DNA of 64,000 nucleotides, from contig JARUPZ010000006.1 of assembly GCA_031213475.1 (NCBI GenBank), positions 2,509,501 to 2,573,500 on the forward strand, written 5' to 3'. Both the position numbers and the translations under genes were made by a program. Under the pieces are notes generated by a model. It saw nothing but the letters and a program-made list of their open reading frames with translations. It was not told the origin of the DNA and ran no database searches. This DNA comes from Nereocystis luetkeana (Eukaryota > Sar > Phaeophyceae > Laminariales > Laminariaceae). Below are positions 1-64,000 of this stretch, piece after piece. Every line of letters begins with the position of its first letter. Position 1 is the first letter of the stretch.

Positions 1-615
1 AAACCAGTTTTCTCTGTATTGTTCTTAACCAGCCGGCTCAACTGTATCTGCTCCATGTCATTCCCATAGTGCATTTCGCGACAAAAATGAAAAAAAGACT
101 GGGTACGGTCAACCTCAAGTGTATTGCGACGCTAAGAATCGATCCTACACCGAAGCTGAGACAGACGAAGGAGCCGGTTCTCCTGCAGATACTCCATGGC
201 ATATAGTCAGCACGTTTCGCATGAAAAAGACGAAGATTGACTACAGTACGTCAGGCCGACTGCACGTGGACTATCGCGATAACAAACGTTCCTAATCTGA
301 AACTTAAATCATATACTAAGTATCGAATTACTAGTAAACGGCAATTACGTACGCAAAACACGTTTCGGATATTGTTTTCCGCACTAAATACCAGCGCGAT
401 TCCAGTACAATTTGTGCAATGCATCTATTACAGATCTATTGCTGCAGTATGGAACTCGGATGTATGAAAAAAAACACACCTTGGACAACGTGACACTAAA
501 CGTTATATGTTAATGTTACGCGCCAGCAAAAACAAACACGTAGCATTTCGTTAATGCGTTAATTACTTTCTGCATTTTCTGACCACATAGGGTTAGTGCG
601 TTGTGATATTTGCGG

Positions 616-677
616 GCGATATCCTAGTGTTATGTTCGAGTGTTGCGCGATATCCTAGTGTTATGTTCGAGTGTTGC
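616..677. repeat. Exact 31-bp tandem duplication
   Basis: Two adjacent identical 31-bp copies, 616-646 and 647-677, begin with GCGATATCC. Units 2 and 3 have a single copy at the equivalent place, so the state is polymorphic between array units. Confidence 0.9.
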
Positions 678-689
678 CTTGATCCCGTA

Positions 690-1213
690 CTGACCGCAGT
701 GGGTGTTACGATGTTAGGGTAGGCATCGCATAGCGAGTAACACGATGTTAGCGTGTTACTGTTAGCGAATTTCCTTGTCGCTATCGTAACGCACGTTGAA
801 GGGATAACGTAGACGGCCAATTAAACGTCAATATTATGCCATCGCGATAGCGATATCAGCCCGTAGCGAGTAACGTTATGTTAGTGTGTTAGCGGGATTG
901 TTACTTGCTACCGTAATACCCTGTAGACGGATAACGTACACGGCCAAATAAACACGTACCCAAAATCACCATGATAGGGTATTAGATAGTGAAATACCTT
1001 GTGGCTATCGTAGCAAACGTTAGAGATATGACGTAGATGGTCAATACAACGTTAACATTGTGTTACCGTATCATTCGCAGTAGCGGTCCGTATCGAGCAA
1101 CGTTATTTGAGGGTGTTAACGGACGTAGATGGTCAATACAACGTTAACATTGTGTTACCGTATCATTCGCAGTAGCGGTCCGTATCGAGCAACGTTATTT
1201 GAGGGTGTTAACG
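690..1213. repeat. Degenerate minisatellite with about 125-bp monomers plus a 92-bp duplication
   Basis: Three diverged monomers follow one another from about 726, 840 and 970. Each contains variants of GATAACGTAGACGG, GAGTAACGTTATGTTAG and a CTATCGTAAC or CTACCGTAAT core. The last part is a near-exact 92-bp direct duplication, 1030-1121 and 1122-1213. Short ORFs across the region are in many frames and look like by-products. No gene is seen. Confidence 0.75.
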
Positions 1214-1328
1214 GAAGGCTTGCTCCCAATAACATACATCAAACGAATTACGTATACGAGGTATGATCAAATACACATTAGCATCATATAAATGTTTAGG
1301 CCTTGTATGCAATGTATGTAGTGAGGGT
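972..1328. other. Unit 1-specific 357-bp segment
   Basis: Units 2 and 3 pass directly from the sequence at 971 to that at 1329, so about 357 bp present here is missing in both. It consists of the third minisatellite monomer, the 92-bp duplication and about 110 bp of unique sequence. Whether it was gained by unit 1 or lost in an ancestor of units 2 and 3 cannot be decided from three copies. Confidence 0.85.
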
Positions 1329-2264
1329 GTGTCTCAACCCCCCCCAGAGAGCATTGGAACGGATCGAATGGAATATTATTTGCCGCATGAATTGGTGTTG
1401 ATTGGTTGTGGGAAACGAATAGATTCCTTGCAGCCCGAGAAAAACAGTATATATATCTAAGAAGAGGAAGAAGAAGTGTTGCACCCACTTTTCTTGTTTG
1501 GAAGGACCGAACGGCCCTATCGAACGGGAACAAATAACAGATTATTTGATGTAGATGGACACTACCGAAGATGGATGCGGACACCAAATCTTCTTTGTCA
1601 TGTGCAAAGGATACCGTTCGTGCCGATTCGGCTGGCGAGGACCAGGATTCTGCATGGACCCAAACTCGGTTTTTTAGGTAAGAGCGGAACGAATGACCAC
1701 GAAGAGCCTCGTTCCGTTCCGCTCGTTCCATGCTCTTTAGTGGGAGTTAAGACATACCCTGACACAAGTAAGCACATAACGTACACCCCCAATCAATCTA
1801 ACATCAGCAATATGTTACCGCCCTATTAGCTCGTATGTGCGAGTATGCCGACTACGTTTTAGATAGATAACGTAGGTTACGGTACAGATGGATAATGTAC
1901 TGTGATGTAGATGGATAACGGGAGGTGTGAAAAAACACGGGACAGTTGACGCCAGCCATTTTTTTAAAAAATGGATGAAATAACGCGAACGACGGGAGCC
2001 ATCCTCCAATAAAATCGCTGTATTATTGGGAATCACGTCGCACACAAACAAGGTGAAGAAAGACAAAGCTCGCTGCTCGCACACCCACAGTCACGCGACG
2101 ATTGACCTTCGATCTCGACATGTAATCCACCCATGGTCAACCAGCTTCGTGCCGGGCAAGGCTAATGAGTGCGAACTATGGCCTCGGAGGTATCATTGAT
2201 ATCCGTGGTATAGGGGGCGAGAGGTTGGCCGCGGCGTCCTACGCTCTTCGTCAAAACTTTCAAA
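1329..2264. other. No supported gene; unit-conserved spacer
   Basis: This stretch contains a short poly-C run at 1339, a TATATATA tract near 1448 and a purine-rich tract near 1460. Open frames of 117-154 codons on both strands overlap one another, and unit 2 keeps only shorter or altered versions of them. I see no convincing splice sites or domain and treat the region as non-coding. Confidence 0.5.
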
Positions 2265-2728
2265 AAGTTCTGTTTTATGCCAACGGAGAGGAATCGAGAG
2301 TTTTTGTCGTCTGAATTCCACACACCAGCTGCCAAATCTGTTTTAAGCAGACGCCTGGCCCACCCACGCCACATATCACCGGCCGAAGTGTGAGAACTGT
2401 GACACTACTAGTGTGAATCGGAGCCTCTAATGAGCGCGCTTCATTCAGAGTTCGTGGCGTAATCGTTGGGTGTGTCGATCAATAATGGCAAACCTGAAAA
2501 ATGGTCGATATCTTGGCATCGGAGAGGGGTCGAGATTTTTTGTCGTCTGTCTTATACAGACCAGCGCCAAATGTTTTTTTATCAGACGCCTGGTCAGCCC
2601 ACGCCACATATCGCCGACCGATCTGTGAGCACTGTGACACTAGGGTGGATCGGAGACCTTAACGTGCGCATTACGTTCAGATTTCAGGACGGTGTCGTTG
2701 GTTTTTGTCGATCGATGTCTGTCAAGGA
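2265..2728. repeat. Two diverged copies of an about 231-bp block in tandem
   Basis: Copy one is about 2265-2496 and copy two about 2497-2728. Shared landmarks in the same order are CGGAGAGG with TCGAGA, TTTTTGTCGTCTG, CAGACGCCTGG, CCACGCCACATATC, CTGTGACACTA, GAATCGGAG or GATCGGAG, and GTCGATC. The copies have diverged by perhaps a quarter of positions, much more than the macro-units, so this duplication is older than the array. Confidence 0.8.
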
Positions 2729-2958
2729 CTCCCAAAGAAGTTGGTTGATATAATATGTCAATGGGAATGACTCTAGTGCCTTCTAGAACAACAGGGGTTT
2801 TATAAACATTACACGGCGCGCAATTCAAGCCTGCGTGAGCTGTCCTGTGACGTTGAAAAATTGCCATGGATAACGTACTGGTGCGGTTCCCAGAAAATCA
2901 TGAGGCGTTTTTTTGCGGGGATCCCTCATCAACATCCCCTGTTTAGGGGGTTGAAAAT

Positions 2959-3162
2959 ATGGAGGCGTTTTTCGAGAATGCCATGCTATCTTCCGCTCCG
3001 GGAATATTTTTTAAGGTATCCCCTACTGGAATGTCGGCTAAATTGGATAACACGGCTACGTTACGTTACTGCCACACGCCGCTTTTTGAAGGGATCACGT
3101 ATGGGCCGGCTAAAACTGCAACGTATCCAACGTACGTTAAGAGTTACGTTTTCCGAGCCTAA
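2959..3162 (+). CDS. Candidate small ORF, 67 codons
   Basis: An ATG-started frame encodes a 67-residue peptide beginning MEAFFENAML and ending with TYVKSYVFRA. Upstream, TTTAG could act as a splice acceptor. In unit 2 the same frame is intact with three replacements (K to E, P to L, F to I). No signal peptide, membrane segment or known domain is evident. It could be a chance frame, since divergence here is too low to test selection. Confidence 0.25.
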   Translation: MEAFFENAMLSSAPGIFFKVSPTGMSAKLDNTATLRYCHTPLFEGITYGPAKTATYPTYVKSYVFRA

Positions 3163-3699
3163 GGCAATTGGATGGGGGGTCCAAATGAGGTGGTGTTAGT
3201 AGTGCTGGCGAGTATGGTAACCTTTTTTTAGGGTGTTATGTGTAACACTCCTCCTCCTAAGGGTAACAAGATGGTGGTGTGTTATGTCTTACGCAGCGTA
3301 GACAGTAACATTATGTTATCGTGTTTGTAAAGACGCGAATATCGATCTGGGCAAGTTTAGCGTGTGCACGCTCGTGAGTTTCCAGGTGACACTGTGTTGC
3401 CGCGTTAGCGTGATCGCTCCTCCAGTGCTAAGACTATGTAACTGCGTTTGAACGTACCCGTGTTAGGCGTAGATAAGTTTTACCCGAGGCGTGAAGAAAC
3501 CGCAACAGGTATTGGTACGAGTAACACCTACAGGTGTAACATACGAATCCTTTTTGTTTTGTTTGCCGTATACGGACAACACTCCACACATACATCGGAC
3601 GGGCCATGCTCTTTCTATTTTTTTGTACCTACTGTAGCTCGTACAGACCAGTGTGTTATGTCATGTGTAGGCGTGTAAGTCATGTATATTCTCCATACT

Positions 3700-4440
3700 A
3701 TCCCGCGGAAAAGTGTACAGATCAAACAGATCCACAAGGATAGACCTGCGCGGATTGTATCAGATAAGAGTACAACATGCTAACAAACCCCGGCAGACGG
3801 AGCACTTTTAATAACATACCCACCCTCTTAGATTGCTACCACCGCGGGAACCCATCCAGATCATTCAGATCGTTCAGACGAGCCCGGTATAATCCTGCAC
3901 ATGCCTCGTTTGATCCAGATCCGATACATAAGATATGTGTGTTGCGAACAGATACTATTATATTGTCCGTCGAATACTTACGACGGTCCACACATTATTG
4001 GAGAGATCCCGATCCATACATAAACAAATTAGTTCCTACAGTTTTCGTGTCTTACTCATACCAGCTATCTTCACTGTGTGCACATATTGTGCACGTAAAC
4101 CAGGAATCTGTCTGCCCCGAAACGTTCAGATCATGAAGAGAGGATCGATAATCTGTCCGATACAGCATGTGAACGTTCCACACCTCGGACACGTCAGATC
4201 CCCTCTAGATTATTAAATGTATAAAAATAGGTACGATTGATAAGCACGATCTTCTGCGGGATCTAGATCATTGTTGCTTTGTCGGGATCAATATTTTACT
4301 GATGGGATTTGTATGATCAATATCTTACACTACCAGGGTACACATTACACACGTTTTTCCTAGCATGATCCGCATACGTTGGATGTCGTTCACTTTGTGG
4401 GATCTGTATGACCTGCATCATCTGTTATTTGCTCGCGGGT
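3700..4440. repeat. Degenerate AGATC / GATCTG-rich repeat, arm 1
   Basis: The motif CAGATC or AGATCNNNCAGATC recurs about every 12-60 bp from 3718 to 4200. It then switches to the complementary orientation (GATCT, GGGATCTGTATGAC) from about 4247 to 4420. Neighbouring text such as TGATCCGCAT is repeated imperfectly. ORFs of 93-119 codons in this block are read through the repeat and overlap in two frames, so I do not call them genes. Confidence 0.6.
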
Positions 4441-4652
4441 GATTGTACACCAGTCAGTGCCTGTTAAACATGCCTACTACAGCAACTCACCCGCATTGTA
4501 TACACATCGGAACCGTTCGGTACAGGCTGGGAGCTACGTTAGGGACATGGCAGCTCACCGGGCAAGGTGGTTGCAGCCACCCATTTTGCTCCCCTTCACA
4601 AGTAGACTACATACCATGTCACCTCGAGCGTCAAGCATCGCGGGTATCGAGG

Positions 4653-4678
4653 GCAGCAGCAGCAGCAGCAGCAGCAGC
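4653..4678. repeat. (GCA)n microsatellite
   Basis: An uninterrupted run of eight to nine GCA units is followed by CTCTTC. It lies in an about 216-bp segment (about 4604-4819) with a nearby (TA)n tract at about 4730-4741 that is missing in unit 2. Read in frame it would give poly-Ser or poly-Ala, but no gene is supported. Confidence 0.9.
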
Positions 4679-4819
4679 TCTTCTAGTGGCTCTGCGGTTG
4701 CAGATGACCTCGGGTGGGGCCAAACCAGCATATATATATATTTATCCTGTAGAGCAGTCTAGGCTGGTCTACTGTGGTCGCGTAGGATATGCCGACAATG
4801 CTGTTGGCAGAGTCTAGGT

Positions 4820-5042
4820 GGGTGTTGTACTTTCGCTTTACCTTTAAGATTGCCACTCAAGTAGTGGCACCACTCTCGCGAAGTGGGATTTATACGTGTT
4901 GGGTGGAAACGACAATGACCTCTACAAAGCGCTGATTTATGTTGGGCTTTGGTTGTGTTGGAGTTTCCAAGAAGGATATTCTCCTGAGTTTTATCTTATA
5001 GCAACACGTTGCCGCCATTCATCTTACAACCTACCGGTACGA
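4820..5042. other. 223-bp segment inverted relative to unit 2
   Basis: This segment runs from GGGTGTTGTAC to CCGGTACGA. The same sequence lies at 32974-33196 as its reverse complement, both exactly 223 bp and with few base differences, while flanks on both sides are collinear. The adjacent 216 bp (4604-4819) is absent in unit 2, so inversion and deletion probably occurred together. I see no terminal inverted repeats of a transposon. Confidence 0.9.
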
Positions 5043-5214
5043 GGCAAGAGCATATTACGTACTCGACATATCTACGGACGGGGTGAGTGCATTACGGAGG
5101 GCTTTGAAACGCACAACTCTAATTTTCAGTGTGTAAGCTGTAAGATCGTACAGGTACTTGGTTTTGCACACACGATTGCTCGGGTCAAACCTGCACGATC
5201 TATATAGCTCTTGC

Positions 5215-6240
5215 ACTCTCAAGGTGAGATCTGCGTGATCTAGTTCATCATCATACGTTTTTGTTTTGTTTTCTAGTGTGCGTGATCCGTATGGTGATCC
5301 GTATGGTTCCCAGGAGCTGAATCAGGTTTGCTCCAAGGGAACTATACGATATACACTTGATCTTACGCACGCGTTAACCTGGGTGGGTTGTGGCTGACCT
5401 GCATGATCTGCCCATATTTGCCGAGTGTGATTCGTATGATCTGTGTGATCTAGACAATGCCTACCTGGTGAGTACTGTACGGTCTAAATCTTATATACAC
5501 TTTTTGTCTTTGGTGGGATCTGTGTTACCTGCATGATCCGCATTTTTTTTCGCCATGTATGTGGGGCTTGTATGATCTGCGTAATCTAGACAACATTCAC
5601 CTGAGGATATCTGTACAATCTAGATGTTATACCCAACATTTCCAAATCGGCCAAGGTCTAGATCACTAAAATATATTTCGGTTAATATCGGTATGTTATG
5701 CGTAAGATCTAGTGTCCACAGATATCTACGGGTAAGTATGCAACAGATGGGCAGTTCACACAGATCCCGTCCGGCAAAATATGCGAATATCACGCAGATC
5801 ATGCAGAATCTGATCCCACCGGGGCAAACGTGTGGGTCAGATCTAGATCAAACAATTCCTATCAGGTACGCATTGCCTACTGCAGATCGCTTAGATCATC
5901 CAGATGGCACCGATGCAAACGCCTGAATACCTTGATAATCATACACATCATACTCACACTAAAATGGACCGGTATGTAAGAGCTGGGTCATTCAGATCCC
6001 ACTACTGCACAGTGGGTCTCCCATACAATGTGCGGAAAATCTGATCATACAGATATCTGATTGCGGGTAAGAGTTGCCACTATTAATACTCTAGATTGTA
6101 CATATCCCACACAGCGACCATGATCTAGACCCCGCAGGTCACATTTGAACAGGGGTGTATCTACCCATCCATCCAGAAGGGCCTACCTCATGCAGCGCAG
6201 GTCTGATCTGTGTGACTTACTTGTGGAATATTTAAATCTC
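5215..6240. repeat. Degenerate GATCTG / CAGATC-rich repeat, arms 2 and 3
   Basis: From 5215 to 5620 the motif GATCTGYRTGATCTAGACAA recurs in diverged monomers of about 100 bp. From about 5650 to 6070 the complementary form (CAGATC, AGATCCCAC) dominates, so the block is a loose inverted repeat. Unit 2 lacks 5597-5899. No gene is recognised; the open frames are short and follow the repeat. Confidence 0.6.
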
Positions 6241-6286
6241 AAGCCAACCTGAAGTTGAAATACAGCAGTCAGCTAAGCTCACTCAC

Positions 6287-6399
6287 GTGTCGTTCGCCTG
6301 GTCGCCTGATGTACCAGACGTTGATGTGGTGAGTACCGTCCCGAGGAGGAAGAGCAGTACCGAGGCAGACGCCGACTTTGGTGCTTTCATAAACCTCAT
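6287..6399 (-). CDS. First exon of a secreted-protein gene (signal peptide)
   Basis: Reading from ATG at 6399, 37 codons and two bases encode a classical signal peptide. It has a basic start MRFMKAPK, a hydrophobic core SVLLFLLGTVL, then small polar residues TTSTSGTSG where cleavage would fall. The exon ends at a strong donor, CAC|GTGAGT (intron starts at 6286), in phase 2. Unit 2 has the same start, phase and donor with an identical peptide. The following exon was not found; it would lie to the left in the GATC-rich region. The mature protein is therefore unknown. The upstream in-frame extension is read without an obvious reason. Confidence 0.5.
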
Positions 6400-6881
6400 G
6401 ACACCTTCGTTCCAGAAAAAAACACAACAAAAAATGGCATGTTTGATACCAGATTCTGGTATATTTATGGGAAGACTATTAATAATATGATACAGATGAT
6501 CCGAACAGCGGGACAGTATAAATATACGCTTGGCCAAGAGTACGAGAGCGTGAGTCGGCAAAATTCAATGCAAATCGAGCAGCGCAGTGGTGGAGTTCGT
6601 TCGCTGAATTGAGCCCACTGCCCAATCCAAACGAAAGCACGCAGACAAGAAACGGTACCTACTACCTATGACCTGTGACTACAGCAGTGCGGCTTGTACA
6701 GGACGCCGCTAAGGGTGCTGAAAGCAGATCGTCCCACGTTTTTCACGAGCTGCGAGCTGACAGCGCTGGAAAGTTAGCGTTGGTTTACAAACAATCGTGC
6801 TTAAGAAAAAAAAAACTAAACTGCTCGTGTGGCCGGCGAAGGAGAGATAAAACCAATCGTATTAAGTATATTTGACCCTCC

Positions 6882-7592
6882 TTAGATATACGGACACCCA
6901 TATATATTTTGTATTAATTGCATGAAGAGAGAAATTGCTACCATCCAGTAGGCGAAACGTGCCTCAATCCTATTTTTTTGTTCCTGTCCACGGCCAAGCG
7001 CGGGATAATTTATGTGCCAAACTACTACTACTGCTGTATAACTATCCGGCGCGGGGAGAGCGGCAACGTCGGACATCAGACAGGGGTGGGAACGATACTG
7101 AGGGTCTGACTGAGATGGGAGGCGACACCATGACGAGACGACCAGCACACAAAAACAGGCTGACAACAAATTTGGGAAAGACACCCATATATAATATTGC
7201 GGTGTGTGTTGTGTGATACTGATACCAGGTATCAGGTGAAATAAATACACGGGAGCTACAGCCGCAGCAATCCGGAACAACTTGCCGCGCTGTTCTAGGT
7301 ACGCCTCTACAATACTCACGTGGGTTCGACTATACAGCACGTGCTCAAGAACACGCTGCGAGACGGCACAACCGCGAACGAACAAGAACGAGCTAGAGGA
7401 GTGTGCACATCGCTCTTGGGACGGCGGGACGTTTGGCGGCAAATCTCATTTCGTGTATTATTGCTGATGTTCTTACCTGTTTGAAGTCTGTCCGAAGTCG
7501 CAGCGTGTCGTCTAGGGAGACGGGGGGCGTAATGCGCGGGCTGGTGCCAAGATCTTGAGGCCGGTCGCACAGTCAAAGGGTCACAGATCCAA
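6882..7592 (-). CDS. Three-exon gene of unknown function
   Basis: Three coding segments join in consistent phase. The first ends at 7477 with donor ACAG|GTAAGA (phase 1). The second, 7320-7392, has acceptor CCTCTAG and donor CCAC|GTGAGT (phase 2). The third, 6882-7159, has acceptor GTTGTCAG and ends at a stop. The start is uncertain: the first segment opens after a stop near 7590 and has no ATG at its head. The product would be about 150 residues with a Ser/Arg-rich head, a Cys-rich middle (STCCIVEP, CFCVLVVSSWC) and a hydrophobic tail stretch MVAISLFMQLIQ. No family is recognised. The first donor differs in unit 2 but remains a valid GTGAGA. Confidence 0.4.
7219..7235. repeat. Perfect 8-bp inverted repeat with 1-nt loop
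   Basis: CTGATACC-A-GGTATCAG forms a perfect palindrome inside the second intron of the minus-strand three-exon gene. It is unchanged at 35820-35836 in unit 2. Confidence 0.85.
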
Positions 7593-7794
7593 CGGAGTCA
7601 CTTGTTGGGAAATAGAGGGCAGATGATGGGCTTGAACTTTCTCGTGAACACCGAATCGAACGAAAACGGGTTTTTGTTGTGAGTGCGGTTGTGGTTGTGA
7701 GGTTGTGAGGAAGGTGGGAGGTGCCTCGGGTTTGCTGAACCAGCGCGCCGGGACTGTCACCTTCTCGCTTACAGCCGGGACTGTCACCCTTTCG

Positions 7795-8076
7795 CTACAT
7801 AAGAACTTGCCGAGGCTCTTCCTGCTTTGAGGATCTGCCGAGTACTTGGCGGATTGACGAGGATGCTCCGCCTGTTTTTGAAAGCTTGCATTCAAGATTC
7901 GGCGTTTTTTTGTAAGGGGGACCCGGCTCGGCAATAATAATCAAAGTTACGCCGCACATCCAACCTCGCTCGCTCGCCGGCCCGCCCACCAGAAGCACGA
8001 GAAACCGATATTGATCTGCCTTTCCAACTGGCATTACGCGCTCGCTCTCAAGAAAGTGAACCCTCTCAGGCTTCAT
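7795..8076 (-). CDS. Conserved ORF, 93 codons
   Basis: An ATG-started frame encodes MKPERVHFLESERV, then a hydrophobic stretch RFLVLLVGGPASERG, VTLIIIAEPG and a Lys/Ser-rich tail ending RQVLM. The same frame is open in unit 2 and ends at the same stop. In unit 2 it extends 24 codons further upstream because a unit 1 stop is a Trp codon there. Overlapping frames on the same strand are broken in unit 2, which favours this one. The function is unknown and it may be one exon of a longer gene. Confidence 0.35.
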   Translation of the reverse strand: MKPERVHFLESERVMPVGKADQYRFLVLLVGGPASERGWMCGVTLIIIAEPGPPYKKTPNLECKLSKTGGASSSIRQVLGRSSKQEEPRQVLM

Positions 8077-8213
8077 CGTCCTCTACACCAAGAACCTGCC
8101 TGTGTTGTCTTCGTCCACGTTCGAGCAAGAAGGGCCTGCTGTAAACACTTTGCGGTGAGACTAAAATATCATCCAGTATTTATTTACTGCTGTACGATAT
8201 AAGTAGAATATTG

Positions 8214-8250
8214 ACCAGGTACCTGGTACCAGGTACCCGGTACCAGGTAC
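8214..8250. repeat. Cluster of overlapping GGTACC palindromes
   Basis: ACCAGGTACCTGGT is a perfect 14-bp palindrome and is followed directly by further GGTACC-centred palindromes, giving three GGTACC sites in about 30 bp. The cluster could form alternative hairpins. Unit 2 carries it at 36819-36855, where one GGTACC has changed to GGTACA. Confidence 0.85.
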
Positions 8251-8733
8251 TCAGTTAATACCACTCCGTCTGGACATGTAAGGACAGTTTCGACAGGCAT
8301 ATTTACACTCAACGTCCTTACAATAATAGCGCCGTGTCACGATTATCAGCGAGTGCCTCGAGCTCTCGAGCTGTAGGCGTAAAACACTTTCTTTACCTGA
8401 AGTAGTAGTATTCTTCTGAAGCCACGCGACCGACGATGTCCACCAACGAGCGGAAACTGTCCTCGCGTGTGTGTCCGTGGTGTGTCGCGTGGTTGTGTCA
8501 TCTTCCTGAGTCTCGTGTTGCCTCTCGACTCCAGATTGTCGTTGCTTCCACAAATGCTTGGTGTGAAGTGCTGTGCCGCTCTTATCGCGATGATTCTGTA
8601 GTTTCACTGATAAACACCCACAACAGCAGCACAGTACAGCAGTACCTCGCTTGCTCGGCCGCGCCGCCGATGAAGATATTGCCAGGCACCAGACAGATCG
8701 GATCACCGTACAGTCCATCCATGTCGGTTTCAA
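8251..8733 (-). CDS. Conserved 160-codon open frame, probably exons plus introns
   Basis: An open frame of equal length occurs in unit 2 with few replacements. Its Thr- and Gln-rich middle (ETQEDDTTTRHTTDTHARTV) looks like translated low-complexity intron. Within it, a better coding candidate reads DSFRSLVDIVGRVASEEYYYF in another frame, before a TTCAG|GTAAAG donor near 8392. The Cys-rich end (CKDVECKYACRNC) is notable but unsupported by a family match. Reading frame and exon limits are unresolved. Confidence 0.25.
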   Translation of the reverse strand: MKPTWMDCTVIRSVWCLAISSSAARPSKRGTAVLCCCCGCLSVKLQNHRDKSGTALHTKHLWKQRQSGVERQHETQEDDTTTRHTTDTHARTVSARWWTSSVAWLQKNTTTSGKESVLRLQLESSRHSLIIVTRRYYCKDVECKYACRNCPYMSRRSGIN

Positions 8734-8764
8734 GTATCTGCATCATCTGTGTCATCTGTACCAT
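8646..8764 (-). CDS. Candidate exon, 39 codons plus 2 bases
   Basis: The segment follows TGTCTAG (acceptor-like) and begins ATGGTACAGATGAC. It ends at donor GCGAG|GTACTG. It encodes a Met/Gln-rich start, then LETDMDGLYGDPICLV, PGNIFIGGAAEQA. The PGNIFIGG-AA pattern faintly recalls the start of dual-specificity phosphatases, but no Cys-x5-Arg active site was found nearby, so I do not assign that function. Unit 2 has the same exon at 37251-37369 with both splice sites. Confidence 0.35.
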
Positions 8765-8769
8765 CTAGA

Positions 8770-9510
8770 CAGGTTTCCACGGGGCTCATCTACAGCCTAA
8801 AACATATGTTTACACGTCGCAGTAGTGACCTTCAGGGTGTACTCTAAACATTGATATTGAATAGTCAGGTTATCATGCGTGCGGGCCCGGCTTTGTAAGC
8901 ATATCGTACAGTAGCAGTACGCTGATCTGGTACGATCTGTGTGATGGATACATGTTTCCACGTGATGATGTGCGAGACATACCCAGTATCTGCGGAATAC
9001 ATGCCATCGGAATACATGTCATACGTCCCAACGAAGTGATTTGTTTTATCTAATGGTCGATAAGAAAATGAGCGGGATAATAAAATCGATTCGGCACGTT
9101 TTGCGAGTAGCTTATTAATAGTGTCCTTCCTTGCAACTTTCATACACCCGTCCGCGAGACCGCCTAGTACAGAAGTTTTTCGCTGTATCCCCACTCCCCA
9201 CATCCCGATATTTTGCAGGTATATATGCCAGAGCAGATATGTTCATGAGCTGTAAGGCCAACCCAATGTTGCCGGGTTCACCGTAGGGCGGTATGATTCG
9301 AATGTATGTACAAGTATTACTAAAGTAGCTAGTAGTTCCTCGGTTGGATCTTTGCTATACCTTACAGTCCTTATTGTTCTGTCAACATATACCCAGCGCA
9401 ATATTTCATTATGTCAGCGATGTGAAAGTAATGTGCTGTAGATGATACACCCCATTTAGTAGATCGTGATCTGGCCTGCATGTATGCGTAGTTTGATTTT
9501 CTCTCTTCTT
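8770..9510. other. No supported gene
   Basis: This stretch contains a short GATCTG-like pair near 8933-8945 and a repeated ATACATG(C/T)CAT(A/C)CG motif near 8997-9023. A 112-codon minus frame is altered at both ends in unit 2 by small indels, so it is not called. Nothing else is seen. Confidence 0.4.
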
Positions 9511-9846
9511 TCAAACTTTATGGGAAGAGGAGCGCCTGGAAAGGAGCATTATGAGGATGCGACGTGTTATCTTCTCGGCGGCTACCGGTGTTCTTCTCTT
9601 CGGTGTGGGGCCTACCACATCGACTCCTGCCGCTTCGTGGGAAAAAGGAAACCACACGTGAGTAAGCTGCCCGAGTTCGTCAATTTCACGTTTCTTTGAA
9701 AAACGAAAGACTTGTTCAAGTGTGCACGTAGTACCTGGGACGACAAACACTGTGAATCGTATGGCATGTTGTGCACTGACTAAGTCTGCAATAATGCCAA
9801 TAGCTGATAACGTGCTAGAAACGTAGATTTCATACATAGGACACAT
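9511..9846 (-). CDS. Conserved 111-codon ORF
   Basis: ATG at 9846 opens a frame encoding MCPMYEIYVSSTLSAIGII, then a basic middle RFSKKREIDELGQLTHVW and a Lys/Arg-rich end KITRRILIMLLSRRSSS. Unit 2 has an ORF of identical length, start and stop with eight replacements. GGCATTATTGCAG and CCAG|GTACTA inside could be splice sites, so it may instead be two exons in another frame. No known domain is seen. The equal length without indels over 336 bp modestly supports coding. Confidence 0.35.
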   Translation of the reverse strand: MCPMYEIYVSSTLSAIGIIADLVSAQHAIRFTVFVVPGTTCTLEQVFRFSKKREIDELGQLTHVWFPFSHEAAGVDVVGPTPKRRTPVAAEKITRRILIMLLSRRSSSHKV

Positions 9847-10124
9847 AGCCGATCCCCACCTTGTGATCTACTGTATAGGTCCTTAGAGGGGGGTAAACGC
9901 CTGATCTCTACGCACTGTATGACCTTCCGAATTGGTGGGTGGGAGCCGCACAGTCTACAGGATCTAGGTGTCTTTTCTCTGGGCTGGATATATACTAAAA
10001 TATCAAGATCTCACACAACATGACATAATGTCAGGTGACGATTAATTAGTGTTAACAAATGATCTGCAGTAGTAAAGTACATTGTGACCTATCCGGCGCA
10101 AGGAAACCCAATGTAACAATATCG

Positions 10125-10330
10125 TCAGGCGGCATCACCCCGTTACCGTCACTCTGCTACCGTCACCACCACCCTGCCACCGTTACCATCATTATTATGT
10201 CACCGTGACCCAGTCAACATCACTCGGCTACATTCCCTTCATCATCGTCACCTCTTCGGCACCACGTAACCCTGTTGCCGCCATGCTGTCACGGCATCAG
10301 CGTCATCGTGCCGCACAGTATCGATTGACC
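10125..10330. repeat. Imprecise ACCGTCACC-type short tandem repeat
   Basis: Variants of CCGTYACC, CCACC and CATCGTCACC recur over about 200 bp on the plus strand. A 72-codon plus frame (10205-10423, kept in unit 2) runs through it and is probably a by-product of the repeat. Confidence 0.5.
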
Positions 10331-10457
10331 GTAGCGAACCACGGAACGGAACCAACTGGCCGAATCTGGATCCGAGTCCAAACCAGCAGCTCTGTGTTTT
10401 CACGAAAGATACGCCCCGCCTGAACCACCTTGCGCAGCCATTAACGACGGAATGCTA

Positions 10458-10562
10458 TTACGGGGGACCATAGTTAATGGGACCAAAAATTGTTAGTAAA
10501 AATGGTTAAATATCTAGGTTTTTATGTCTACCATAGGTCCTATTAACTATGGTCCCCGGTAA
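10458..10562. mobile_element. 105-bp MITE, unit 1 only
   Basis: The ends are 27-bp inverted repeats with two mismatches, each starting TTAC(C/G)GGGGACCATAG. A TA dinucleotide flanks both sides (10456-10457 and 10563-10564). Unit 2 has the uninterrupted site GAATGCTAACTCTCG, so this is a clean insertion with TA duplication, as in Tc1/mariner-type MITEs. There is no coding capacity; mobility would need a transposase elsewhere. The near-identical arms point to a young copy. Confidence 0.88.
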
Positions 10563-10564
10563 TA

Positions 10565-11794
10565 ACTCTCGCACGGATGATACTGACAGGCTTGAAAATC
10601 ATGACATCGAGGAATAGGCTTCGCCCTTTATCTACTGTAGTTCTTGCAATATCGGCATGCCTGGTCTAAAGGAGGACTGGGGTTTCGCACTGTCCCTGCA
10701 GTACTCTGGCCCCGATCATTCCACACGCAGCCGAAATGTTGAGGTTAAAAGCTGCATTGAATGGGTTCAAGTACTCGCTACTGTGCAGCGGTAATACCCA
10801 CGCGGATAGATCAGACTGCCCCTTCTTGATCAACAGTATATATCTTTCGAGGAAGACAGCTCCCTGCTCTATGCCATCATTGCACGATATAGCGCGCGAG
10901 CACCGGGGTATGTCTGCACAAGCTGGCGCCTACACACGGGAGGAGTCGTACGGTCTGCACGATCTAGATTTTGATTGGGAGAGGGGGGGGGGGTGTACGA
11001 TTAAGATCAACATCCCGCACACCATTTATCCAATTTGAGAGCCCTACGATACAACCCTCACGTACATGTTTGTCGGGGCGACAGGCGTGTGATACCACTC
11101 CTGCGTACATACCGGTACCTGCCTGGCGGTTTGGTCTAATACGACAGCATCTGGACATTAAGTTGTGCATGGGTAATCTGCTGTAGACACATCGGAAGTA
11201 GATATCCGCTTTACGGACTCTTTCTATTGTACTAACCTGCTTGTCCATGATAGCACTCACGACGCGTGGAAACCAGCCCAAGAGCTTGTATCACACGCAC
11301 AGCTCAACCATGGTCCCTACACCACACCTTGGTGAATCGCAAGGTAGCACGAGCACGCGCTCGTTTAACATTACATGACGTCGGGAGGGAAATGCTCCAA
11401 TATCTGGTAGAACTGCAGCCAGCCGCGTATCGTTCTACGCCGCATCCAGAACGTGGATTAAACTGTGGACCCGAGAGTTTTCTTCTAATGTTACGAGTGC
11501 GCATGAGTTGATGGGAAGTATATTGTGCGTTGTGCAGGCACGAGATGGACATTCATAACGTTTACAGTTCTGTTTTTTTTTTAGCTGGCTTAGTTTGCCC
11601 TGTGACAATAGAAATCCCACTGTGCTGCTACACAGCATACCACTGTAGTAGTCGCTACTGGCGAAGAGCCTAAATTCGTTGGATGGACACGACAACGTCC
11701 CGCAGAACCTGCTGGGTTCTACCGTTGTGTATCGTTTGTTCTACTATCAATACCTGACTCACACGCCTTCTGCTTTGTGGAGGCTGCGCGAACA
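10565..11794. other. Candidate minus-strand exon region, no firm gene
   Basis: A strong donor on the minus strand, ATGGACAAGCAG|GTTAGT with the intron starting at 11236, follows a frame GWFPRVVSAIMDKQ that is kept in unit 2 (P to Q). A second candidate upstream (11304-11552) is rich in Arg and is also kept in unit 2. They could be exons of one gene, but phases and acceptors were not resolved. A poly-G run near 10984 differs in length between units. Confidence 0.3.
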
Positions 11795-12379
11795 TCATGC
11801 ACATTCCATTTGTCCATCATCGTACACTTTCTGACGACATGACACATGTATCGGCACTGGCCTTTTGAAGACCTCCTGCAAGCACCTCCTGACACGCGTA
11901 TTGTGGATTGTATATGGTATCGTTTGTCCGAGTCGAGGGAGAGACAGACACTTCTCGCCACGAACAGATGCATGGATAGCAGCCTCCTGCGAGTTCTTCT
12001 CAGTATCCCACCGCCATTTGTTTCCCTGGCTCTCTTTCTCCCTGTTCCCAAGGTTCCTAACTAACAGCACCAACCGTAGAGGTGTCTCTGCAAGGTATGC
12101 TGTGGTTCCATTCCACTCCCCCAGATCGTAATGTCCAACTGCAAACAAACGGAACCATGGATCATACGTAACCCCGGCTATCTGGAAGTGTTCCCCCTCA
12201 AACGATAAGAGGGTGGAAGGGATGGAAAGGAATTCGCGCTCACAAACGTCGATTGGTTGAGTAACCCTTGGTAGGGCTGATCTCGAATGCTGTCTATCCA
12301 TGCGTACGGTGATGAACGATGAACACGATGACACTAACAAATCTGGGACGATGCGCCCTTTCATGTACACGCCCCCCAA
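11795..12379 (-). CDS. Conserved 194-codon ORF, unknown protein
   Basis: A long frame starts with MGGVYMKGRIVPDLLV. It continues with VTQPIDVCEREFLSIPSTL, a segment HFQIAGVTYDPWFRLFAVG and a strand/helix-like stretch RLVLLVRNLGNREKES. The amino-acid pattern looks like a folded domain, but I do not recognise it. Unit 2 has a 206-codon version with about a dozen replacements and few silent changes, so constraint is weak at best. A splice acceptor (CTGATAG) lies just upstream, which would make this an internal or terminal exon. Confidence 0.4.
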   Translation of the reverse strand: MGGVYMKGRIVPDLLVSSCSSFITVRMDRQHSRSALPRVTQPIDVCEREFLSIPSTLLSFEGEHFQIAGVTYDPWFRLFAVGHYDLGEWNGTTAYLAETPLRLVLLVRNLGNREKESQGNKWRWDTEKNSQEAAIHASVRGEKCLSLPRLGQTIPYTIHNTRVRRCLQEVFKRPVPIHVSCRQKVYDDGQMECA

Positions 12380-12523
12380 TACATCCCGCCAGTCACTACA
12401 CTATCAGTCGCCGCGCTTGTCACTAACCAATCTCGCTCGTCGTCCATTGCACGCCTCGTTGTTACGTCAAACGTTCTTCGTCATGCAAATCTTCGCCGTT
12501 CTTCAACTGAATCTTTGACAAGA

Positions 12524-12745
12524 ATGCCCAGGCAAAGAGGGTTTATGGCAGGAAACACAAACGAAATCTTCGCCTCAGTCGACAACACGTGGGCAAGAAC
12601 AACTCCGACCCTGTCTTCTACTACTACTTTTTCCGAGTATCACCAATTCGTGCTTGTCGGCATTCAAGGAGGGACCGCCAATGATCACGGGAAACGTCAG
12701 CGATGCACCGACCTGAAACACGTCTGGAACCTACCGCTCATACAG
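12524..12745 (+). CDS. Gene A exon 1, unit 1
   Basis: ATG at 12524, just after TTTGACAAGA, opens 74 codons ending in phase 0 at donor ATACAG|GTGAAG. The peptide starts MPRQRGFMAGN, is Ser/Thr-rich (TLSSTTTF) and ends FVLVGIQGG...DLKHVWNLPLIQ. Exon 2 also begins in phase 0, so joining is consistent. The last third resembles the first exon of gene B at V-L-x2-(I/V)-Q and at the (V/F)-x2-L-P ending, suggesting a common origin. The ATG may be the true start or an internal Met after an acceptor. Unit 2 keeps start, length, phase and donor. Confidence 0.5.
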
Positions 12746-13407
12746 GTGAAGATATCAACTAACGCCGCCATGTAATTCTAAAGATATAGTATAGGTGTCG
12801 AAAGGAACTCGCTCAGAAATATGTTTGAAACTGTCGTCAGAATGTGTGCGTTGGTGGAAGGTTCCACGAAAGTGATCAGAATTTCATCGTAGAGTTCATC
12901 GATCGTGCATAATATTGAAAACCAAGTGAAAAACACCCTCAGTCAGCCAGCCTGCCAGAGACAAAGGAACCCCTGTGAGTGCGGTCGGTCCCCCGCCGAT
13001 CCAAAACTTGCATTCGCTGGAAATAATGTTTCGTCTTGGAAGTTGAGGATATCGCGTCGCTGTGAGTTCTGGTTGGCTGGAATCATTAATAAAATGGTCG
13101 TATTGCAATTGGAGAAACAGAGCGTGGTGGGGGATTTGACCTCGAACATCGTGAAAAACAAACAGATCGCTTGAGTTTTGCCCGTTGATCAGGGTTATTT
13201 CTGTTTCCTTTTGATTATGGTTTCCCGGGTGTGGATCCTATGGGATTCTTGAAGATGACCTGGTCATAATATTTGTCGATTTGGTTCGCGGATTGGCCCT
13301 GAGCGTTTTCATTTCTGTTTTCCTAACGTATCGCGTGCATTACAAATGATACGTTAGTGATATATTATTAGTGGGTTACTGACCTGTTCACGGCGATGCC
13401 GCCTCAG

Positions 13408-14259
13408 GTGTTACCGGGGTTCTCGCTCGACGTCGACGTTGAACAAGACCATAGCGAAAGAGGGCGGTGGACAAGATTTGCGTGGGAGCCACCTATACCA
13501 CCGGACCAGTTCATGATACGATTCTTGAATGTACTCCTCTACGTGTTCCACATCATCCGCTCGAACCACTTTCATGCCTTCCTGTTCGGGAGTAGACATC
13601 GCCGCCGCCGCTACTACATCAACCCCAACAGCACGAGAGGTCGCCGTTATCGCAGGATTTCGCGGGCAAAGGCCGACATGTCCCGGAGTCTGCGCAGCTT
13701 CTGGGCGCAGGCTCAGGCTGTTCCTTCGTCCCCTGCAGCGAAGAGAAAAGCGCTCAGGGCGACCGACAGACCAATTCCTGCGAGGGCTAGTCTACAGGCG
13801 GCTGCTCCTACAGCCCGGCTACCCCTCGTGTCGCCACCTGTGCTGTCGATCCCGTTGGAGGTAGAGGGTCTGGCGGCTGCGTCGCCTTTCCTGAGCCTTG
13901 TTTGCCAGGTCGTTGCTACCGTCTCACCGTGGCCCCTTCACCACTCGACGACGCCGCTATGGATGCCCGATGCAGCAGTGACTGGCTCACTGTGTGCCGA
14001 CAAGACGTGGTTGAGTGTGCCGCCACAAACCGTCGCCGTGACGGAACTGTGCCAGTCCGGCCGTGTCGTGACTGCGGGTGGGTGGAATTGTGCCGTCCAG
14101 CCTGGCGTGGACGGACTGTGGATTGTGGGAAGAGGAACCAATATTCACTCCCGACCTGGTTATATCAAGGTGAATCGACCCCCGTTTGATCCTCGTGGAA
14201 GCATGCATGTGTGCAACGTGAACACCCAGCCGTCGCCACGCTCTCAGCGTTCGCGGTAA
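13408..14259 (+). CDS. Gene A exon 2, basic-domain exon, unit 1
   Basis: The segment opens at CCTCAG|GTG; an ATG 12 bases upstream (13396) could instead be a start, giving 287 residues. Residues about 20-110 form a basic domain with W-T-R-F, P-x-P-P-D-Q-F, L-L-Y-x2-H, H-F-H-A-F-L-F-G, an Arg tract, I-N-P-N-S and R-R-I-S-R. The same order of motifs is seen in gene B exon 2. The rest is Pro/Ala/Val-rich with a faint single copy of the gene B repeat (SIPLEVEGLAAASP). The 3' end is uncertain: either the stop at 14259 or splicing at AAG|GTGAAT (intron from 14171) or another donor. No known family. Confidence 0.6.
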   Translation: MLPGFSLDVDVEQDHSERGRWTRFAWEPPIPPDQFMIRFLNVLLYVFHIIRSNHFHAFLFGSRHRRRRYYINPNSTRGRRYRRISRAKADMSRSLRSFWAQAQAVPSSPAAKRKALRATDRPIPARASLQAAAPTARLPLVSPPVLSIPLEVEGLAAASPFLSLVCQVVATVSPWPLHHSTTPLWMPDAAVTGSLCADKTWLSVPPQTVAVTELCQSGRVVTAGGWNCAVQPGVDGLWIVGRGTNIHSRPGYIKVNRPPFDPRGSMHVCNVNTQPSPRSQRSR

Positions 14260-14795
14260 CGCCCTCAAGGCACGAGAGGATGTCACCAGCGGCCCCCGGC
14301 AGTGTCCCTACGGGCATAGTACGTGCACAGCCTCCTGCTGTAGGCATTGGTGAAACGGAAAGTGACTACGCCAAACGATATCAACGACGCGAAATATATT
14401 TCTCGGGCTGTCACGCCGTGTGTGTCGAGCGAATACACTGTCCGAACTCCCGAAACATTTACAACTAGTGTTCCTGAGGTGCTGCACTGCCTTTTAACGA
14501 CGAATGTGTATAATACAGTGCAATCGACAGAGGTTGGTGTATAGCAGATGGTCATACCGGCGGCCAAGTCGATCAGCGTCATGTATACTCCAACAAAAAC
14601 CCTGTACCACCCCACGCACACCCCGTCCCGTCTCCACTTTCTAATCGGTTAGTGAGGGTCACTCCGGCGATGCTTCCCTTCCTTTGGCGATGATGGGCTT
14701 GCATATATCGATGTGTATGTTATGAAAACCGGAGCCTATCCGCTCTGGCACCAACGCTTGAACGTATGGCTTAATTGCTAGCTCCCTCCTACAAG

Positions 14796-15070
14796 TGACC
14801 CCTCGCCTGTTCGACGACGATGCCGTGCACCAGGAATCCGACGCTATGCTCACGGACTCACTGCATGCCCGGGATTCGCCGGGATTGGCACAATGCCCCA
14901 CAGTGATCGACTGGACCCAGTCGGGCGGCATCTCGCGAAAGGATAGCTGCTCGAGTGACGCTGTTCGAGCTTATATGGCTTGGTCGCTATTTGTCTCTTG
15001 CATGAAACGAGTGGATGCAATGTGCAGTATGGTGCCGACCGTCGCGCTAAACCCCGACAGCGGCTATCAG
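14796..15070 (+). CDS. Gene A exon 3 candidate, unit 1
   Basis: The open segment follows CCTACAAG and ends at donor TATCAG|GTACGT in phase 0. It encodes TPRLFDDDAVHQESDAML, later DSCSSDAVRAYMAW and ends NPDSGYQ. The end resembles that of gene B exon 2 (ACPSERAAL ... PCTGYAQ), supporting a paralogous relation. The acceptor phase does not match the simplest donor of exon 2, so the junction upstream is unresolved. Unit 2 keeps length, donor and frame with six replacements. Confidence 0.45.
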
Positions 15071-15445
15071 GTACGTCGATGCGACCACATGGCCATGTCT
15101 TCTGTATAAACCTATTCATGGTGCCAACCTCGGTACATTAACCGTATCAGCACATGAAACATTACAAGTTGCAGGCTGCCGCGCTTCCCGCCACGAATAT
15201 CGAACGACCATCGTTTGAGTTTGTATACGCATAAATAATCCGTCGGTTTGTCGAACACAAGGAACTCTCACTCAAATCATGCAAATCTTGGATCAGTTCC
15301 ATGTTACTTGCATGATATCCCTGACGACATGTTATACCGCGCGTCGACGTCGTTGGAGCGATTCCATTGAGGTAGGCAATGCGTAGTTGCGTGGGAAACT
15401 TAAACAAATAACACCACTGCCGTTACTCGCCTCCCGTAATTTCAG

Positions 15446-15655
15446 AATGCTAAAATAAATGTATTTGATGTGATTCTTGACCAATTACGCGAGGAGTTTC
15501 CTCCCTGTGATGTGTACCGGGCCGGCGGCCTTCCCAACCATCCATCGGTCTTTGATTGTTGCTCTGCGATCTTTGCCGATCGTCGAGATGCATGCGTACG
15601 ACAACAACCGACTCACGGATACGCACACATTGTTTATGGCTTTTTTACTGCTTGA
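15446..15655 (+). CDS. Gene A terminal exon alternative, unit 1
   Basis: After a good acceptor (CGTAATTTCAG) a phase 0 frame of 69 codons plus stop encodes VFDVILDQLREEFPPC, YRAGGLPNHPSVFDCC and ends AHIVYGFFTA. It can follow exon 3 directly and would end the protein here, whereas the next segment at 15798 can also follow exon 3 in phase 0. The two are therefore mutually exclusive ends or belong to different transcripts. Unit 2 has the same length and stop with about a dozen replacements. Confidence 0.4.
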   Translation, partial: NAKINVFDVILDQLREEFPPCDVYRAGGLPNHPSVFDCCSAIFADRRDACVRQQPTHGYAHIVYGFFTA

Positions 15656-15797
15656 CGCCCACGCTTCAATCAGTAGCGTCGAACGGTCCTCCTTGTCCCA
15701 ACGTAATATGATCTTGTCTTCTTGTGCGTTGGGCCTTTCGACCATACCGTCCGACCCCTGGCGTATACGTATGTAGGGTGTGTGCATTCAGCAGCAG

Positions 15798-16286
15798 GTG
15801 ATGATTTCCACCGCGGACGGGATCACGACTTCCTTTGATCAGGTCGGCGGGCACGCGTCCATCTTTTGTGGCGGCCTCGTCATCGGCCACCAGGCTTCGG
15901 CATCTTCGCTCGCATTGCCGGTTGTCCCGTCAGTTTTCCTGCGTACATCGAATCCCGCAATTGAAGAATGGGGGCTTGTCACTCAGTTCGAAAACATCGT
16001 GGGGTCATGCCCCCCTGCGCGTGTGGCGCGAACGCTGCACGGAGGGCTCGAGGTGGTGGTGATTTCAGCACTGGATGCCTCGGCTTGGTCGTTCCAAGCA
16101 CAAACCTTTACCGGGTTGGACAAGACCCAGTCCTACAGCAGGACCCTGGCCACAGATGGATGGAATGGCGCCATACAAACCGGGTTTAGTAGGTGGTCTG
16201 CCGCCTGTCCCATGGAGCTGGTAGACTTGCGGTGGAGTATGGCGAAATCCGTCACACCACGTCGCTCGTGCAATGGCAATGACCAG
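15798..16286 (+). CDS. Gene A exon 5 candidate, unit 1
   Basis: The frame opens at CAGCAG|GTGATG and ends in phase 0 at GACCAG|GTAGGT, exactly 163 codons. It encodes VMISTADGITTSFDQVGG, a small hydrophobic stretch SIFCGGLVIG and a Trp-containing second half (SAWSFQ, DGWNGAIQ, RWSAACPMELVDLRW). No family is recognised. Compared with unit 2 I count about 12 replacement and 7 silent differences and no indel, which fits weak constraint or faster protein change. An ATG at 15801 would also allow translation to start here. Confidence 0.5.
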
Positions 16287-16898
16287 GTAGGTCAGCCGTT
16301 TTTATTCGTGCGATGAATGGTGTATCGGTACGGCTGACTTGTACATTTGTAATCGCCGTCATCACGCTCAGCCGATGTCGACAAAACCAATATTAGCAGG
16401 CAGCGAAACGCTTGGTGCAGAGCGTGTGCGAGGGCTGAACTGACAAACTTCCTCCCATCGCTGCAGCGCCGAATCATCTACAGATAGCTATGTTTTCACG
16501 TCATGTTGAGCGTTGTTTTGCAGTGGCTCACCTCTTCATTACAAAGGGTCAAACCCTGAACGACCGGTTGTACGTGAAACCCCAAGAGCATGCCATGTTA
16601 TTTTTTGATTACCCAACGATTCACCTGATCCCCGGGCCGTTGCGGCAGGCCCGTCTTATCTTTCTTTTGTTCACTGATCACTGGCCATCTTATATACCAG
16701 TACGATATATTCGCGTGTATGGCCATCACCCCACACTTGCACCGAAGGATTGTACAGTACGTTCATATCCTGCACTCGACGGATTTGCCTTACTGTAGAA
16801 TACTACAGTACTTATCTTCCCAACGGCGCTCGACCCCTGTGTTATGTTTTGCTGGCTATCGTCAATGCCGCACGACTGCTGCAATAACATTCATGCAG
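16287..16898. other. Intron-like spacer with a 60-70 bp length difference between units
   Basis: This stretch lies between two phase 0 exons of gene A. Sequence at about 16621-16685, with GGCCGTTGCGGC and TGATCACTGGCC, is missing in unit 2. Overlapping frames of about 100 codons are broken in one unit or the other. Confidence 0.45.
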
Positions 16899-17078
16899 GG
16901 CGCACGGAATCAGGCAAGCCAGAACACCCAGGGGGGGGGCGCTGTTACGTCCGAGGAGCGCGATCGGCACCAATCAATGTCTCTGGCCTACTTCATGGAG
17001 ACCTACCCCTTTGTGGTTTCCGTGCTCGCTTTGTTGCTTTATGTCTCTGGGGTTCGGTTGCAGGGCCTATTTTTTTAA
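16899..17078 (+). CDS. Gene A last exon, membrane-anchor-like, unit 1
   Basis: After acceptor TTCATGCAG a phase 0 frame of 59 codons plus stop starts GARNQASQNTQGGGA, continues SEERDRHQSMSLAYF and ends with a hydrophobic stretch FVVSVLALLLYVSGVRL that could be one transmembrane helix. The GGG codons come from a run of nine G, the same length in unit 2, so the frame holds. Joined to the exon ending at 16286, the phases agree. This would make gene A a membrane-anchored protein if the chain of exons is right. Confidence 0.45.
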   Translation, partial: GARNQASQNTQGGGAVTSEERDRHQSMSLAYFMETYPFVVSVLALLLYVSGVRLQGLFF

Positions 17079-18954
17079 TCGTTGACCAACATGTGCGCGT
17101 CACGATTGTTGTTCATGCTGGGTTGCATAGCGTGTACGATGCTGTAGCTTCTATACGGCATCAACAGATCGGGGTTAGTGATGATCCTTGTAGTCTGCAG
17201 GACCGATCGTGTTTGCAAACGACCTGCCCACCACACCACACCACACAACACCTAGGGTTAGATTATTACTGTCAGTGGGACGGGATACCACGAGGGCGCT
17301 GGAGGGCGACGTTGATTCTACTGCAGGCAATCCATACGTAGAGCGTTGTTCAGCATCGAACGTACACTTCGGATTTCAATCAACACCGGTGGCGCATACG
17401 GTTGATATAACGGACGCCTCAGACGTAAAAGCCTCGCCATATATACCGTCAAGTACATCTTGGACAGAGTGAGCGCTGGGAACTGGCAAGCCATGTAAAA
17501 GAGCCAAGAGATAGGGACAGGGGGGTACCCTCAAGATTTGAAGGGATTTCCCCTCGTTTCGCGAAGGGCGTTGGTCCCTCAAGCGTCAAGTGTAAGACAT
17601 TGTGGATGCTACAACTATAGATCGCTTCAAGTAGAACATCAATGAATGCCGACTGGCGAAGAAACATACGTGTCATGTTATTGTTAAATACATTGCCTCT
17701 CGTGGGTGTTCAACCGTGGGTGCTACTACCAGCAGGTGACGGGCTTCACTACTAGTTGCAAAATTACATTGTTACATCGCCGTTCGCGTTGCTCGTGTGA
17801 CTCTCCAGGGAAATATCCCCTGCAGGACAGGTCTACCACATACGGGCGACACCCCCACTGCTTGCCTACTGTACAGTACAGTAGATATATCAGGTGTCTC
17901 CGAAGTTTCACAAGGCAGAGCCTACACCATCGTCGAACGTAGCCGCGAAAACCTGCGTCGCCACAACCAGTACATTGCCATTGGACGCTGCGCTACCCCG
18001 CATCAAGTACTGCTTCGAGATACTCTAGAGTAGGACTGAAGAGTAGGCTCGTATAGCAGGTTTGGGCTACACTCTTGTCGGGAGGAAACTATCGCGGCTC
18101 ACGCACATCTTAGTACAAGATGCCCACACTATGCATGTTGGAGCTCCGACCTCCAGGTTGTTTGATAGGCACACTCTCCTAGCGCAAAGTCGCATCAATT
18201 GAACTTGGGCATGTACCGTGGATACTACTGTAGTACTCGACCGTATCGATAGTTACTACAAATAACAGTATCCCCTCCTGAAACGAAGCCTGAGCTTTCC
18301 AGAGATACGAAAACAACGGCGGCGGTTGAGCTGGAGATTGTGTGGAACACACCTCTTTCTGAAACCAAATGGTTAGTCGAGGCGACAATGGCGGTTTATT
18401 ACTAGATTGCCGCGGGAAGGTAAAACTTCCTTGAGGGATCGCGTCGAATGGAGACCGGCCTTAAGGATTGATTCAATCTGGGGATGGGTTTCTATGCGAG
18501 TTGCATAGGGAACGGGGGGGGGGGGACGGCTACCATGGCCTTGTATGAATGGTTGCGGGTCAAACACACCTCCCCTTTAGAGACGATGTTGCAGCACCGG
18601 ATACCCCAGTTACTTGATAGAGAAAATCTTTCCGTGCAGGGAGCAAGGTGATTGGAAACTCGTTCTGGATATTTGTTTCGGAGCTCCGGTTTGTTGCGGA
18701 GTTTTGATACCAGATAGGCACTTTTCCTTACAGGGGAAGTCGAACGGGGTCCTTGACGCCTGCGGGAAATATCCAACTCTAATCAACAGCATTTTGTCCC
18801 CACGCGTGTGGCTGCGGTTCTGACTGAGTAGGGAGTAGGGAGTAGGGATGCGTTTCCATGTTTGCTGGTTGTTTAGGGTGGTGCACATCGTAGTCATGAA
18901 CGTCTGCGGTCAATACTAGTGCATTTTATTTGCGTGCATTAGATTTATCATGGG
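17079..18954. other. No firm gene; weak minus-strand candidates
   Basis: Minus frames of 64 and 69 codons (18373-18567 and 18179-18388) are open in both units. The first includes a PPPP stretch from a 12-nt poly-C run whose length is equal in both units. Splice-like sites are present but not in a consistent chain. The repeat GAGTAGGG occurs three times near 18829 and twice in unit 2. No other structure is seen. Confidence 0.35.
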
Positions 18955-19317
18955 TTGGGGTCGGGAACGTACGCTTTAACCGTGCGGTTTTGCATTCCTA
19001 CGTGCCTTCATCTAGACTTGGTGCGTGTATGCTATACAGTCCTGATGCGAATAATCGGGTGCTGTTTGTTTTATTGTGCTTGTGATCGTTATTCCCGTTG
19101 TTCCTATACAGCGTGTCGGGGGTGTAGTTGTGCATGCTTCGCTAACATTTGCTTCGCTGTTATCGGAGCAGCCCGCCCGAGGAACGCCGCAAAATCTATA
19201 TCAACTTCGTGGCGACGTGATGCATTTGTTTGTTTAAATCGCGCTGGGAAAATGAAACGAAGACCGCCTGCGCACCTGTCCATTATACAAACACAGTGGC
19301 CCCTTGATCGCGATTGA
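18955..19317 (+). CDS. Candidate Cys-rich segment
   Basis: A frame of about 120 codons without an ATG at its head contains CCLFYCACDRYSRCSY, then CRGCSCACFANICFAV, followed by a basic part KMKRRPPAHL. In unit 2 the frame stays open through a 3-base deletion and extends ten codons more. A length change by exactly one codon supports coding, but start, splice sites and family are unknown. Confidence 0.3.
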   Translation: MGSGTYALTVRFCIPTCLHLDLVRVCYTVLMRIIGCCLFYCACDRYSRCSYTACRGCSCACFANICFAVIGAARPRNAAKSISTSWRRDAFVCLNRAGKMKRRPPAHLSIIQTQWPLDRD

Positions 19318-20080
19318 CAACACTTACATGACCATGCCGAGGTATCATAATTCCTGTAAGGTATCTTGATGTCTACAACAGCAGTATCAGTAGTGTTACC
19401 ATTTTGTGCGCGATTTTGACGATACGTTCATGTGATGAGTGAAGCATTCGAGGCATGCCGTTGCTGCAAGGCGTGCGCAACCGTAGCGCTATGATAAGTC
19501 TCCAGCCCCCCCTCGAGTTTTATTCTGGGATGAAGATTGTGATATAAGCCCGGCGGCTCTGCTGGAGCTGTTGAACGGCGTTTGCCTGTTCTCATTCGGG
19601 TCTGGGATGAGCCTGGGTTCGCCAAACACGCCATATTGTTGGGAACGTTACGGTGGGTTCCTGTAATCAAGACCTGGATCGTTTACTTCGCGCCACTAGT
19701 TTACATGTTGAATGGAGATGCATTTTTTAGCGCGGTATGAGTAGAACGTATTGCTTCTAGGCTTAAGTCGGGAAAACAACGCATCTGTTAATAAAAGTTC
19801 GCGTTGATTCATCTGATCTTGTCCACGACTCAATGTCAGCACTCCTGTGTCACAGTTCCGATTAAGCATGATATGCCGAACGATTTAGCATGAGACGCCG
19901 AACGAGGAAGAATTTTACGTCGTAGGTGATGATGCACTGCTTTCTAATTTGTATTATCGTGCCAATGGTACACTGGAGGAAGCCAATTATTTCCGTATTG
20001 CGAAACAAATTTCCCGCTGAAACGAACAGTCTCCGGTTCGAGTCATTTCTCGAAAAGCCACAAAATACACATCATCCCAC
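19318..20080. other. No supported gene
   Basis: This stretch holds a direct repeat AGCATGA(T/G)A(T/C)GCCGAACGA near 19865-19900 and otherwise unique sequence that is very similar in unit 2 (about 47966-48692). Confidence 0.4.
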
Positions 20081-20356
20081 CTAAATAAAGCGGTTGTGAA
20101 GTGGCAATACAGAAAGCATTCCCTCTACTTCGCTGGTCGACGGCCACGACCAAACACGATCCATCCAAAAGACAACCCGAACATGGTGACTGAACAAGTT
20201 GGAGTGCAATAGGATTACCGCTATGTCCGTGAAAAAGTACGATCCGTTCGAGTATTCGAATTTATAGCACATTCCTTGCTTTTTCGGACTGCGAGTGGCA
20301 TACATACCTGGGATGTTCTCATGGTGACCAATAAATCCCATTGACACTACCCCCAC
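20081..20356 (-). CDS. Conserved 91-codon ORF
   Basis: The frame starts MGVVSMGFIGHHEN and contains YKFEYSNGSYFFTDIAVILL and FWMDRVWSW. Unit 2 has the same length, start and stop with two replacements. It has no ATG at the exact head in the long form; an internal Met is available. There is no signal peptide or family. Low divergence of the surrounding sequence limits what conservation shows. Confidence 0.3.
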   Translation of the reverse strand: MGVVSMGFIGHHENIPGMYATRSPKKQGMCYKFEYSNGSYFFTDIAVILLHSNLFSHHVRVVFWMDRVWSWPSTSEVEGMLSVLPLHNRFI

Positions 20357-20517
20357 AATCCTCTAGCCGGGGCCTGGAGTACTACACACCATTATGAACG
20401 AAAATGAAATACCCATTTAGACATTGGTGTCCATCAACACCAGACGGGTACAATTTTACCGGCCACATTTATACGCGACTGCTGCATGCATGTGTGCCCT
20501 GAAGCTGGAAAACAGAA

Positions 20518-20820
20518 TTGGCGCAAACTTTTGTTTCGCCGTGTTGGTGTTGCTACGGTTGTTGTGTACATGAAAAACAAAGCACCAGCCAACAGATGCG
20601 GAGAGATGACTGCAGTGCATGGAACGACATATTTGCGGGGCAGATAAGGGCCAGACACTGCATTTGCGGACATGATACATGTTGCATGAAGTACACCACC
20701 TACCGTAACACTGCAGGGTCCCTTTTTGTAAACCGTTTCTATAATGTAATACTGAAAACCAAAGCTATTCAATCGGGTTATGCGTTGTATGCTAGGCATA
20801 TATATGAATATGCTCATTAG
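20518..20820 (+). CDS. Candidate Cys-rich exon, 100 codons
   Basis: The segment opens after GGAAAACAG and encodes a Cys-dense head CWCCYGCCVHEK, then CICGHDTCCMKY and ends ARHIYEYAH with a stop. Unit 2 keeps it open although it contains one extra codon in the Cys-rich head. A competing frame in the same place is not kept in both units. No ATG lies at the head, so it would be an internal or last exon. Confidence 0.3.
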   Translation: MAQTFVSPCWCCYGCCVHEKQSTSQQMRRDDCSAWNDIFAGQIRARHCICGHDTCCMKYTTYRNTAGSLFVNRFYNVILKTKAIQSGYALYARHIYEYAH

Positions 20821-22024
20821 TTAGTTGCTCCAGTGAACCGGATATATAAAAATATACGCCGGGTGCCAGGTAAGAGTTAATGGATTGCGCGGAAGGCTCT
20901 TGCATTCGGAAGGCCACACTATTACGCACAATCGATTTGTTTGCACCCCTGTCTCATTTGCCGGAACATGTGCGAGGTGATAATGCATAAATGTTTTGAA
21001 ACGTCATTTGCACCCCCCCCCTCTCTGTAAACCCATTTCGCGTAGATCAGTCGGAAGGACCACCCCATGCATCACGCTTCACGCTCGTCGGGGAAACTTT
21101 CTCATATCGCTAGGAAAAAAGCACAAGATACAAACGCCTGGCAATCATACGTCGCTGGGTAAACCGCGCAGCACCCATCTCATACAAATACCCCGAAGAT
21201 ACGCCCAAGGCTGATTTCCCTCTCACGCGCCTACATACCATTCCCCTATATCGAAGCAATACCCATATATATTTCGAACGTATATGTGCAACAGGAATAA
21301 CATGCTCTATCCGATCCTCAGCATCCACTATCAGAAACGTATCCAAATAATATGAGCAGTTAGCAACCTCGAGCAGTCCTACAGACAGAAAGAAACGGTA
21401 TTGTGTTGCGGAAAATGATAGAGCAGAACTACACCTCTCTGGACCGACATGTAAACATCGGAATACCTGAAAGTACATACCAATCAACGCATTTCCGTTC
21501 ATAGGGTGGTATTCTCTTCGGCACAAACCAAACGCTAGTATACAGTGCAACCCTAAAACGTGGCGCACGAAACTACTGCGTACCCCCCCCCCACATAATA
21601 GAACGAAATCACGGGCGAACGTATAAGTTTGAAACCATGTTGACGCGCCACTTACATATAACGCCCGTCGATCTTATGACGGAACCATGTTAAACTGAGG
21701 CATGAAGTATTCCACTACACCGGTGACCCAGTAGCGGGATATACGTCATCACCGACCCGACCCCACTCGTGCCAACACCGATCGCTAGACTACACACGAG
21801 GCATCGGAGACCTTATGATTTGACCCTCGCGGGGGGGGGGGAAGACGGGGGTGTGGATCCGGTTAAACCTTTGGTTGGTGTGTGTCTGGTTCAACTCTCA
21901 GGAATAAAGGAGGGGCGGGGGAGGGGGGGGTCAAGGGAATCCGAGGAGTTTCAACACCCGTATAGGGCGGACCCTTCTCTTTAACCATAACCTATTTGCT
22001 ACACTGTGTGCATGATCCTTACAG
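20821..22024. other. Spacer with poly-C/poly-G runs and TATA-rich stretches
   Basis: This stretch holds poly-C runs near 21010 and 21583, poly-G runs near 21830 and 21925 and ATATAT stretches near 20841 and 21262. A 152-codon minus frame (21110-21568) is not kept in unit 2. Run lengths differ between units. No gene is supported. Confidence 0.4.
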
Positions 22025-22300
22025 GACAGGGTCGTTCTCGAGGTAGGTGCCCTTGAACCCTCCAATGAATATAACTTCACGCTGCACTTCATGTCTAGGG
22101 TCGTGAATAAGAACACCTGTTACATATACCACATACCTCAGGACACGAAAGGTAAAATGAAAATGTGGGCCGACAATCCTGTGCAAACGTTAACCGCACA
22201 GAGCTCAACGCTACCTACGATCCACGACAGCGTATACAAGTTCTCAGGGCTACGTCGTGGCAAGGAATCGAACGGCATGCGTTCTTACAGTACCCGCTAA
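22025..22300 (+). CDS. Candidate exon with a beta-sandwich-like pattern
   Basis: After acceptor GATCCTTACAG a phase 0 frame of 91 codons and a stop reads DRVVLEVGALEPSNEYNFTL, then HFMSRVVNKN, KMKMWADNP and VYKFSGLRRG. The pattern V-x-V-x2-L-x-P-x3-Y-x-F-x-L is the tyrosine-corner signature of Ig-like folds and fits both fibronectin type III and the start of a T-box domain. A D-x-P and a V-x-K-F-S follow at T-box-like spacing, but no flanking exons confirm it. Unit 2 keeps acceptor, frame and stop, with five replacements and two silent changes. Function is not assigned. Confidence 0.35.
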   Translation, partial: DRVVLEVGALEPSNEYNFTLHFMSRVVNKNTCYIYHIPQDTKGKMKMWADNPVQTLTAQSSTLPTIHDSVYKFSGLRRGKESNGMRSYSTR

Positions 22301-22982
22301 GAAGCAGGTACATAGCCGCGAGGCAAAGATACAAGCTACGCATGATATGTAGAAACGCAACGAAATGAAATCCATGGTTTCACCAAAATCACACCACCCT
22401 AAGTATTACAATTGGTGGCACAACATACAACAGCCAGTCTTCAGGCATGCGATTGTACTTTTAGGGCGGAAACCCAAACACACGCACTCAGATTGCATCG
22501 TTATTGCTACCGGTTACCGCCTGATCACAGGACTTTTAATGACGGTCAGAGCAACCACACTGTGCCGAACACTGCAGCTGTGTAGCCAGTAACAAAGGAG
22601 CCCAGGTCCATGGGCGCGTGTCTCGCCAGGTCGTCGAAGCTCCTCGTCGTCTGGCCAGCGGAGAAAAGCCTTTCCCGTATGCAGATATCCTATAAATGCA
22701 CCAGATATACGTCAAGTTGAGATTCCATGGAGAGAGGGCCGCAAGCAAGACATCGAGGAGAAGGCAGAGAGGCGTTGAAAGGGGGTATTTATGGCAACTG
22801 CACGTATTTTCGATTGGCGCATACAAACATTGTGCGATTGCAGAGATAAAGATATCGATACTACAGTCATCATATGTGTACGAATATACCAGGTGCAATA
22901 TACAGACCAGACCCGAAACAGTGGAGGCACCTGCTTAAAATACCGATACGTTCATTCACGCCCATTCAAGCCCATAGTTAAT
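22301..22982. other. Weak plus-strand candidates downstream of 22300
   Basis: Plus frames at 22365-22592 (75 codons) and 22791-23003 (70 codons, ATG-started) are open in both units. A third, overlapping frame at 22696-22938 has a stop in unit 2. Exon order and phases could not be linked. The second frame runs into the last exon of gene B on the opposite strand. Confidence 0.3.
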
Positions 22983-23132
22983 TCATTTCACTTTTTCGAA
23001 TGACTCAAGGAACAACCTGCAGCAATATCGAAGTAGTAGTGCCTCTATTCTAGGTAGTCTATTCCCTCTGTTTCTTCTCTGCTGCACTAAAATTGACTTT
23101 GTTTTTAGCTTTACGGTAAATAACAAAATCAA
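22983..23132 (-). CDS. Gene B exon 5 (last), unit 1
   Basis: Acceptor ATTATTATTGCAG is followed in phase 0 by 49 codons and a TGA. The peptide starts LILLFTVKLKTKSILVQQ and is Arg/Leu-rich (RRNRGNRLPRIEALLLRYCC). It is an uncharged-then-basic C-terminus with no known motif. The phase agrees with exon 4. Unit 2 differs by one base (V to A). Confidence 0.45.
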   Translation of the reverse strand: MILLFTVKLKTKSILVQQRRNRGNRLPRIEALLLRYCCRLFLESFEKVK

Positions 23133-23247
23133 CTGCAATAATAATGATGACGTAGTTAGAGGCTTCGAGTGGAGAGACGTGCAGATAGATGATGGTGACC
23201 GCGACGTTTACTCGCGTTGCTATTTAAAATATGCCCCCGTGTCTCAC

Positions 23248-23391
23248 CGAGGTGGCGTTCATGTTTCTCTTGCATTCAGTTTCGGCGACGGCCAGCAAGC
23301 TGTGCATCACCCAGAGCGACACCGCGGGGCCGTTGTTGCCCGCCTCCAGCGTCTTCTCGATCAGGGAGTGCACCACCTCATTGGGCAGCCC
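23248..23391 (-). CDS. Gene B exon 4, unit 1
   Basis: A 144-bp exon with phase 0 at both ends, acceptor TTTGCACGTGCCAG and donor CTCG|GTGAGA. It encodes GLPNEVVHSLIEKTLEAGNN followed by GPAVSLWVMHSLLAVAETEC, a helix-like sequence. Its length equals that of exon 3. Unit 2 keeps both splice sites, with three replacements (E to K, H to N, N to D) and one silent change. Confidence 0.6.
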
Positions 23392-24629
23392 CTGGCACGT
23401 GCAAAGACAGCCGACAGCGCTGGCGACAAATACGGCGGGAGCGCGACAAAGCACGGGTGGTTGGGTTGGTTCGTGAAGCGTCGTCTCGCAAAAATTCATT
23501 CGGAAGCCAGGGAGGGGACATGGAATTTGAATGTTTGTACCACGGTACATGACCCATACCATTACGTATTGTAACATGGTTGAAAAGCCCTAAACATGTC
23601 GGATGTTGTTTCAATCATTTTGCGGATGATAACTATTTAAACTCGAAACGTTGGTTTATCAGTGGTAGGAGAAATGGCTGAATCACGACATTGGTTGACA
23701 GACCCCCTGTCTTACACGTGATGGAGTCAACACAATAGCGCGCTTGCGATACACGATGATGGTGTGTAACGGTTATCACTTTGCAAAACAAAACAGATGT
23801 AGGGTTTTGGAATATTCTGGTGTGCCTATTAAGCATGCTGATAGCGGACGAGCGTAGCCCATCAAGGAGGTCGAGCATATTTAGTTGTTTTAACACGTTC
23901 ACAGAAAACGTCTTCTCTGACAGGCAAACTGAAACATAACTCGAAGGTATTGAATGTTATCGACAAAACAATCCATCCTGGTAAACCCGTTCGTTGACAT
24001 GACACCTAAATAAGAACCGAAATCGGAATACACAATCGGAATGCAATGCGACCACTCCGCTCACCTCACGAATATCTCAGCATATAGAGCGTCCATGGTT
24101 TCATCTTCTAACCAGATGTGCGCTGTCGGAGACTGCCTTCGCAACACCTCCCATGAGTGCCTCATACCCTGGGAAATTCAACGACAAAAAAAATGTGCGT
24201 ATTGCGTCGATCAAGAGCTGTGAGCTGTACGCGACTCTTTGTGGGCCAGAAGAGAGGTTGCTTCACTACAAGCTGATAATGACATGTTACCGCCTACGTA
24301 GTTTGAAACACGTGGGGCTACATCGCACCCCAATCGATGCAGGTCCGCACGAGAAACACAGATGGGTACTAAGGAAAAGGTACATCGCCAAGTATCGCAG
24401 CGAGGCGGGTTTGGGACCATACCATCACCAGAACCTTGCGTTTAATCAATAATGTCTTGCCGTGTATTTGTGGATACAGGCCAGATATGGTGAGGGGACC
24501 CGTGTGCAAGCTAATAACACAGCAACAGGAAAGGTGGGGACACCATGAACGCGCTACAGTACCGAGAAACTTCACAAGGGATGAGGGGGGGGGGGGGGCA
24601 TGCTCTAGTGCTTGTTTGATTTTTCTTAC

Positions 24630-24773
24630 CTTCTCGAGCAGAACTGGCTGTCCGTCGATCGTAGATCTCTGAAACCAGGCTGCGGGAGACGCCCACTGCA
24701 CGAACACTTTTAGCGCTGCTTTCTTGTCTCCTCGTACTCCACGGTAGATTGCCCGTGCGGCGTGGTAAAAGCC
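24630..24773 (-). CDS. Gene B exon 3, unit 1
   Basis: A 144-bp exon with phase 0 at both ends; acceptor CATTTCCAG (TTTGCAG in unit 2) and donor GAGAAG|GTAAGA. It encodes GFYHAARAIYRGVRGDKKAA then LKVFVQWASPAAWF and ends TIDGQPVLLEK. Joined to exon 2 it continues PCTGYAQ without frame change. Only one replacement (P to A) separates the units, fewer than in the surrounding intron. Confidence 0.65.
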
Positions 24774-25318
24774 CTGGAAATGCGTGACGAGAGGAGGTGA
24801 AGTCATTGGTTTGTACGTACCCTGATTTGCGGTTTACGGCGAAATATAGGGTGTGTGCTTTGTGCCTCGTTTCTGCTTCAGTGCATTACGCATAAGTGCA
24901 CTGCAAACACAAACATTTGCTTTGTCACTGTACTTCAGCTGAATGAATACAAACGGTAAGAAAACCGCGCAGAGTATATGCGATATGAGACTATGTAATC
25001 AACGTAAGGACTGGTATCGGTGGCTTGGAAGCCAATCATCTACCACGACGTATGCTCTCAGGAACCCAACGTCTCGCCAGACAATATGATTTGATTAAAA
25101 GAAGAGTGAGTGCGGCTACAATCTGATGAACAGTCGCTCCGGTGGAGCCTCGGTACAAAACGAAAAATACTGCGTAGGACAGATAACCAATTCAACCAAA
25201 ACAATGGTTGTGCAGCCACCAAATGATAATCCAGTCAGCCACAATTTCGTTATCGGAGGGAAAATGTCAAGCCCCCGATTTGCATACAGCACATGGCATA
25301 GATATGGAAGGGCCTCAC
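24774..25318. other. Gene B intron 2, unit 1
   Basis: Starts with the minus-strand donor CACAG|GTGAGG and ends at the acceptor before exon 3. Open frames that read on from exon 2 into this stretch are by-products: their tails differ between units because of a short indel (extra AAGCCCCC in unit 1 near 25268). Confidence 0.6.
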
Positions 25319-27580
25319 CTGTGCATAGCCGGTACACGGGTAAAGCTCCACCGCCTCCGTTAATATCCACCGCAGAGCTGCCCGCTCTGAAGGACACGCC
25401 TCAACCGAAAATCGGTCCACGTCAGCCTTGATGACGTACCCCCACCCTCGCTTGGGCCTCGCCATGCTGTCGGACTCGTCCATGTCCATCACTGCGAACG
25501 TCTTCGCGACCCCCGCCCAATTAAGGGCATGCAACGTATCCACTGCATCCGACGGAACAATAGCTCTCCCCTCCTCAGACTCCCAGAGACGCGGCGGCAC
25601 CGCAAGCGCAGGGGGGAACCATGGTCCCGCCGGAAGTCTGCCCAAATGAATGCCGACACCGAGGGTAGATGCCTGAGGGAAGGGATCCAGGGCAGGCCAC
25701 AGGGCCGATGAAGCTTGAAAACGAACAGGCTCCGGCGCCGATCCAGGTTTCCAGCGAAACGGCGGAAATAAATGGGCAGGGATGACCACTGGTGCCGCGC
25801 GTATTCGGTTCTGGAGAAACACGGGTCCGAGCGCAGCTGCAAGAGAAAAGGCCCTTGTGACAGGCCACGAGCCCTCCGGGGCCTGGTATGGAACTACTTC
25901 CATGGCCGCTCCAGGCTCCCAGAGAAACGGCGCAGGGACGATCACTGGTGCCGCAGGAGGATGCCCCAGCGGAACTACGACTCCGAGGCTAGCTGCCGGA
26001 TGAAAGGAGTCCAGGGAGAGCCATGACGCGGTGGTGGTGGATTGACCAGGAACTAGTTCCATCGCTTCGCCGTGTTCCCAGCGAACTGGCGCAACCTGAA
26101 GCGCAGGGGCGATCAACAGTGCAGCAGGAAGGTGCTCCAACGGCAGCACGGCTCCGAGCGCAGCTCCCATAGGAAAGAGGTTCGGGGCAGGCCACAGTGT
26201 CGTCGAAGCTCTGTGAATAGCTAAATCCATGGTCAACCCAGGCTCCGAACGAAGTGGCGCAAGAGGAAGGGCAGGAGCGATCGATGGTTCCAGCGGGCGT
26301 TGTTCAAGCGGAATATCCGCTCCAAACGCAGCTCCTTGAGATGAGGAGTCCAGAGTAGGCAACAGGGCCGCCGGTGTTTGGCAAACAATTATGCCCATCG
26401 TCGCCCCATTATCCCCGAGATGAGGCGCAAGCGCAAGTGCAGAGGCGACCAACGGTTCTGCAGGAAGGTCCCCCAGTGAAATGTCAAGTCCAAGAGCAGG
26501 CGCCGGAGGTAAGCGGTCCCGGGTAGGCCACGGGGTCACCGGGATTTGGTAGAAAACTATTTCCATCACCGGGCCAGGCTCCCAGGTAACAGGCGCAACC
26601 GGACGCGCAGGGGTGATCAACGGTGCCACCTTAATTTGCTCCAGGGGACCCATGGCTCCGAGTGCAGCTGCAAGAGAAAAGGAGTCCAGGGCAGGGCACG
26701 GGGCCGCCGGGGCTCGGTAGGGAACTAGTTCCATAGCCGCTCCAGGTTCCCAGCGAAGTGGCGCAGCCGGAAGAAGGAAAGGGTCGATGAACAGTGCCAC
26801 AGAAACGTGCTCCAGCGGAATGGCAGCTCCGAGCACAGCCGCCGTAGGGAAGGAGTCGAGAGCAGGCCATGGGGTCGCCGGGGCGTGGTAAGGGACGATG
26901 TCCATCGCCGCTCCAGGTTCCCAGAGAAACGGCGCATCCGGGGGCGCAGAGGCCATCAACGGGGGCTGAGGAAGGTGCACCGGCGGAAGGGTGGCCGTGG
27001 GTGCTGCTGCCGGGGGCAAGTGTCCTAGAGTAGTCCATGGTTCCGGAGGCGTTTCCAAGGGTGTCAGGACGCTTACGGAGGCAGCAGGAGCCAAGTTGAC
27101 ACCTAAATTGGCCATCGGGGGCCAGCGCGCCACAGACACCGCAGGAGCAGCAATGATTGCGACCTCCGTCGGGTTCAGATTCAGTGGTGCTGTATCCCTA
27201 ACTGCGCCCTTTTCCCGCTCATCTCCGCACAATGTCCAAGCAAAGCACATAACCTGTGTCCAGGCGTCCCACAACATCTGGTCAAGGTCGGTATTTACTC
27301 GCGAGATGCGGCGGAGACGGCGATTTCTCTTGCTGTTCAAGTTTATACGGTGGTAGCGGCGGCGGCGGCGGCGGTTTCTTCCTCGCTTCCTTCCGTAGAG
27401 CAAAGCGTGTATGTGGTCCGCGTTGATGACGTGGGCAGCGTACAGGAGAGCGATGAAGAATCGGTCCACGAACTGCTCCAGGGGGGCGGGAGTCTTCCGG
27501 TCGAATTTCGTCCATCGAAACTCTTCGTCTTGATCGTCATCTGGAGGTTGTTGGAAATCGCCCGCAAGATATGTCGACAC
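25319..27580 (-). CDS. Gene B exon 2, repeat-bearing exon, unit 1 (754 codons)
   Basis: The exon opens at CCCGCCCCAG|GTG with a pyrimidine-rich acceptor and ends at CACAG|GTGAGG, phase 0 at both ends. After an acidic lead (DDDQDEEF) residues about 20-110 form the same basic domain as gene A: F-R-W-T-K-F, Q-F-V-D-R-F, L-L-Y-A-A-H, H-I-H-A-L-L-Y-G, Arg tract, I-N-L-N-S, R-R-I-S-R. A linker leads to eight Pro/Ala/Leu repeats of about 56 residues (core EPGAAM-x-(I/L)-V-P-Y, then W-P-x-L-D). The end reads FAVMDMDESD, KRGWGYVIKADVD and ACPSERAALRW. There is no ATG at the head; where gene A has ATG this gene has ATC. The family is unknown; nuclear localisation is a guess from the basic tract. Confidence 0.75.
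25905..26906. repeat. Single copy of the 1002-bp coding repeat, unit 1
   Basis: GCCGCTCCAGG recurs at 25905 and 26907, exactly 1002 bp apart, marking one higher-order block of six sub-repeats of about 167 bp. In unit 2 this block is present six times. Confidence 0.85.
27356..27374. repeat. (CGG)n tract coding for Arg, unit 1
   Basis: An uninterrupted GCG/CGG run inside the basic domain of gene B gives an Arg tract on the minus strand. It is 9 bp (three codons) shorter than in unit 2. Confidence 0.9.
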
Positions 27581-28197
27581 CTGGGGCGGGATTAGAGAGT
27601 AGTTGTCAATAACCGGTGTTAACAGTAGTTCTATGTGTTTTAAAGTTAAGGCTGAGACCCTTGCTGTTTGTCTTACTTCGACAGTGTACGTCTTCCTATA
27701 CTGGGGGGCTAACCTTCGGAGCTAGTGACAACGAACCAAGAATACGCCAGGAACGGGATTCGCGGGGTTCGCTTTCTTTCCCCCGCTCCAACATACCTTT
27801 CTCATTCTTCGTGAAAATGATCTACTCTAACGCGATGATTACAACTTCGGCACACTATTTTTGTCGGTAGCTGTTAGCATTGTGACTTGCTCTACAGAAG
27901 TTGTATGTCCTTCCTTCGTTGGTTGTTCGGACCTACCTGGTACAGTAGAACGGGACTAGCGATTTTCGCTTCATCTCTCACCGCGCCTACACGTTTTTGT
28001 CGCTCTTTGAACAACCATCAACTGAGAGGTGGTGTGTTCAACGATGACGACCACACGGGATATATATATTGTAGCTATTGGACTGTGACTTGCTCTATTC
28101 TAGTTGTATATCGTTATTCATCTGCTTTCGTTTTGGTACGGGGCGCCCGGCGCTCCCAGAGTATGCTTCAGCGGCCTCAAATTAGGGCTGCCCATAC
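27581..28197. other. Gene B intron 1, unit 1
   Basis: Runs from the GTATGG donor to the acceptor before exon 2. The frame of exon 2 stays open about 45 codons into the 3' end of this intron without an ATG, so an unspliced upstream extension cannot be excluded. Confidence 0.45.
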
Positions 28198-28629
28198 CTC
28201 TCCAGCAGTTGTGACAGGAGTGGCAATGCCAGTGTAGGCACCGCTTGACGCTCTTCCTAGGCCGTTGCCGGCCATGAGTTGCGGCAGGACGGCGAATATA
28301 TCGTACATGCCCAGGGATGTCTCGATACTGTTTTCTTGAACGTCGGCGAGGACGGAGACAGCAGACACGCCTGCGGTCGGAATAGATCTGGTAGCAGCGG
28401 TCCAAAACCCAGTCCTCACGTTGCACGTCTTGGCGCCGCCGGCATCATAAGGGTAGTTGACCTCGTTTTGCTCGTTTCGTTTGAATCTCCTTGTCAGCGA
28501 TCGGCAAGCAACACGGTAGAAATAAGGTCGTATCGCCCAGACATTCTGCGGTGGCGGACAGGCGATGTTTGTACGAGATGATTCAAGCGTATTTCCCCAA
28601 ACTGTGTCCGCCACGAATGTCCCAAGCAA
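28198..28629 (-). CDS. Gene B exon 1 candidate, unit 1
   Basis: An open segment of about 144 codons ends in phase 0 at GGAGAG|GTATGG, matching the phase of exon 2. It includes WAIRPYFYRVACRSLTRR, NVRTGFWTAATRSIPTAG, VSVLADVQENS and MYDIFAVLPQLMAGNG. The V-L-x2-V-Q and F-A-V-L-P spots align with the end of gene A exon 1. No ATG is found at its head, so a further upstream exon or a shorter form is likely. Unit 2 differs by only three bases, all replacements. Confidence 0.45.
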
Positions 28630-29399
28630 TAATAGCTACTCCAATGCCACAAAGTAGGCATCATGCTGATCCCCATGAACAACAGAAGTGTTTGTGATAC
28701 GCAGTCCCTTCGTTAAGGGCTAGCGGCGAAACTGTGTCCCGAGTAACCGCAGACCACATGAAAGGACAAGCGCAGGCATGGATTTCCGTGATGAAAGGAA
28801 ACCAGTTTTCTCTGTATTGTTCTGAACCAGCCGGCTCAACTGTATCTGCTCCATGTCATTTCCATAGTGCATTTCGCGACAAAAATGAAAAAAAGACTGG
28901 GTACGGTCAAGCTCAAGTGTATTGCCACGCTAAGAATCGATCCTACACCGAAGCTGAGACAGACGAAGGAGCCGGTTCTCCTGCAGATACTCCATGGCAT
29001 ATAGTCAGCACGTTTCGCATGAAAAATACAAAGATTGACTACAGTACGTCAGGCCGACTGCACGTGGACTATCGCGATAACAAACGTTCCTAATCTGAAA
29101 CTTAGATCATATACTAAGTATCGAATTACTAGTAAACGGCAATTACGTACGCAAAACACGTTTCGGATATTGTTTTCCGCACTAAATACCAGCGCGATTC
29201 CAGTACAATTTGTGCAATGCATCTAATACAGATCTATTGCTGCAGTATGGAACTCGGATGTATGAAAAAAACACACATTGGACAACGTGACACTAAACGT
29301 TCTATGTCAATGTTACGCGCCAGCAAAAACAAACACGTAACATTTCGTTATTGCGTTAATTACGTTCTGCATTTTCTGACCACATAGGGTTAGTGCGTT

Positions 29400-29730
29400 G
29401 TGATATTTGCGGGCGATATCCTAGTGTTATGTTCGAGTGTTGCCTTGATCCCGTACTGACCGCAGTGGGTGTTACGATGTTAGGGTAGGCATCGCATAGC
29501 GAGTAACACGATGTTAGCGTGTTAGCGAATTTCCTTGTCGCTATCGTAACGCACGTTGAAGGGATAACGTAGACGGCCAATTAAACGTTAACATTATGCC
29601 ATCGCGATAGCGAGATCAGCCCGTAGCGAGTAACGTTATGTTAGTGTGTTAGCGGGATTGTTACTTGCTACCGTAATACCCTGTAGACGGATAACCTACA
29701 CGGTTAAATAAACACGTACCCAACATTACC
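29400..29730. repeat. Minisatellite block, unit 2 version
   Basis: Counterpart of the degenerate minisatellite of unit 1, reduced to about two monomers and lacking both the 31-bp and the 92-bp duplications. It ends at the deletion junction that joins ATTACCA to GTGTCTCAAC. Confidence 0.75.
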
Positions 29731-30639
29731 AGTGTCTCAACCCCCCCCAGAGAGCATTGGGACGGATCGAATGGAATATTGTTTGCCGCATGAATTGGTG
29801 TTGATTGGTTGTGGGAAACGAATAGATTCCGTGCAGCCCGAGAAAACAGTATATATATATCTAAGAAGAGGAAGAAGAAGTGTTGCACCCACTTTTCTTG
29901 TTTGGAAGGACCGAACACCCCTATCGAACGGGAACAAATAACAGATTATTTGATGTAGATGGACACTACCGAAGATGGATGCGGACACCAAATCTTCTTT
30001 GTCATGTGCAAAGGATACCGTTCGTCCCGATTCGGCTGGCGAGGCCCGGGATTCTGCATGAATGACCACGAAAAGCCTCGTTCCGTTCCGCTCGTTCCAT
30101 GCTCTTTAGTGGGAGTTGAGTTAAGACATACCCTGACACAAGTAGACAGATAACGTACACCCCCACTTTAACATCAACAATATGTTACCGCCCTATTAGC
30201 TCGTATGTGCGAGTATGCCGACTACGTTTTAGATAGATAACGTAGGTTACGGTACAGATGGATAATGTACTGTGATGTAGATGGATAACGGGAGGTGTGA
30301 AAAAACACGGGACAGTTGACGCCAGACATCTTATAAACAAAATGGATGAAATAACGCGAACGATGGGAGCCATCCTCCAATAAAATCGCTGTATTATCGG
30401 GAATCACGTCGCACACAAACAAGGTGAAGAAAGACACAGCTCGCTGCTCGCACACCCACAGTCACGCGACGATTGACCTTCGATCTCGACATGTAATCCA
30501 CCCATGGTCAACGAGCTTCGTGCCGGGCAAGGCTAATGAGTGATAAATATGGCCTCGGAGGTATCATTGGTATCCGTGGTCTAAGGGGCGAGAGGTTGGC
30601 CGCGGCGTCCTACGCTCTTCGTCAAAACTTTCAAAAAGT

Positions 30640-31095
30640 TCTGTTTTATGCCAACGGAGAGGAATCGAGAGTTTTATCGTCTGAATTCCACACACCAGCT
30701 GCCAAATCTGTTTTAAGCAGACGCCTGGCCCACCCACGCCACATATCACCGGCCGAAGTGTGAGAACTGTGACACTAGTGTGAATCGGAGCCTCTAATGA
30801 GCGCGCTTCATTCAGAGTTCGTGGCGTAATCGTTGGGTGTGTCGATCAATAATGGCAAACCTGAAAAATGGTCGATATCTTGGCATCGGAGAGGGGTCGA
30901 GATTTTTTTGTCGTCTGTCTTATACAGACCAGCGCCAAATGTTGTTTTATCAGACGCCTGGTCAGCCCACGCCACATATCGCCGACCGAAGTGTGAGCAC
31001 TGTGACACTAGGGTGGATCGGAGACCTTAACGAGCGCATTACGTTCAGATTTCAGGACGGTGTCGTTGGTTTTTGTCGATCGATGTCTGTCAAGG
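30640..31095. repeat. Two diverged copies of the about 231-bp block, unit 2
   Basis: Same arrangement as at 2265-2728, with only a few single-base and short indel differences from unit 1. This shows that the local duplication predates the macro-array. Confidence 0.8.
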
Positions 31096-31326
31096 ACTCC
31101 CATAAAAGTTGGTTTATATAATGTGTCAATGGGAATGACTCTAGTGCCTTCCAGAACAACAGGGGTTTTATATACATTACACGGCGCGCAATTCAAGCCT
31201 GCGTGAGCTGTCCTGTGACGTTAAAAAATTGCCATGGATAACGTACTGGTGCGGTTCCCAGAAAATCATGAGGCGTTCATTTGCGGGGATCCCTCATCAA
31301 CATCCCCTGCTTAGGGGGGTGAAAAT

Positions 31327-31530
31327 ATGGAGGCGTTTTTCGAGAATGCCATGCTATCTTCCGCTCCGGGAATATTTTTTGAGGTATCCCCTACTGGAAT
31401 GTCGGCTAAATTGGATAACACGGCTACGTTACGTTACTGCCACACGCCGCTTTTTGAAGGGATCACGTATGGGCCGGCTAAAACTGCAACGTATCTAACG
31501 TACGTTAAGAGTTACGTTATCCGAGCCTAA
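31327..31530 (+). CDS. Candidate small ORF, unit 2 copy
   Basis: Equivalent of the 67-codon frame in unit 1, with the same start and stop and three amino-acid replacements. The all-replacement pattern gives no support for constraint. Confidence 0.25.
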   Translation: MEAFFENAMLSSAPGIFFEVSPTGMSAKLDNTATLRYCHTPLFEGITYGPAKTATYLTYVKSYVIRA

Positions 31531-32069
31531 GGCAATTGGATGGGGGGTCCAAATGAGGTGGTGTTAGTAGTGCTGGCGAGTATGGTAACCTTTTTTTAGG
31601 GTGTTATGTGTAACACTCCTCCTCCTAAGGGTAACAAGATGGTGGTGTGTTATGTCTTACGCAGCGTAGACAGTAACATTATGTTATCGTGTTTGTAAAG
31701 ACGCGAATATCGATCTGGGCAAGTTTAGCGTGTGCACGCTCGTGAGTTTCCAGGTGACACTGTGTTGCCGCGTTAGCGTGATCGCTCCTCCAGTGCTAAG
31801 ACTATGTAACTGCGTTTGAACGTACCCGTGTTAGGCGTAGATAAGTTTTACCCGAGGCGTGAAGAAACCGCAACAGGTATTGGTACGAGTAACACCTACA
31901 GGTGTAACATACGAATCCTTTTTGTTTTGTTTGCCGTATACGGACAACACTCCACACATACATCGGACGGGCCATGCTCTTTCTATTTTTTTGTACCTAC
32001 TGTAGCTCGTACAGACCAGTGTGTTATGTCATGTGTAGGCGTGTAAGTCATGTATATTCTCCATACTAT

Positions 32070-32810
32070 CCCGCGGAAAAGTGTACAGATCAAACAGATC
32101 CACAAGGATAGACCTGCGCGGATTGTATCAGATAAGAGTACAACATGCTAACAAACCCCGGCAGACGGAGCACTTTTAATAACATACCCACCCTCTTAGA
32201 TTGCTACCACCGCGGGAACCCATCCAGATCATTCAGATCGTTCAGACGAGCCCGGTATAATCCTGCACATGCCTCGTTTGATCCAGATCCGATACATAAG
32301 ATATGTGTGTTGCGAACAGATACTATTATATTGTCCGTCGAATACTTACGACGGTCCACACATTATTGGAGAGATCCCGATCCATACATAAACAAATTAG
32401 TTCCTACAGTTTTCGTGTCTTACTCATCCGATCTATCTTCACTGTGTGCACATATTGTGCACGTAAACCAGGAATCTGTCTGCCCCGAAACGTTCAGATC
32501 ATGAAGAGAGGATCGATAATCTGTCCGATACAGCATGCGAACGTTCCACACCTCGGACACGTCAGATCCCCTCTAGATTATTAAATCTATAAAAATAGGT
32601 ACGATTGATAAGCACGATCTTCTGCGGGATCTACATCATTGTTGCTTTGTTGGGATCAATATTTCACTGATGGGATTTGTATGATCAATATCTTACACTA
32701 CCAGGGTACACATTACACACGTTTTTCCTAGCATGATCCGCATACGTTGGATGTTGTTCACTTTGTGGGATCTGTATGACCTGCATAATCTGTTAATTGC
32801 TCGCGGGTGA
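32070..32810. repeat. Degenerate AGATC / GATCTG-rich repeat, arm 1, unit 2
   Basis: Counterpart of 3700-4440, nearly unchanged. The left half is part of a tract with no visible difference from unit 1. Confidence 0.6.
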
Positions 32811-32973
32811 TTGTACACCAGTCAGTGCCTGTTAAACATGCCTACTACAGCAACTCACCCGCATTGTATACACATCGGAACCGTTCGGTACAGGCTGGGA
32901 GCTACGTTAGGGACATGGCAGCTCACCGAGCAAGGTGGTTGCAGCCACCCATTTTGCTCCCGTTCACAAGTAG

Positions 32974-33196
32974 TCGTACCGGTAGGTAGTAAGATGGATG
33001 GCGGCAAAGGGTTGCTAAAAGATTAAACTCAGGAGAATATCCTTCTTGGAAACTCCAACACAACCAAAGCCAAACAGAAATCTGCAATTTGTAGAGGTCA
33101 TTGTCGTTTCCACCCAACACGTATAAATCCCACTTCGCGAGAGTGGTGCCACTACTTGAGTGGCAATCTTAAATGTAAAGCGAAAGTACAACACCC
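32974..33196. other. 223-bp inverted segment, unit 2 orientation
   Basis: Reverse complement of 4820-5042. The left junction is CACAAGTAG followed by TCGTACCGG and the right junction is CAACACCC followed by AAGAGCATA. Flanking sequence is shared with unit 1. Confidence 0.9.
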
Positions 33197-33369
33197 AAGA
33201 GCATATTACGTACTCGACATACCTACGGACGGGGTGAGTGCATTATAACGGAGGGCTTTGAAACGCACAACTCCATTTTTCAGTGTGTAAGCTGTAAGAT
33301 ACTGGTACTTGTTTCTGCACACACGATTGCTCGGGTCAAACATGCACGATCTATATAGCTCTTGCACTC

Positions 33370-34835
33370 ACTAGGTGAGATCTGCGTGATCTAGTTCATC
33401 ATCACACGTTTTTGTTTTGTTTTCTAGGGTGCGTGATCCGCATGGTGATCCGTATGGTTCCCTGGAGCTGAATCAGGTTTGTTCCAAGGGAACCATACGA
33501 TATTGTGATATGAATCGAGTGCTCATGGGCTATAGATATAGATAATATAGTCGGCGGTTTCGTAGCCTGAGGAATACGAGAATAATCCAAAGAATGGATT
33601 AACCCGGCGGATATTCCGGTAGTTGAGAGTAACCGTCTTTTAGGAATGTTCTCTAAGGCGGATAGGCCGTTAGACAAGAGTAATGTTCCTTAACGCAGAT
33701 AGGATCGTAAAGTGAGAAGTTCTTATATTAGCAGAAGAACGTTCGGTAGCCATAGGAAAGTTATTTAGGAGTACGTTAGATAAGAGGAATTTAGGAGAGC
33801 TTGTAGCGTGGGGTGGGACGAGTATATCTGAGCGTCGAGTCCCACCCCCCTACCTCTCACTTCTCTACCAGAGCACCTCCTCAGCTCTAGTCATCAATAA
33901 AGAAGATCTATATAAGAAGAAGCGAAGCACTGCTTCCCAGCTGCCAGAAAACACCTGCGTCCCTTACCCTTACCCTTACCTCTGATATCATCACATTTGA
34001 CGTCGTCCAGGTCACGGGTTCGAACCTCACTTCGAACGTTTCTTTTACAGAAACGCTTGCGCGTGCACCAAAAAAACACATCTCCCTGGTTCCCCAGGTA
34101 ATGAAACGAAGCGGGTAGGTCAGCGTTCGGACGTATACGGTTCCGACGCCCCAAAGATCCCGCCGTTCAGAGGGGGGGAGAGTGTTATAAGGATGGCCTT
34201 GGGCTGGGTAATTGATCGATCTTTGACCCCTATAGCTCAGTAGGTAACACCTTCACAATATACACTTGATATTACGCACACGTTACCCTGGGTGGGTTGT
34301 GGCTGACCTGCATGATCTGCCCATATTTGCCGAGTGTGATTTGTATGATCTGTGTGATCTAGACAATGCCTACCTGGTAACTAATGTACGGTCTAAATAT
34401 TATATACACTTTTTGTCTTTGGTGGGATATGTGTTACCTGCATGATCCGCAATATTTTTCGCCATGTATGTGTGGGGCTTGTATGATCTGCGTAATCTAG
34501 ACAACATCCAGATGGCACCGATGCAAACGCCTGAATACCTTGATAATCATACACATCATACTCACACTAAAATGGACCGGTATGTAAGAGCTGGGTCATT
34601 CAGATCCCACTACTGTACAGTGGGTCTCCCATGTGCGGAAAATCTGATCATACATAATATATCTGATTGCGGGTAAGAGTTGCCACTACTCTAGATGGTA
34701 CATATCCCACACAGCGACCATGATCTAGACCCCGCAGGTCACATTTGAACAGGGGTGTATCTACCCATCCATCCAGAAGGGTCTACCTCATGCAGCGCAG
34801 GTCTGATCTGTCTGACTTGTGGAATGTTTAAATCT
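33370..34835. repeat. GATCTG / CAGATC-rich repeat, unit 2, split by an insertion
   Basis: Same degenerate repeat as at 5215-6240. It is interrupted at 33504-34257 by the LTR-like element and shortened by the deletion joining CAACAT to CCAGATGG near 34506. Confidence 0.6.
33504..34257 (+). mobile_element. Solo-LTR-like insertion, 754 bp, unit 2 only
   Basis: The sequence between two ATAT target duplications (33500-33503 and 34258-34261) starts TGTGA and ends TCACA, as LTRs do, and is absent from unit 1. On the plus strand it carries an AATAAA at about 33895 and a TATATAAG box at about 33911, fitting promoter and polyadenylation parts of an LTR. No coding sequence is present. Superfamily is undecided; a 4-bp duplication is compatible with Gypsy-type elements. 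It inserted after units 1 and 2 became separate, or was carried only by the lineage of unit 2. A non-LTR origin with tRNA-like parts is an alternative. Confidence 0.6.
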
Positions 34836-34882
34836 CAAGCCAACCTGAAGTTGAAATACAGCAGTCAGCTAAGCTCACTCAC

Positions 34883-34995
34883 GTGTCGTTCGCCTGGTCG
34901 CCTGATGTACCAGACGTTGATGTGGTGAGTACCGTCCCGAGGAGGAAGAGCAGTACCGAGGCAGACGCCGACTTTGGTGCTTTCATAAACCTCAT
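34883..34995 (-). CDS. Signal-peptide exon, unit 2 copy
   Basis: This exon is 113 bp with ATG at 34995, the same hydrophobic core and the same GTGAGT donor as in unit 1. The predicted 37 residues are identical to unit 1, whereas the sequence upstream of the ATG has several differences. Confidence 0.5.
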
Positions 34996-35459
34996 GACAC
35001 CTTCGTTCCAGAAAAACACACAACAAAAAAAGGCATGTTTGATACCAGATTCTGGTATAATTATGGGAAGACTATTAATAATATGATGCAGATGATCGGA
35101 ACAGCGGGACAGTATAAATATACGCATGCCCGAGAGTACGAGAGCGTGAGTCGGCAAAATTCAATGCAAATCGAGCTGTGCTGTGGTGGAGTTCGAGCGC
35201 TGAATTGAGCCCACTGCCCAATCCAAACGAAAGCACGCAGACAAGAAACGATACCTACTACCTATGATCTGTGACTACAGCAGTGCGGCTTGTACAGGAC
35301 GCCGCTGAGGGTGCTGAAAGCAGATCGTCCCACGTTTTTCACGAGCTGCGAGCTGACAGCGCTGGAAAGTTAGCGTTGGTTTACAAACAATCGTGCTGAA
35401 GAAAAAAAAAAAACTAAACTGCTCGTGTGGCCGGCGAAAGAGAGATAAAACCAATCGAA

Positions 35460-36193
35460 TTAAGTGTATTTGACCCTCCTTAGGTAGGTATACGGACACC
35501 CATATATATTCTGTATTAATTGCATGAAGAGAGAAATTGCTACCATCCAGTAGGCGAAACGTGCCTCAATCCTATTTTTTTGTTCCTGTCCACGGCCAAG
35601 CGCGGGATAATTTATGTGCCAAACTACTACTACTGCTGTATAACTATCCGGCGCGGGGAGAGCGGCAACGTCGGACATCAGACAGGGGTGGGAACGATAC
35701 TGAGGGTCTGACTGAGATGGGAGGCGACACCATGACGAGGCGACCAGCACACAGAACAGGCTGACAACAAATTTGGGAAAGACACCCATAAATAATATTG
35801 CGGTGTGTGTTGTGTGATACTGATACCAGGTATCAGGTGAAATAAATACACGGCAGCTACAGCCGCAGCAATCCGGAACAACTTGCCGCGCTGTTCTAGG
35901 TACGCCTCTACAATACTCACGTGGGTTCGTCTATACAGCACGTGCTCAAGAACACGCTGCGAGACGGCACAACCGCGAACGAACAAGAACGAGCTAGAGG
36001 AGTGTACACATCGCTCTTGGGACGGCGGGACGTTTGGCGGCAAATCTCATTCCGTGTATTATTGCTGATATTCTCACCTGTTTGAAGTCTGTCCGAAGTC
36101 GCAGCGTGTCGTCGAGGAAGACGGGGGGCGTAAAGCGCGGGCTGGTGCCAAGATCTTGAGGCCGGTCGCACAGTCAAAGGGTCACAGATCCAA
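35460..36193 (-). CDS. Three-exon gene, unit 2 copy, frame altered in exon 3
   Basis: Segments correspond to exon 1 ending at 36078 (donor GTGAGA), exon 2 at 35921-35993 and exon 3 from 35760 leftwards, with splice sites kept. One base fewer near 35752 relative to unit 1 shifts the frame early in exon 3, so the predicted protein ends after about 28 further residues. Only one of the two units can encode the long form, and which form is functional is unknown. Confidence 0.35.
35820..35836. repeat. Perfect inverted repeat, unit 2 copy
   Basis: Same CTGATACC-A-GGTATCAG palindrome as in unit 1. Confidence 0.85.
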
Positions 36194-36395
36194 CGGAGTC
36201 ACTCGTTGGGAAATAGAGGGCAGATGATGGGCTTGAACTTTCTCGTGAACACCGAATCGAACGAAAACGGGTTTTTGTTGTGAGTGCGGTTGTGGTTGTG
36301 AGGTTGTGAGGAAGGTGGGAGGTGCCTCGGGTTTGCTGAACCAGCGCGCCGGGACTGTCACCTTCTCGCTTACAGCCGGGACTGTCACCCTTTCG

Positions 36396-36749
36396 CTACA
36401 TCAGAACTTGCCGAGGCTCTTCCTGCTTTGAGGATCTGCCGAGTACTTGGCGGATTGACGAGGATGCTCCGCCTGTTTTTGAAAGCTTGCATTCAAGATT
36501 CGGCGTTTTTTTGTAAGGGGGACCCGGCTCGGCAATAATAATCAAAGTTACGCCGCACATCCAACCTCGCTCGCTCGCCGGCCCGCCCACCAGAAGCACG
36601 AGAAACCGATATTGATCTGCCTTTCCAACTGGCACTACGCTCTCGCTCTCAAGAAAGTGAACCCTCTCAGGCTTCATCGTCCTCCACGCCAAGAACCTGC
36701 CTGTGTTGTCTTCGTCCACGTTCGGGCAAGAGGGGCCTGCTGTAAACAC
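36396..36749 (-). CDS. Conserved ORF, unit 2 copy, 117 codons
   Basis: This frame shares its last 93 codons with the unit 1 ORF and differs mainly at two residues (ERVMP to ESVVP). The longer 5' part may be an upstream exon or untranslated sequence read open by chance; no start can be chosen with confidence. Confidence 0.35.
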   Translation of the reverse strand: MFTAGPSCPNVDEDNTGRFLAWRTMKPERVHFLESESVVPVGKADQYRFLVLLVGGPASERGWMCGVTLIIIAEPGPPYKKTPNLECKLSKTGGASSSIRQVLGRSSKQEEPRQVLM

Positions 36750-36818
36750 TTACTTTGCGGTGAGATTAAAATATCATCCAGTATTTATTTACTGCTGTAC
36801 GATATAAGCAGAATATAG

Positions 36819-36855
36819 ACCAGGTACCTGGTACCAGGTACCCGGTACAAGGTAC
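36819..36855. repeat. GGTACC palindrome cluster, unit 2
   Basis: Counterpart of 8214-8250, with one palindrome reduced by a C to A change. Confidence 0.85.
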
Positions 36856-37338
36856 TCAGTTAATACCACTCCGTCTGGACATGTAAGGACAGTTTCGACA
36901 GGCATATTTACACTCAACGTCCTTACAATAATAGCGCCGTGTCACGATTATCAGCGAGTGCCTCGAGCTCTCGAGCTGTAGGCGTAAAACACTTTCTTTA
37001 CCTGAAGTAGTAGTATTCTTCTGAAGCCACGCGACCGACGATGTGCAGCAACGAGCGGAAACTGTCCTCGCGTGTGTGTCCGTGGTGTGTCGCGTGGTTG
37101 TGTCATCTTCCTGAGTCTCGTGTTGCCTCTCGACTCCAGATTGTCGTTGCTTCCACAAATGCTTGATGTGAAGTGCTGCGCCGCTCTTATCGCGATGATT
37201 CTGTAGTTTCACTGATAAACACCCACAACAGCAGTACAGTACAGCAGTACCTCGCTTGCTCGGCCGCGCCGCCGATGAAGATATTGCCAGGCACCAGACA
37301 GATCGGATCACCGTACAGTCCATCCATGTCGGTTTCAA
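36856..37338 (-). CDS. Conserved 160-codon open frame, unit 2 copy
   Basis: Same frame, length and stop as 8251-8733. Adjacent substitutions near 37044 change two residues in each possible frame (WW to CC in the long frame, VD to LH in the alternative), so conservation does not settle which frame is used. Confidence 0.25.
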   Translation of the reverse strand: MKPTWMDCTVIRSVWCLAISSSAARPSKRGTAVLYCCCGCLSVKLQNHRDKSGAALHIKHLWKQRQSGVERQHETQEDDTTTRHTTDTHARTVSARCCTSSVAWLQKNTTTSGKESVLRLQLESSRHSLIIVTRRYYCKDVECKYACRNCPYMSRRSGIN

Positions 37339-37369
37339 GTATCTGCATCATCTGTGTCATCTGTACCAT
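37251..37369 (-). CDS. Candidate exon, unit 2 copy
   Basis: Same length (119 bp), phase 2 donor and predicted peptide as in unit 1, with no change in the coding part I compared. Confidence 0.35.
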
Positions 37370-38109
37370 CTAGACAGGTTTCCACGGGGCTCATCTACAG
37401 CCTAAAACATATGTTTACACGTCGCAGTAGTGACCTTCAGGGTGTACTCTAAACATTGATATTGAATAGTCAGGTTATCATGCGTGCGGGCCCGGCTTTG
37501 TAAGCATATCGTACAGTAGCAGTACGCTGATCTGGTACGATCTGTGTGATGGATTCATGTTTCCACGTGATGATGTGCGAGACATACCCAGTATCTGCGG
37601 AATACATGCCATCGGAATACATGTCATACGTCCCAACGAAGTGATTTGTTTTATCTAATGGTCGATGAGAAAATGAGCGGGATAATAAAAATCGATTTGG
37701 CACGTTTTGCGAGTAGCTTAGTGTCCTTCCTTGCAACTTTCATACACCCGTCCGCGAGGCCGCCTAGTACAGAAGTTTTTCGCTGAAACCCCACTCCCCT
37801 CAACATCACGATATTTTGCAGATATGCCAGATCAGATATGTTCATGAGCTGTAAGGCCAACCCAATGTTGCCGGGTTCACCGTAGGGCGGTATGATTCGA
37901 ATGTATGTACAAGTATTCCTAAAGTAGCTAGTAGTTCCTCGGTTGGATCTTTGGTATACCTTACAGTCCTTATTGTTCTGTCAACATATACCCAGCGCAA
38001 TATTTTATTATGTCAGCGATGTGAAAGTAATGTGCTGTAGATGATACACCCCATTTAGTAGATCGTGATCTGGCCTGCATGTATGCGTAGTTTGATTTTC
38101 TCTCTTCTT

Positions 38110-38445
38110 TCAAACTTTATTGGAAGAGGAGCGCCTGGAAAGGAGCATTATGAGGATGCGACGTGTTATCCTCTCGGCGGCTACCGGTGTTCTTCTCTTC
38201 GGCGTGGGACCGACAACGTCGACTCCTGCCGCTTCGTGGGAAAAAACAAACCACACGTGAGTAAGCTGCCCGAGTTCGTCAATTTCACGTTTCTTTGAAA
38301 AACGAAAGACTTGTTCAAGTGTGCACGTAGTACCTGGGATGACAAACTCTGTGAATCGTTTGGCATGTTGTGCACTGACTAAGTCTGTAATAATGCCAAT
38401 AGCTGATAACGTGCTAGAAACGTAGATTCCATACATTGGACACAT
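38110..38445 (-). CDS. Conserved 111-codon ORF, unit 2 copy
   Basis: Same start, stop and length as the unit 1 frame. Replacements include E to G, A to T, I to K, V to E and P to V, spread along the protein. Confidence 0.35.
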   Translation of the reverse strand: MCPMYGIYVSSTLSAIGIITDLVSAQHAKRFTEFVIPGTTCTLEQVFRFSKKREIDELGQLTHVWFVFSHEAAGVDVVGPTPKRRTPVAAERITRRILIMLLSRRSSSNKV

Positions 38446-38729
38446 AGCCGATCCCCACCTTGTGATCTACTGTATAGGTCTTTAGAGGGGGTTAAATGCC
38501 TGATCTCTACGCACTGTATAACCTTCCGTATTGATTGGTGGGTGGGAGCCGCACAGTCTACAGGATCTAGGTGTCTTTTCTCTGGGCTGGATATATACTA
38601 AAATATCAAGATCTCACACAACATGACATAACGTCAGGTGACGATTAATTAGTGTTAACAAATGATCTGCAGTAGTAAAGCACATTGTGACCAATCCGGC
38701 GCAAGGAAACCCAATGTAACAATATCGTC

Positions 38730-38935
38730 AGGCGGCATCACCCCTTTATCGTCACTCTGCTACCGTCACCACCACCCTGCCACCGTTACCATCATTATTA
38801 TGTCACCGTGACCCAGTCAACATCACTCCGCTACATTCCCCTCATCATCGTCACCTCTTCGGCACCACGTAACCCTGTTGCCGCCATGCTGTCACGGCAT
38901 CAGCGTCATCGTGCCGCACAGTATCGATTGGCCGT
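38730..38935. repeat. ACCGTCACC-type repeat, unit 2
   Basis: Counterpart of 10125-10330 with a few substitutions. Confidence 0.5.
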
Positions 38936-39341
38936 AGCGAGCCACGGAACGGAACTAACTGGCCGAATCTGGATCCGAGTCCAAACCAGTAGCTCTGTGT
39001 TTTCACGAACGACACGCCCCGCCTGAACCACCTTGCGCAGCTATTAAGGACGGAATGCTAACTCTCGCACGGATAATACTGACAGGCTTGAAAATCATGA
39101 CATCGAGGAATAGGCTTCGCCCTTTATCTACTGTAGTTCTTGCAATACCGGCATGCCTGGTCTAAAGGAGGACTGGGGTTTCGCACTGTACCTGCAGTAC
39201 TCTGGCCCCGATCATTCCACACGCAGCCGAAATGTTCAGCTTAGAACTCGCTACTGTGCAGCGGTAATACCCACGCGGATAGATCAGACTGCCCCTTCTT
39301 GATCAACAGTATATATCTTTCGAGGAAGACAGCTCCCTGCT

Positions 39342-39755
39342 CTATGCCATCATTGCACGATATAGCGCGCGAGCACCGGGGTATGTCTGCACAAGCTGGC
39401 GCCTACACACGGGAGGAGTCGTACGGTCTGCACGATCTAGATTTTGATTGGGAGAGGGGGGGGGGGGTGTACGATTAAGATCAACATCCCGCACACCATT
39501 TGGCCAATTTGAGAGCCCTACGATACAACCCTCACGCACATGTTTGTCGGGGCGACAGGCGTGTGATACCACTCCTGCGTACATACCGGTACCTGCCTGG
39601 CGGTTTGGTCTAATACGACAGCATCTGGACATTAAGTTGTGCATGGGTAATCTGCTGTAGACACATCGGAAGTAGATATCCGCTTTACGGACTCTTTCTA
39701 TTGTACTAACCTGCTTGTCCATGATAGCACTCACGACGCGTTGAAACCAGCCCAA
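39342..39755 (-). CDS. Candidate exon region, unit 2 (137-codon open frame)
   Basis: This frame contains GWFQRVVSAIMDKQ followed by the same GTTAGT donor as unit 1, then reads on through probable intron to give 137 codons. The longer frame than in unit 1 results from a different poly-G length near 39467 and is not evidence for coding of the extra part. Confidence 0.25.
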   Translation of the reverse strand: MGWFQRVVSAIMDKQVSTIERVRKADIYFRCVYSRLPMHNLMSRCCRIRPNRQAGTGMYAGVVSHACRPDKHVREGCIVGLSNWPNGVRDVDLNRTPPPPSPNQNLDRADRTTPPVCRRQLVQTYPGARALYRAMMA

Positions 39756-40231
39756 GAGCTTGTATCACACGCACAGCTCAACCATGGTCCCTACACCACA
39801 CCTTCGTGAATCGCAAGGTAGCACGAGCACGCGTTCGTTTAACATTACATGACGTCGGGAGGGAAATGCTCCAATATCTGGTAGAACTGCAGCCAGCCGC
39901 GTATCGTTCTACGCCGCATCCAGACCGTGGATTAAACTGTGGACCCGAGAGTTTTCTTCTAATGTTACGAGTGCGCATGAGTTGATGGGAAGTATATTGT
40001 GCATTGTGCAGGCACGAGATGGACATTCATAACGTTTACAGTTCTGGGTTTCTTTAGCTGGCTTAGTTTGCCCTGTGACAACAGAAATCCCACTGTGCTG
40101 CTACACAGCATACCACTGTAGTAGTCGCTACTGGCGAAGAGCCAAAATTCGTTGGATGAACACGACAACGTCCCGCAGAACCTGCTGGGTTCTACCGTTG
40201 TATATCGTCTATCCTACTATCAATACCTGAC

Positions 40232-40852
40232 TCACACGCCTTCTGCTTTGTGGAGGCTGTGCGAACAACATGCACATTCCATTTGTCCATCATCGTACAC
40301 TTTCTGACGACATGACACATGTATCGGCACTGGCCTTTTGAAGACCTCCTCTAAGCACCTCCTGACACGCGTATTGTGGATTGTATGTGGTATCGTTTGT
40401 CCGAGTCGAGGGAGAGACAGAAACTTCTCGCCCCGAACAGATACATGGATAGCAGCCTCCTGCGAGTTCTTCTCAGTATCCCACCGCCAGTTGTTTCCCT
40501 GGCTCTCTTTCTCCCTGTTCCCAAGGTTCCTAACTAACAGCACCAACCGCTCAGTTGTCTCTGCAAGGTATGCTGTGGTTCTATTCCACTCACCCAGATC
40601 GTAATGTTCAACTGCAAACAAACGGAACAATGGAGCATACGTAACCCCGGCTATCTGGAAGTGTTCCCCCTCAATCGAAAAGAGGGTGGAAGGGATGGAA
40701 AGGAATTCGCGCTCACAAACGTCGATTGGTTGAGTAACCCTTGGTAGGGCTGATCTCGAATGCTGTCTATCCATGCGTACGGTGATGAACGATGAACACG
40801 ATGACACTAACAAATCTGGGACGATGCGCCCTTTCATGTACACGCCCCCCAA
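40232..40852 (-). CDS. Conserved 206-codon ORF, unit 2 copy
   Basis: Counterpart of the 194-codon frame, with the same start and a stop 12 codons later. Differences include SFEG to SIEG, DPWF to APLF, NGTT to NRTT and PLRL to TERL. The excess of replacements suggests relaxed or diversifying change. Confidence 0.4.
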   Translation of the reverse strand: MGGVYMKGRIVPDLLVSSCSSFITVRMDRQHSRSALPRVTQPIDVCEREFLSIPSTLFSIEGEHFQIAGVTYAPLFRLFAVEHYDLGEWNRTTAYLAETTERLVLLVRNLGNREKESQGNNWRWDTEKNSQEAAIHVSVRGEKFLSLPRLGQTIPHTIHNTRVRRCLEEVFKRPVPIHVSCRQKVYDDGQMECACCSHSLHKAEGV

Positions 40853-40996
40853 TACATCCCGCCAGTCACTACACTATCAGTCGCCGCGCTTGTCACTAAC
40901 CAATCTCGCTCGTCGTCCATTGCACGCCTCGTTGTTACGTCAAACGTTCTTCGTCATGCATATCTTCGATGTTCTTCAACTGAATCATTGACAAGA

Positions 40997-41218
40997 ATGC
41001 CCAGGCAAAGAGGGTTTATGGCAGGAAACATGAACGAAATCTTCGCCTCAGTCGACAACACGTGGGCAAGAACAACTCCGACCCCGTCTTCTACTACTAC
41101 TGTTTCCGAGTATCACCAATTCGTGCTTGTCGGCATTCAAGGAGGGACCGCCAATGATCACGGGAAACGTCAGCGATGCACCGACCTGAAACACGTCTGG
41201 AACCTACCGCTCATACAG
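40997..41218 (+). CDS. Gene A exon 1, unit 2
   Basis: 222 bp with the same ATG, phase 0 and GTGAAG donor. The frame is free of indels relative to unit 1; the few replacements include N to M, L to P and F to V in the Ser/Thr-rich part. Confidence 0.5.
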
Positions 41219-41877
41219 GTGAAGATATCAACTAACGCCGCCATGTAATTCTAAAGATATAGTATAGGTGTCGAAAGGAACTCGCTCAGAAATATATTTG
41301 AAACTGTCGTCAGAATGTGTGCGTTGGTGGAAGGTTCCACGAAAGTGATCAGAATTTCATCGTAGAGTTCGGCGATCGTGCATAATATTGAAAACCAAGT
41401 GAAAAACACCCTCAGTCAGCCAGCCTGCCAGAGACAAAGGAACCCCTGTGAGTGCGGTCGGTCCCCTGCCGATCCAAAACTTGCATTCGCTGGAAATAAT
41501 GTCTCGTCTTGGAAGTAGAGGATATCGCGTCGCTGTGGGTTCTGGTTGGCTGCAATCATTAATAAAATGGTCGTATTGCAACTGGAGAAACAGAGCGTGG
41601 TGGGGGATTTGACCTTGAATAACGTCGGACAAAAATAGATCGCTTGAGTTTTGCCCGTTGATCAGGGTTATTTCTGTTTCCTTGTGATAATGGTTTTCCG
41701 GGTGTGGATCGTATGAGATTCTTGAAGATGACCTGGTCATAATATTTGTCGATTTGGTTCGCCGATTGGCCCTGAGCGTTTTCATTTCTGTTTTCCTAAC
41801 GTATCGTGTGGATTACAAATGATACTTTAGTGATATATTAGTCGGTTACTGACCTGTTCACGGCGATGCCGCCCCAG

Positions 41878-42729
41878 GTGTTACCGGGGTTCTCGCTCGA
41901 CGTCGACGTTGAACAAGACCATAGCGAAAGAGGGCGGTGGACAAGATTTGCGTGGGAGCCACCTATACCACCGGACCAGTTCATGATACGATTCTTGAAT
42001 GTACTCCTCTACGTGTTCTACATCATCCGCTCGAACCACTTTCATGCCTTCCTGTTCGGGAGGAGACATCGCCGTCGCCGCTACTACATCAACCCCAACA
42101 GCACGAGAGGTCGCCGTTATCGCAGGATTTCGCGGGCAAAGGCCGACATGTCCCGGAGTCTGCGCAGCTTCTGGGCGCAGGTTCAGGCTGTTCCTTCGTC
42201 CCCTACAGCGAAGAGAAAAGCGCTCAGGGCGACCGACAGACCCATTCCTGCGAGGGCTAGTCTACAGGCGGCTGCTTCTAAAGCCCGGCTACCCCTCGTG
42301 TCGCCACCTGTGCTGTCGACCCCGTTGGAGGTAGAGGGTCTGGCGGCTGCATCGCCTTCCCTGATTCTCGTTTGCCAGGTCGTTGCTACCGTCTCACCGT
42401 GGCCCCTTCACCACTCGACGACGCCGCTATGGATGCCCGATGCAGCAGTGACTGGCTCACTGTGTGCCGACAAGACGTGGTTGAGTGTGCCGCCACAAAC
42501 CGTCGCCGTGACGGAACTGTGCCAGTCCGGCCGTGTCGTGACTGCGGGTGGGTGGAAATGTGCCGTCCAGCCTGGCGTGGACGGACTGTGGGTTGTGGGA
42601 AGAGGAACCAATATTCACTCCCGACCTGGTTATATCAAGGTGAATCGACCCCCATTTGATCCGCGTGGAAGCATGCATGTGTGCAAAGGGAACACCCAGC
42701 CGTCGCCACGGTCTCAGCGTGCGCGGTAA
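41878..42729 (+). CDS. Gene A exon 2, basic-domain exon, unit 2
   Basis: Same length as in unit 1 with no indels; ATG at 41866 and acceptor CCCCAG are both present. Replacements are few in the basic domain (H to Y, S to R) and more frequent in the Pro/Ala-rich part. The nucleotide motif ATGCCGCCCCAGGTG is one base from the ATCCCGCCCCAGGTG that opens gene B exon 2. Confidence 0.6.
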   Translation: MLPGFSLDVDVEQDHSERGRWTRFAWEPPIPPDQFMIRFLNVLLYVFYIIRSNHFHAFLFGRRHRRRRYYINPNSTRGRRYRRISRAKADMSRSLRSFWAQVQAVPSSPTAKRKALRATDRPIPARASLQAAASKARLPLVSPPVLSTPLEVEGLAAASPSLILVCQVVATVSPWPLHHSTTPLWMPDAAVTGSLCADKTWLSVPPQTVAVTELCQSGRVVTAGGWKCAVQPGVDGLWVVGRGTNIHSRPGYIKVNRPPFDPRGSMHVCKGNTQPSPRSQRAR

Positions 42730-43265
42730 CGCCCTCAAGCCACGAGAGGATGTCACCAGCGGCCCCCGGCAGTGTCCCTACGGGCATAGTACGTGCATAG
42801 TCTGCTGCTGTAGGCATTTGTCAAACGGAGAGTGACTACGCCAAACGATATCAACGTCGCGAAATAAAATTCTCGGGCTGTCACGCCGTGTGTGTCGAGC
42901 GAATACACTGTCCGAACTCACGAAACATTTACAACTAGTGTACCTCAGATGCTGCACTGCCCTTCAACGACGAATGTGCATAATACAGTGCAATCGACAG
43001 AGGTTGGTGTATAGCGGATGGTCATATCGGCGGCCGAGTTGATCAGCGTCATGTATACTCCAACAAACACCCTGTAGCACCCCACTCACACCCCGTCCCG
43101 GCTCCACTTTCGTATCTGTTAGTGAGAGCCACTCCGGCGATGCTAACCTTCCTTTGGCGATGATGGGCTTGCATATATCGATGTGTATGTTATGAAAACC
43201 GGAGCCCATCCGCTCTGGCACCAACGCTTGAACGTATTGGTCAATTGCTCGCTCCCTCCTCCAAG

Positions 43266-43540
43266 TGACCCCTCACCTGTTCGACGACGATGCCGTGCAC
43301 CAGGAATCCGACGCTATGCTCACGGACTCACTGAATGCCCGGGATTCGCCGGGTCTGGCACAATGCCCCACAGTGATTGACTGGACCCAGTCGGGTGGCA
43401 TCTCGCGAAAGGATAGCTGCTCGAGTGACGCTGTTCGAGCTTATATGGCTTGGTCGTCATTTGTCTCTTGCATGAAACGAGTGGATGCAATGTGCATTAT
43501 GGTGCCGACCGTCGCGCTAAACCCCGACAGCGGCTGTCAG
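43266..43540 (+). CDS. Gene A exon 3 candidate, unit 2
   Basis: 275 bp as in unit 1, ending TGTCAG|GTACGT. The intron that follows is about 201 bp longer than in unit 1 (extra sequence about 43549-43750), which joins two short CGATG-like matches in unit 1. Confidence 0.45.
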
Positions 43541-43548
43541 GTACGTCG

Positions 43549-43750
43549 GCTTGTGTTCGACTCACGCGATATGTGGACACATATACGATAGGGGTTCTGC
43601 TTGCGAGTAACTTTATTGGTTAAGCCCGCTATCATGCAACGTGTGTTGTCCCTCTGCCACTCGCGGGAATAGGCTATGGCATCAGTGTCTTGAGCACGTT
43701 GATTGTGTTATCATCGTGGTAGTGCAGAACTGACTGCAGTGATCCCGATG
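43549..43750. other. About 201 bp in a gene A intron present only in unit 2
   Basis: Unit 1 joins GTACGTCG directly to ATGCGACCAC. The unit 2 segment has no terminal inverted repeats or target duplication, so it is better explained as a deletion in unit 1 than as an insertion here. Confidence 0.7.
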
Positions 43751-44137
43751 ATGCGACCACATGGCTATATCTTCTGTATCACTTACCCTCGAAAAAACGT
43801 AATCATGGTGCCGACCTCGGTACATTAACCGTGCCAGCACATGAAACATTACAAGTTGCAGGCTGCCGCACTTCCCGCCACGAATATCGAACGACCATCG
43901 TTTGTGTTTGTGTACGCAACAATAGTCCGTCGGTTTGGCAAAGACAAGGAAATCTTACTTGAATCATTCAAATCTTGGATCAGTTCCATGTTACTTGCAT
44001 GATATACCTGACAACATGTTATACCGCGCGTCGATGTCGTTGGAGCGGTTCCATTGGGGTTGGCAATGCGTAGTAGCGTGGGAAACTTAAACAGATAACG
44101 CAGAGCCACTGCCGTTACTTGCCTCCCGTAATTTCAG

Positions 44138-44347
44138 AATGCTAAAAAAAGTGTATTCGACGTGACTCTTGACCAAGTACGCGAGGTGTTTCCTCCCTGT
44201 GATGTGTACCGGGCCGGCGGCCTTCCCAACCTTCCATCGGTCTTTGATTGTTGCTCTGCGACCTTTGTCGATCGTCAAGATGCATGCGCACGACAGCCAC
44301 CGACTCACGAATACGCACACATTGTTTATGGCTTTTTCACTGCTTGA
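44138..44347 (+). CDS. Gene A terminal exon alternative, unit 2
   Basis: 210 bp with the same acceptor and stop. Many replacements (for example I to S, I to T, E to V, H to L, R to Q) without indels. Confidence 0.4.
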   Translation, partial: NAKKSVFDVTLDQVREVFPPCDVYRAGGLPNLPSVFDCCSATFVDRQDACARQPPTHEYAHIVYGFFTA

Positions 44348-44489
44348 CGCCCACGCTTCGATAAGTACCGTCGAACGGTCCTCCTTGTCCCAACGTAATA
44401 TGATCTTGTCTTCTTGTGCGTTGGGCCTTTCGACCATACCGTCCGACCCCTGGCGTATACGTATGTAGGGTGTGTGCATTCAGCAGCAG

Positions 44490-44978
44490 GTGATGATTTA
44501 CACCGCGGACGGGATCACGACTTGCTTTGATCAGGTCGGCGGGCACGCGTCCATCTTTTGTGGCGGCCTCGTCATCGGCCACCAGGCTTCGGCATCTTCG
44601 CTGGCATTGCCGGTTGTCCCGTCAGTTTTCCTGCGTACATCGAATCCCGCAATTGAAGAATGGGGGCTTGTCACTCAGTTCGAAAACGTCGTGGGGTCAT
44701 GCCCCCCTGCGCGTGTGGCGCGAACGCTGCACGGAGGGCCCGAAGTGGTGGTGATTTTAGCACTGGATGCCTCGGCTTGGTCGTCCCAAGCACAAACCTT
44801 CACCCTGTTGGACGAGACCCAGTCCGACAGCAGGACCCTGGCCAGAGATGGATGGAAGGGCGCCATACAAACGGGGTTTAGTAGATGGTCTGCCGCCTGT
44901 CCCATGGAGCTGGTAGACTTGCGGTGGAGTATGGCGAAGTCCGTCACACCACGTCGTTCGTGCAATGGCAATGACCAG
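44490..44978 (+). CDS. Gene A exon 5 candidate, unit 2
   Basis: 489 bp with the same acceptor, donor and phase. Replacements relative to unit 1 include S to Y, S to C, L to P, S to L, F to S, G to L, K to E, Y to D, T to R and N to K. Confidence 0.5.
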
Positions 44979-45526
44979 GTAGGTCAGCCGTTTTTAGTAG
45001 TGCGATGAATTGTGTATCGGTACGGCTGACTTGTACATTTGTAATCGCCGTCATCACGCTCAGCCGATGTCGACAAAACCAATATTAGCAGGCAGCGAAA
45101 GTCTTGGTGCAGGGCGTGTGCGAGGGCTGAACTGACAACCTTCCTCCCATCGCTGCAGCGCCGAATCATCTACAGATAGCTACGTTTCCACGTCATGTTG
45201 ATCGTTGTTTTGCAGTGGCTCACCTCTTCATTACAATAGGTCGACCCCCTGAACGACCGGTTGTACGTGAAACCCCAATAGCATGCCATGTTGTTTTTCG
45301 ATTACCCAACGACCATCTTATATACCAGTACGATATATACGCGTGTATGGCCATCACCCCACACTTGCACCGAAGTATTGTACAGTACGTTCATATCCTG
45401 CACTCGACGTATTTGTCTTACTGCAGAATACTACTGTACTTATCTTCCCAACGGCGCTCGACCCCTGTGTTATGTTTTGCTGGATATCGTCAATGCCGCA
45501 CGACTGCTTCAATAACGTTCATGCAG

Positions 45527-45706
45527 GGCGCACGGAATCAGGCAAGCCAGAATACGCAGGGGGGGGGCGCTGCTACGTCCGAGGAGCGCGATCGGCACCA
45601 ATCAATGTCACTTGCCTACCTCATGGAGACCTACCCCGTTGTGGTTTCCGTGCTCGCTTTGTTGCTTTATGTCTCTGCGGTTCGGTTGCAGGGCCTATTT
45701 CTTTAA
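45527..45706 (+). CDS. Gene A last exon, unit 2
   Basis: 180 bp, same acceptor, poly-G length and stop. The hydrophobic stretch is kept as VVVSVLALLLYVSAVRL. Confidence 0.45.
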   Translation, partial: GARNQASQNTQGGGAATSEERDRHQSMSLAYLMETYPVVVSVLALLLYVSAVRLQGLFL

Positions 45707-47572
45707 TCGTTGACCAACATGTGCGTGTCAAGACTGTTGTTCATGCTGGGTTGCATAGCGTGTACGATGCTGTAGCCTCTATACGGCATCAACAGATCGG
45801 GGTTAGTGATGATCCTTGTAGTCTGCAGGACCGATCGTGTTTCCAGACGAGCTGCCCACCACACCACACCACACGACACCTTGGGTTATATTCTTACTGC
45901 CAGTGGTACGGGATACCACAAGGGCGCTGGAGGGCGACGTTGATCCTACTGTAGGCAATCCATACGTAGAGCGCAGTTCAGCATCATAACGTACACTTCG
46001 CATTTCAATCAACACCGGTGGCGCATATGGTTGATATAACGGACGCGTCAGACGTGAAGCCTGGCCATGAACCCCGTCAAGTAAATCTTGGACAGAGTGA
46101 GCGCTGGGAACTGGCAAGTCATGTATAAGAGCCAAGAGATAGGGACAGGGGGGTACCCTCAAGATTTGGAGGGATTTCCCCCCGTTTCGCGAAGGGCGTT
46201 AGTCCCTCAAGCGTCAAGTGTAAAACATTGTGGATGCTACAACTATTGGGCGGTTCAAGTAGAACATCAATGAAGGCCGACTGGCGAAGAAACATACGTG
46301 TCATATTATTGTTAAATACATTGCCCCTCGGGGGTGTTCAACCGTGGGTGTTACTACCATCAGGTGACGGGCTTCACTAGTTGCAATATAACATTGTTAC
46401 ATCGCCGTTCGTGGTGCTTGTGTGACTCTCCAGGGAAATATCCCCTGCAGGACAGGTCTACCACATACGTGCGACACCCGCACTGCTTGCCTACTGTACA
46501 GGACAGTAGATATATCAGGTGTCTCCGAAGTTTCACAAGGCAGAGCCTACACCATCGTCGAACGTAGCCGCGAAAGCCTGCGTCGCCACAAACAGTACAT
46601 CGCCATTGGACGCTGCGCTACCCCGCATCAAGTACTGCTTCGAGGTACTCTACTGTAGAACTGAAGAGTAGGCTCGTATAGCGGGTTCGGGCTACACCCT
46701 TCTCGGGAGGAAACTATCGCGGCTCACGCACACCTTGGTACAAGATGCCTACACTATGCATGTTGGAGCTCCGACCACCAGGTTGTTTGATAGGCACACT
46801 CTCCTAGCGCAAAGTCGCACCAATTGAACTTGGGCATGTACCGTGAACACTACTGTAGTACTCGACCGTATCGATAGTTACTACTAATAACAGTATCCCC
46901 TCCTGAAACGAAGCCTGAGCTTTCCAGAGATACGAAAACAACGGCGGCGGCTGAGCTGTAGATTGTGTGGAACACACCTCTTTCTGAAACCAACAGGTTA
47001 GTCGAGGCGACAATGCCGGTTTATTACTAGATTGCCGCAGGAAGGTAAAACTTCCTTGAGGGATCGCGTCGAATGGAGACCGGCCTTAAGGATGGATTCA
47101 ATCTGGGGATGGGTTTCCATGCGAGTTGCATAGGGAACTGGGGGGGGGGGGCGGCTACCATGGCCATGTGTGAATGGTTTCGGGTCAAACACACCTCCCC
47201 TTTAGGGACGGTGTTGCAGCACCGGACACCCCAGTTACTTGATAGAGGAAATATTTCCGTGCAGGGTGCAAGGTGATCAGAGACTCGTTCTAGATATTTT
47301 TTTCGAAGCTCCGTTTTTTTGCGGAGGTTTGATACCAGATAGGCATTTTTCCTTACAAGGGAAGTCGAACGGAGTCTTTGACGCCTGCGGGAAACATCCA
47401 ACACTAATTAACAGCATTTTGTCCCCACGCGTGTGGCTGTGGTTCTGACGGAGTAGGGAGTAGGGATGGGTTTCCATGTTTGTTGGTTGTTTAGAAGGGT
47501 GCGCATCGTAGTCATGAACGTCTGCGGTCAATACTAGTGCATATTTTTTGCGTGCATTAGATTTATCATGGG

Positions 47573-47965
47573 TTGGGGTCGGGAACGTTCACTTTAACCG
47601 TGCGGTTTTGCATTCCTACGTGCCTTCATCTAGACTTGGTGCGTGTATGCTATACAGTCCTGATGCGAATAATCGGGTGCTGTTTGTTTTGTGCTTGTGA
47701 TCGTTATTCCCGTTGTTCCTATACAGCGTGTCGGGGGTGTAGTTGTGCATGCTTCGCTAACATTTGCTTCGCTGTTATCGAAGCAGCCCGCCCAAGGAAC
47801 GCCGCAACTTCTATATCAACTTCGTGGCGACGTGATGCATTTGTTTGTTTAAATCGCGCTGGGAAAATGAAACGAAGACCGCCTGCGCACCTGTCCATTA
47901 TACAAACACAGTGGCCCCTTGATCGCGATTGGCAATACTTACATGATCATGCCGAGGTATCGTAA
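47573..47965 (+). CDS. Candidate Cys-rich segment, unit 2
   Basis: Counterpart of 18955-19317 with one codon less in the Cys-rich part and a later stop, because the TGA of unit 1 is TGG here. Confidence 0.3.
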   Translation: MGSGTFTLTVRFCIPTCLHLDLVRVCYTVLMRIIGCCLFCACDRYSRCSYTACRGCSCACFANICFAVIEAARPRNAATSISTSWRRDAFVCLNRAGKMKRRPPAHLSIIQTQWPLDRDWQYLHDHAEVS

Positions 47966-48692
47966 TTCCTGTGAGGTATCTTGATGTCTACAACAGTATC
48001 AGTAGTGTTACCATTTTGTGCGCGATTTTGACGATACGCTCATGTGATGAGTGAAGCATTCGAGGCATGCCGTTGCTGCAAGGCGTGCGCAACCGTAGCG
48101 CTATGATAAGTCTACAGCCCCCCCTCGTGTTTTATTCTGGGATGAAGATTGTGATATAAGCCCGGCGGCTCTGCTGGAGCTGTTGAACGGCGTTTGCCTG
48201 TTCTCATTCGGGTCTGGGATGCGCCTGGGTTCGCCAAACACGCCATATTGTTGGGAACGTTACGGTGGGTTCCTGTAATCAAGACCTGGATCGTTTACTT
48301 CGCGCCACTAGTTTACATGTTGAATGGAGATACATTCTTTAGCGCGGTATGAGTAGAACGTATTGCTTCTAGGCTTAAGTCGGGAAAAAAACGCATCTGT
48401 TAATAAAAGTTCGCGTTGATTCATCTGATCTTGTCCACGACTCAATGTCAGCACTCCTGTGTCAGAGTTCCGATTTAGCATGATATGCCGAACGATTTAG
48501 CATGAGATGCCGAACGAGGAAGAATTTTACGTCGTAGGTGATGATGCACTGCTGTCTAATTTGTATTATCGTGCCAATGGTACACTGGAGGAAGCCAATT
48601 AGTTCCGTATTGCGAAACAAATTTCCCGCTGAAACAAACAGTCTCCGGTCCGAGTCATTTCTCGAAAAGCCACAAAATACACATCATCCCAC

Positions 48693-48968
48693 CTAAATAA
48701 AGCGGTTGTGAAGTGGCAATACAGAAAGCATTCCCTCTACTTCGCTGGTCGACGGCCACGACCAAACACGATCCATCCAAAAGACAACTCGAACATGATG
48801 ACTGAACAAGTTGGAGTGCAATAGGATTACCGCTATGTCCGTGAAAAAGTACGATCCGTTCGAGTATTCGAATTTATAGCACATTCCTTGCTTTTTCGGA
48901 CTGCGAGTGGCATACATACCTGGGGTGTTCTCATGGTGAGCAATAAATCCCATTGACACTACCCCCAC
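48693..48968 (-). CDS. Conserved 91-codon ORF, unit 2
   Basis: Identical in length to the unit 1 frame; replacements G to A and I to T. Confidence 0.3.
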   Translation of the reverse strand: MGVVSMGFIAHHENTPGMYATRSPKKQGMCYKFEYSNGSYFFTDIAVILLHSNLFSHHVRVVFWMDRVWSWPSTSEVEGMLSVLPLHNRFI

Positions 48969-49129
48969 AATCCTCTAGCCGGGGCCTGGAGTACTACACA
49001 CCATTATGACCGAAAATGAAATACCCATTTAGACATTGGTGTCCAGCAACACCAGACGGGTACAATTTTCCCGGCCACATTCATACGCGACTGCTGCATG
49101 CATGTGTGCCATGAAGCTGGAAAACAGAA

Positions 49130-49435
49130 TTGGCGCAAACGTTTTTTTCGCCGTGTTGGTGTTGCTATTGTTGTTGTGGTGTACATGAAAAACGAAGCAC
49201 CAGCCAACAGATGCGGAGATATTATTGCAGTGCATGGAACGAAATATTTGCGGGGCAGAGAAGGGCCAGACACTGCATTTGCGGACATGATACATGTTGC
49301 ATGAAGTACACCACCTACCATAATACTGCGGGGTCCCTATTTATAGACCGTTTCTATAATGAAATACTGAAAACAAAAGCTATTCGATCGGGTTATGCGT
49401 TGCATGCTAGGCATATATATGAATATGCTCATTAG
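49130..49435 (+). CDS. Candidate Cys-rich exon, unit 2, 101 codons
   Basis: Same frame and stop as 20518-20820 with one extra codon and about ten replacements; all Cys residues after the head are kept. Confidence 0.3.
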   Translation: MAQTFFSPCWCCYCCCGVHEKRSTSQQMRRYYCSAWNEIFAGQRRARHCICGHDTCCMKYTTYHNTAGSLFIDRFYNEILKTKAIRSGYALHARHIYEYAH

Positions 49436-50636
49436 GTAGTTGCTCCAGTGAATCGGATATATGAAAATATACGCCGGGTGCCAGGTAAAAGTTAATGGAT
49501 TGCGCGGAAGGCTCTTGCATTCGGAAGGCCAGACTATTACGCACAATCGATTTGTTTGCACCCCTGTCTCATTTGCTGGAACATGTGCGAGGTGATAATG
49601 CATAAATGTTTTGAAACGTCATTTGCACCCCCCCCCTCTCTGTAAACCCATTTCGCGTAGATCAGTCGGAACGACCACCCCATGCATCACGCTTCACGCT
49701 CGTCGGTGAAACTTTCTCATAGCGCTAGGAAAAAAGCACAAGATACAAACGCCTGGCAATCATACGTCGCTGGGCATACCGCGCAGCACCCATCTCATAC
49801 AAATACCCCGAAGATACGCCCAAGGCTGATTTCCCTCTCACGAGCGTACATACCATTCCCCTATATCGACGCAATACCCATATTTCGAACATATATGTGC
49901 AACAAGAATAACATGCGCTATCCGATCCTCAGCATCCACTATCAGAAACATATCCACATAATATGAGCAGTTAGCAACCTCGAGCAGTCCTACAGACAGA
50001 AACGCTATTGTGCTGCGGAAAATGCTAGAGTAGACCTACATCTCTCTGGACCGACACGTAAGGATCGGAATGCATCAAAGTACAGAACGATCAGGTAATT
50101 TCCGTTCATAGGGTGGCATTCACTTCGGCACAAACCAAACGCTAATGTACAGTGCACCCCCCTTGACGTGGCGTACGATATTACTGTGTACCCCCCCCCC
50201 CCCCCCATATAATAGAACGAAAGCACAGGTGAACGTACAAGTTCGAAACCATGTTGACGCGCCACTTATATATATATAACGCCCATCGATCTTGTGAAGG
50301 AACCATGTTAAACTGAGGCATGGAGTATTCCACTACACCGGTGACCCAGTAGCGGGATATACGTCATCATCGACCCGACCCCACTCGTGCCAACACCGAT
50401 CGCTAGACTACACACGAGGCATCGGAGACCCTATGATTTGACCCTCGCGGGGGGGGGGAGAGCGGAGGGTGTGGATCCGGTTAAACCTTTGGTGAAGGGG
50501 TGTGTGGTTCACCTCTCAGGAGAAAAGGAGGGGAGGGGAGGGTCAAGGGAATCCGGGGAGTTTCAACACCCGTATAGGGCGGACACTTCTCTTTAACCAT
50601 AACCTCTTTGCTACACTGTGAGTATGATCCTTACAG

Positions 50637-50912
50637 GACAGGGTCGTTCTCGAGGTAGGTGCCCTTGAACCCTCCAATGAATACAACTTCACGCTGAACT
50701 TCATGTCTAGCGTCGTGAATAAGAACACCTGTTACATATACCACATACCTCAGGACACGAAAGGTAAAATGAAAATATGGGCCGACAATCCTGTGCACAC
50801 GTTAACCGCACAGAGCTCAACGCTACCTACGATCCACGACAGCGTATACAAGTTCTCAGGGCTACGTCGTGGAAAGGAATCGAACGACATGCGTTCTTAC
50901 AGTACCCGCTAA
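50637..50912 (+). CDS. Beta-sandwich-like exon, unit 2
   Basis: Same acceptor, 276-bp length and stop. The tyrosine-corner residues are unchanged; differences are H to N, R to S, M to I, Q to H and G to D. Confidence 0.35.
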   Translation, partial: DRVVLEVGALEPSNEYNFTLNFMSSVVNKNTCYIYHIPQDTKGKMKIWADNPVHTLTAQSSTLPTIHDSVYKFSGLRRGKESNDMRSYSTR

Positions 50913-51594
50913 GAAGCAGGAACACAGCCGCGAGGCATAGATACAAGCTACGCATGATATGAAGAAACGCAACGAAATGAAATCCATGGTTTCATCAAAA
51001 TCACACCACCCTAAGTATTACAATTGGTGGCACAACATAAAACAGCCAGTCTTCAGGTGTGCGATTGTACTTTTAGGGCGGAAACCCGAACACACCCACT
51101 CAGATTGCATCGTTACTGCTACCGGTTACCGCCCGATCACAGGACTTTTAATGACGGTCAGAAGCACCGCACTGTGCCGAACACTGCAGCTGTGTAGCCA
51201 GTAACAAAGGAGCCCAGGTCCATGGGCGCGTGTCTCGCCAGGTCGTCGAAGCTCCTCGTCGTCTGGCCAGCGGAGAAAAGCCTTTCCCGTATGCAGATAT
51301 CCTATAAATGCACCAGATATACGTCAAGTTGAGATTCCATGGAGAGAGGGCCGCAAGCAAGACATCGAGGAGAAGGCAGAGAGGCGTTGAAAGGGGGTAT
51401 TTATGGCAACTGCACGTATTTTCGATTGGCGCATACAAACATTGTCCGATTGCAGAGATAATGATATCGATACTACAGTCATAATATGTGTACGAGTATA
51501 CCAGGTGCAATATACAGACCAGACCCGAAACAGTGGAGGCACCTGCTTAAAATACCGATACGTTCATCCACACTCATTCAAGCCCATAGTTAAT

Positions 51595-51744
51595 TCATTT
51601 CACTTTTTCGAATGACTCAAGGAACAACCTGCAGCAATATCGAAGTAGTAGTGCCTCTATTCTAGGTAGTCTATTCCCTCTGTTTCTTCTCTGCTGCACT
51701 AAAATTGACTTTGTTTTTAGCTTTGCGGTAAATAACAAAATCAA
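51595..51744 (-). CDS. Gene B exon 5 (last), unit 2
   Basis: 150 bp with the same acceptor and TGA as in unit 1; one replacement. Confidence 0.45.
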   Translation of the reverse strand: MILLFTAKLKTKSILVQQRRNRGNRLPRIEALLLRYCCRLFLESFEKVK

Positions 51745-51859
51745 CTGCAATAATAGTGATGACGTAGTTAGAGGCTTCGAGTGGAGAGACGCGCAGATAG
51801 ATGATGGTGACCGCGACGTTTACTCGCGTAGCTATTTAAAATACGCCCCCGTGTCTCAC

Positions 51860-52003
51860 CGAGGTGGCGTCCATGTTTCTCTTGCATTCAGTTTCGGCGA
51901 CGGCCAGCAAGCTGTTCATCACCCAGAGCGACACCGCGGGGCCGTTGTTGCCCGCCTTGAGCGTCTTCTCGATCAGGGAGTGCACCACCTCATTGGGCAG
52001 CCC
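51860..52003 (-). CDS. Gene B exon 4, unit 2
   Basis: 144 bp, phase 0 at both ends, with GTGAGA donor and CCAG acceptor intact. Three replacements relative to unit 1. Confidence 0.6.
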
Positions 52004-53077
52004 CTGGCACGTGCAAAGACAGCCGACAGCGCTGGCAACAAATACGGCGGGAGCGCGACAAAGCACGGGTGGTTGGGTTGGTTCGTGAAGCGTCGTCTCG
52101 AAAGAATTCAGTTGGAAGCCAGGGAGGGGACATGGAATTTGAATGTTTGTACCACGGTACATGACCCATACCATTACGTATTGAAACATGGTTGAAAAGG
52201 CCTAAACATGTCGGATGTTGTTTCAATCATTTTGCGGATGATAACTAGTTAAACTCGAAACGTTGGTTTATCAGTGGTAGGAGAAATGGCTGAATCACGA
52301 CATTGGTTGACAGACCCCCTGTCTTACACGTGATGGAGTCAACACAATAGCGCGCTTGCGATACACGATGATGGTGAGTAACGGTTATCACTTTGCAAAA
52401 CAAAACAGATGTAGGGTTTTGGAATATTCTGGTGTGCCTATTAAGCATGCTGATAGCGGACGAGCGTAGCCCATCAAGGAGGTCGAGCATATTTAGTTGT
52501 TTTAACACGTTCACAGAAAACGTCTTCTCTGACAGGCAAACTGAAACATAACTCGAAGGTATTGAATGTTATCGACACAACAATCCATCCTGGTAAACCC
52601 GTTCGTTGACATGACACCTAAATAAGAACCGAAATCGGAATACACAATCGGAATGCAATGCGACCACTCCGCTCACCTCACGAATATCTCAGCATATAGA
52701 GCGTCCATGGTTTCATCTTCTAACCAGATGTGCGCTGTCGGAGACTGCCTTCGCAACACCTCCCATGAGTGCCTCATACCCTGGGAAATTCAACGACAAA
52801 AAAAATGTGCGTATTGCGTCGATTAAAAGCTGTGAGCTGTACGCGACTCCTTGTGGGTTTGGGACCATACCATCCCCAGAACCTTGCGGTTTATCAATAA
52901 TGTCTTGCCGTGTACTTGTGGATACAGGCCAGGTATGGTGAGGGGACCCGTGTGCAAGCTAACAACACAGCAACAGGAAAGGTGGGGACACCATGAACGC
53001 GCTACAGTACCGAGAAAATACACAAGGGATGAGGGGGGGGGGGGGGCATGCTCTAGTGCTTGTTTGATGTTTCTTAC

Positions 53078-53221
53078 CTTCTCGAGCAGAACTGCCTGTC
53101 CGTCGATCGTAGATCTCTGAAACCAGGCTGCGGGAGACGCCCACTGCACGAACACTTTTAGCGCTGCTTTCTTGTCTCCTCGTACTCCACGGTAGATTGC
53201 CCGTGCGGCGTGGTAAAAGCC
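53078..53221 (-). CDS. Gene B exon 3, unit 2
   Basis: 144 bp, phase 0 at both ends. The acceptor TTTGCAG is closer to the usual consensus than the TTTCCAG of unit 1. Confidence 0.65.
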
Positions 53222-53757
53222 CTGCAAATGCGTGACGAGAGGAGGTGAAGTCATTGGTTTGTACGTACCAGATTTGCGGTTTACGGCGAAATATAGGGTG
53301 TGTGCTTTGTGCCTCGTTTCTGCTTCAATGGATTACGCATAAGTGCATTGCAAACACAAACGTTTGCTTTGTCACTGTACTTCAGCTGAATGAATACAAA
53401 CGGTAAGAAAACCGCGCAAAGTATATGGGATATGAGACTATGTAATCAACGTAAGGACTGGTATCGGTGGCTTGGAAGCCAATCATCTACCACGACGTAT
53501 ACCCTCAGGAACCCAACGTCTCGCCAGACAATATGATTTCATTAAAAGAAGAGTGAGTGCGGCAACAATCTGATGAACAGTGGCTCCAGTGGAGCCTCGG
53601 TACAAAACGAAAAATACTGCGTAGGACAGATAAACAATTCCAACAATACAATGGTTGTGCAGCCACCAAATGATAATCCAGTCAGCCACAATTTCGTTAT
53701 CGGAGGGAAAATGTCGATTTGCATACAGCACATGGCATAGATATGGAAGGGCCTCAC

Positions 53758-56700
53758 CTGTGCATAGCCGGTACACGGGTAAAGCTCCACCGCCTCCGTT
53801 AATTTCCACCGAAGAGCTGCCCGCTCTAAAGGATACGCCTCGACCGAAAATCGGTCAACGTCGGCCTTGATGACGTACCCCCACCCTCGCTTGGGCCTCG
53901 CCATGCAGTCGGACTCGTCCATGTCCATCACTGCGAACGTCTTCGCGACCCTCGCCCAATTAAGGGCATGCAACGTATCCACTGCATCCGACGGAACAAT
54001 AGCTCTCCCCTCCTCAGACTCCCAGAGACGCGGCGGCACCGCAAGCGCAGGGGGGAACCATGGTCCCGCCGGAAGTCTGCCCAGACGAATGCCGACACCG
54101 AGGGTAGATGCCTGAGGGAAGTGATCCAGGGCAGGCCACAGGGCCGATGAAGCTTGAAAAAGAACAGTCTCCATCGCCGCTCCTGGTTTCCAGCGAAATG
54201 GCCAAAATAAATGGGCAGGGATGATCACTGGTGCCGCGCGTATTCGCTTCTGGAGAAACACAGGTCCGAGCGCAACTTCGAGAGAGAAGGCGCTTCTGAC
54301 AGGCCACGAGCCCTCCGGGGCTTGGTATGGAACTATTTCCATGGCCGATCCAGGTTCACAGAGAAGTGGCGGAGAGACGATCACCGGTGCCGCAGGAAGA
54401 TGCCCCAGCGGAATTACGACTCCGAGCCTAGCTGCCGGATGAAAGGAGTCCAGGGAAGGCCATGACGCGGTGGCGGCGGATTGACTAGGAACTAGTTCCA
54501 TCGCTTCGCCGTGTTCCCAGCGAACTGGCGCAACCTGAAGCGCAGGGGCGATCAACAGTGTACCAGGAAGGTGGTACAACGGCAGCACGGCTCCGAGCGC
54601 AGCTCCCATAGGAAAGAGGTTCGGGGCAGGCCACAGTGTCGTCGAAGCTCTGTGAATAGCTAAATACATGGTCAACCCATGCTCCGAACGAAGTGGCGCA
54701 AGAGGAAGGGCAGGAGCGATCGATGGTTCCAGCGGGCGTTGTTCAAGCGAAATATCCACTCCAACCGCAGCTCCTTGAGATGAGGAGTCCAGAGTAGGCA
54801 ACAGGGCCGCCGGTGTTTGGTAAACAATTATGCTCATCGCCGCCCCAGTATTGCCGAGATGAGGCGCAAGCGCAAGTGCAGAGGCGAGCAACGGTGCTGC
54901 AGAAAGGTTCTGAAGTGAAATGTCAAGTCCAAGCGCCGCCGCCGGAGGTAAGCGGTCCAGGGTAGGCCACGGGGTCGCCGGGATTTGGTAGCAAACGTTT
55001 TTCATCACCGGGCCATGCTCCCAGGAAACAGGCGCATCCGGAAGCGCAGGGGTGATCAACGGTGCCACTTGAGTTCGCTCCAGGGGACCCATGGCTCCGA
55101 GTGCAGCTGCAAGCGAACCGGAGTCCAGGGCAGGAAACGGGGCCGCCGGGGCTCGGTAGGGAACCAGTTCCATAGCCGCTCCAGGTTCCCAGCGAAGTGG
55201 CGCAGCCGGAAGAAGGAAATGGTCGATGAACAATGCCACAGAAACATGCTCCAGCGGAATGACAGCTCCGAGCACAGCCCCCGTAGGGAAGGCGTCCAGA
55301 GCAGGCCATGGGGTTGCCGGGGCGTGGTAAGGGACGATGTCCATTGCCGCTCCAGGTTCACAGAGAAGTGGCGCAGGGACGATCACCGGTGCCGCAGGAA
55401 GATGCCCCAGCGGAATTACGACTCCGAGCCTAGCTGCCGGATGAAAGGAGTCCAGGGAAGGCCATGACGCGGTGGCGGCGGATTGACTAGGAACTAGTTC
55501 CATCGCTTCGCCGTGTTCCCAGCGAACTGGCGCAACCTGAAGCGCAGGGGCGATCAACAGTGTACCAGGAAGGTGGTACAACGGCAGCACGGCTCCGAGC
55601 GCAGCTCCCAAAGGAAAGAGGTTCGGGGCAGGCCACAGTGTCGTCGAAGCTCTGTGAATAGCTAAATACATGGTCAACCCATGCTCCGAACGAAGTGGCG
55701 CAAGAGGAAGGGCAGGAGCGATCGATGGTTCCAGCGGGCGTTGTTCAAGCGAAATATCCACTCCAACCGCAGCTCCTTGAGATGAGGAGTCCAGAGTAGG
55801 CAACAGGGCCGCCGGTGTTTGGTAAACAATTATGCTCATCGCCGCCCCAGTATTTCCGAGATGAGGCGCAAGCGCAAGTGCAGAGGCGAGCAACGGTGCT
55901 GCAGAAAGGTTCTGAAGTGAAATGTCAAGTCCAAGCGCCGCCGCCGGAGGTAAGCGGTCCAGGGTAGGCCACGGGGTCGCCGGGATTTGGTAGCAAACGT
56001 TTTTCATCACCGGGCCATGCTCCCAGGAAACAGGCGCATCCGGAAGCGCAGGGGTGATCAACGGTGCCACTTGAGTTCGCTCCAGGGGACCCATGGCTCC
56101 GAGTGCAGCTGCAAGCGAACCGGAGTCCAGGGCAGGAAACGGGGCCGCCGGGGCTCGGTAGGGAACCAGTTCCATAGCCGCTCCAGGTTCCCAGCGAAGT
56201 GGCGCAGCCGGAAGAAGGAAATGGTCGATGAACAATGCCACAGAAACATGCTCCAGCGGAATGACAGCTCCGAGCACAGCCCCCGTAGGGAAGGCGTCCA
56301 GAGCAGGCCATGGGGTTGCCGGGGCGTGGTAAGGGACGATGTCCATTGCCGCTCCAGGTTCACAGAGAAGTGGCGCAGGGACGATCACCGGTGCCGCAGG
56401 AAGATGCCCCAGCGGAATTACGACTCCGAGCCTAGCTGCCGGAGGAAAGGAGTCCAGGGAAGGCCATGACGCGGTGGTGGTGGATTGACCAGGAACTAGT
56501 TCCATCGCTTCGCCGTGTTCCCAGCGAACTGGCGCAACCTGAAGCGCAGGCGTGATCAACAGTGCAGCAGGAAGGTGCTCCAACGGCAGCACGGCTCCGA
56601 GCGCAGCTCCCATAGGAAAGAGGTTCGGGGCAGGCCACAGTGTCGTCGAAGCTCTGTGAATAGCTAAATACATGGTCAACCCAGGCTCCGAACGAAGTGG

Positions 56701-59700
56701 CGCAAGAGGAAGGGCAGGAGCGATCGATGGTTCCCGCGGGCGTTGTTCAAGCGAAATATCCGCTCCAACCGCAGCTCCTTGAGATGAGGAGTCCAGAGTA
56801 GGCAACAGGGCCGCCGGTGTTTGGTAAACAATTATGCTCATCGCCGCCCCAGTATCGCCGAGATGAGGCGCAAGCGCAAGTGCAGAGGCGAGCAACGGTG
56901 CTGCAGAAAGGTTCTGCAGTGAAATGTCAAGTCCAAGCGCCGCCGCCGGAGGTAAGCGGTCCAGGGTAGGCCACGGGGTCGCCGGGATTTGGTAGCAAAC
57001 GTTTTTCATCACCGGGCCATGCTCCCAGGAAACAGGCGCATCCGGAAGCGCAGTGGTGATCAACGGTGCCACTTGAGTTTGCTCCAGGGGACCCATGGCT
57101 CCGAGTGCAGCTGCAAGCGAAACGGAGTCCAGGGCACGAAACGGGGCCGCCGGGGCTCGGTAGAGAACCAGTTCCATAGCCGCTCCAGGTTCCCAGCGAA
57201 GTGGCGCAGCCGGAAGAAGGAAATGGTCGATGAACAGTGCCACAGAACCTTGCTCCAGCGGAATGACAGCTCCGAGCATAGCTCCCGTAGGGAAGGAGTC
57301 CCGAGCAGGACATGGGGTTGCCGGGGCGTGGTAATGGACGATGTCCATCGCCGCTCCAGGTTCCCAGAGAAGTGGCGCAGGGACTATCACTGGTGCCGCA
57401 GGAAGATGCCCCAGCGGAATTACGACTCCGAGCCTAGCTGCCGGAGGAAAGGAGTCCAGGGAAGGCCATGACGCGGTGGCGGTGGATTCACTAGGAACTA
57501 GTTCCATCGCTTCGCCGTGTTCCCAGCGAACTGGCGCAACCTGAAGCGCAGGCGTGATCAACAGTGCAGCAGGAAGGTGCTCCAACGGCAGCACGGCTCC
57601 GAGCGCAGCTCCCATAGGAAAGAGGTTCGGGGCAGGCCACAGTGTCGTCGAAGCTCTGTGAATAGCTAAATACATGGTCAACCCAGGCTCCGAACGAAGT
57701 GGCGCAAGAGGAAGGGCAGGAGCGATCGATGGTTCCCGCGGGCGTTGTTCAAGCGAAATATCCGCTCCAACCGCAGCTCCTTGAGATGAGGAGTCCAGAG
57801 TAGGCAACAGGGCCGCCGGTGTTTGGTAAACAATTATGCTCATCGCCGCCCCAGTATTTCCGAGATGAGGCGCAAGCGCAAGTGCAGAGGCGAGCAACGG
57901 TGCTGCAGAAAGGTTCTGAAGTGAAATGTCAAGTCCAAGCGCCGCCGCCGGAGGTAAGCGGTCCAGGGTAGGCCACGGGGTCGCCGGGATTTGGTAGCAA
58001 ACGTTTTTCATCACCGGGCCATGCTCCCAGGAAACAGGCGCATCCGGAAGCGCAGGGGTGATCAACGGTGCCACTTGAGTTCGCTCCAGGGGACCCATGG
58101 CTCCGAGTGCAGCTGCAAGCGAACCGGAGTCCAGGGCAGGAAACGGGGCCGCCGGGGCTCGGTAGGGAACCAGTTCCATAGCCGCTCCAGGTTCCCAGCG
58201 AAGTGGCGCAGCCGGAAGAAGGAAATGGTCGATGAACAATGCCACAGAAACATGCTCCAGCGGAATGACAGCTCCGAGCACAGCCCCCGTAGGGAAGGCG
58301 TCCAGAGCAGGCCATGGGGTTGCCGGGGCGTGGTAAGGGACGATGTCCATTGCCGCTCCAGGTTCACAGAGAAGTGGCGCAGGGACGATCACCGGTGCCG
58401 CAGGAAGATGCCCCAGCGGAATTACGACTCCGAGCCTAGCTGCCGGAGGAAAGGAGTCCAGGGAAGGCCATGACGCGGTGGTGGTGGATTGACCAGGAAC
58501 TAGTTCCATCGCTTCGCCGTGTTCCCAGCGAACTGGCGCAACCTGAAGCGCAGGCGTGATCAACAGTGCAGCAGGAAGGTGCTCCAACGGCAGCACGGCT
58601 CCGAGCGCAGCTCCCATAGGAAAGAGGTTCGGGGCAGGCCACAGTGTCGTCGAAGCTCTGTGAATAGCTAAATACATGGTCAACCCAGGCTCCGAACGAA
58701 GTGGCGCAAGAGGAAGGGCAGGAGCGATCGATGGTTCCCGCGGGCGTTGTTCAAGCGAAATATCCGCTCCAACCGCAGCTCCTTGAGATGAGGAGTCCAG
58801 AGTAGGCAACAGGGCCGCCGGTGTTTGGTAAACAATTATGCTCATCGCCGCCCCAGTATCGCCGAGATGAGGCGCAAGCGCAAGTGCAGAGGCGAGCAAC
58901 GGTGCTGCAGAAAGGTTCTGCAGTGAAATGTCAAGTCCAAGCGCCGCCGCCGGAGGTAAGCGGTCCAGGGTAGGCCACGGGGTCGCCGGGATTTGGTAGC
59001 AAACGTTTTTCATCACCGGGCCATGCTCCCAGGAAACAGGCGCATCCGGAAGCGCAGTGGTGATCAACGGTGCCACTTGAGTTTGCTCCAGGGGACCCAT
59101 GGCTCCGAGTGCAGCTGCAAGCGAAACGGAGTCCAGGGCACGAAACGGGGCCGCCGGGGCTCGGTAGAGAACCAGTTCCATAGCCGCTCCAGGTTCCCAG
59201 CGAAGTGGCGCAGCCGGAAGAAGGAAATGGTCGATGAACAGTGCCACAGAACCTTGCTCCAGCGGAATGACAGCTCCGAGCATAGCTCCCGTAGGGAAGG
59301 AGTCCCGAGCAGGACATGGGGTTGCCGGGGCGTGGTAATGGACGATGTCCATCGCCGCTCCAGGTTCCCAGAGAAGTGGCGCAGGGACTATCACTGGTGC
59401 CGCAGGAAGATGCCCCAGCGGAATTACGACTCCGAGCCTAGCTGCCGGAGGAAAGGAGTCCAGGGAAGGCCATGACGCGGTGGCGGTGGATTCACTAGGA
59501 ACTAGTTCCATCGCTTCGCCGTGTTCCCAGCGAACTGGCGCAACCTGAAGCGCAGGCGTGATCAACAGTGCAGCAGGAAGGTGCTCCAACGGCAGCACGG
59601 CTCCGAGCGCAGCTCCCATAGGAAAGAGGTTCGGGGCAGGCCACAGTGTCGTCGAAGCTCTGTGAATAGCTAAATACATGGTCAACCCAGGCTCCGAACG

Positions 59701-61038
59701 AAGTGGCGCAAGAGGAAGGGCAGGAGCGATCGATGGTTCCCGCGGGCGTTGTTCAAGCGAAATATCCGCTCCAACCGCAGCTCCTTGAGATGAGGAGTCC
59801 AGAGTAGGCAACAGGGCCGCCGGTGTTTGGTAAACAATTATGCTCATCGCCGCCCCAGTATCGCCGAGATGAGGCGCAAGCGCAAGTGCAGAGGCGAGCA
59901 ACGGTGCTGCAGAAAGGTTCTCCAGTGAAATGTCAAGTCCAAGCGCCGCCGCCGGAGGTAAGCGGTCCAGGGTAGGCCACGGGGACGCCGGGATTTGGTA
60001 GCAAACGTTTTTCATCACCGGGCCATGCTCCCAGGAAACAGGCGCATCCGGAAGCGCAGGGGTGATCAACGGTGCCACTTGAGTTCGCTCCAGGGGACCC
60101 ATAGCTCCGAGTGCAGCTGCAAGCGAAACGGAGTCCAGGGCAGGAAACGGGGCCGCCGGGGCTCGGTAGGGAACCAGTTCCATAGCCGCTCCAGGTTCCC
60201 AGCGAAGTGGCGCGGCCGGAAGAAGGAAATGGTCGATGAACAGTGCCACAGAACCTTGCTCCAGTGGAATGACAGCTCCGAGCATAGCCCCCGTAGGGAA
60301 GGAGTCCCGAGCAGGACATGGGGTTGCCGGGGCGTGGTAAGGGACGATGTCCATCGCCGCTCCAGGTTCCCAGAGAAACGGCGCAACCGGGGGCGCAGGG
60401 GCCATCAACGGGGACTGAGAAAGGTGCTCCGGCGGAAGGGTGACCCTGGGTGCTGCTGCCGGGGGCAAGGGGCTTAGAGTAGTCCATGGTACCGGAGGTG
60501 TTTCCAAGGGGGTCAGGACGCTTACGGAGGAAGCGGGAGCCAAGTTGACACCTACATTGGCCATCGGGGGCCAGCGCGCCACAGACACCGCAGGAGCAGC
60601 AATGATTGCGACCTTCGTCGGGTTCAGATTCAGTGGTGCTGTATCCCTAACTGCGCCTTTTTCCCGCTCATCTCCGCACAATGTCCAAGCAAAGCACATA
60701 ACCTGTGTCCAGGCGTCCCACAACATCTGGTCAAGGTCGGTATTTACTCGCGAGATGCGGCGGAGACGGCGATTTCTCTTGCTGTTCAAGTTTATACGGC
60801 GGTAGCGGCGGCGGCGGCGGCGGCGGCGGCGGTTTCTTTCTCGCTTCCTTCCGTAGAGCAAAGCGTGTATGTGGTCCGCGTTGATGACGTGGGCAGCGTA
60901 CAGGAGAGCGATGAAGAATCGGTCCACGAACTGCTCCAGGGGGGCGGGAGTCTTCCGGTCGAATCTCGTCCATCGAAACTCTTCGTCTTGATCGTCATCT
61001 GGAGGTTGTTGGAAATCGCCCGCAAGATATGTCGACAC
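53758..61038 (-). CDS. Gene B exon 2, repeat-expanded, unit 2 (2427 codons)
   Basis: Same acceptor, donor and domain order as unit 1, with 38 sub-repeats of about 56 residues instead of eight. The full spliced protein would be about 2570 residues without exon 1. Six 334-residue blocks follow the basic domain. The repeat keeps the frame perfectly through all blocks, which argues that the exon was translated during the expansion. The Arg tract is three residues longer than in unit 1. The C-terminal DESD...GWGYVIKADVD part is kept. There is a weak resemblance to an RNase H-like fold at GWG and SERAAL, but the expected acidic residue is not there, so no enzyme activity is proposed. Confidence 0.75.
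54346..60357. repeat. Six tandem 1002-bp coding repeats, unit 2
   Basis: The landmark GCCGMTCCAGGTTC occurs at 54346, 55348, 56350, 57352, 58354, 59356 and 60358, always 1002 bp apart. Two variants alternate (one with H-Y-H-A-P-A-T-P-C-P-A-R, one with P-Y-H-A-P-A-T-P-W-P-A-L), so the youngest duplication unit is 2004 bp. Blocks 56350-57351 and 58354-59355 appear identical, as do much of 55348-56349 and 57352-58353. Confidence 0.95.
60805..60832. repeat. (CGG)n tract coding for Arg, unit 2
   Basis: Same tract as at 27356-27374 but 9 bp longer, adding three Arg codons without changing the frame. Confidence 0.9.
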
Positions 61039-61652
61039 CTGGGGCGGGATTAGAGAGTAGTTGTCAATAACCGGTGTTAACAGTAGTTCTATGTGTTTTA
61101 AAGTTAAGGCTGAGACCCTTGCTGTTTGTCTTACTTCGACAGTGTACGTCTTCCTATGCTGGAGTGCTAACCTTCGGAGCTAGTGACAACGAACCAAGAA
61201 TACGCCAGGAACGGGATTCGCGGGGTTCGCTTTCTTTCCCCCGCTCCAACATACCTTTCTCATTCTTCGTGAAATGATCTACTCTAACGCGATGATTACA
61301 ACTTCGGCACACTTTTTTTGTCGGTAGCTGTTAGCATTGTGAGTTTCTCTACAGAAGTTGTATGCCCTTCCTTCGTTGGTTGTTCGGACCTACCTGGTAG
61401 AGTAGAACGGGACTAGCGATTTTCGCTTCATCTCTCACCGCGCCTACACGTTTTTGTCGCTCTTCGAACAACCATCAACTGAGAGGTGGTATGTTCAACG
61501 ATGACGACCATACGGGATATATATTGTAGCTATTGGACTGTGACTTCCTCTGTTCTAGTTGTATATCGTTATTCATCTGCTTTCGTTTTGGTACGGGGCG
61601 CCCGGCGCTCCCAGAGTATGCTTCAGCGGCCTCAAATTAGGGCTGCCCATAC

Positions 61653-62084
61653 CTCTCCAGCAGTTGTGACAGGAGTGGCAATGCCAGTGTAGGCACCGCT
61701 TGACGCTCTTCCTAGGCCGTTGCCGGCCATGAGTTGCGGCAGGACGGCGAATCTATCGTACATGCCCAGGGATGTCTCGATACTGTTTTCTTGAACGTCG
61801 GCGAGGACGGAGACAGCAGACACGCCTGCGGTCGGAATAGATCTGGTAGCAGCGGTCCAAAACCCAGTCCTCACGTTGCACGTCTTGGCGCCGCCGGCAT
61901 CATAAGGGTAGTTGACCTCGCTTTGCTCGTTTCGTTTGAATCTCCTTGTCAGCGATCGGCAAGTAACACGGTAGAAATAAGGTCGTATCGCCCAGACATT
62001 CTGCGGTGGCGGACAGGCGATGTTTGTACGAGATGATTCAAGCGTATTTCCCCAAACTGTGTCCGCCACGAATGTCCCAAGCAA
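61653..62084 (-). CDS. Gene B exon 1 candidate, unit 2
   Basis: Same open segment, phase 0 donor GTATGG and length as unit 1. Replacements A to T, N to S and I to R are the only base differences seen. Confidence 0.45.
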
Positions 62085-62253
62085 TAATAGCTACTCCAAT
62101 GCCATAAAGTAGGCATCATGCTGATCCCCATGAACAGCAGAAGTGTTTGTGATACACAGTCCCTTCGTTAAGGGCTAGCGGCGAAACTGTGTCCCGAGTA
62201 ACCGCAGACCACATGAAAGGACAAGCGCAGGCATGGATTTCCGTGATGAACGG

Positions 62254-64000
62254 AAACCAGGTTTCTCTGTATTGTTCTGAACCAGCCGGCTCAACTGTAT
62301 CTGCTCCATGTCATTTCCATAGTGCATTTCGCGACAAAAATGAAAAAAAGACTGGGTACGGTCAACCTCAAGTGTATTGCGACGCTAAGAATCGATCCTA
62401 CACCGAAGCTGAGACAGACGAAGGAGCCGGTTCTCCTGCAGATACTCCATGGCATATAGTCAGCACGTTTCGCATGAAAAATACGAAGATTGACTACAGT
62501 ACGTCAGGCCGACTGCACGTGGACTATCGCGATAACAAACGTTCCTAATCTGAAACTTAAATCATATACTAAGTATCGAATTACTAGTAAACGGCAATTA
62601 CGTACGCAAAACACGTTTCGGATATTGTTTTCCGCACTAAATACCAGCGCGATTCCAGTACAATTTGTGCAATGCATCTAATACAGATCTATTGCTGCAG
62701 TATGGAACTCGGATGTATGAAAAAAACACACCTTGGACAACGTGACACTAAACGTTCTATGTTAATGTTACGCGCCAGCAAAAACAAACACGTAACATTT
62801 CGGTATTGCGTTAATTACTTTCTGCATTTTCTGACCACATAGGGTTAGTGCGTTGTGATATTTGCGGGCGATATCCTAGTGTTATGTTCGAGTGTTGCCT
62901 TGATCCCGTACTGACCGCAGTTGGTGTTACGATGTTAGGGTAGGCATCGCATAGCGAGTAACACGATGTTAGCGTGTTAGCGAATTTCCTTGTCGCTATC
63001 GTAACGCACGTTGAAGGGATAACGTAGACGGCCAATTAAACGTTAACATTATGCCATCGCGATAGCGATATCAGCCCGTAGCGAGTAACGTTATGTTAGT
63101 GTGTTAGCGGGATTGTTACTTGCTACCGTAATACCCTGTAGACGGATAACGTACACGGTTAAATAAACACGTACCCAACATCACCAGTGTCTCAACCCCC
63201 CCCAGAGAGCATTGGAACGGATCGAATGGAATATTATTTGCCGCATGAATTGGTGTTGATTGGTTGTGGGAAACGAATAGATTCCGTGCAGCCCGAGAAA
63301 AACAGTATATATATATATATCTAAGAAGAGGAAGAAGAAGTGTTGCACCCACTTTTCTTGTTTGGAAGGACCGAACACCCCTATCGAACGGGAACAAATA
63401 ACAGATTGTTTGATGTAGATGGACACTACCGAAGATGGATGCGGACACCAAATCTTCTTTGTCATGTGCAAAGGATACCGTTCGTCCCGATTCGGCTGGC
63501 GAGGCCTGGGATTCTGCATGAATGACCACGAAGAGCCTCGTTCCGTTCCGCTCGTTCCATGCTCTTTAGTGGGAGTTGAGTTAAGACATACCCTGACACA
63601 AGTAAGCAGATAACGTACACCCCCACTTTAACATCAACAATATGTTACCGCCCTATTAGCTCGTATGTGCGAGTATGCCGACTGCGTTTTAGATAGATAA
63701 CGTAGGTTACGGTACAGATGGATAATATACTGTGATGTAGATGGATAACGGGAGGTGTGAAAAAACACGGGACAGTTGACGCCAGCCATCTTATAAACAA
63801 AATGCTGAAATAACGCGAACGACGGGAGCCATCCTCCAATAAAATCGCTGTATTATCGGGAATCACGTCGCACACAAACAAGGTGAAGAAAGACACAGCT
63901 CGCTGCTCGCACACCCACAGTCACGCGACGATTGACCTTCGATCTCGACATGTAATCCACCCATGGTCAACGAGCTTCGTGCCGGGCAAGGCTAACGAGT
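62254..64000. repeat. Tandem macro-repeat unit 3 (5' part only)
   Basis: This copy starts where unit 2 ends and runs to the window edge, so the array continues to the right. It shares structural states with unit 2: one copy of the 31-bp block and absence of the 357-bp unit 1 segment. At many single positions, for example near 62365, 62384, 62557 and 62732, it agrees with unit 1 against unit 2. No gene of the unit is contained in this part; it holds the degenerate minisatellite and the start of the 230-bp duplicated region. Confidence 0.95.
62860..63185. repeat. Minisatellite block, unit 3 version
   Basis: Same structure as in unit 2, with two monomers and no 31-bp or 92-bp duplication, and the same junction near 63185. 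This shared state groups units 2 and 3 for this segment. Confidence 0.75.

Follow-up and report, generated by a model that had tools for sequence, protein, structure and literature searches.

A 64,000-nt stretch of the Nereocystis luetkeana genome (hereafter the window; positions given without a contig name refer to it) contains a gene in which six tandem 1002-bp blocks lie within one exon, while the equivalent exon of the neighbouring gene has a single block. We consider it fairly likely that this is a coding higher-order repeat in an internal exon of an uncharacterised, tandemly arrayed nuclear gene family, with blocks gained and lost by unequal exchange, a repeat region that probably serves as a length-variable spacer, and copies that are expressed. 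The block-exchange mechanism, the expression of the copies and the role as spacer or scaffold are what we infer from the observations below. The six-block gene (copy G18) has these features, with a slash marking the splice boundary in each motif:

53758..61038, minus strand: repeat exon, 7281 nt, 2427 codons, phase 0-0, acceptor CCCCAG/, donor CACAG/GTGAGG
54300..59609, minus strand: six 1002-bp blocks in tandem, located by 300-nt reference stretches
55761..59861, minus strand: perfect 2004-bp tandem duplication (57765-59861 is identical to 55761-57857 over 2097 bp)
53000..53242, minus strand: 48-codon exon with flank (C6:2562500-2562742)
51839..52198, minus strand: region of the further downstream exon, a copy of 23227-23589 (C6:2561339-2561698)

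The repeat exon is one open frame, with no stops, a length divisible by three and both ends between codons. Its 300-nt reference stretches start at 54300, 55302, 56304, 57306, 58308 and 59310, i.e., at a spacing of exactly 1002 bp, and the neighbouring unit has its match at 25861. The initial annotation, which described six such blocks in one exon against one in the neighbouring unit, expanded with no frame loss, is thus borne out by the exact spacing, the match at 25861 and the stop-free exon length. Its further reading, that alternating variants identify the most recent duplication as a 2004-bp dimer, also holds. Blocks 2 and 4 have 0 differences over 1002 bp, and the other block pairs in the exon have 11 to 40. 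Because these two blocks are identical and the match at an offset of 2004 is perfect over 2097 bp, the dimer is the duplication that arose last within G18. The interval named in the initial annotation, 53758-61038, coincides with this splice-bounded exon.

The one-block neighbour (copy G17) has the following exons and candidate exon:

25319..27580, minus strand: repeat exon, 2262 nt, 754 codons, splice sites as in G18
24630..24773, minus strand: next exon, 48 codons, phase 0-0 as read from the sequence, acceptor TTTCCAG/, donor GAGAAG/GTAAGA
23251..23418, minus strand: further downstream exon, 56 full codons, acceptor splitting a codon
28180..28635, minus strand: ORF of a candidate upstream exon

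The single block of G17 is marked by the reference stretch at 25861, and both ends of its repeat exon are in phase 0, as in G18. Adjacent copies had been said to differ in protein length, from about 900 to about 2570 residues. The change in length stands for the exon, but the figures do not: the counts are 754 and 2427 residues, which refer to the repeat exon alone, further exons of the gene being only partly located.

Both downstream exons were located through relatives near paralogs on contig C11. The 48-codon exon has related stretches downstream of those paralogs, and its phase 0-0 fits the phase-0 end of the repeat exon. Its one Pfam match, to Rab3-GTPase_cat (E 0.16), was below that family's cut-off and was not used. 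Relatives of the further downstream exon occur on C11 (E 9e-23 to 4e-16) and, more weakly matched, at other places on C6 (E 7e-5 and 1e-4) and on C40 (E 0.003 and 0.01). Because this exon starts within a codon, the model probably lacks one or more exons between it and the 48-codon exon. It has a predicted three-helix fold (pLDDT 76), for which a structure search of the PDB gave eight matches, none convincing (best E 4.6), and a profile search of the PDB gave four (best E 0.19). We had presumed a likeness to the cyclin fold of TFIIB, and rejected it as unsupported by the Pfam, PDB profile and PDB structure matches.

The candidate upstream exon is open in all 20 intact copies of the gene (defined below). 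However, its antisense frame is open too (seven copies compared), so it may lie on either strand. A search of the kelp's own genome found no relative of it outside C6.

The two genes belong to a larger array. With the one-block exon as a query, its own genome (465 Mb in 1987 contigs) yielded 73 matched pieces. Nineteen repeat exons, all on the minus strand, form a tandem array at C6:2.03-2.60 Mb, and four further exons (G20-G23) lie in both orientations at 2.85-2.93 Mb on C6, for a total of 23 extracted copies on this contig. The matches also include a diverged copy at 2.018 Mb (72%), a short fragment that belongs to a plus-strand gene and, on four further contigs, weak pieces.

Block numbers in one assembly of one genome are, in order along the array, 4, 4, 6, 1, 4, 5, 1, 5, 5, 1, 1, 5, 2, 1, 1, 3, 1, 6 and 1; outside it they are 2 (G20), 3 (G21), 1 (G22) and 1 (G23). 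All 19 array exons and G21 are divisible by three and have no stop, which makes 20 intact copies. The other outside copies are broken, with 23 stops in G20 and seven each in G22 and G23, and these three were excluded from the selection counts. Every intact copy has the acceptor CCCCAG and the donor CAG/GT, the latter as GTGAGG in 18 copies and as GTCAGG and GTAAGG in one each. Ungapped block identities were not used for the broken G20 or for G04, which has a 3-nt indel inside a block.

Plus-strand paralogs with open frames, but without blocks, sit between the repeat genes at 18 places (2.04-2.60 Mb). Those in the window are as follows:

13408..14169, plus strand: exon A of the paralog in unit 1, 39% over 74 aa to the N-terminal part of the repeat exon, no blocks, with the CAG/GTG exon start common to both
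15777..16286 (ORF to 16313), plus strand: ORF with exon B of the paralog in unit 1, 35% over 81 aa to the C-terminal part, donor CAG/GTAGGT
41866..42729, plus strand: exon A ORF of the paralog in unit 2

More distant protein-level relatives of the N- and C-terminal parts, also with open frames, are found on C3 and C11.

The repeat has two levels. Each block of 1002 bp (334 residues) consists of six degenerate 56-residue (168-bp) repeats. The one-block exon has eight of these repeats and a partial ninth, and each added block brings six more, so by arithmetic the repeat region holds about 8 full repeats with one block and about 38 with six. Blocks are rich in Ala (17%), Pro (17%) and Leu (13%), with 5% Ser and 4% Thr, and only one of the six frames is stop-free across the 54 distinct block sequences.

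The repeat-exon family matches nothing convincing in the libraries searched. Pfam gave no match at E <= 1, LRR included, for the 754-aa one-block exon. The six-block protein did match DUF4305, PGM1_C, Hao_C, DUF7711 and Chromo_shadow, two of them above cut-off, but we rejected all five as repeat artefacts because no stretch passes on its own and the one-block exon gave none. NCBIfam and PHROGs each returned no family for five of five proteins at E <= 1, and a profile of the repeat had no PDB match at E <= 10. Viral contigs gave 5 and 11 pattern matches, with no relative confirmed, and on the window Rfam found nothing at gathering scores and ARAGORN found nothing. Pfam does not support the likeness to RNase H that we had presumed for the repeat exon's C-terminal part. 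Nor did the family appear in the mainly open-access literature searched, which covered genomes of kelps and other brown algae, the shuffling of exons, coding repeats and filaggrin.

Selection was assessed with a minimal-mutation count against the consensus of the 20 intact copies, which gave 567 mutations, not all of them independent owing to shared ancestry and conversion. The replacement:silent ratio was 57:22 in the 5' part of the exon (neutral 54:22, P = 0.90), 282:95 in the 54 distinct blocks (neutral 259:108, P = 0.07) and 76:34 in the 3' part (neutral 76:29, P = 0.46). Purifying selection on block residues was therefore not detected by this count. Restricting it to changes seen at least twice gave 26:8, 169:54 and 35:19, respectively (P = 0.57, 0.09 and 0.22). 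Pairwise dN/dS was 1.13 in the 5' part, 1.22 in the blocks and 0.66 in the 3' part, and the last value makes mild constraint on the 3' part possible.

Other exons within the array give similar ratios. For example, the further downstream exon has 10:4 (expected 9.9:3.7; 7-8 copies) and the 48-codon exon 8:3 (8 copies), while the plus-strand paralogs have 28:17 in exon A and 32:12 in the exon B ORF (7-8 copies). In contrast, dN/dS for the further downstream exon is 0.14-0.43 when one copy from C6 and three from C11 are compared (six pairs). Given near-neutral ratios within the array and these lower values between C6 and C11, the family appears to be constrained over long times, with young array copies drifting and mainly breaks being removed. 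Since the 48-codon and further downstream exons show no purifying selection within the array, young copies may be nearly redundant.

Near-neutral ratios in every array exon counted could also mean that the array is decaying, i.e., that the frame is open only since the copies are young and that nothing is made from it. Consistent with decay, mean divergence among the eight one-block loci is similar in the exon (0.031) and its flanks (0.027 and 0.046), and the three outlying copies are broken. We nevertheless judge decay to be unlikely. About 18.8 stops would be expected among the 567 mutations (2.8 in the 5' part, 11.1 in the blocks and 4.9 in the 3' part), and although the mutations are not fully independent, none is present in the 20 copies; the one block stop scored is a single base set on the consensus codon and occurs in no actual copy. 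Indels among the eight one-block loci are multiples of three in 3 of 3 cases in the exon, compared with 2 of 15 in the flanks. Splice sites, too, are kept in all 20 open copies.

The initial annotation had suggested a fast-changing binding or spacer array, and these two halves fared differently. Beyond the change in length, we find no support for a binding array: replacements are near neutral (P = 0.07) and evenly spread, both among codons (P = 0.92) and along the register of 56 residues (P = 0.93), unlike selected contact residues. The structure prediction that it had proposed for the 56-residue repeat produced no confident fold (two-repeat model, pLDDT 44, pTM 0.13, from a shallow alignment of 12 rows). 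That result gives a spacer no structural backing; a spacer is suggested by the composition of the repeat and its lack of constraint.

A stronger form of the binding idea is a diversifying recognition array, in which the blocks form a binding surface whose repeat number and sequence are selected for new specificities. It has a precedent in brown algae: the cited sections of PMC11378527 describe ROCO genes in which each LRR is its own exon and LRR exons turn over under diversifying selection. The repeat exon resembles that system, as far as those sections describe it, in that repeat turnover is a source of diversity. It differs in that its blocks share a single stop-free frame bounded by two splice sites, with no LRR match and no positional selection. 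Block number does change fast, and the blocks show a slight, non-significant excess of replacements together with the pairwise dN/dS above one, but the lack of clustering just described tells against selected specificity. Pfam searches of 111 of the 218 ORFs in the unit likewise found no LRR, ROC-COR or NB-ARC, the sole match at E <= 0.01 being Srg (0.0068). A recognition array is therefore, in our judgement, quite unlikely.

Comparisons between copies argue for rapid gain and loss of blocks. The sister of G18 is G02, a four-block copy half a megabase away, and their units align over 28,354 columns at 99.19% (177 mismatches). When one 2004-bp unit is removed from the G18 exon, it differs from the G02 exon by 5 mismatches in 5277. 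Similarly, G03 less 1002 bp differs from G09 at 5 of 6273 positions (the lowest count among cut points placed at intervals of 50). Over all 20 copies, a tree of the non-repeat parts requires nine parsimony changes in block number, although conversion may distort this tree. With one to six blocks among the copies, the rapid change suggested in the initial annotation is supported.

The age of the dimer depends on which divergence is used. The unit-wide divergence predicts about 13 differences over 2097 bp, and finding none then has a probability of about 2e-6. At the divergence of the exon pair (5 in 5277), about two would be expected and finding none has a probability of about 0.14. Gain in G18 is likelier than loss in G02 as the source of the 2004-bp difference, but because the two exons are far less diverged than their units, the dimer may be older or younger than their last common state. 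Such low divergence of the exons suggests conversion between units. In the 200 nt that follow its exon, G18 shows no difference from G15, yet 12 mismatches and 18 gap columns separate it from its sister G02, so units exchange sequence.

Repeats such as the identical blocks 2 and 4 of G18 can be mis-assembled, but it is very unlikely that the block numbers come in part from collapsed or multiplied near-identical repeats, given 54 distinct sequences among 60 blocks, one to six blocks across 20 copies that are all in frame, and two sister pairs that differ by a single unit of 2004 or 1002 bp. Most work on the turnover of coding repeats compares alleles or species, whereas this one genome seems to offer a graded set of 1 to 6 blocks among close paralogs, suited to asking how coding higher-order repeats lengthen and shorten and whether selection acts on their length or on their sequence.

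Several known systems share parts of this organisation. Mucin repeats are rich in Ser and Thr, whereas the block here is Ala/Pro/Leu-rich and has little of either (5 and 4%). The likeness to mucin VNTR exons, as presented in the cited part of a preprint (PMC13345508), is that of a large exon made of variable-number coding repeats. Mammalian filaggrin (FLG) is closer in repeat size. The cited sections of PMC5225520 report coding repeats of 972-975 bp in a single exon (10-12 in humans), a repeat number that varies within and between species, and purifying selection within species. The kelp exon thus resembles FLG, on that account, in having near-1-kb coding repeats in tandem inside one exon and in variable number. 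It is unlike FLG as described there in its near-neutral ratio, in varying between tandem paralogs of one genome and in having a block built of six 56-residue repeats. We would call it filaggrin-like in kind, not by homology.

The major ampullate spidroin genes of Argiope offer a likeness at the level of the cluster. According to the cited sections of PMC9779670, they form a paralog cluster with hierarchical repeats and internal turnover, as here; repeats are homogenised within genes, some have alternating near-identical units, and there are signs of conversion between genes. Those repeats are delimited by introns and encode silk (PMC9779670, same sections), whereas the kelp blocks lie in one exon. 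Spidroin terminal domains had no Pfam match in the 754-aa exon (E <= 1) or in the 111 ORFs (E <= 0.01), a set that may lack the terminal exons.

Our preferred reading remains a coding repeat exon whose blocks are exchanged unequally. Near-identical blocks that themselves contain 168-bp repeats would be a good substrate for unequal homologous exchange, with either sister chromatids or units of the array as partners, and each product would differ by a multiple of 1002 bp. Every gain or loss keeps the frame, as block length is divisible by three and both exon ends are in phase 0. The outcome would be proteins with common ends and a repeat region of varying length, on which selection would act mainly against truncation. 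On the grounds of its composition and lack of constraint, the Ala/Pro/Leu-rich region is probably a spacer or scaffold of variable length between fixed ends.

A more specific version of this reading, which we regard as conceivable though improbable, is that selection maintains the open frame and keeps module number in play, while the residues within modules are free to vary, so that length, not sequence, is the trait. In that case the array would serve as a reservoir of different lengths that exchange can reshuffle.

The 200 nt directly after the six-block exon (G18) are identical to their counterpart at another array copy, G15, and differ from those of the sister copy, G02. Judging from this comparison, the sequence after the exon is a mosaic remaining from exchange between units. 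This stretch and other features, in window positions except for the last two, are as follows:

53545-53757 (loci L006, L029), stretch downstream of the six-block exon, matching G15 rather than G02
60797-60832, triplet run near the N-terminal end of the G18 repeat exon's product, giving arginines when read on the minus strand
13408-14169, 15777-16313 and 41866-42729, plus strand, pieces of paralog genes without blocks
616-677, perfect tandem duplication of 31 bp
1030-1215, perfect tandem duplication of 92 bp
L034:278-1420, diverged open copy at the array edge
L038 (C4:3876900-3879300), related 56-residue repeats on another contig, in short and broken frames

A codon alignment of 20 copies places the length differences of the arginine run at a single site, where they are in frame (6, 9 and 12 nt). 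The plus-strand paralogs are interspersed among the repeat genes, each convergent with the repeat gene of its own unit, and searching the genome's contigs located 18 such places in the array. For the two small duplications, the second unit has no counterpart in the repeat listing of the window.

Organelle sequences also occur among the contigs. COX1 fragments, several carrying stops, lie on C12, C5, C11 and C3 and are probable mitochondrial insertions in the nucleus, and the RuBisCO large subunit gave 131 matches across more than 100 contigs, mostly of equal score, which are probably plastid pieces not merged during assembly.

Four outlying copies of the repeat exon, in both orientations, occupy C6:2.85-2.93 Mb (L031-L033); three are broken, and the sole intact one (G21) has three blocks. 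The diverged copy in L034 has 56-residue repeats without tandem 1002-bp blocks, and may resemble the state that preceded block formation.
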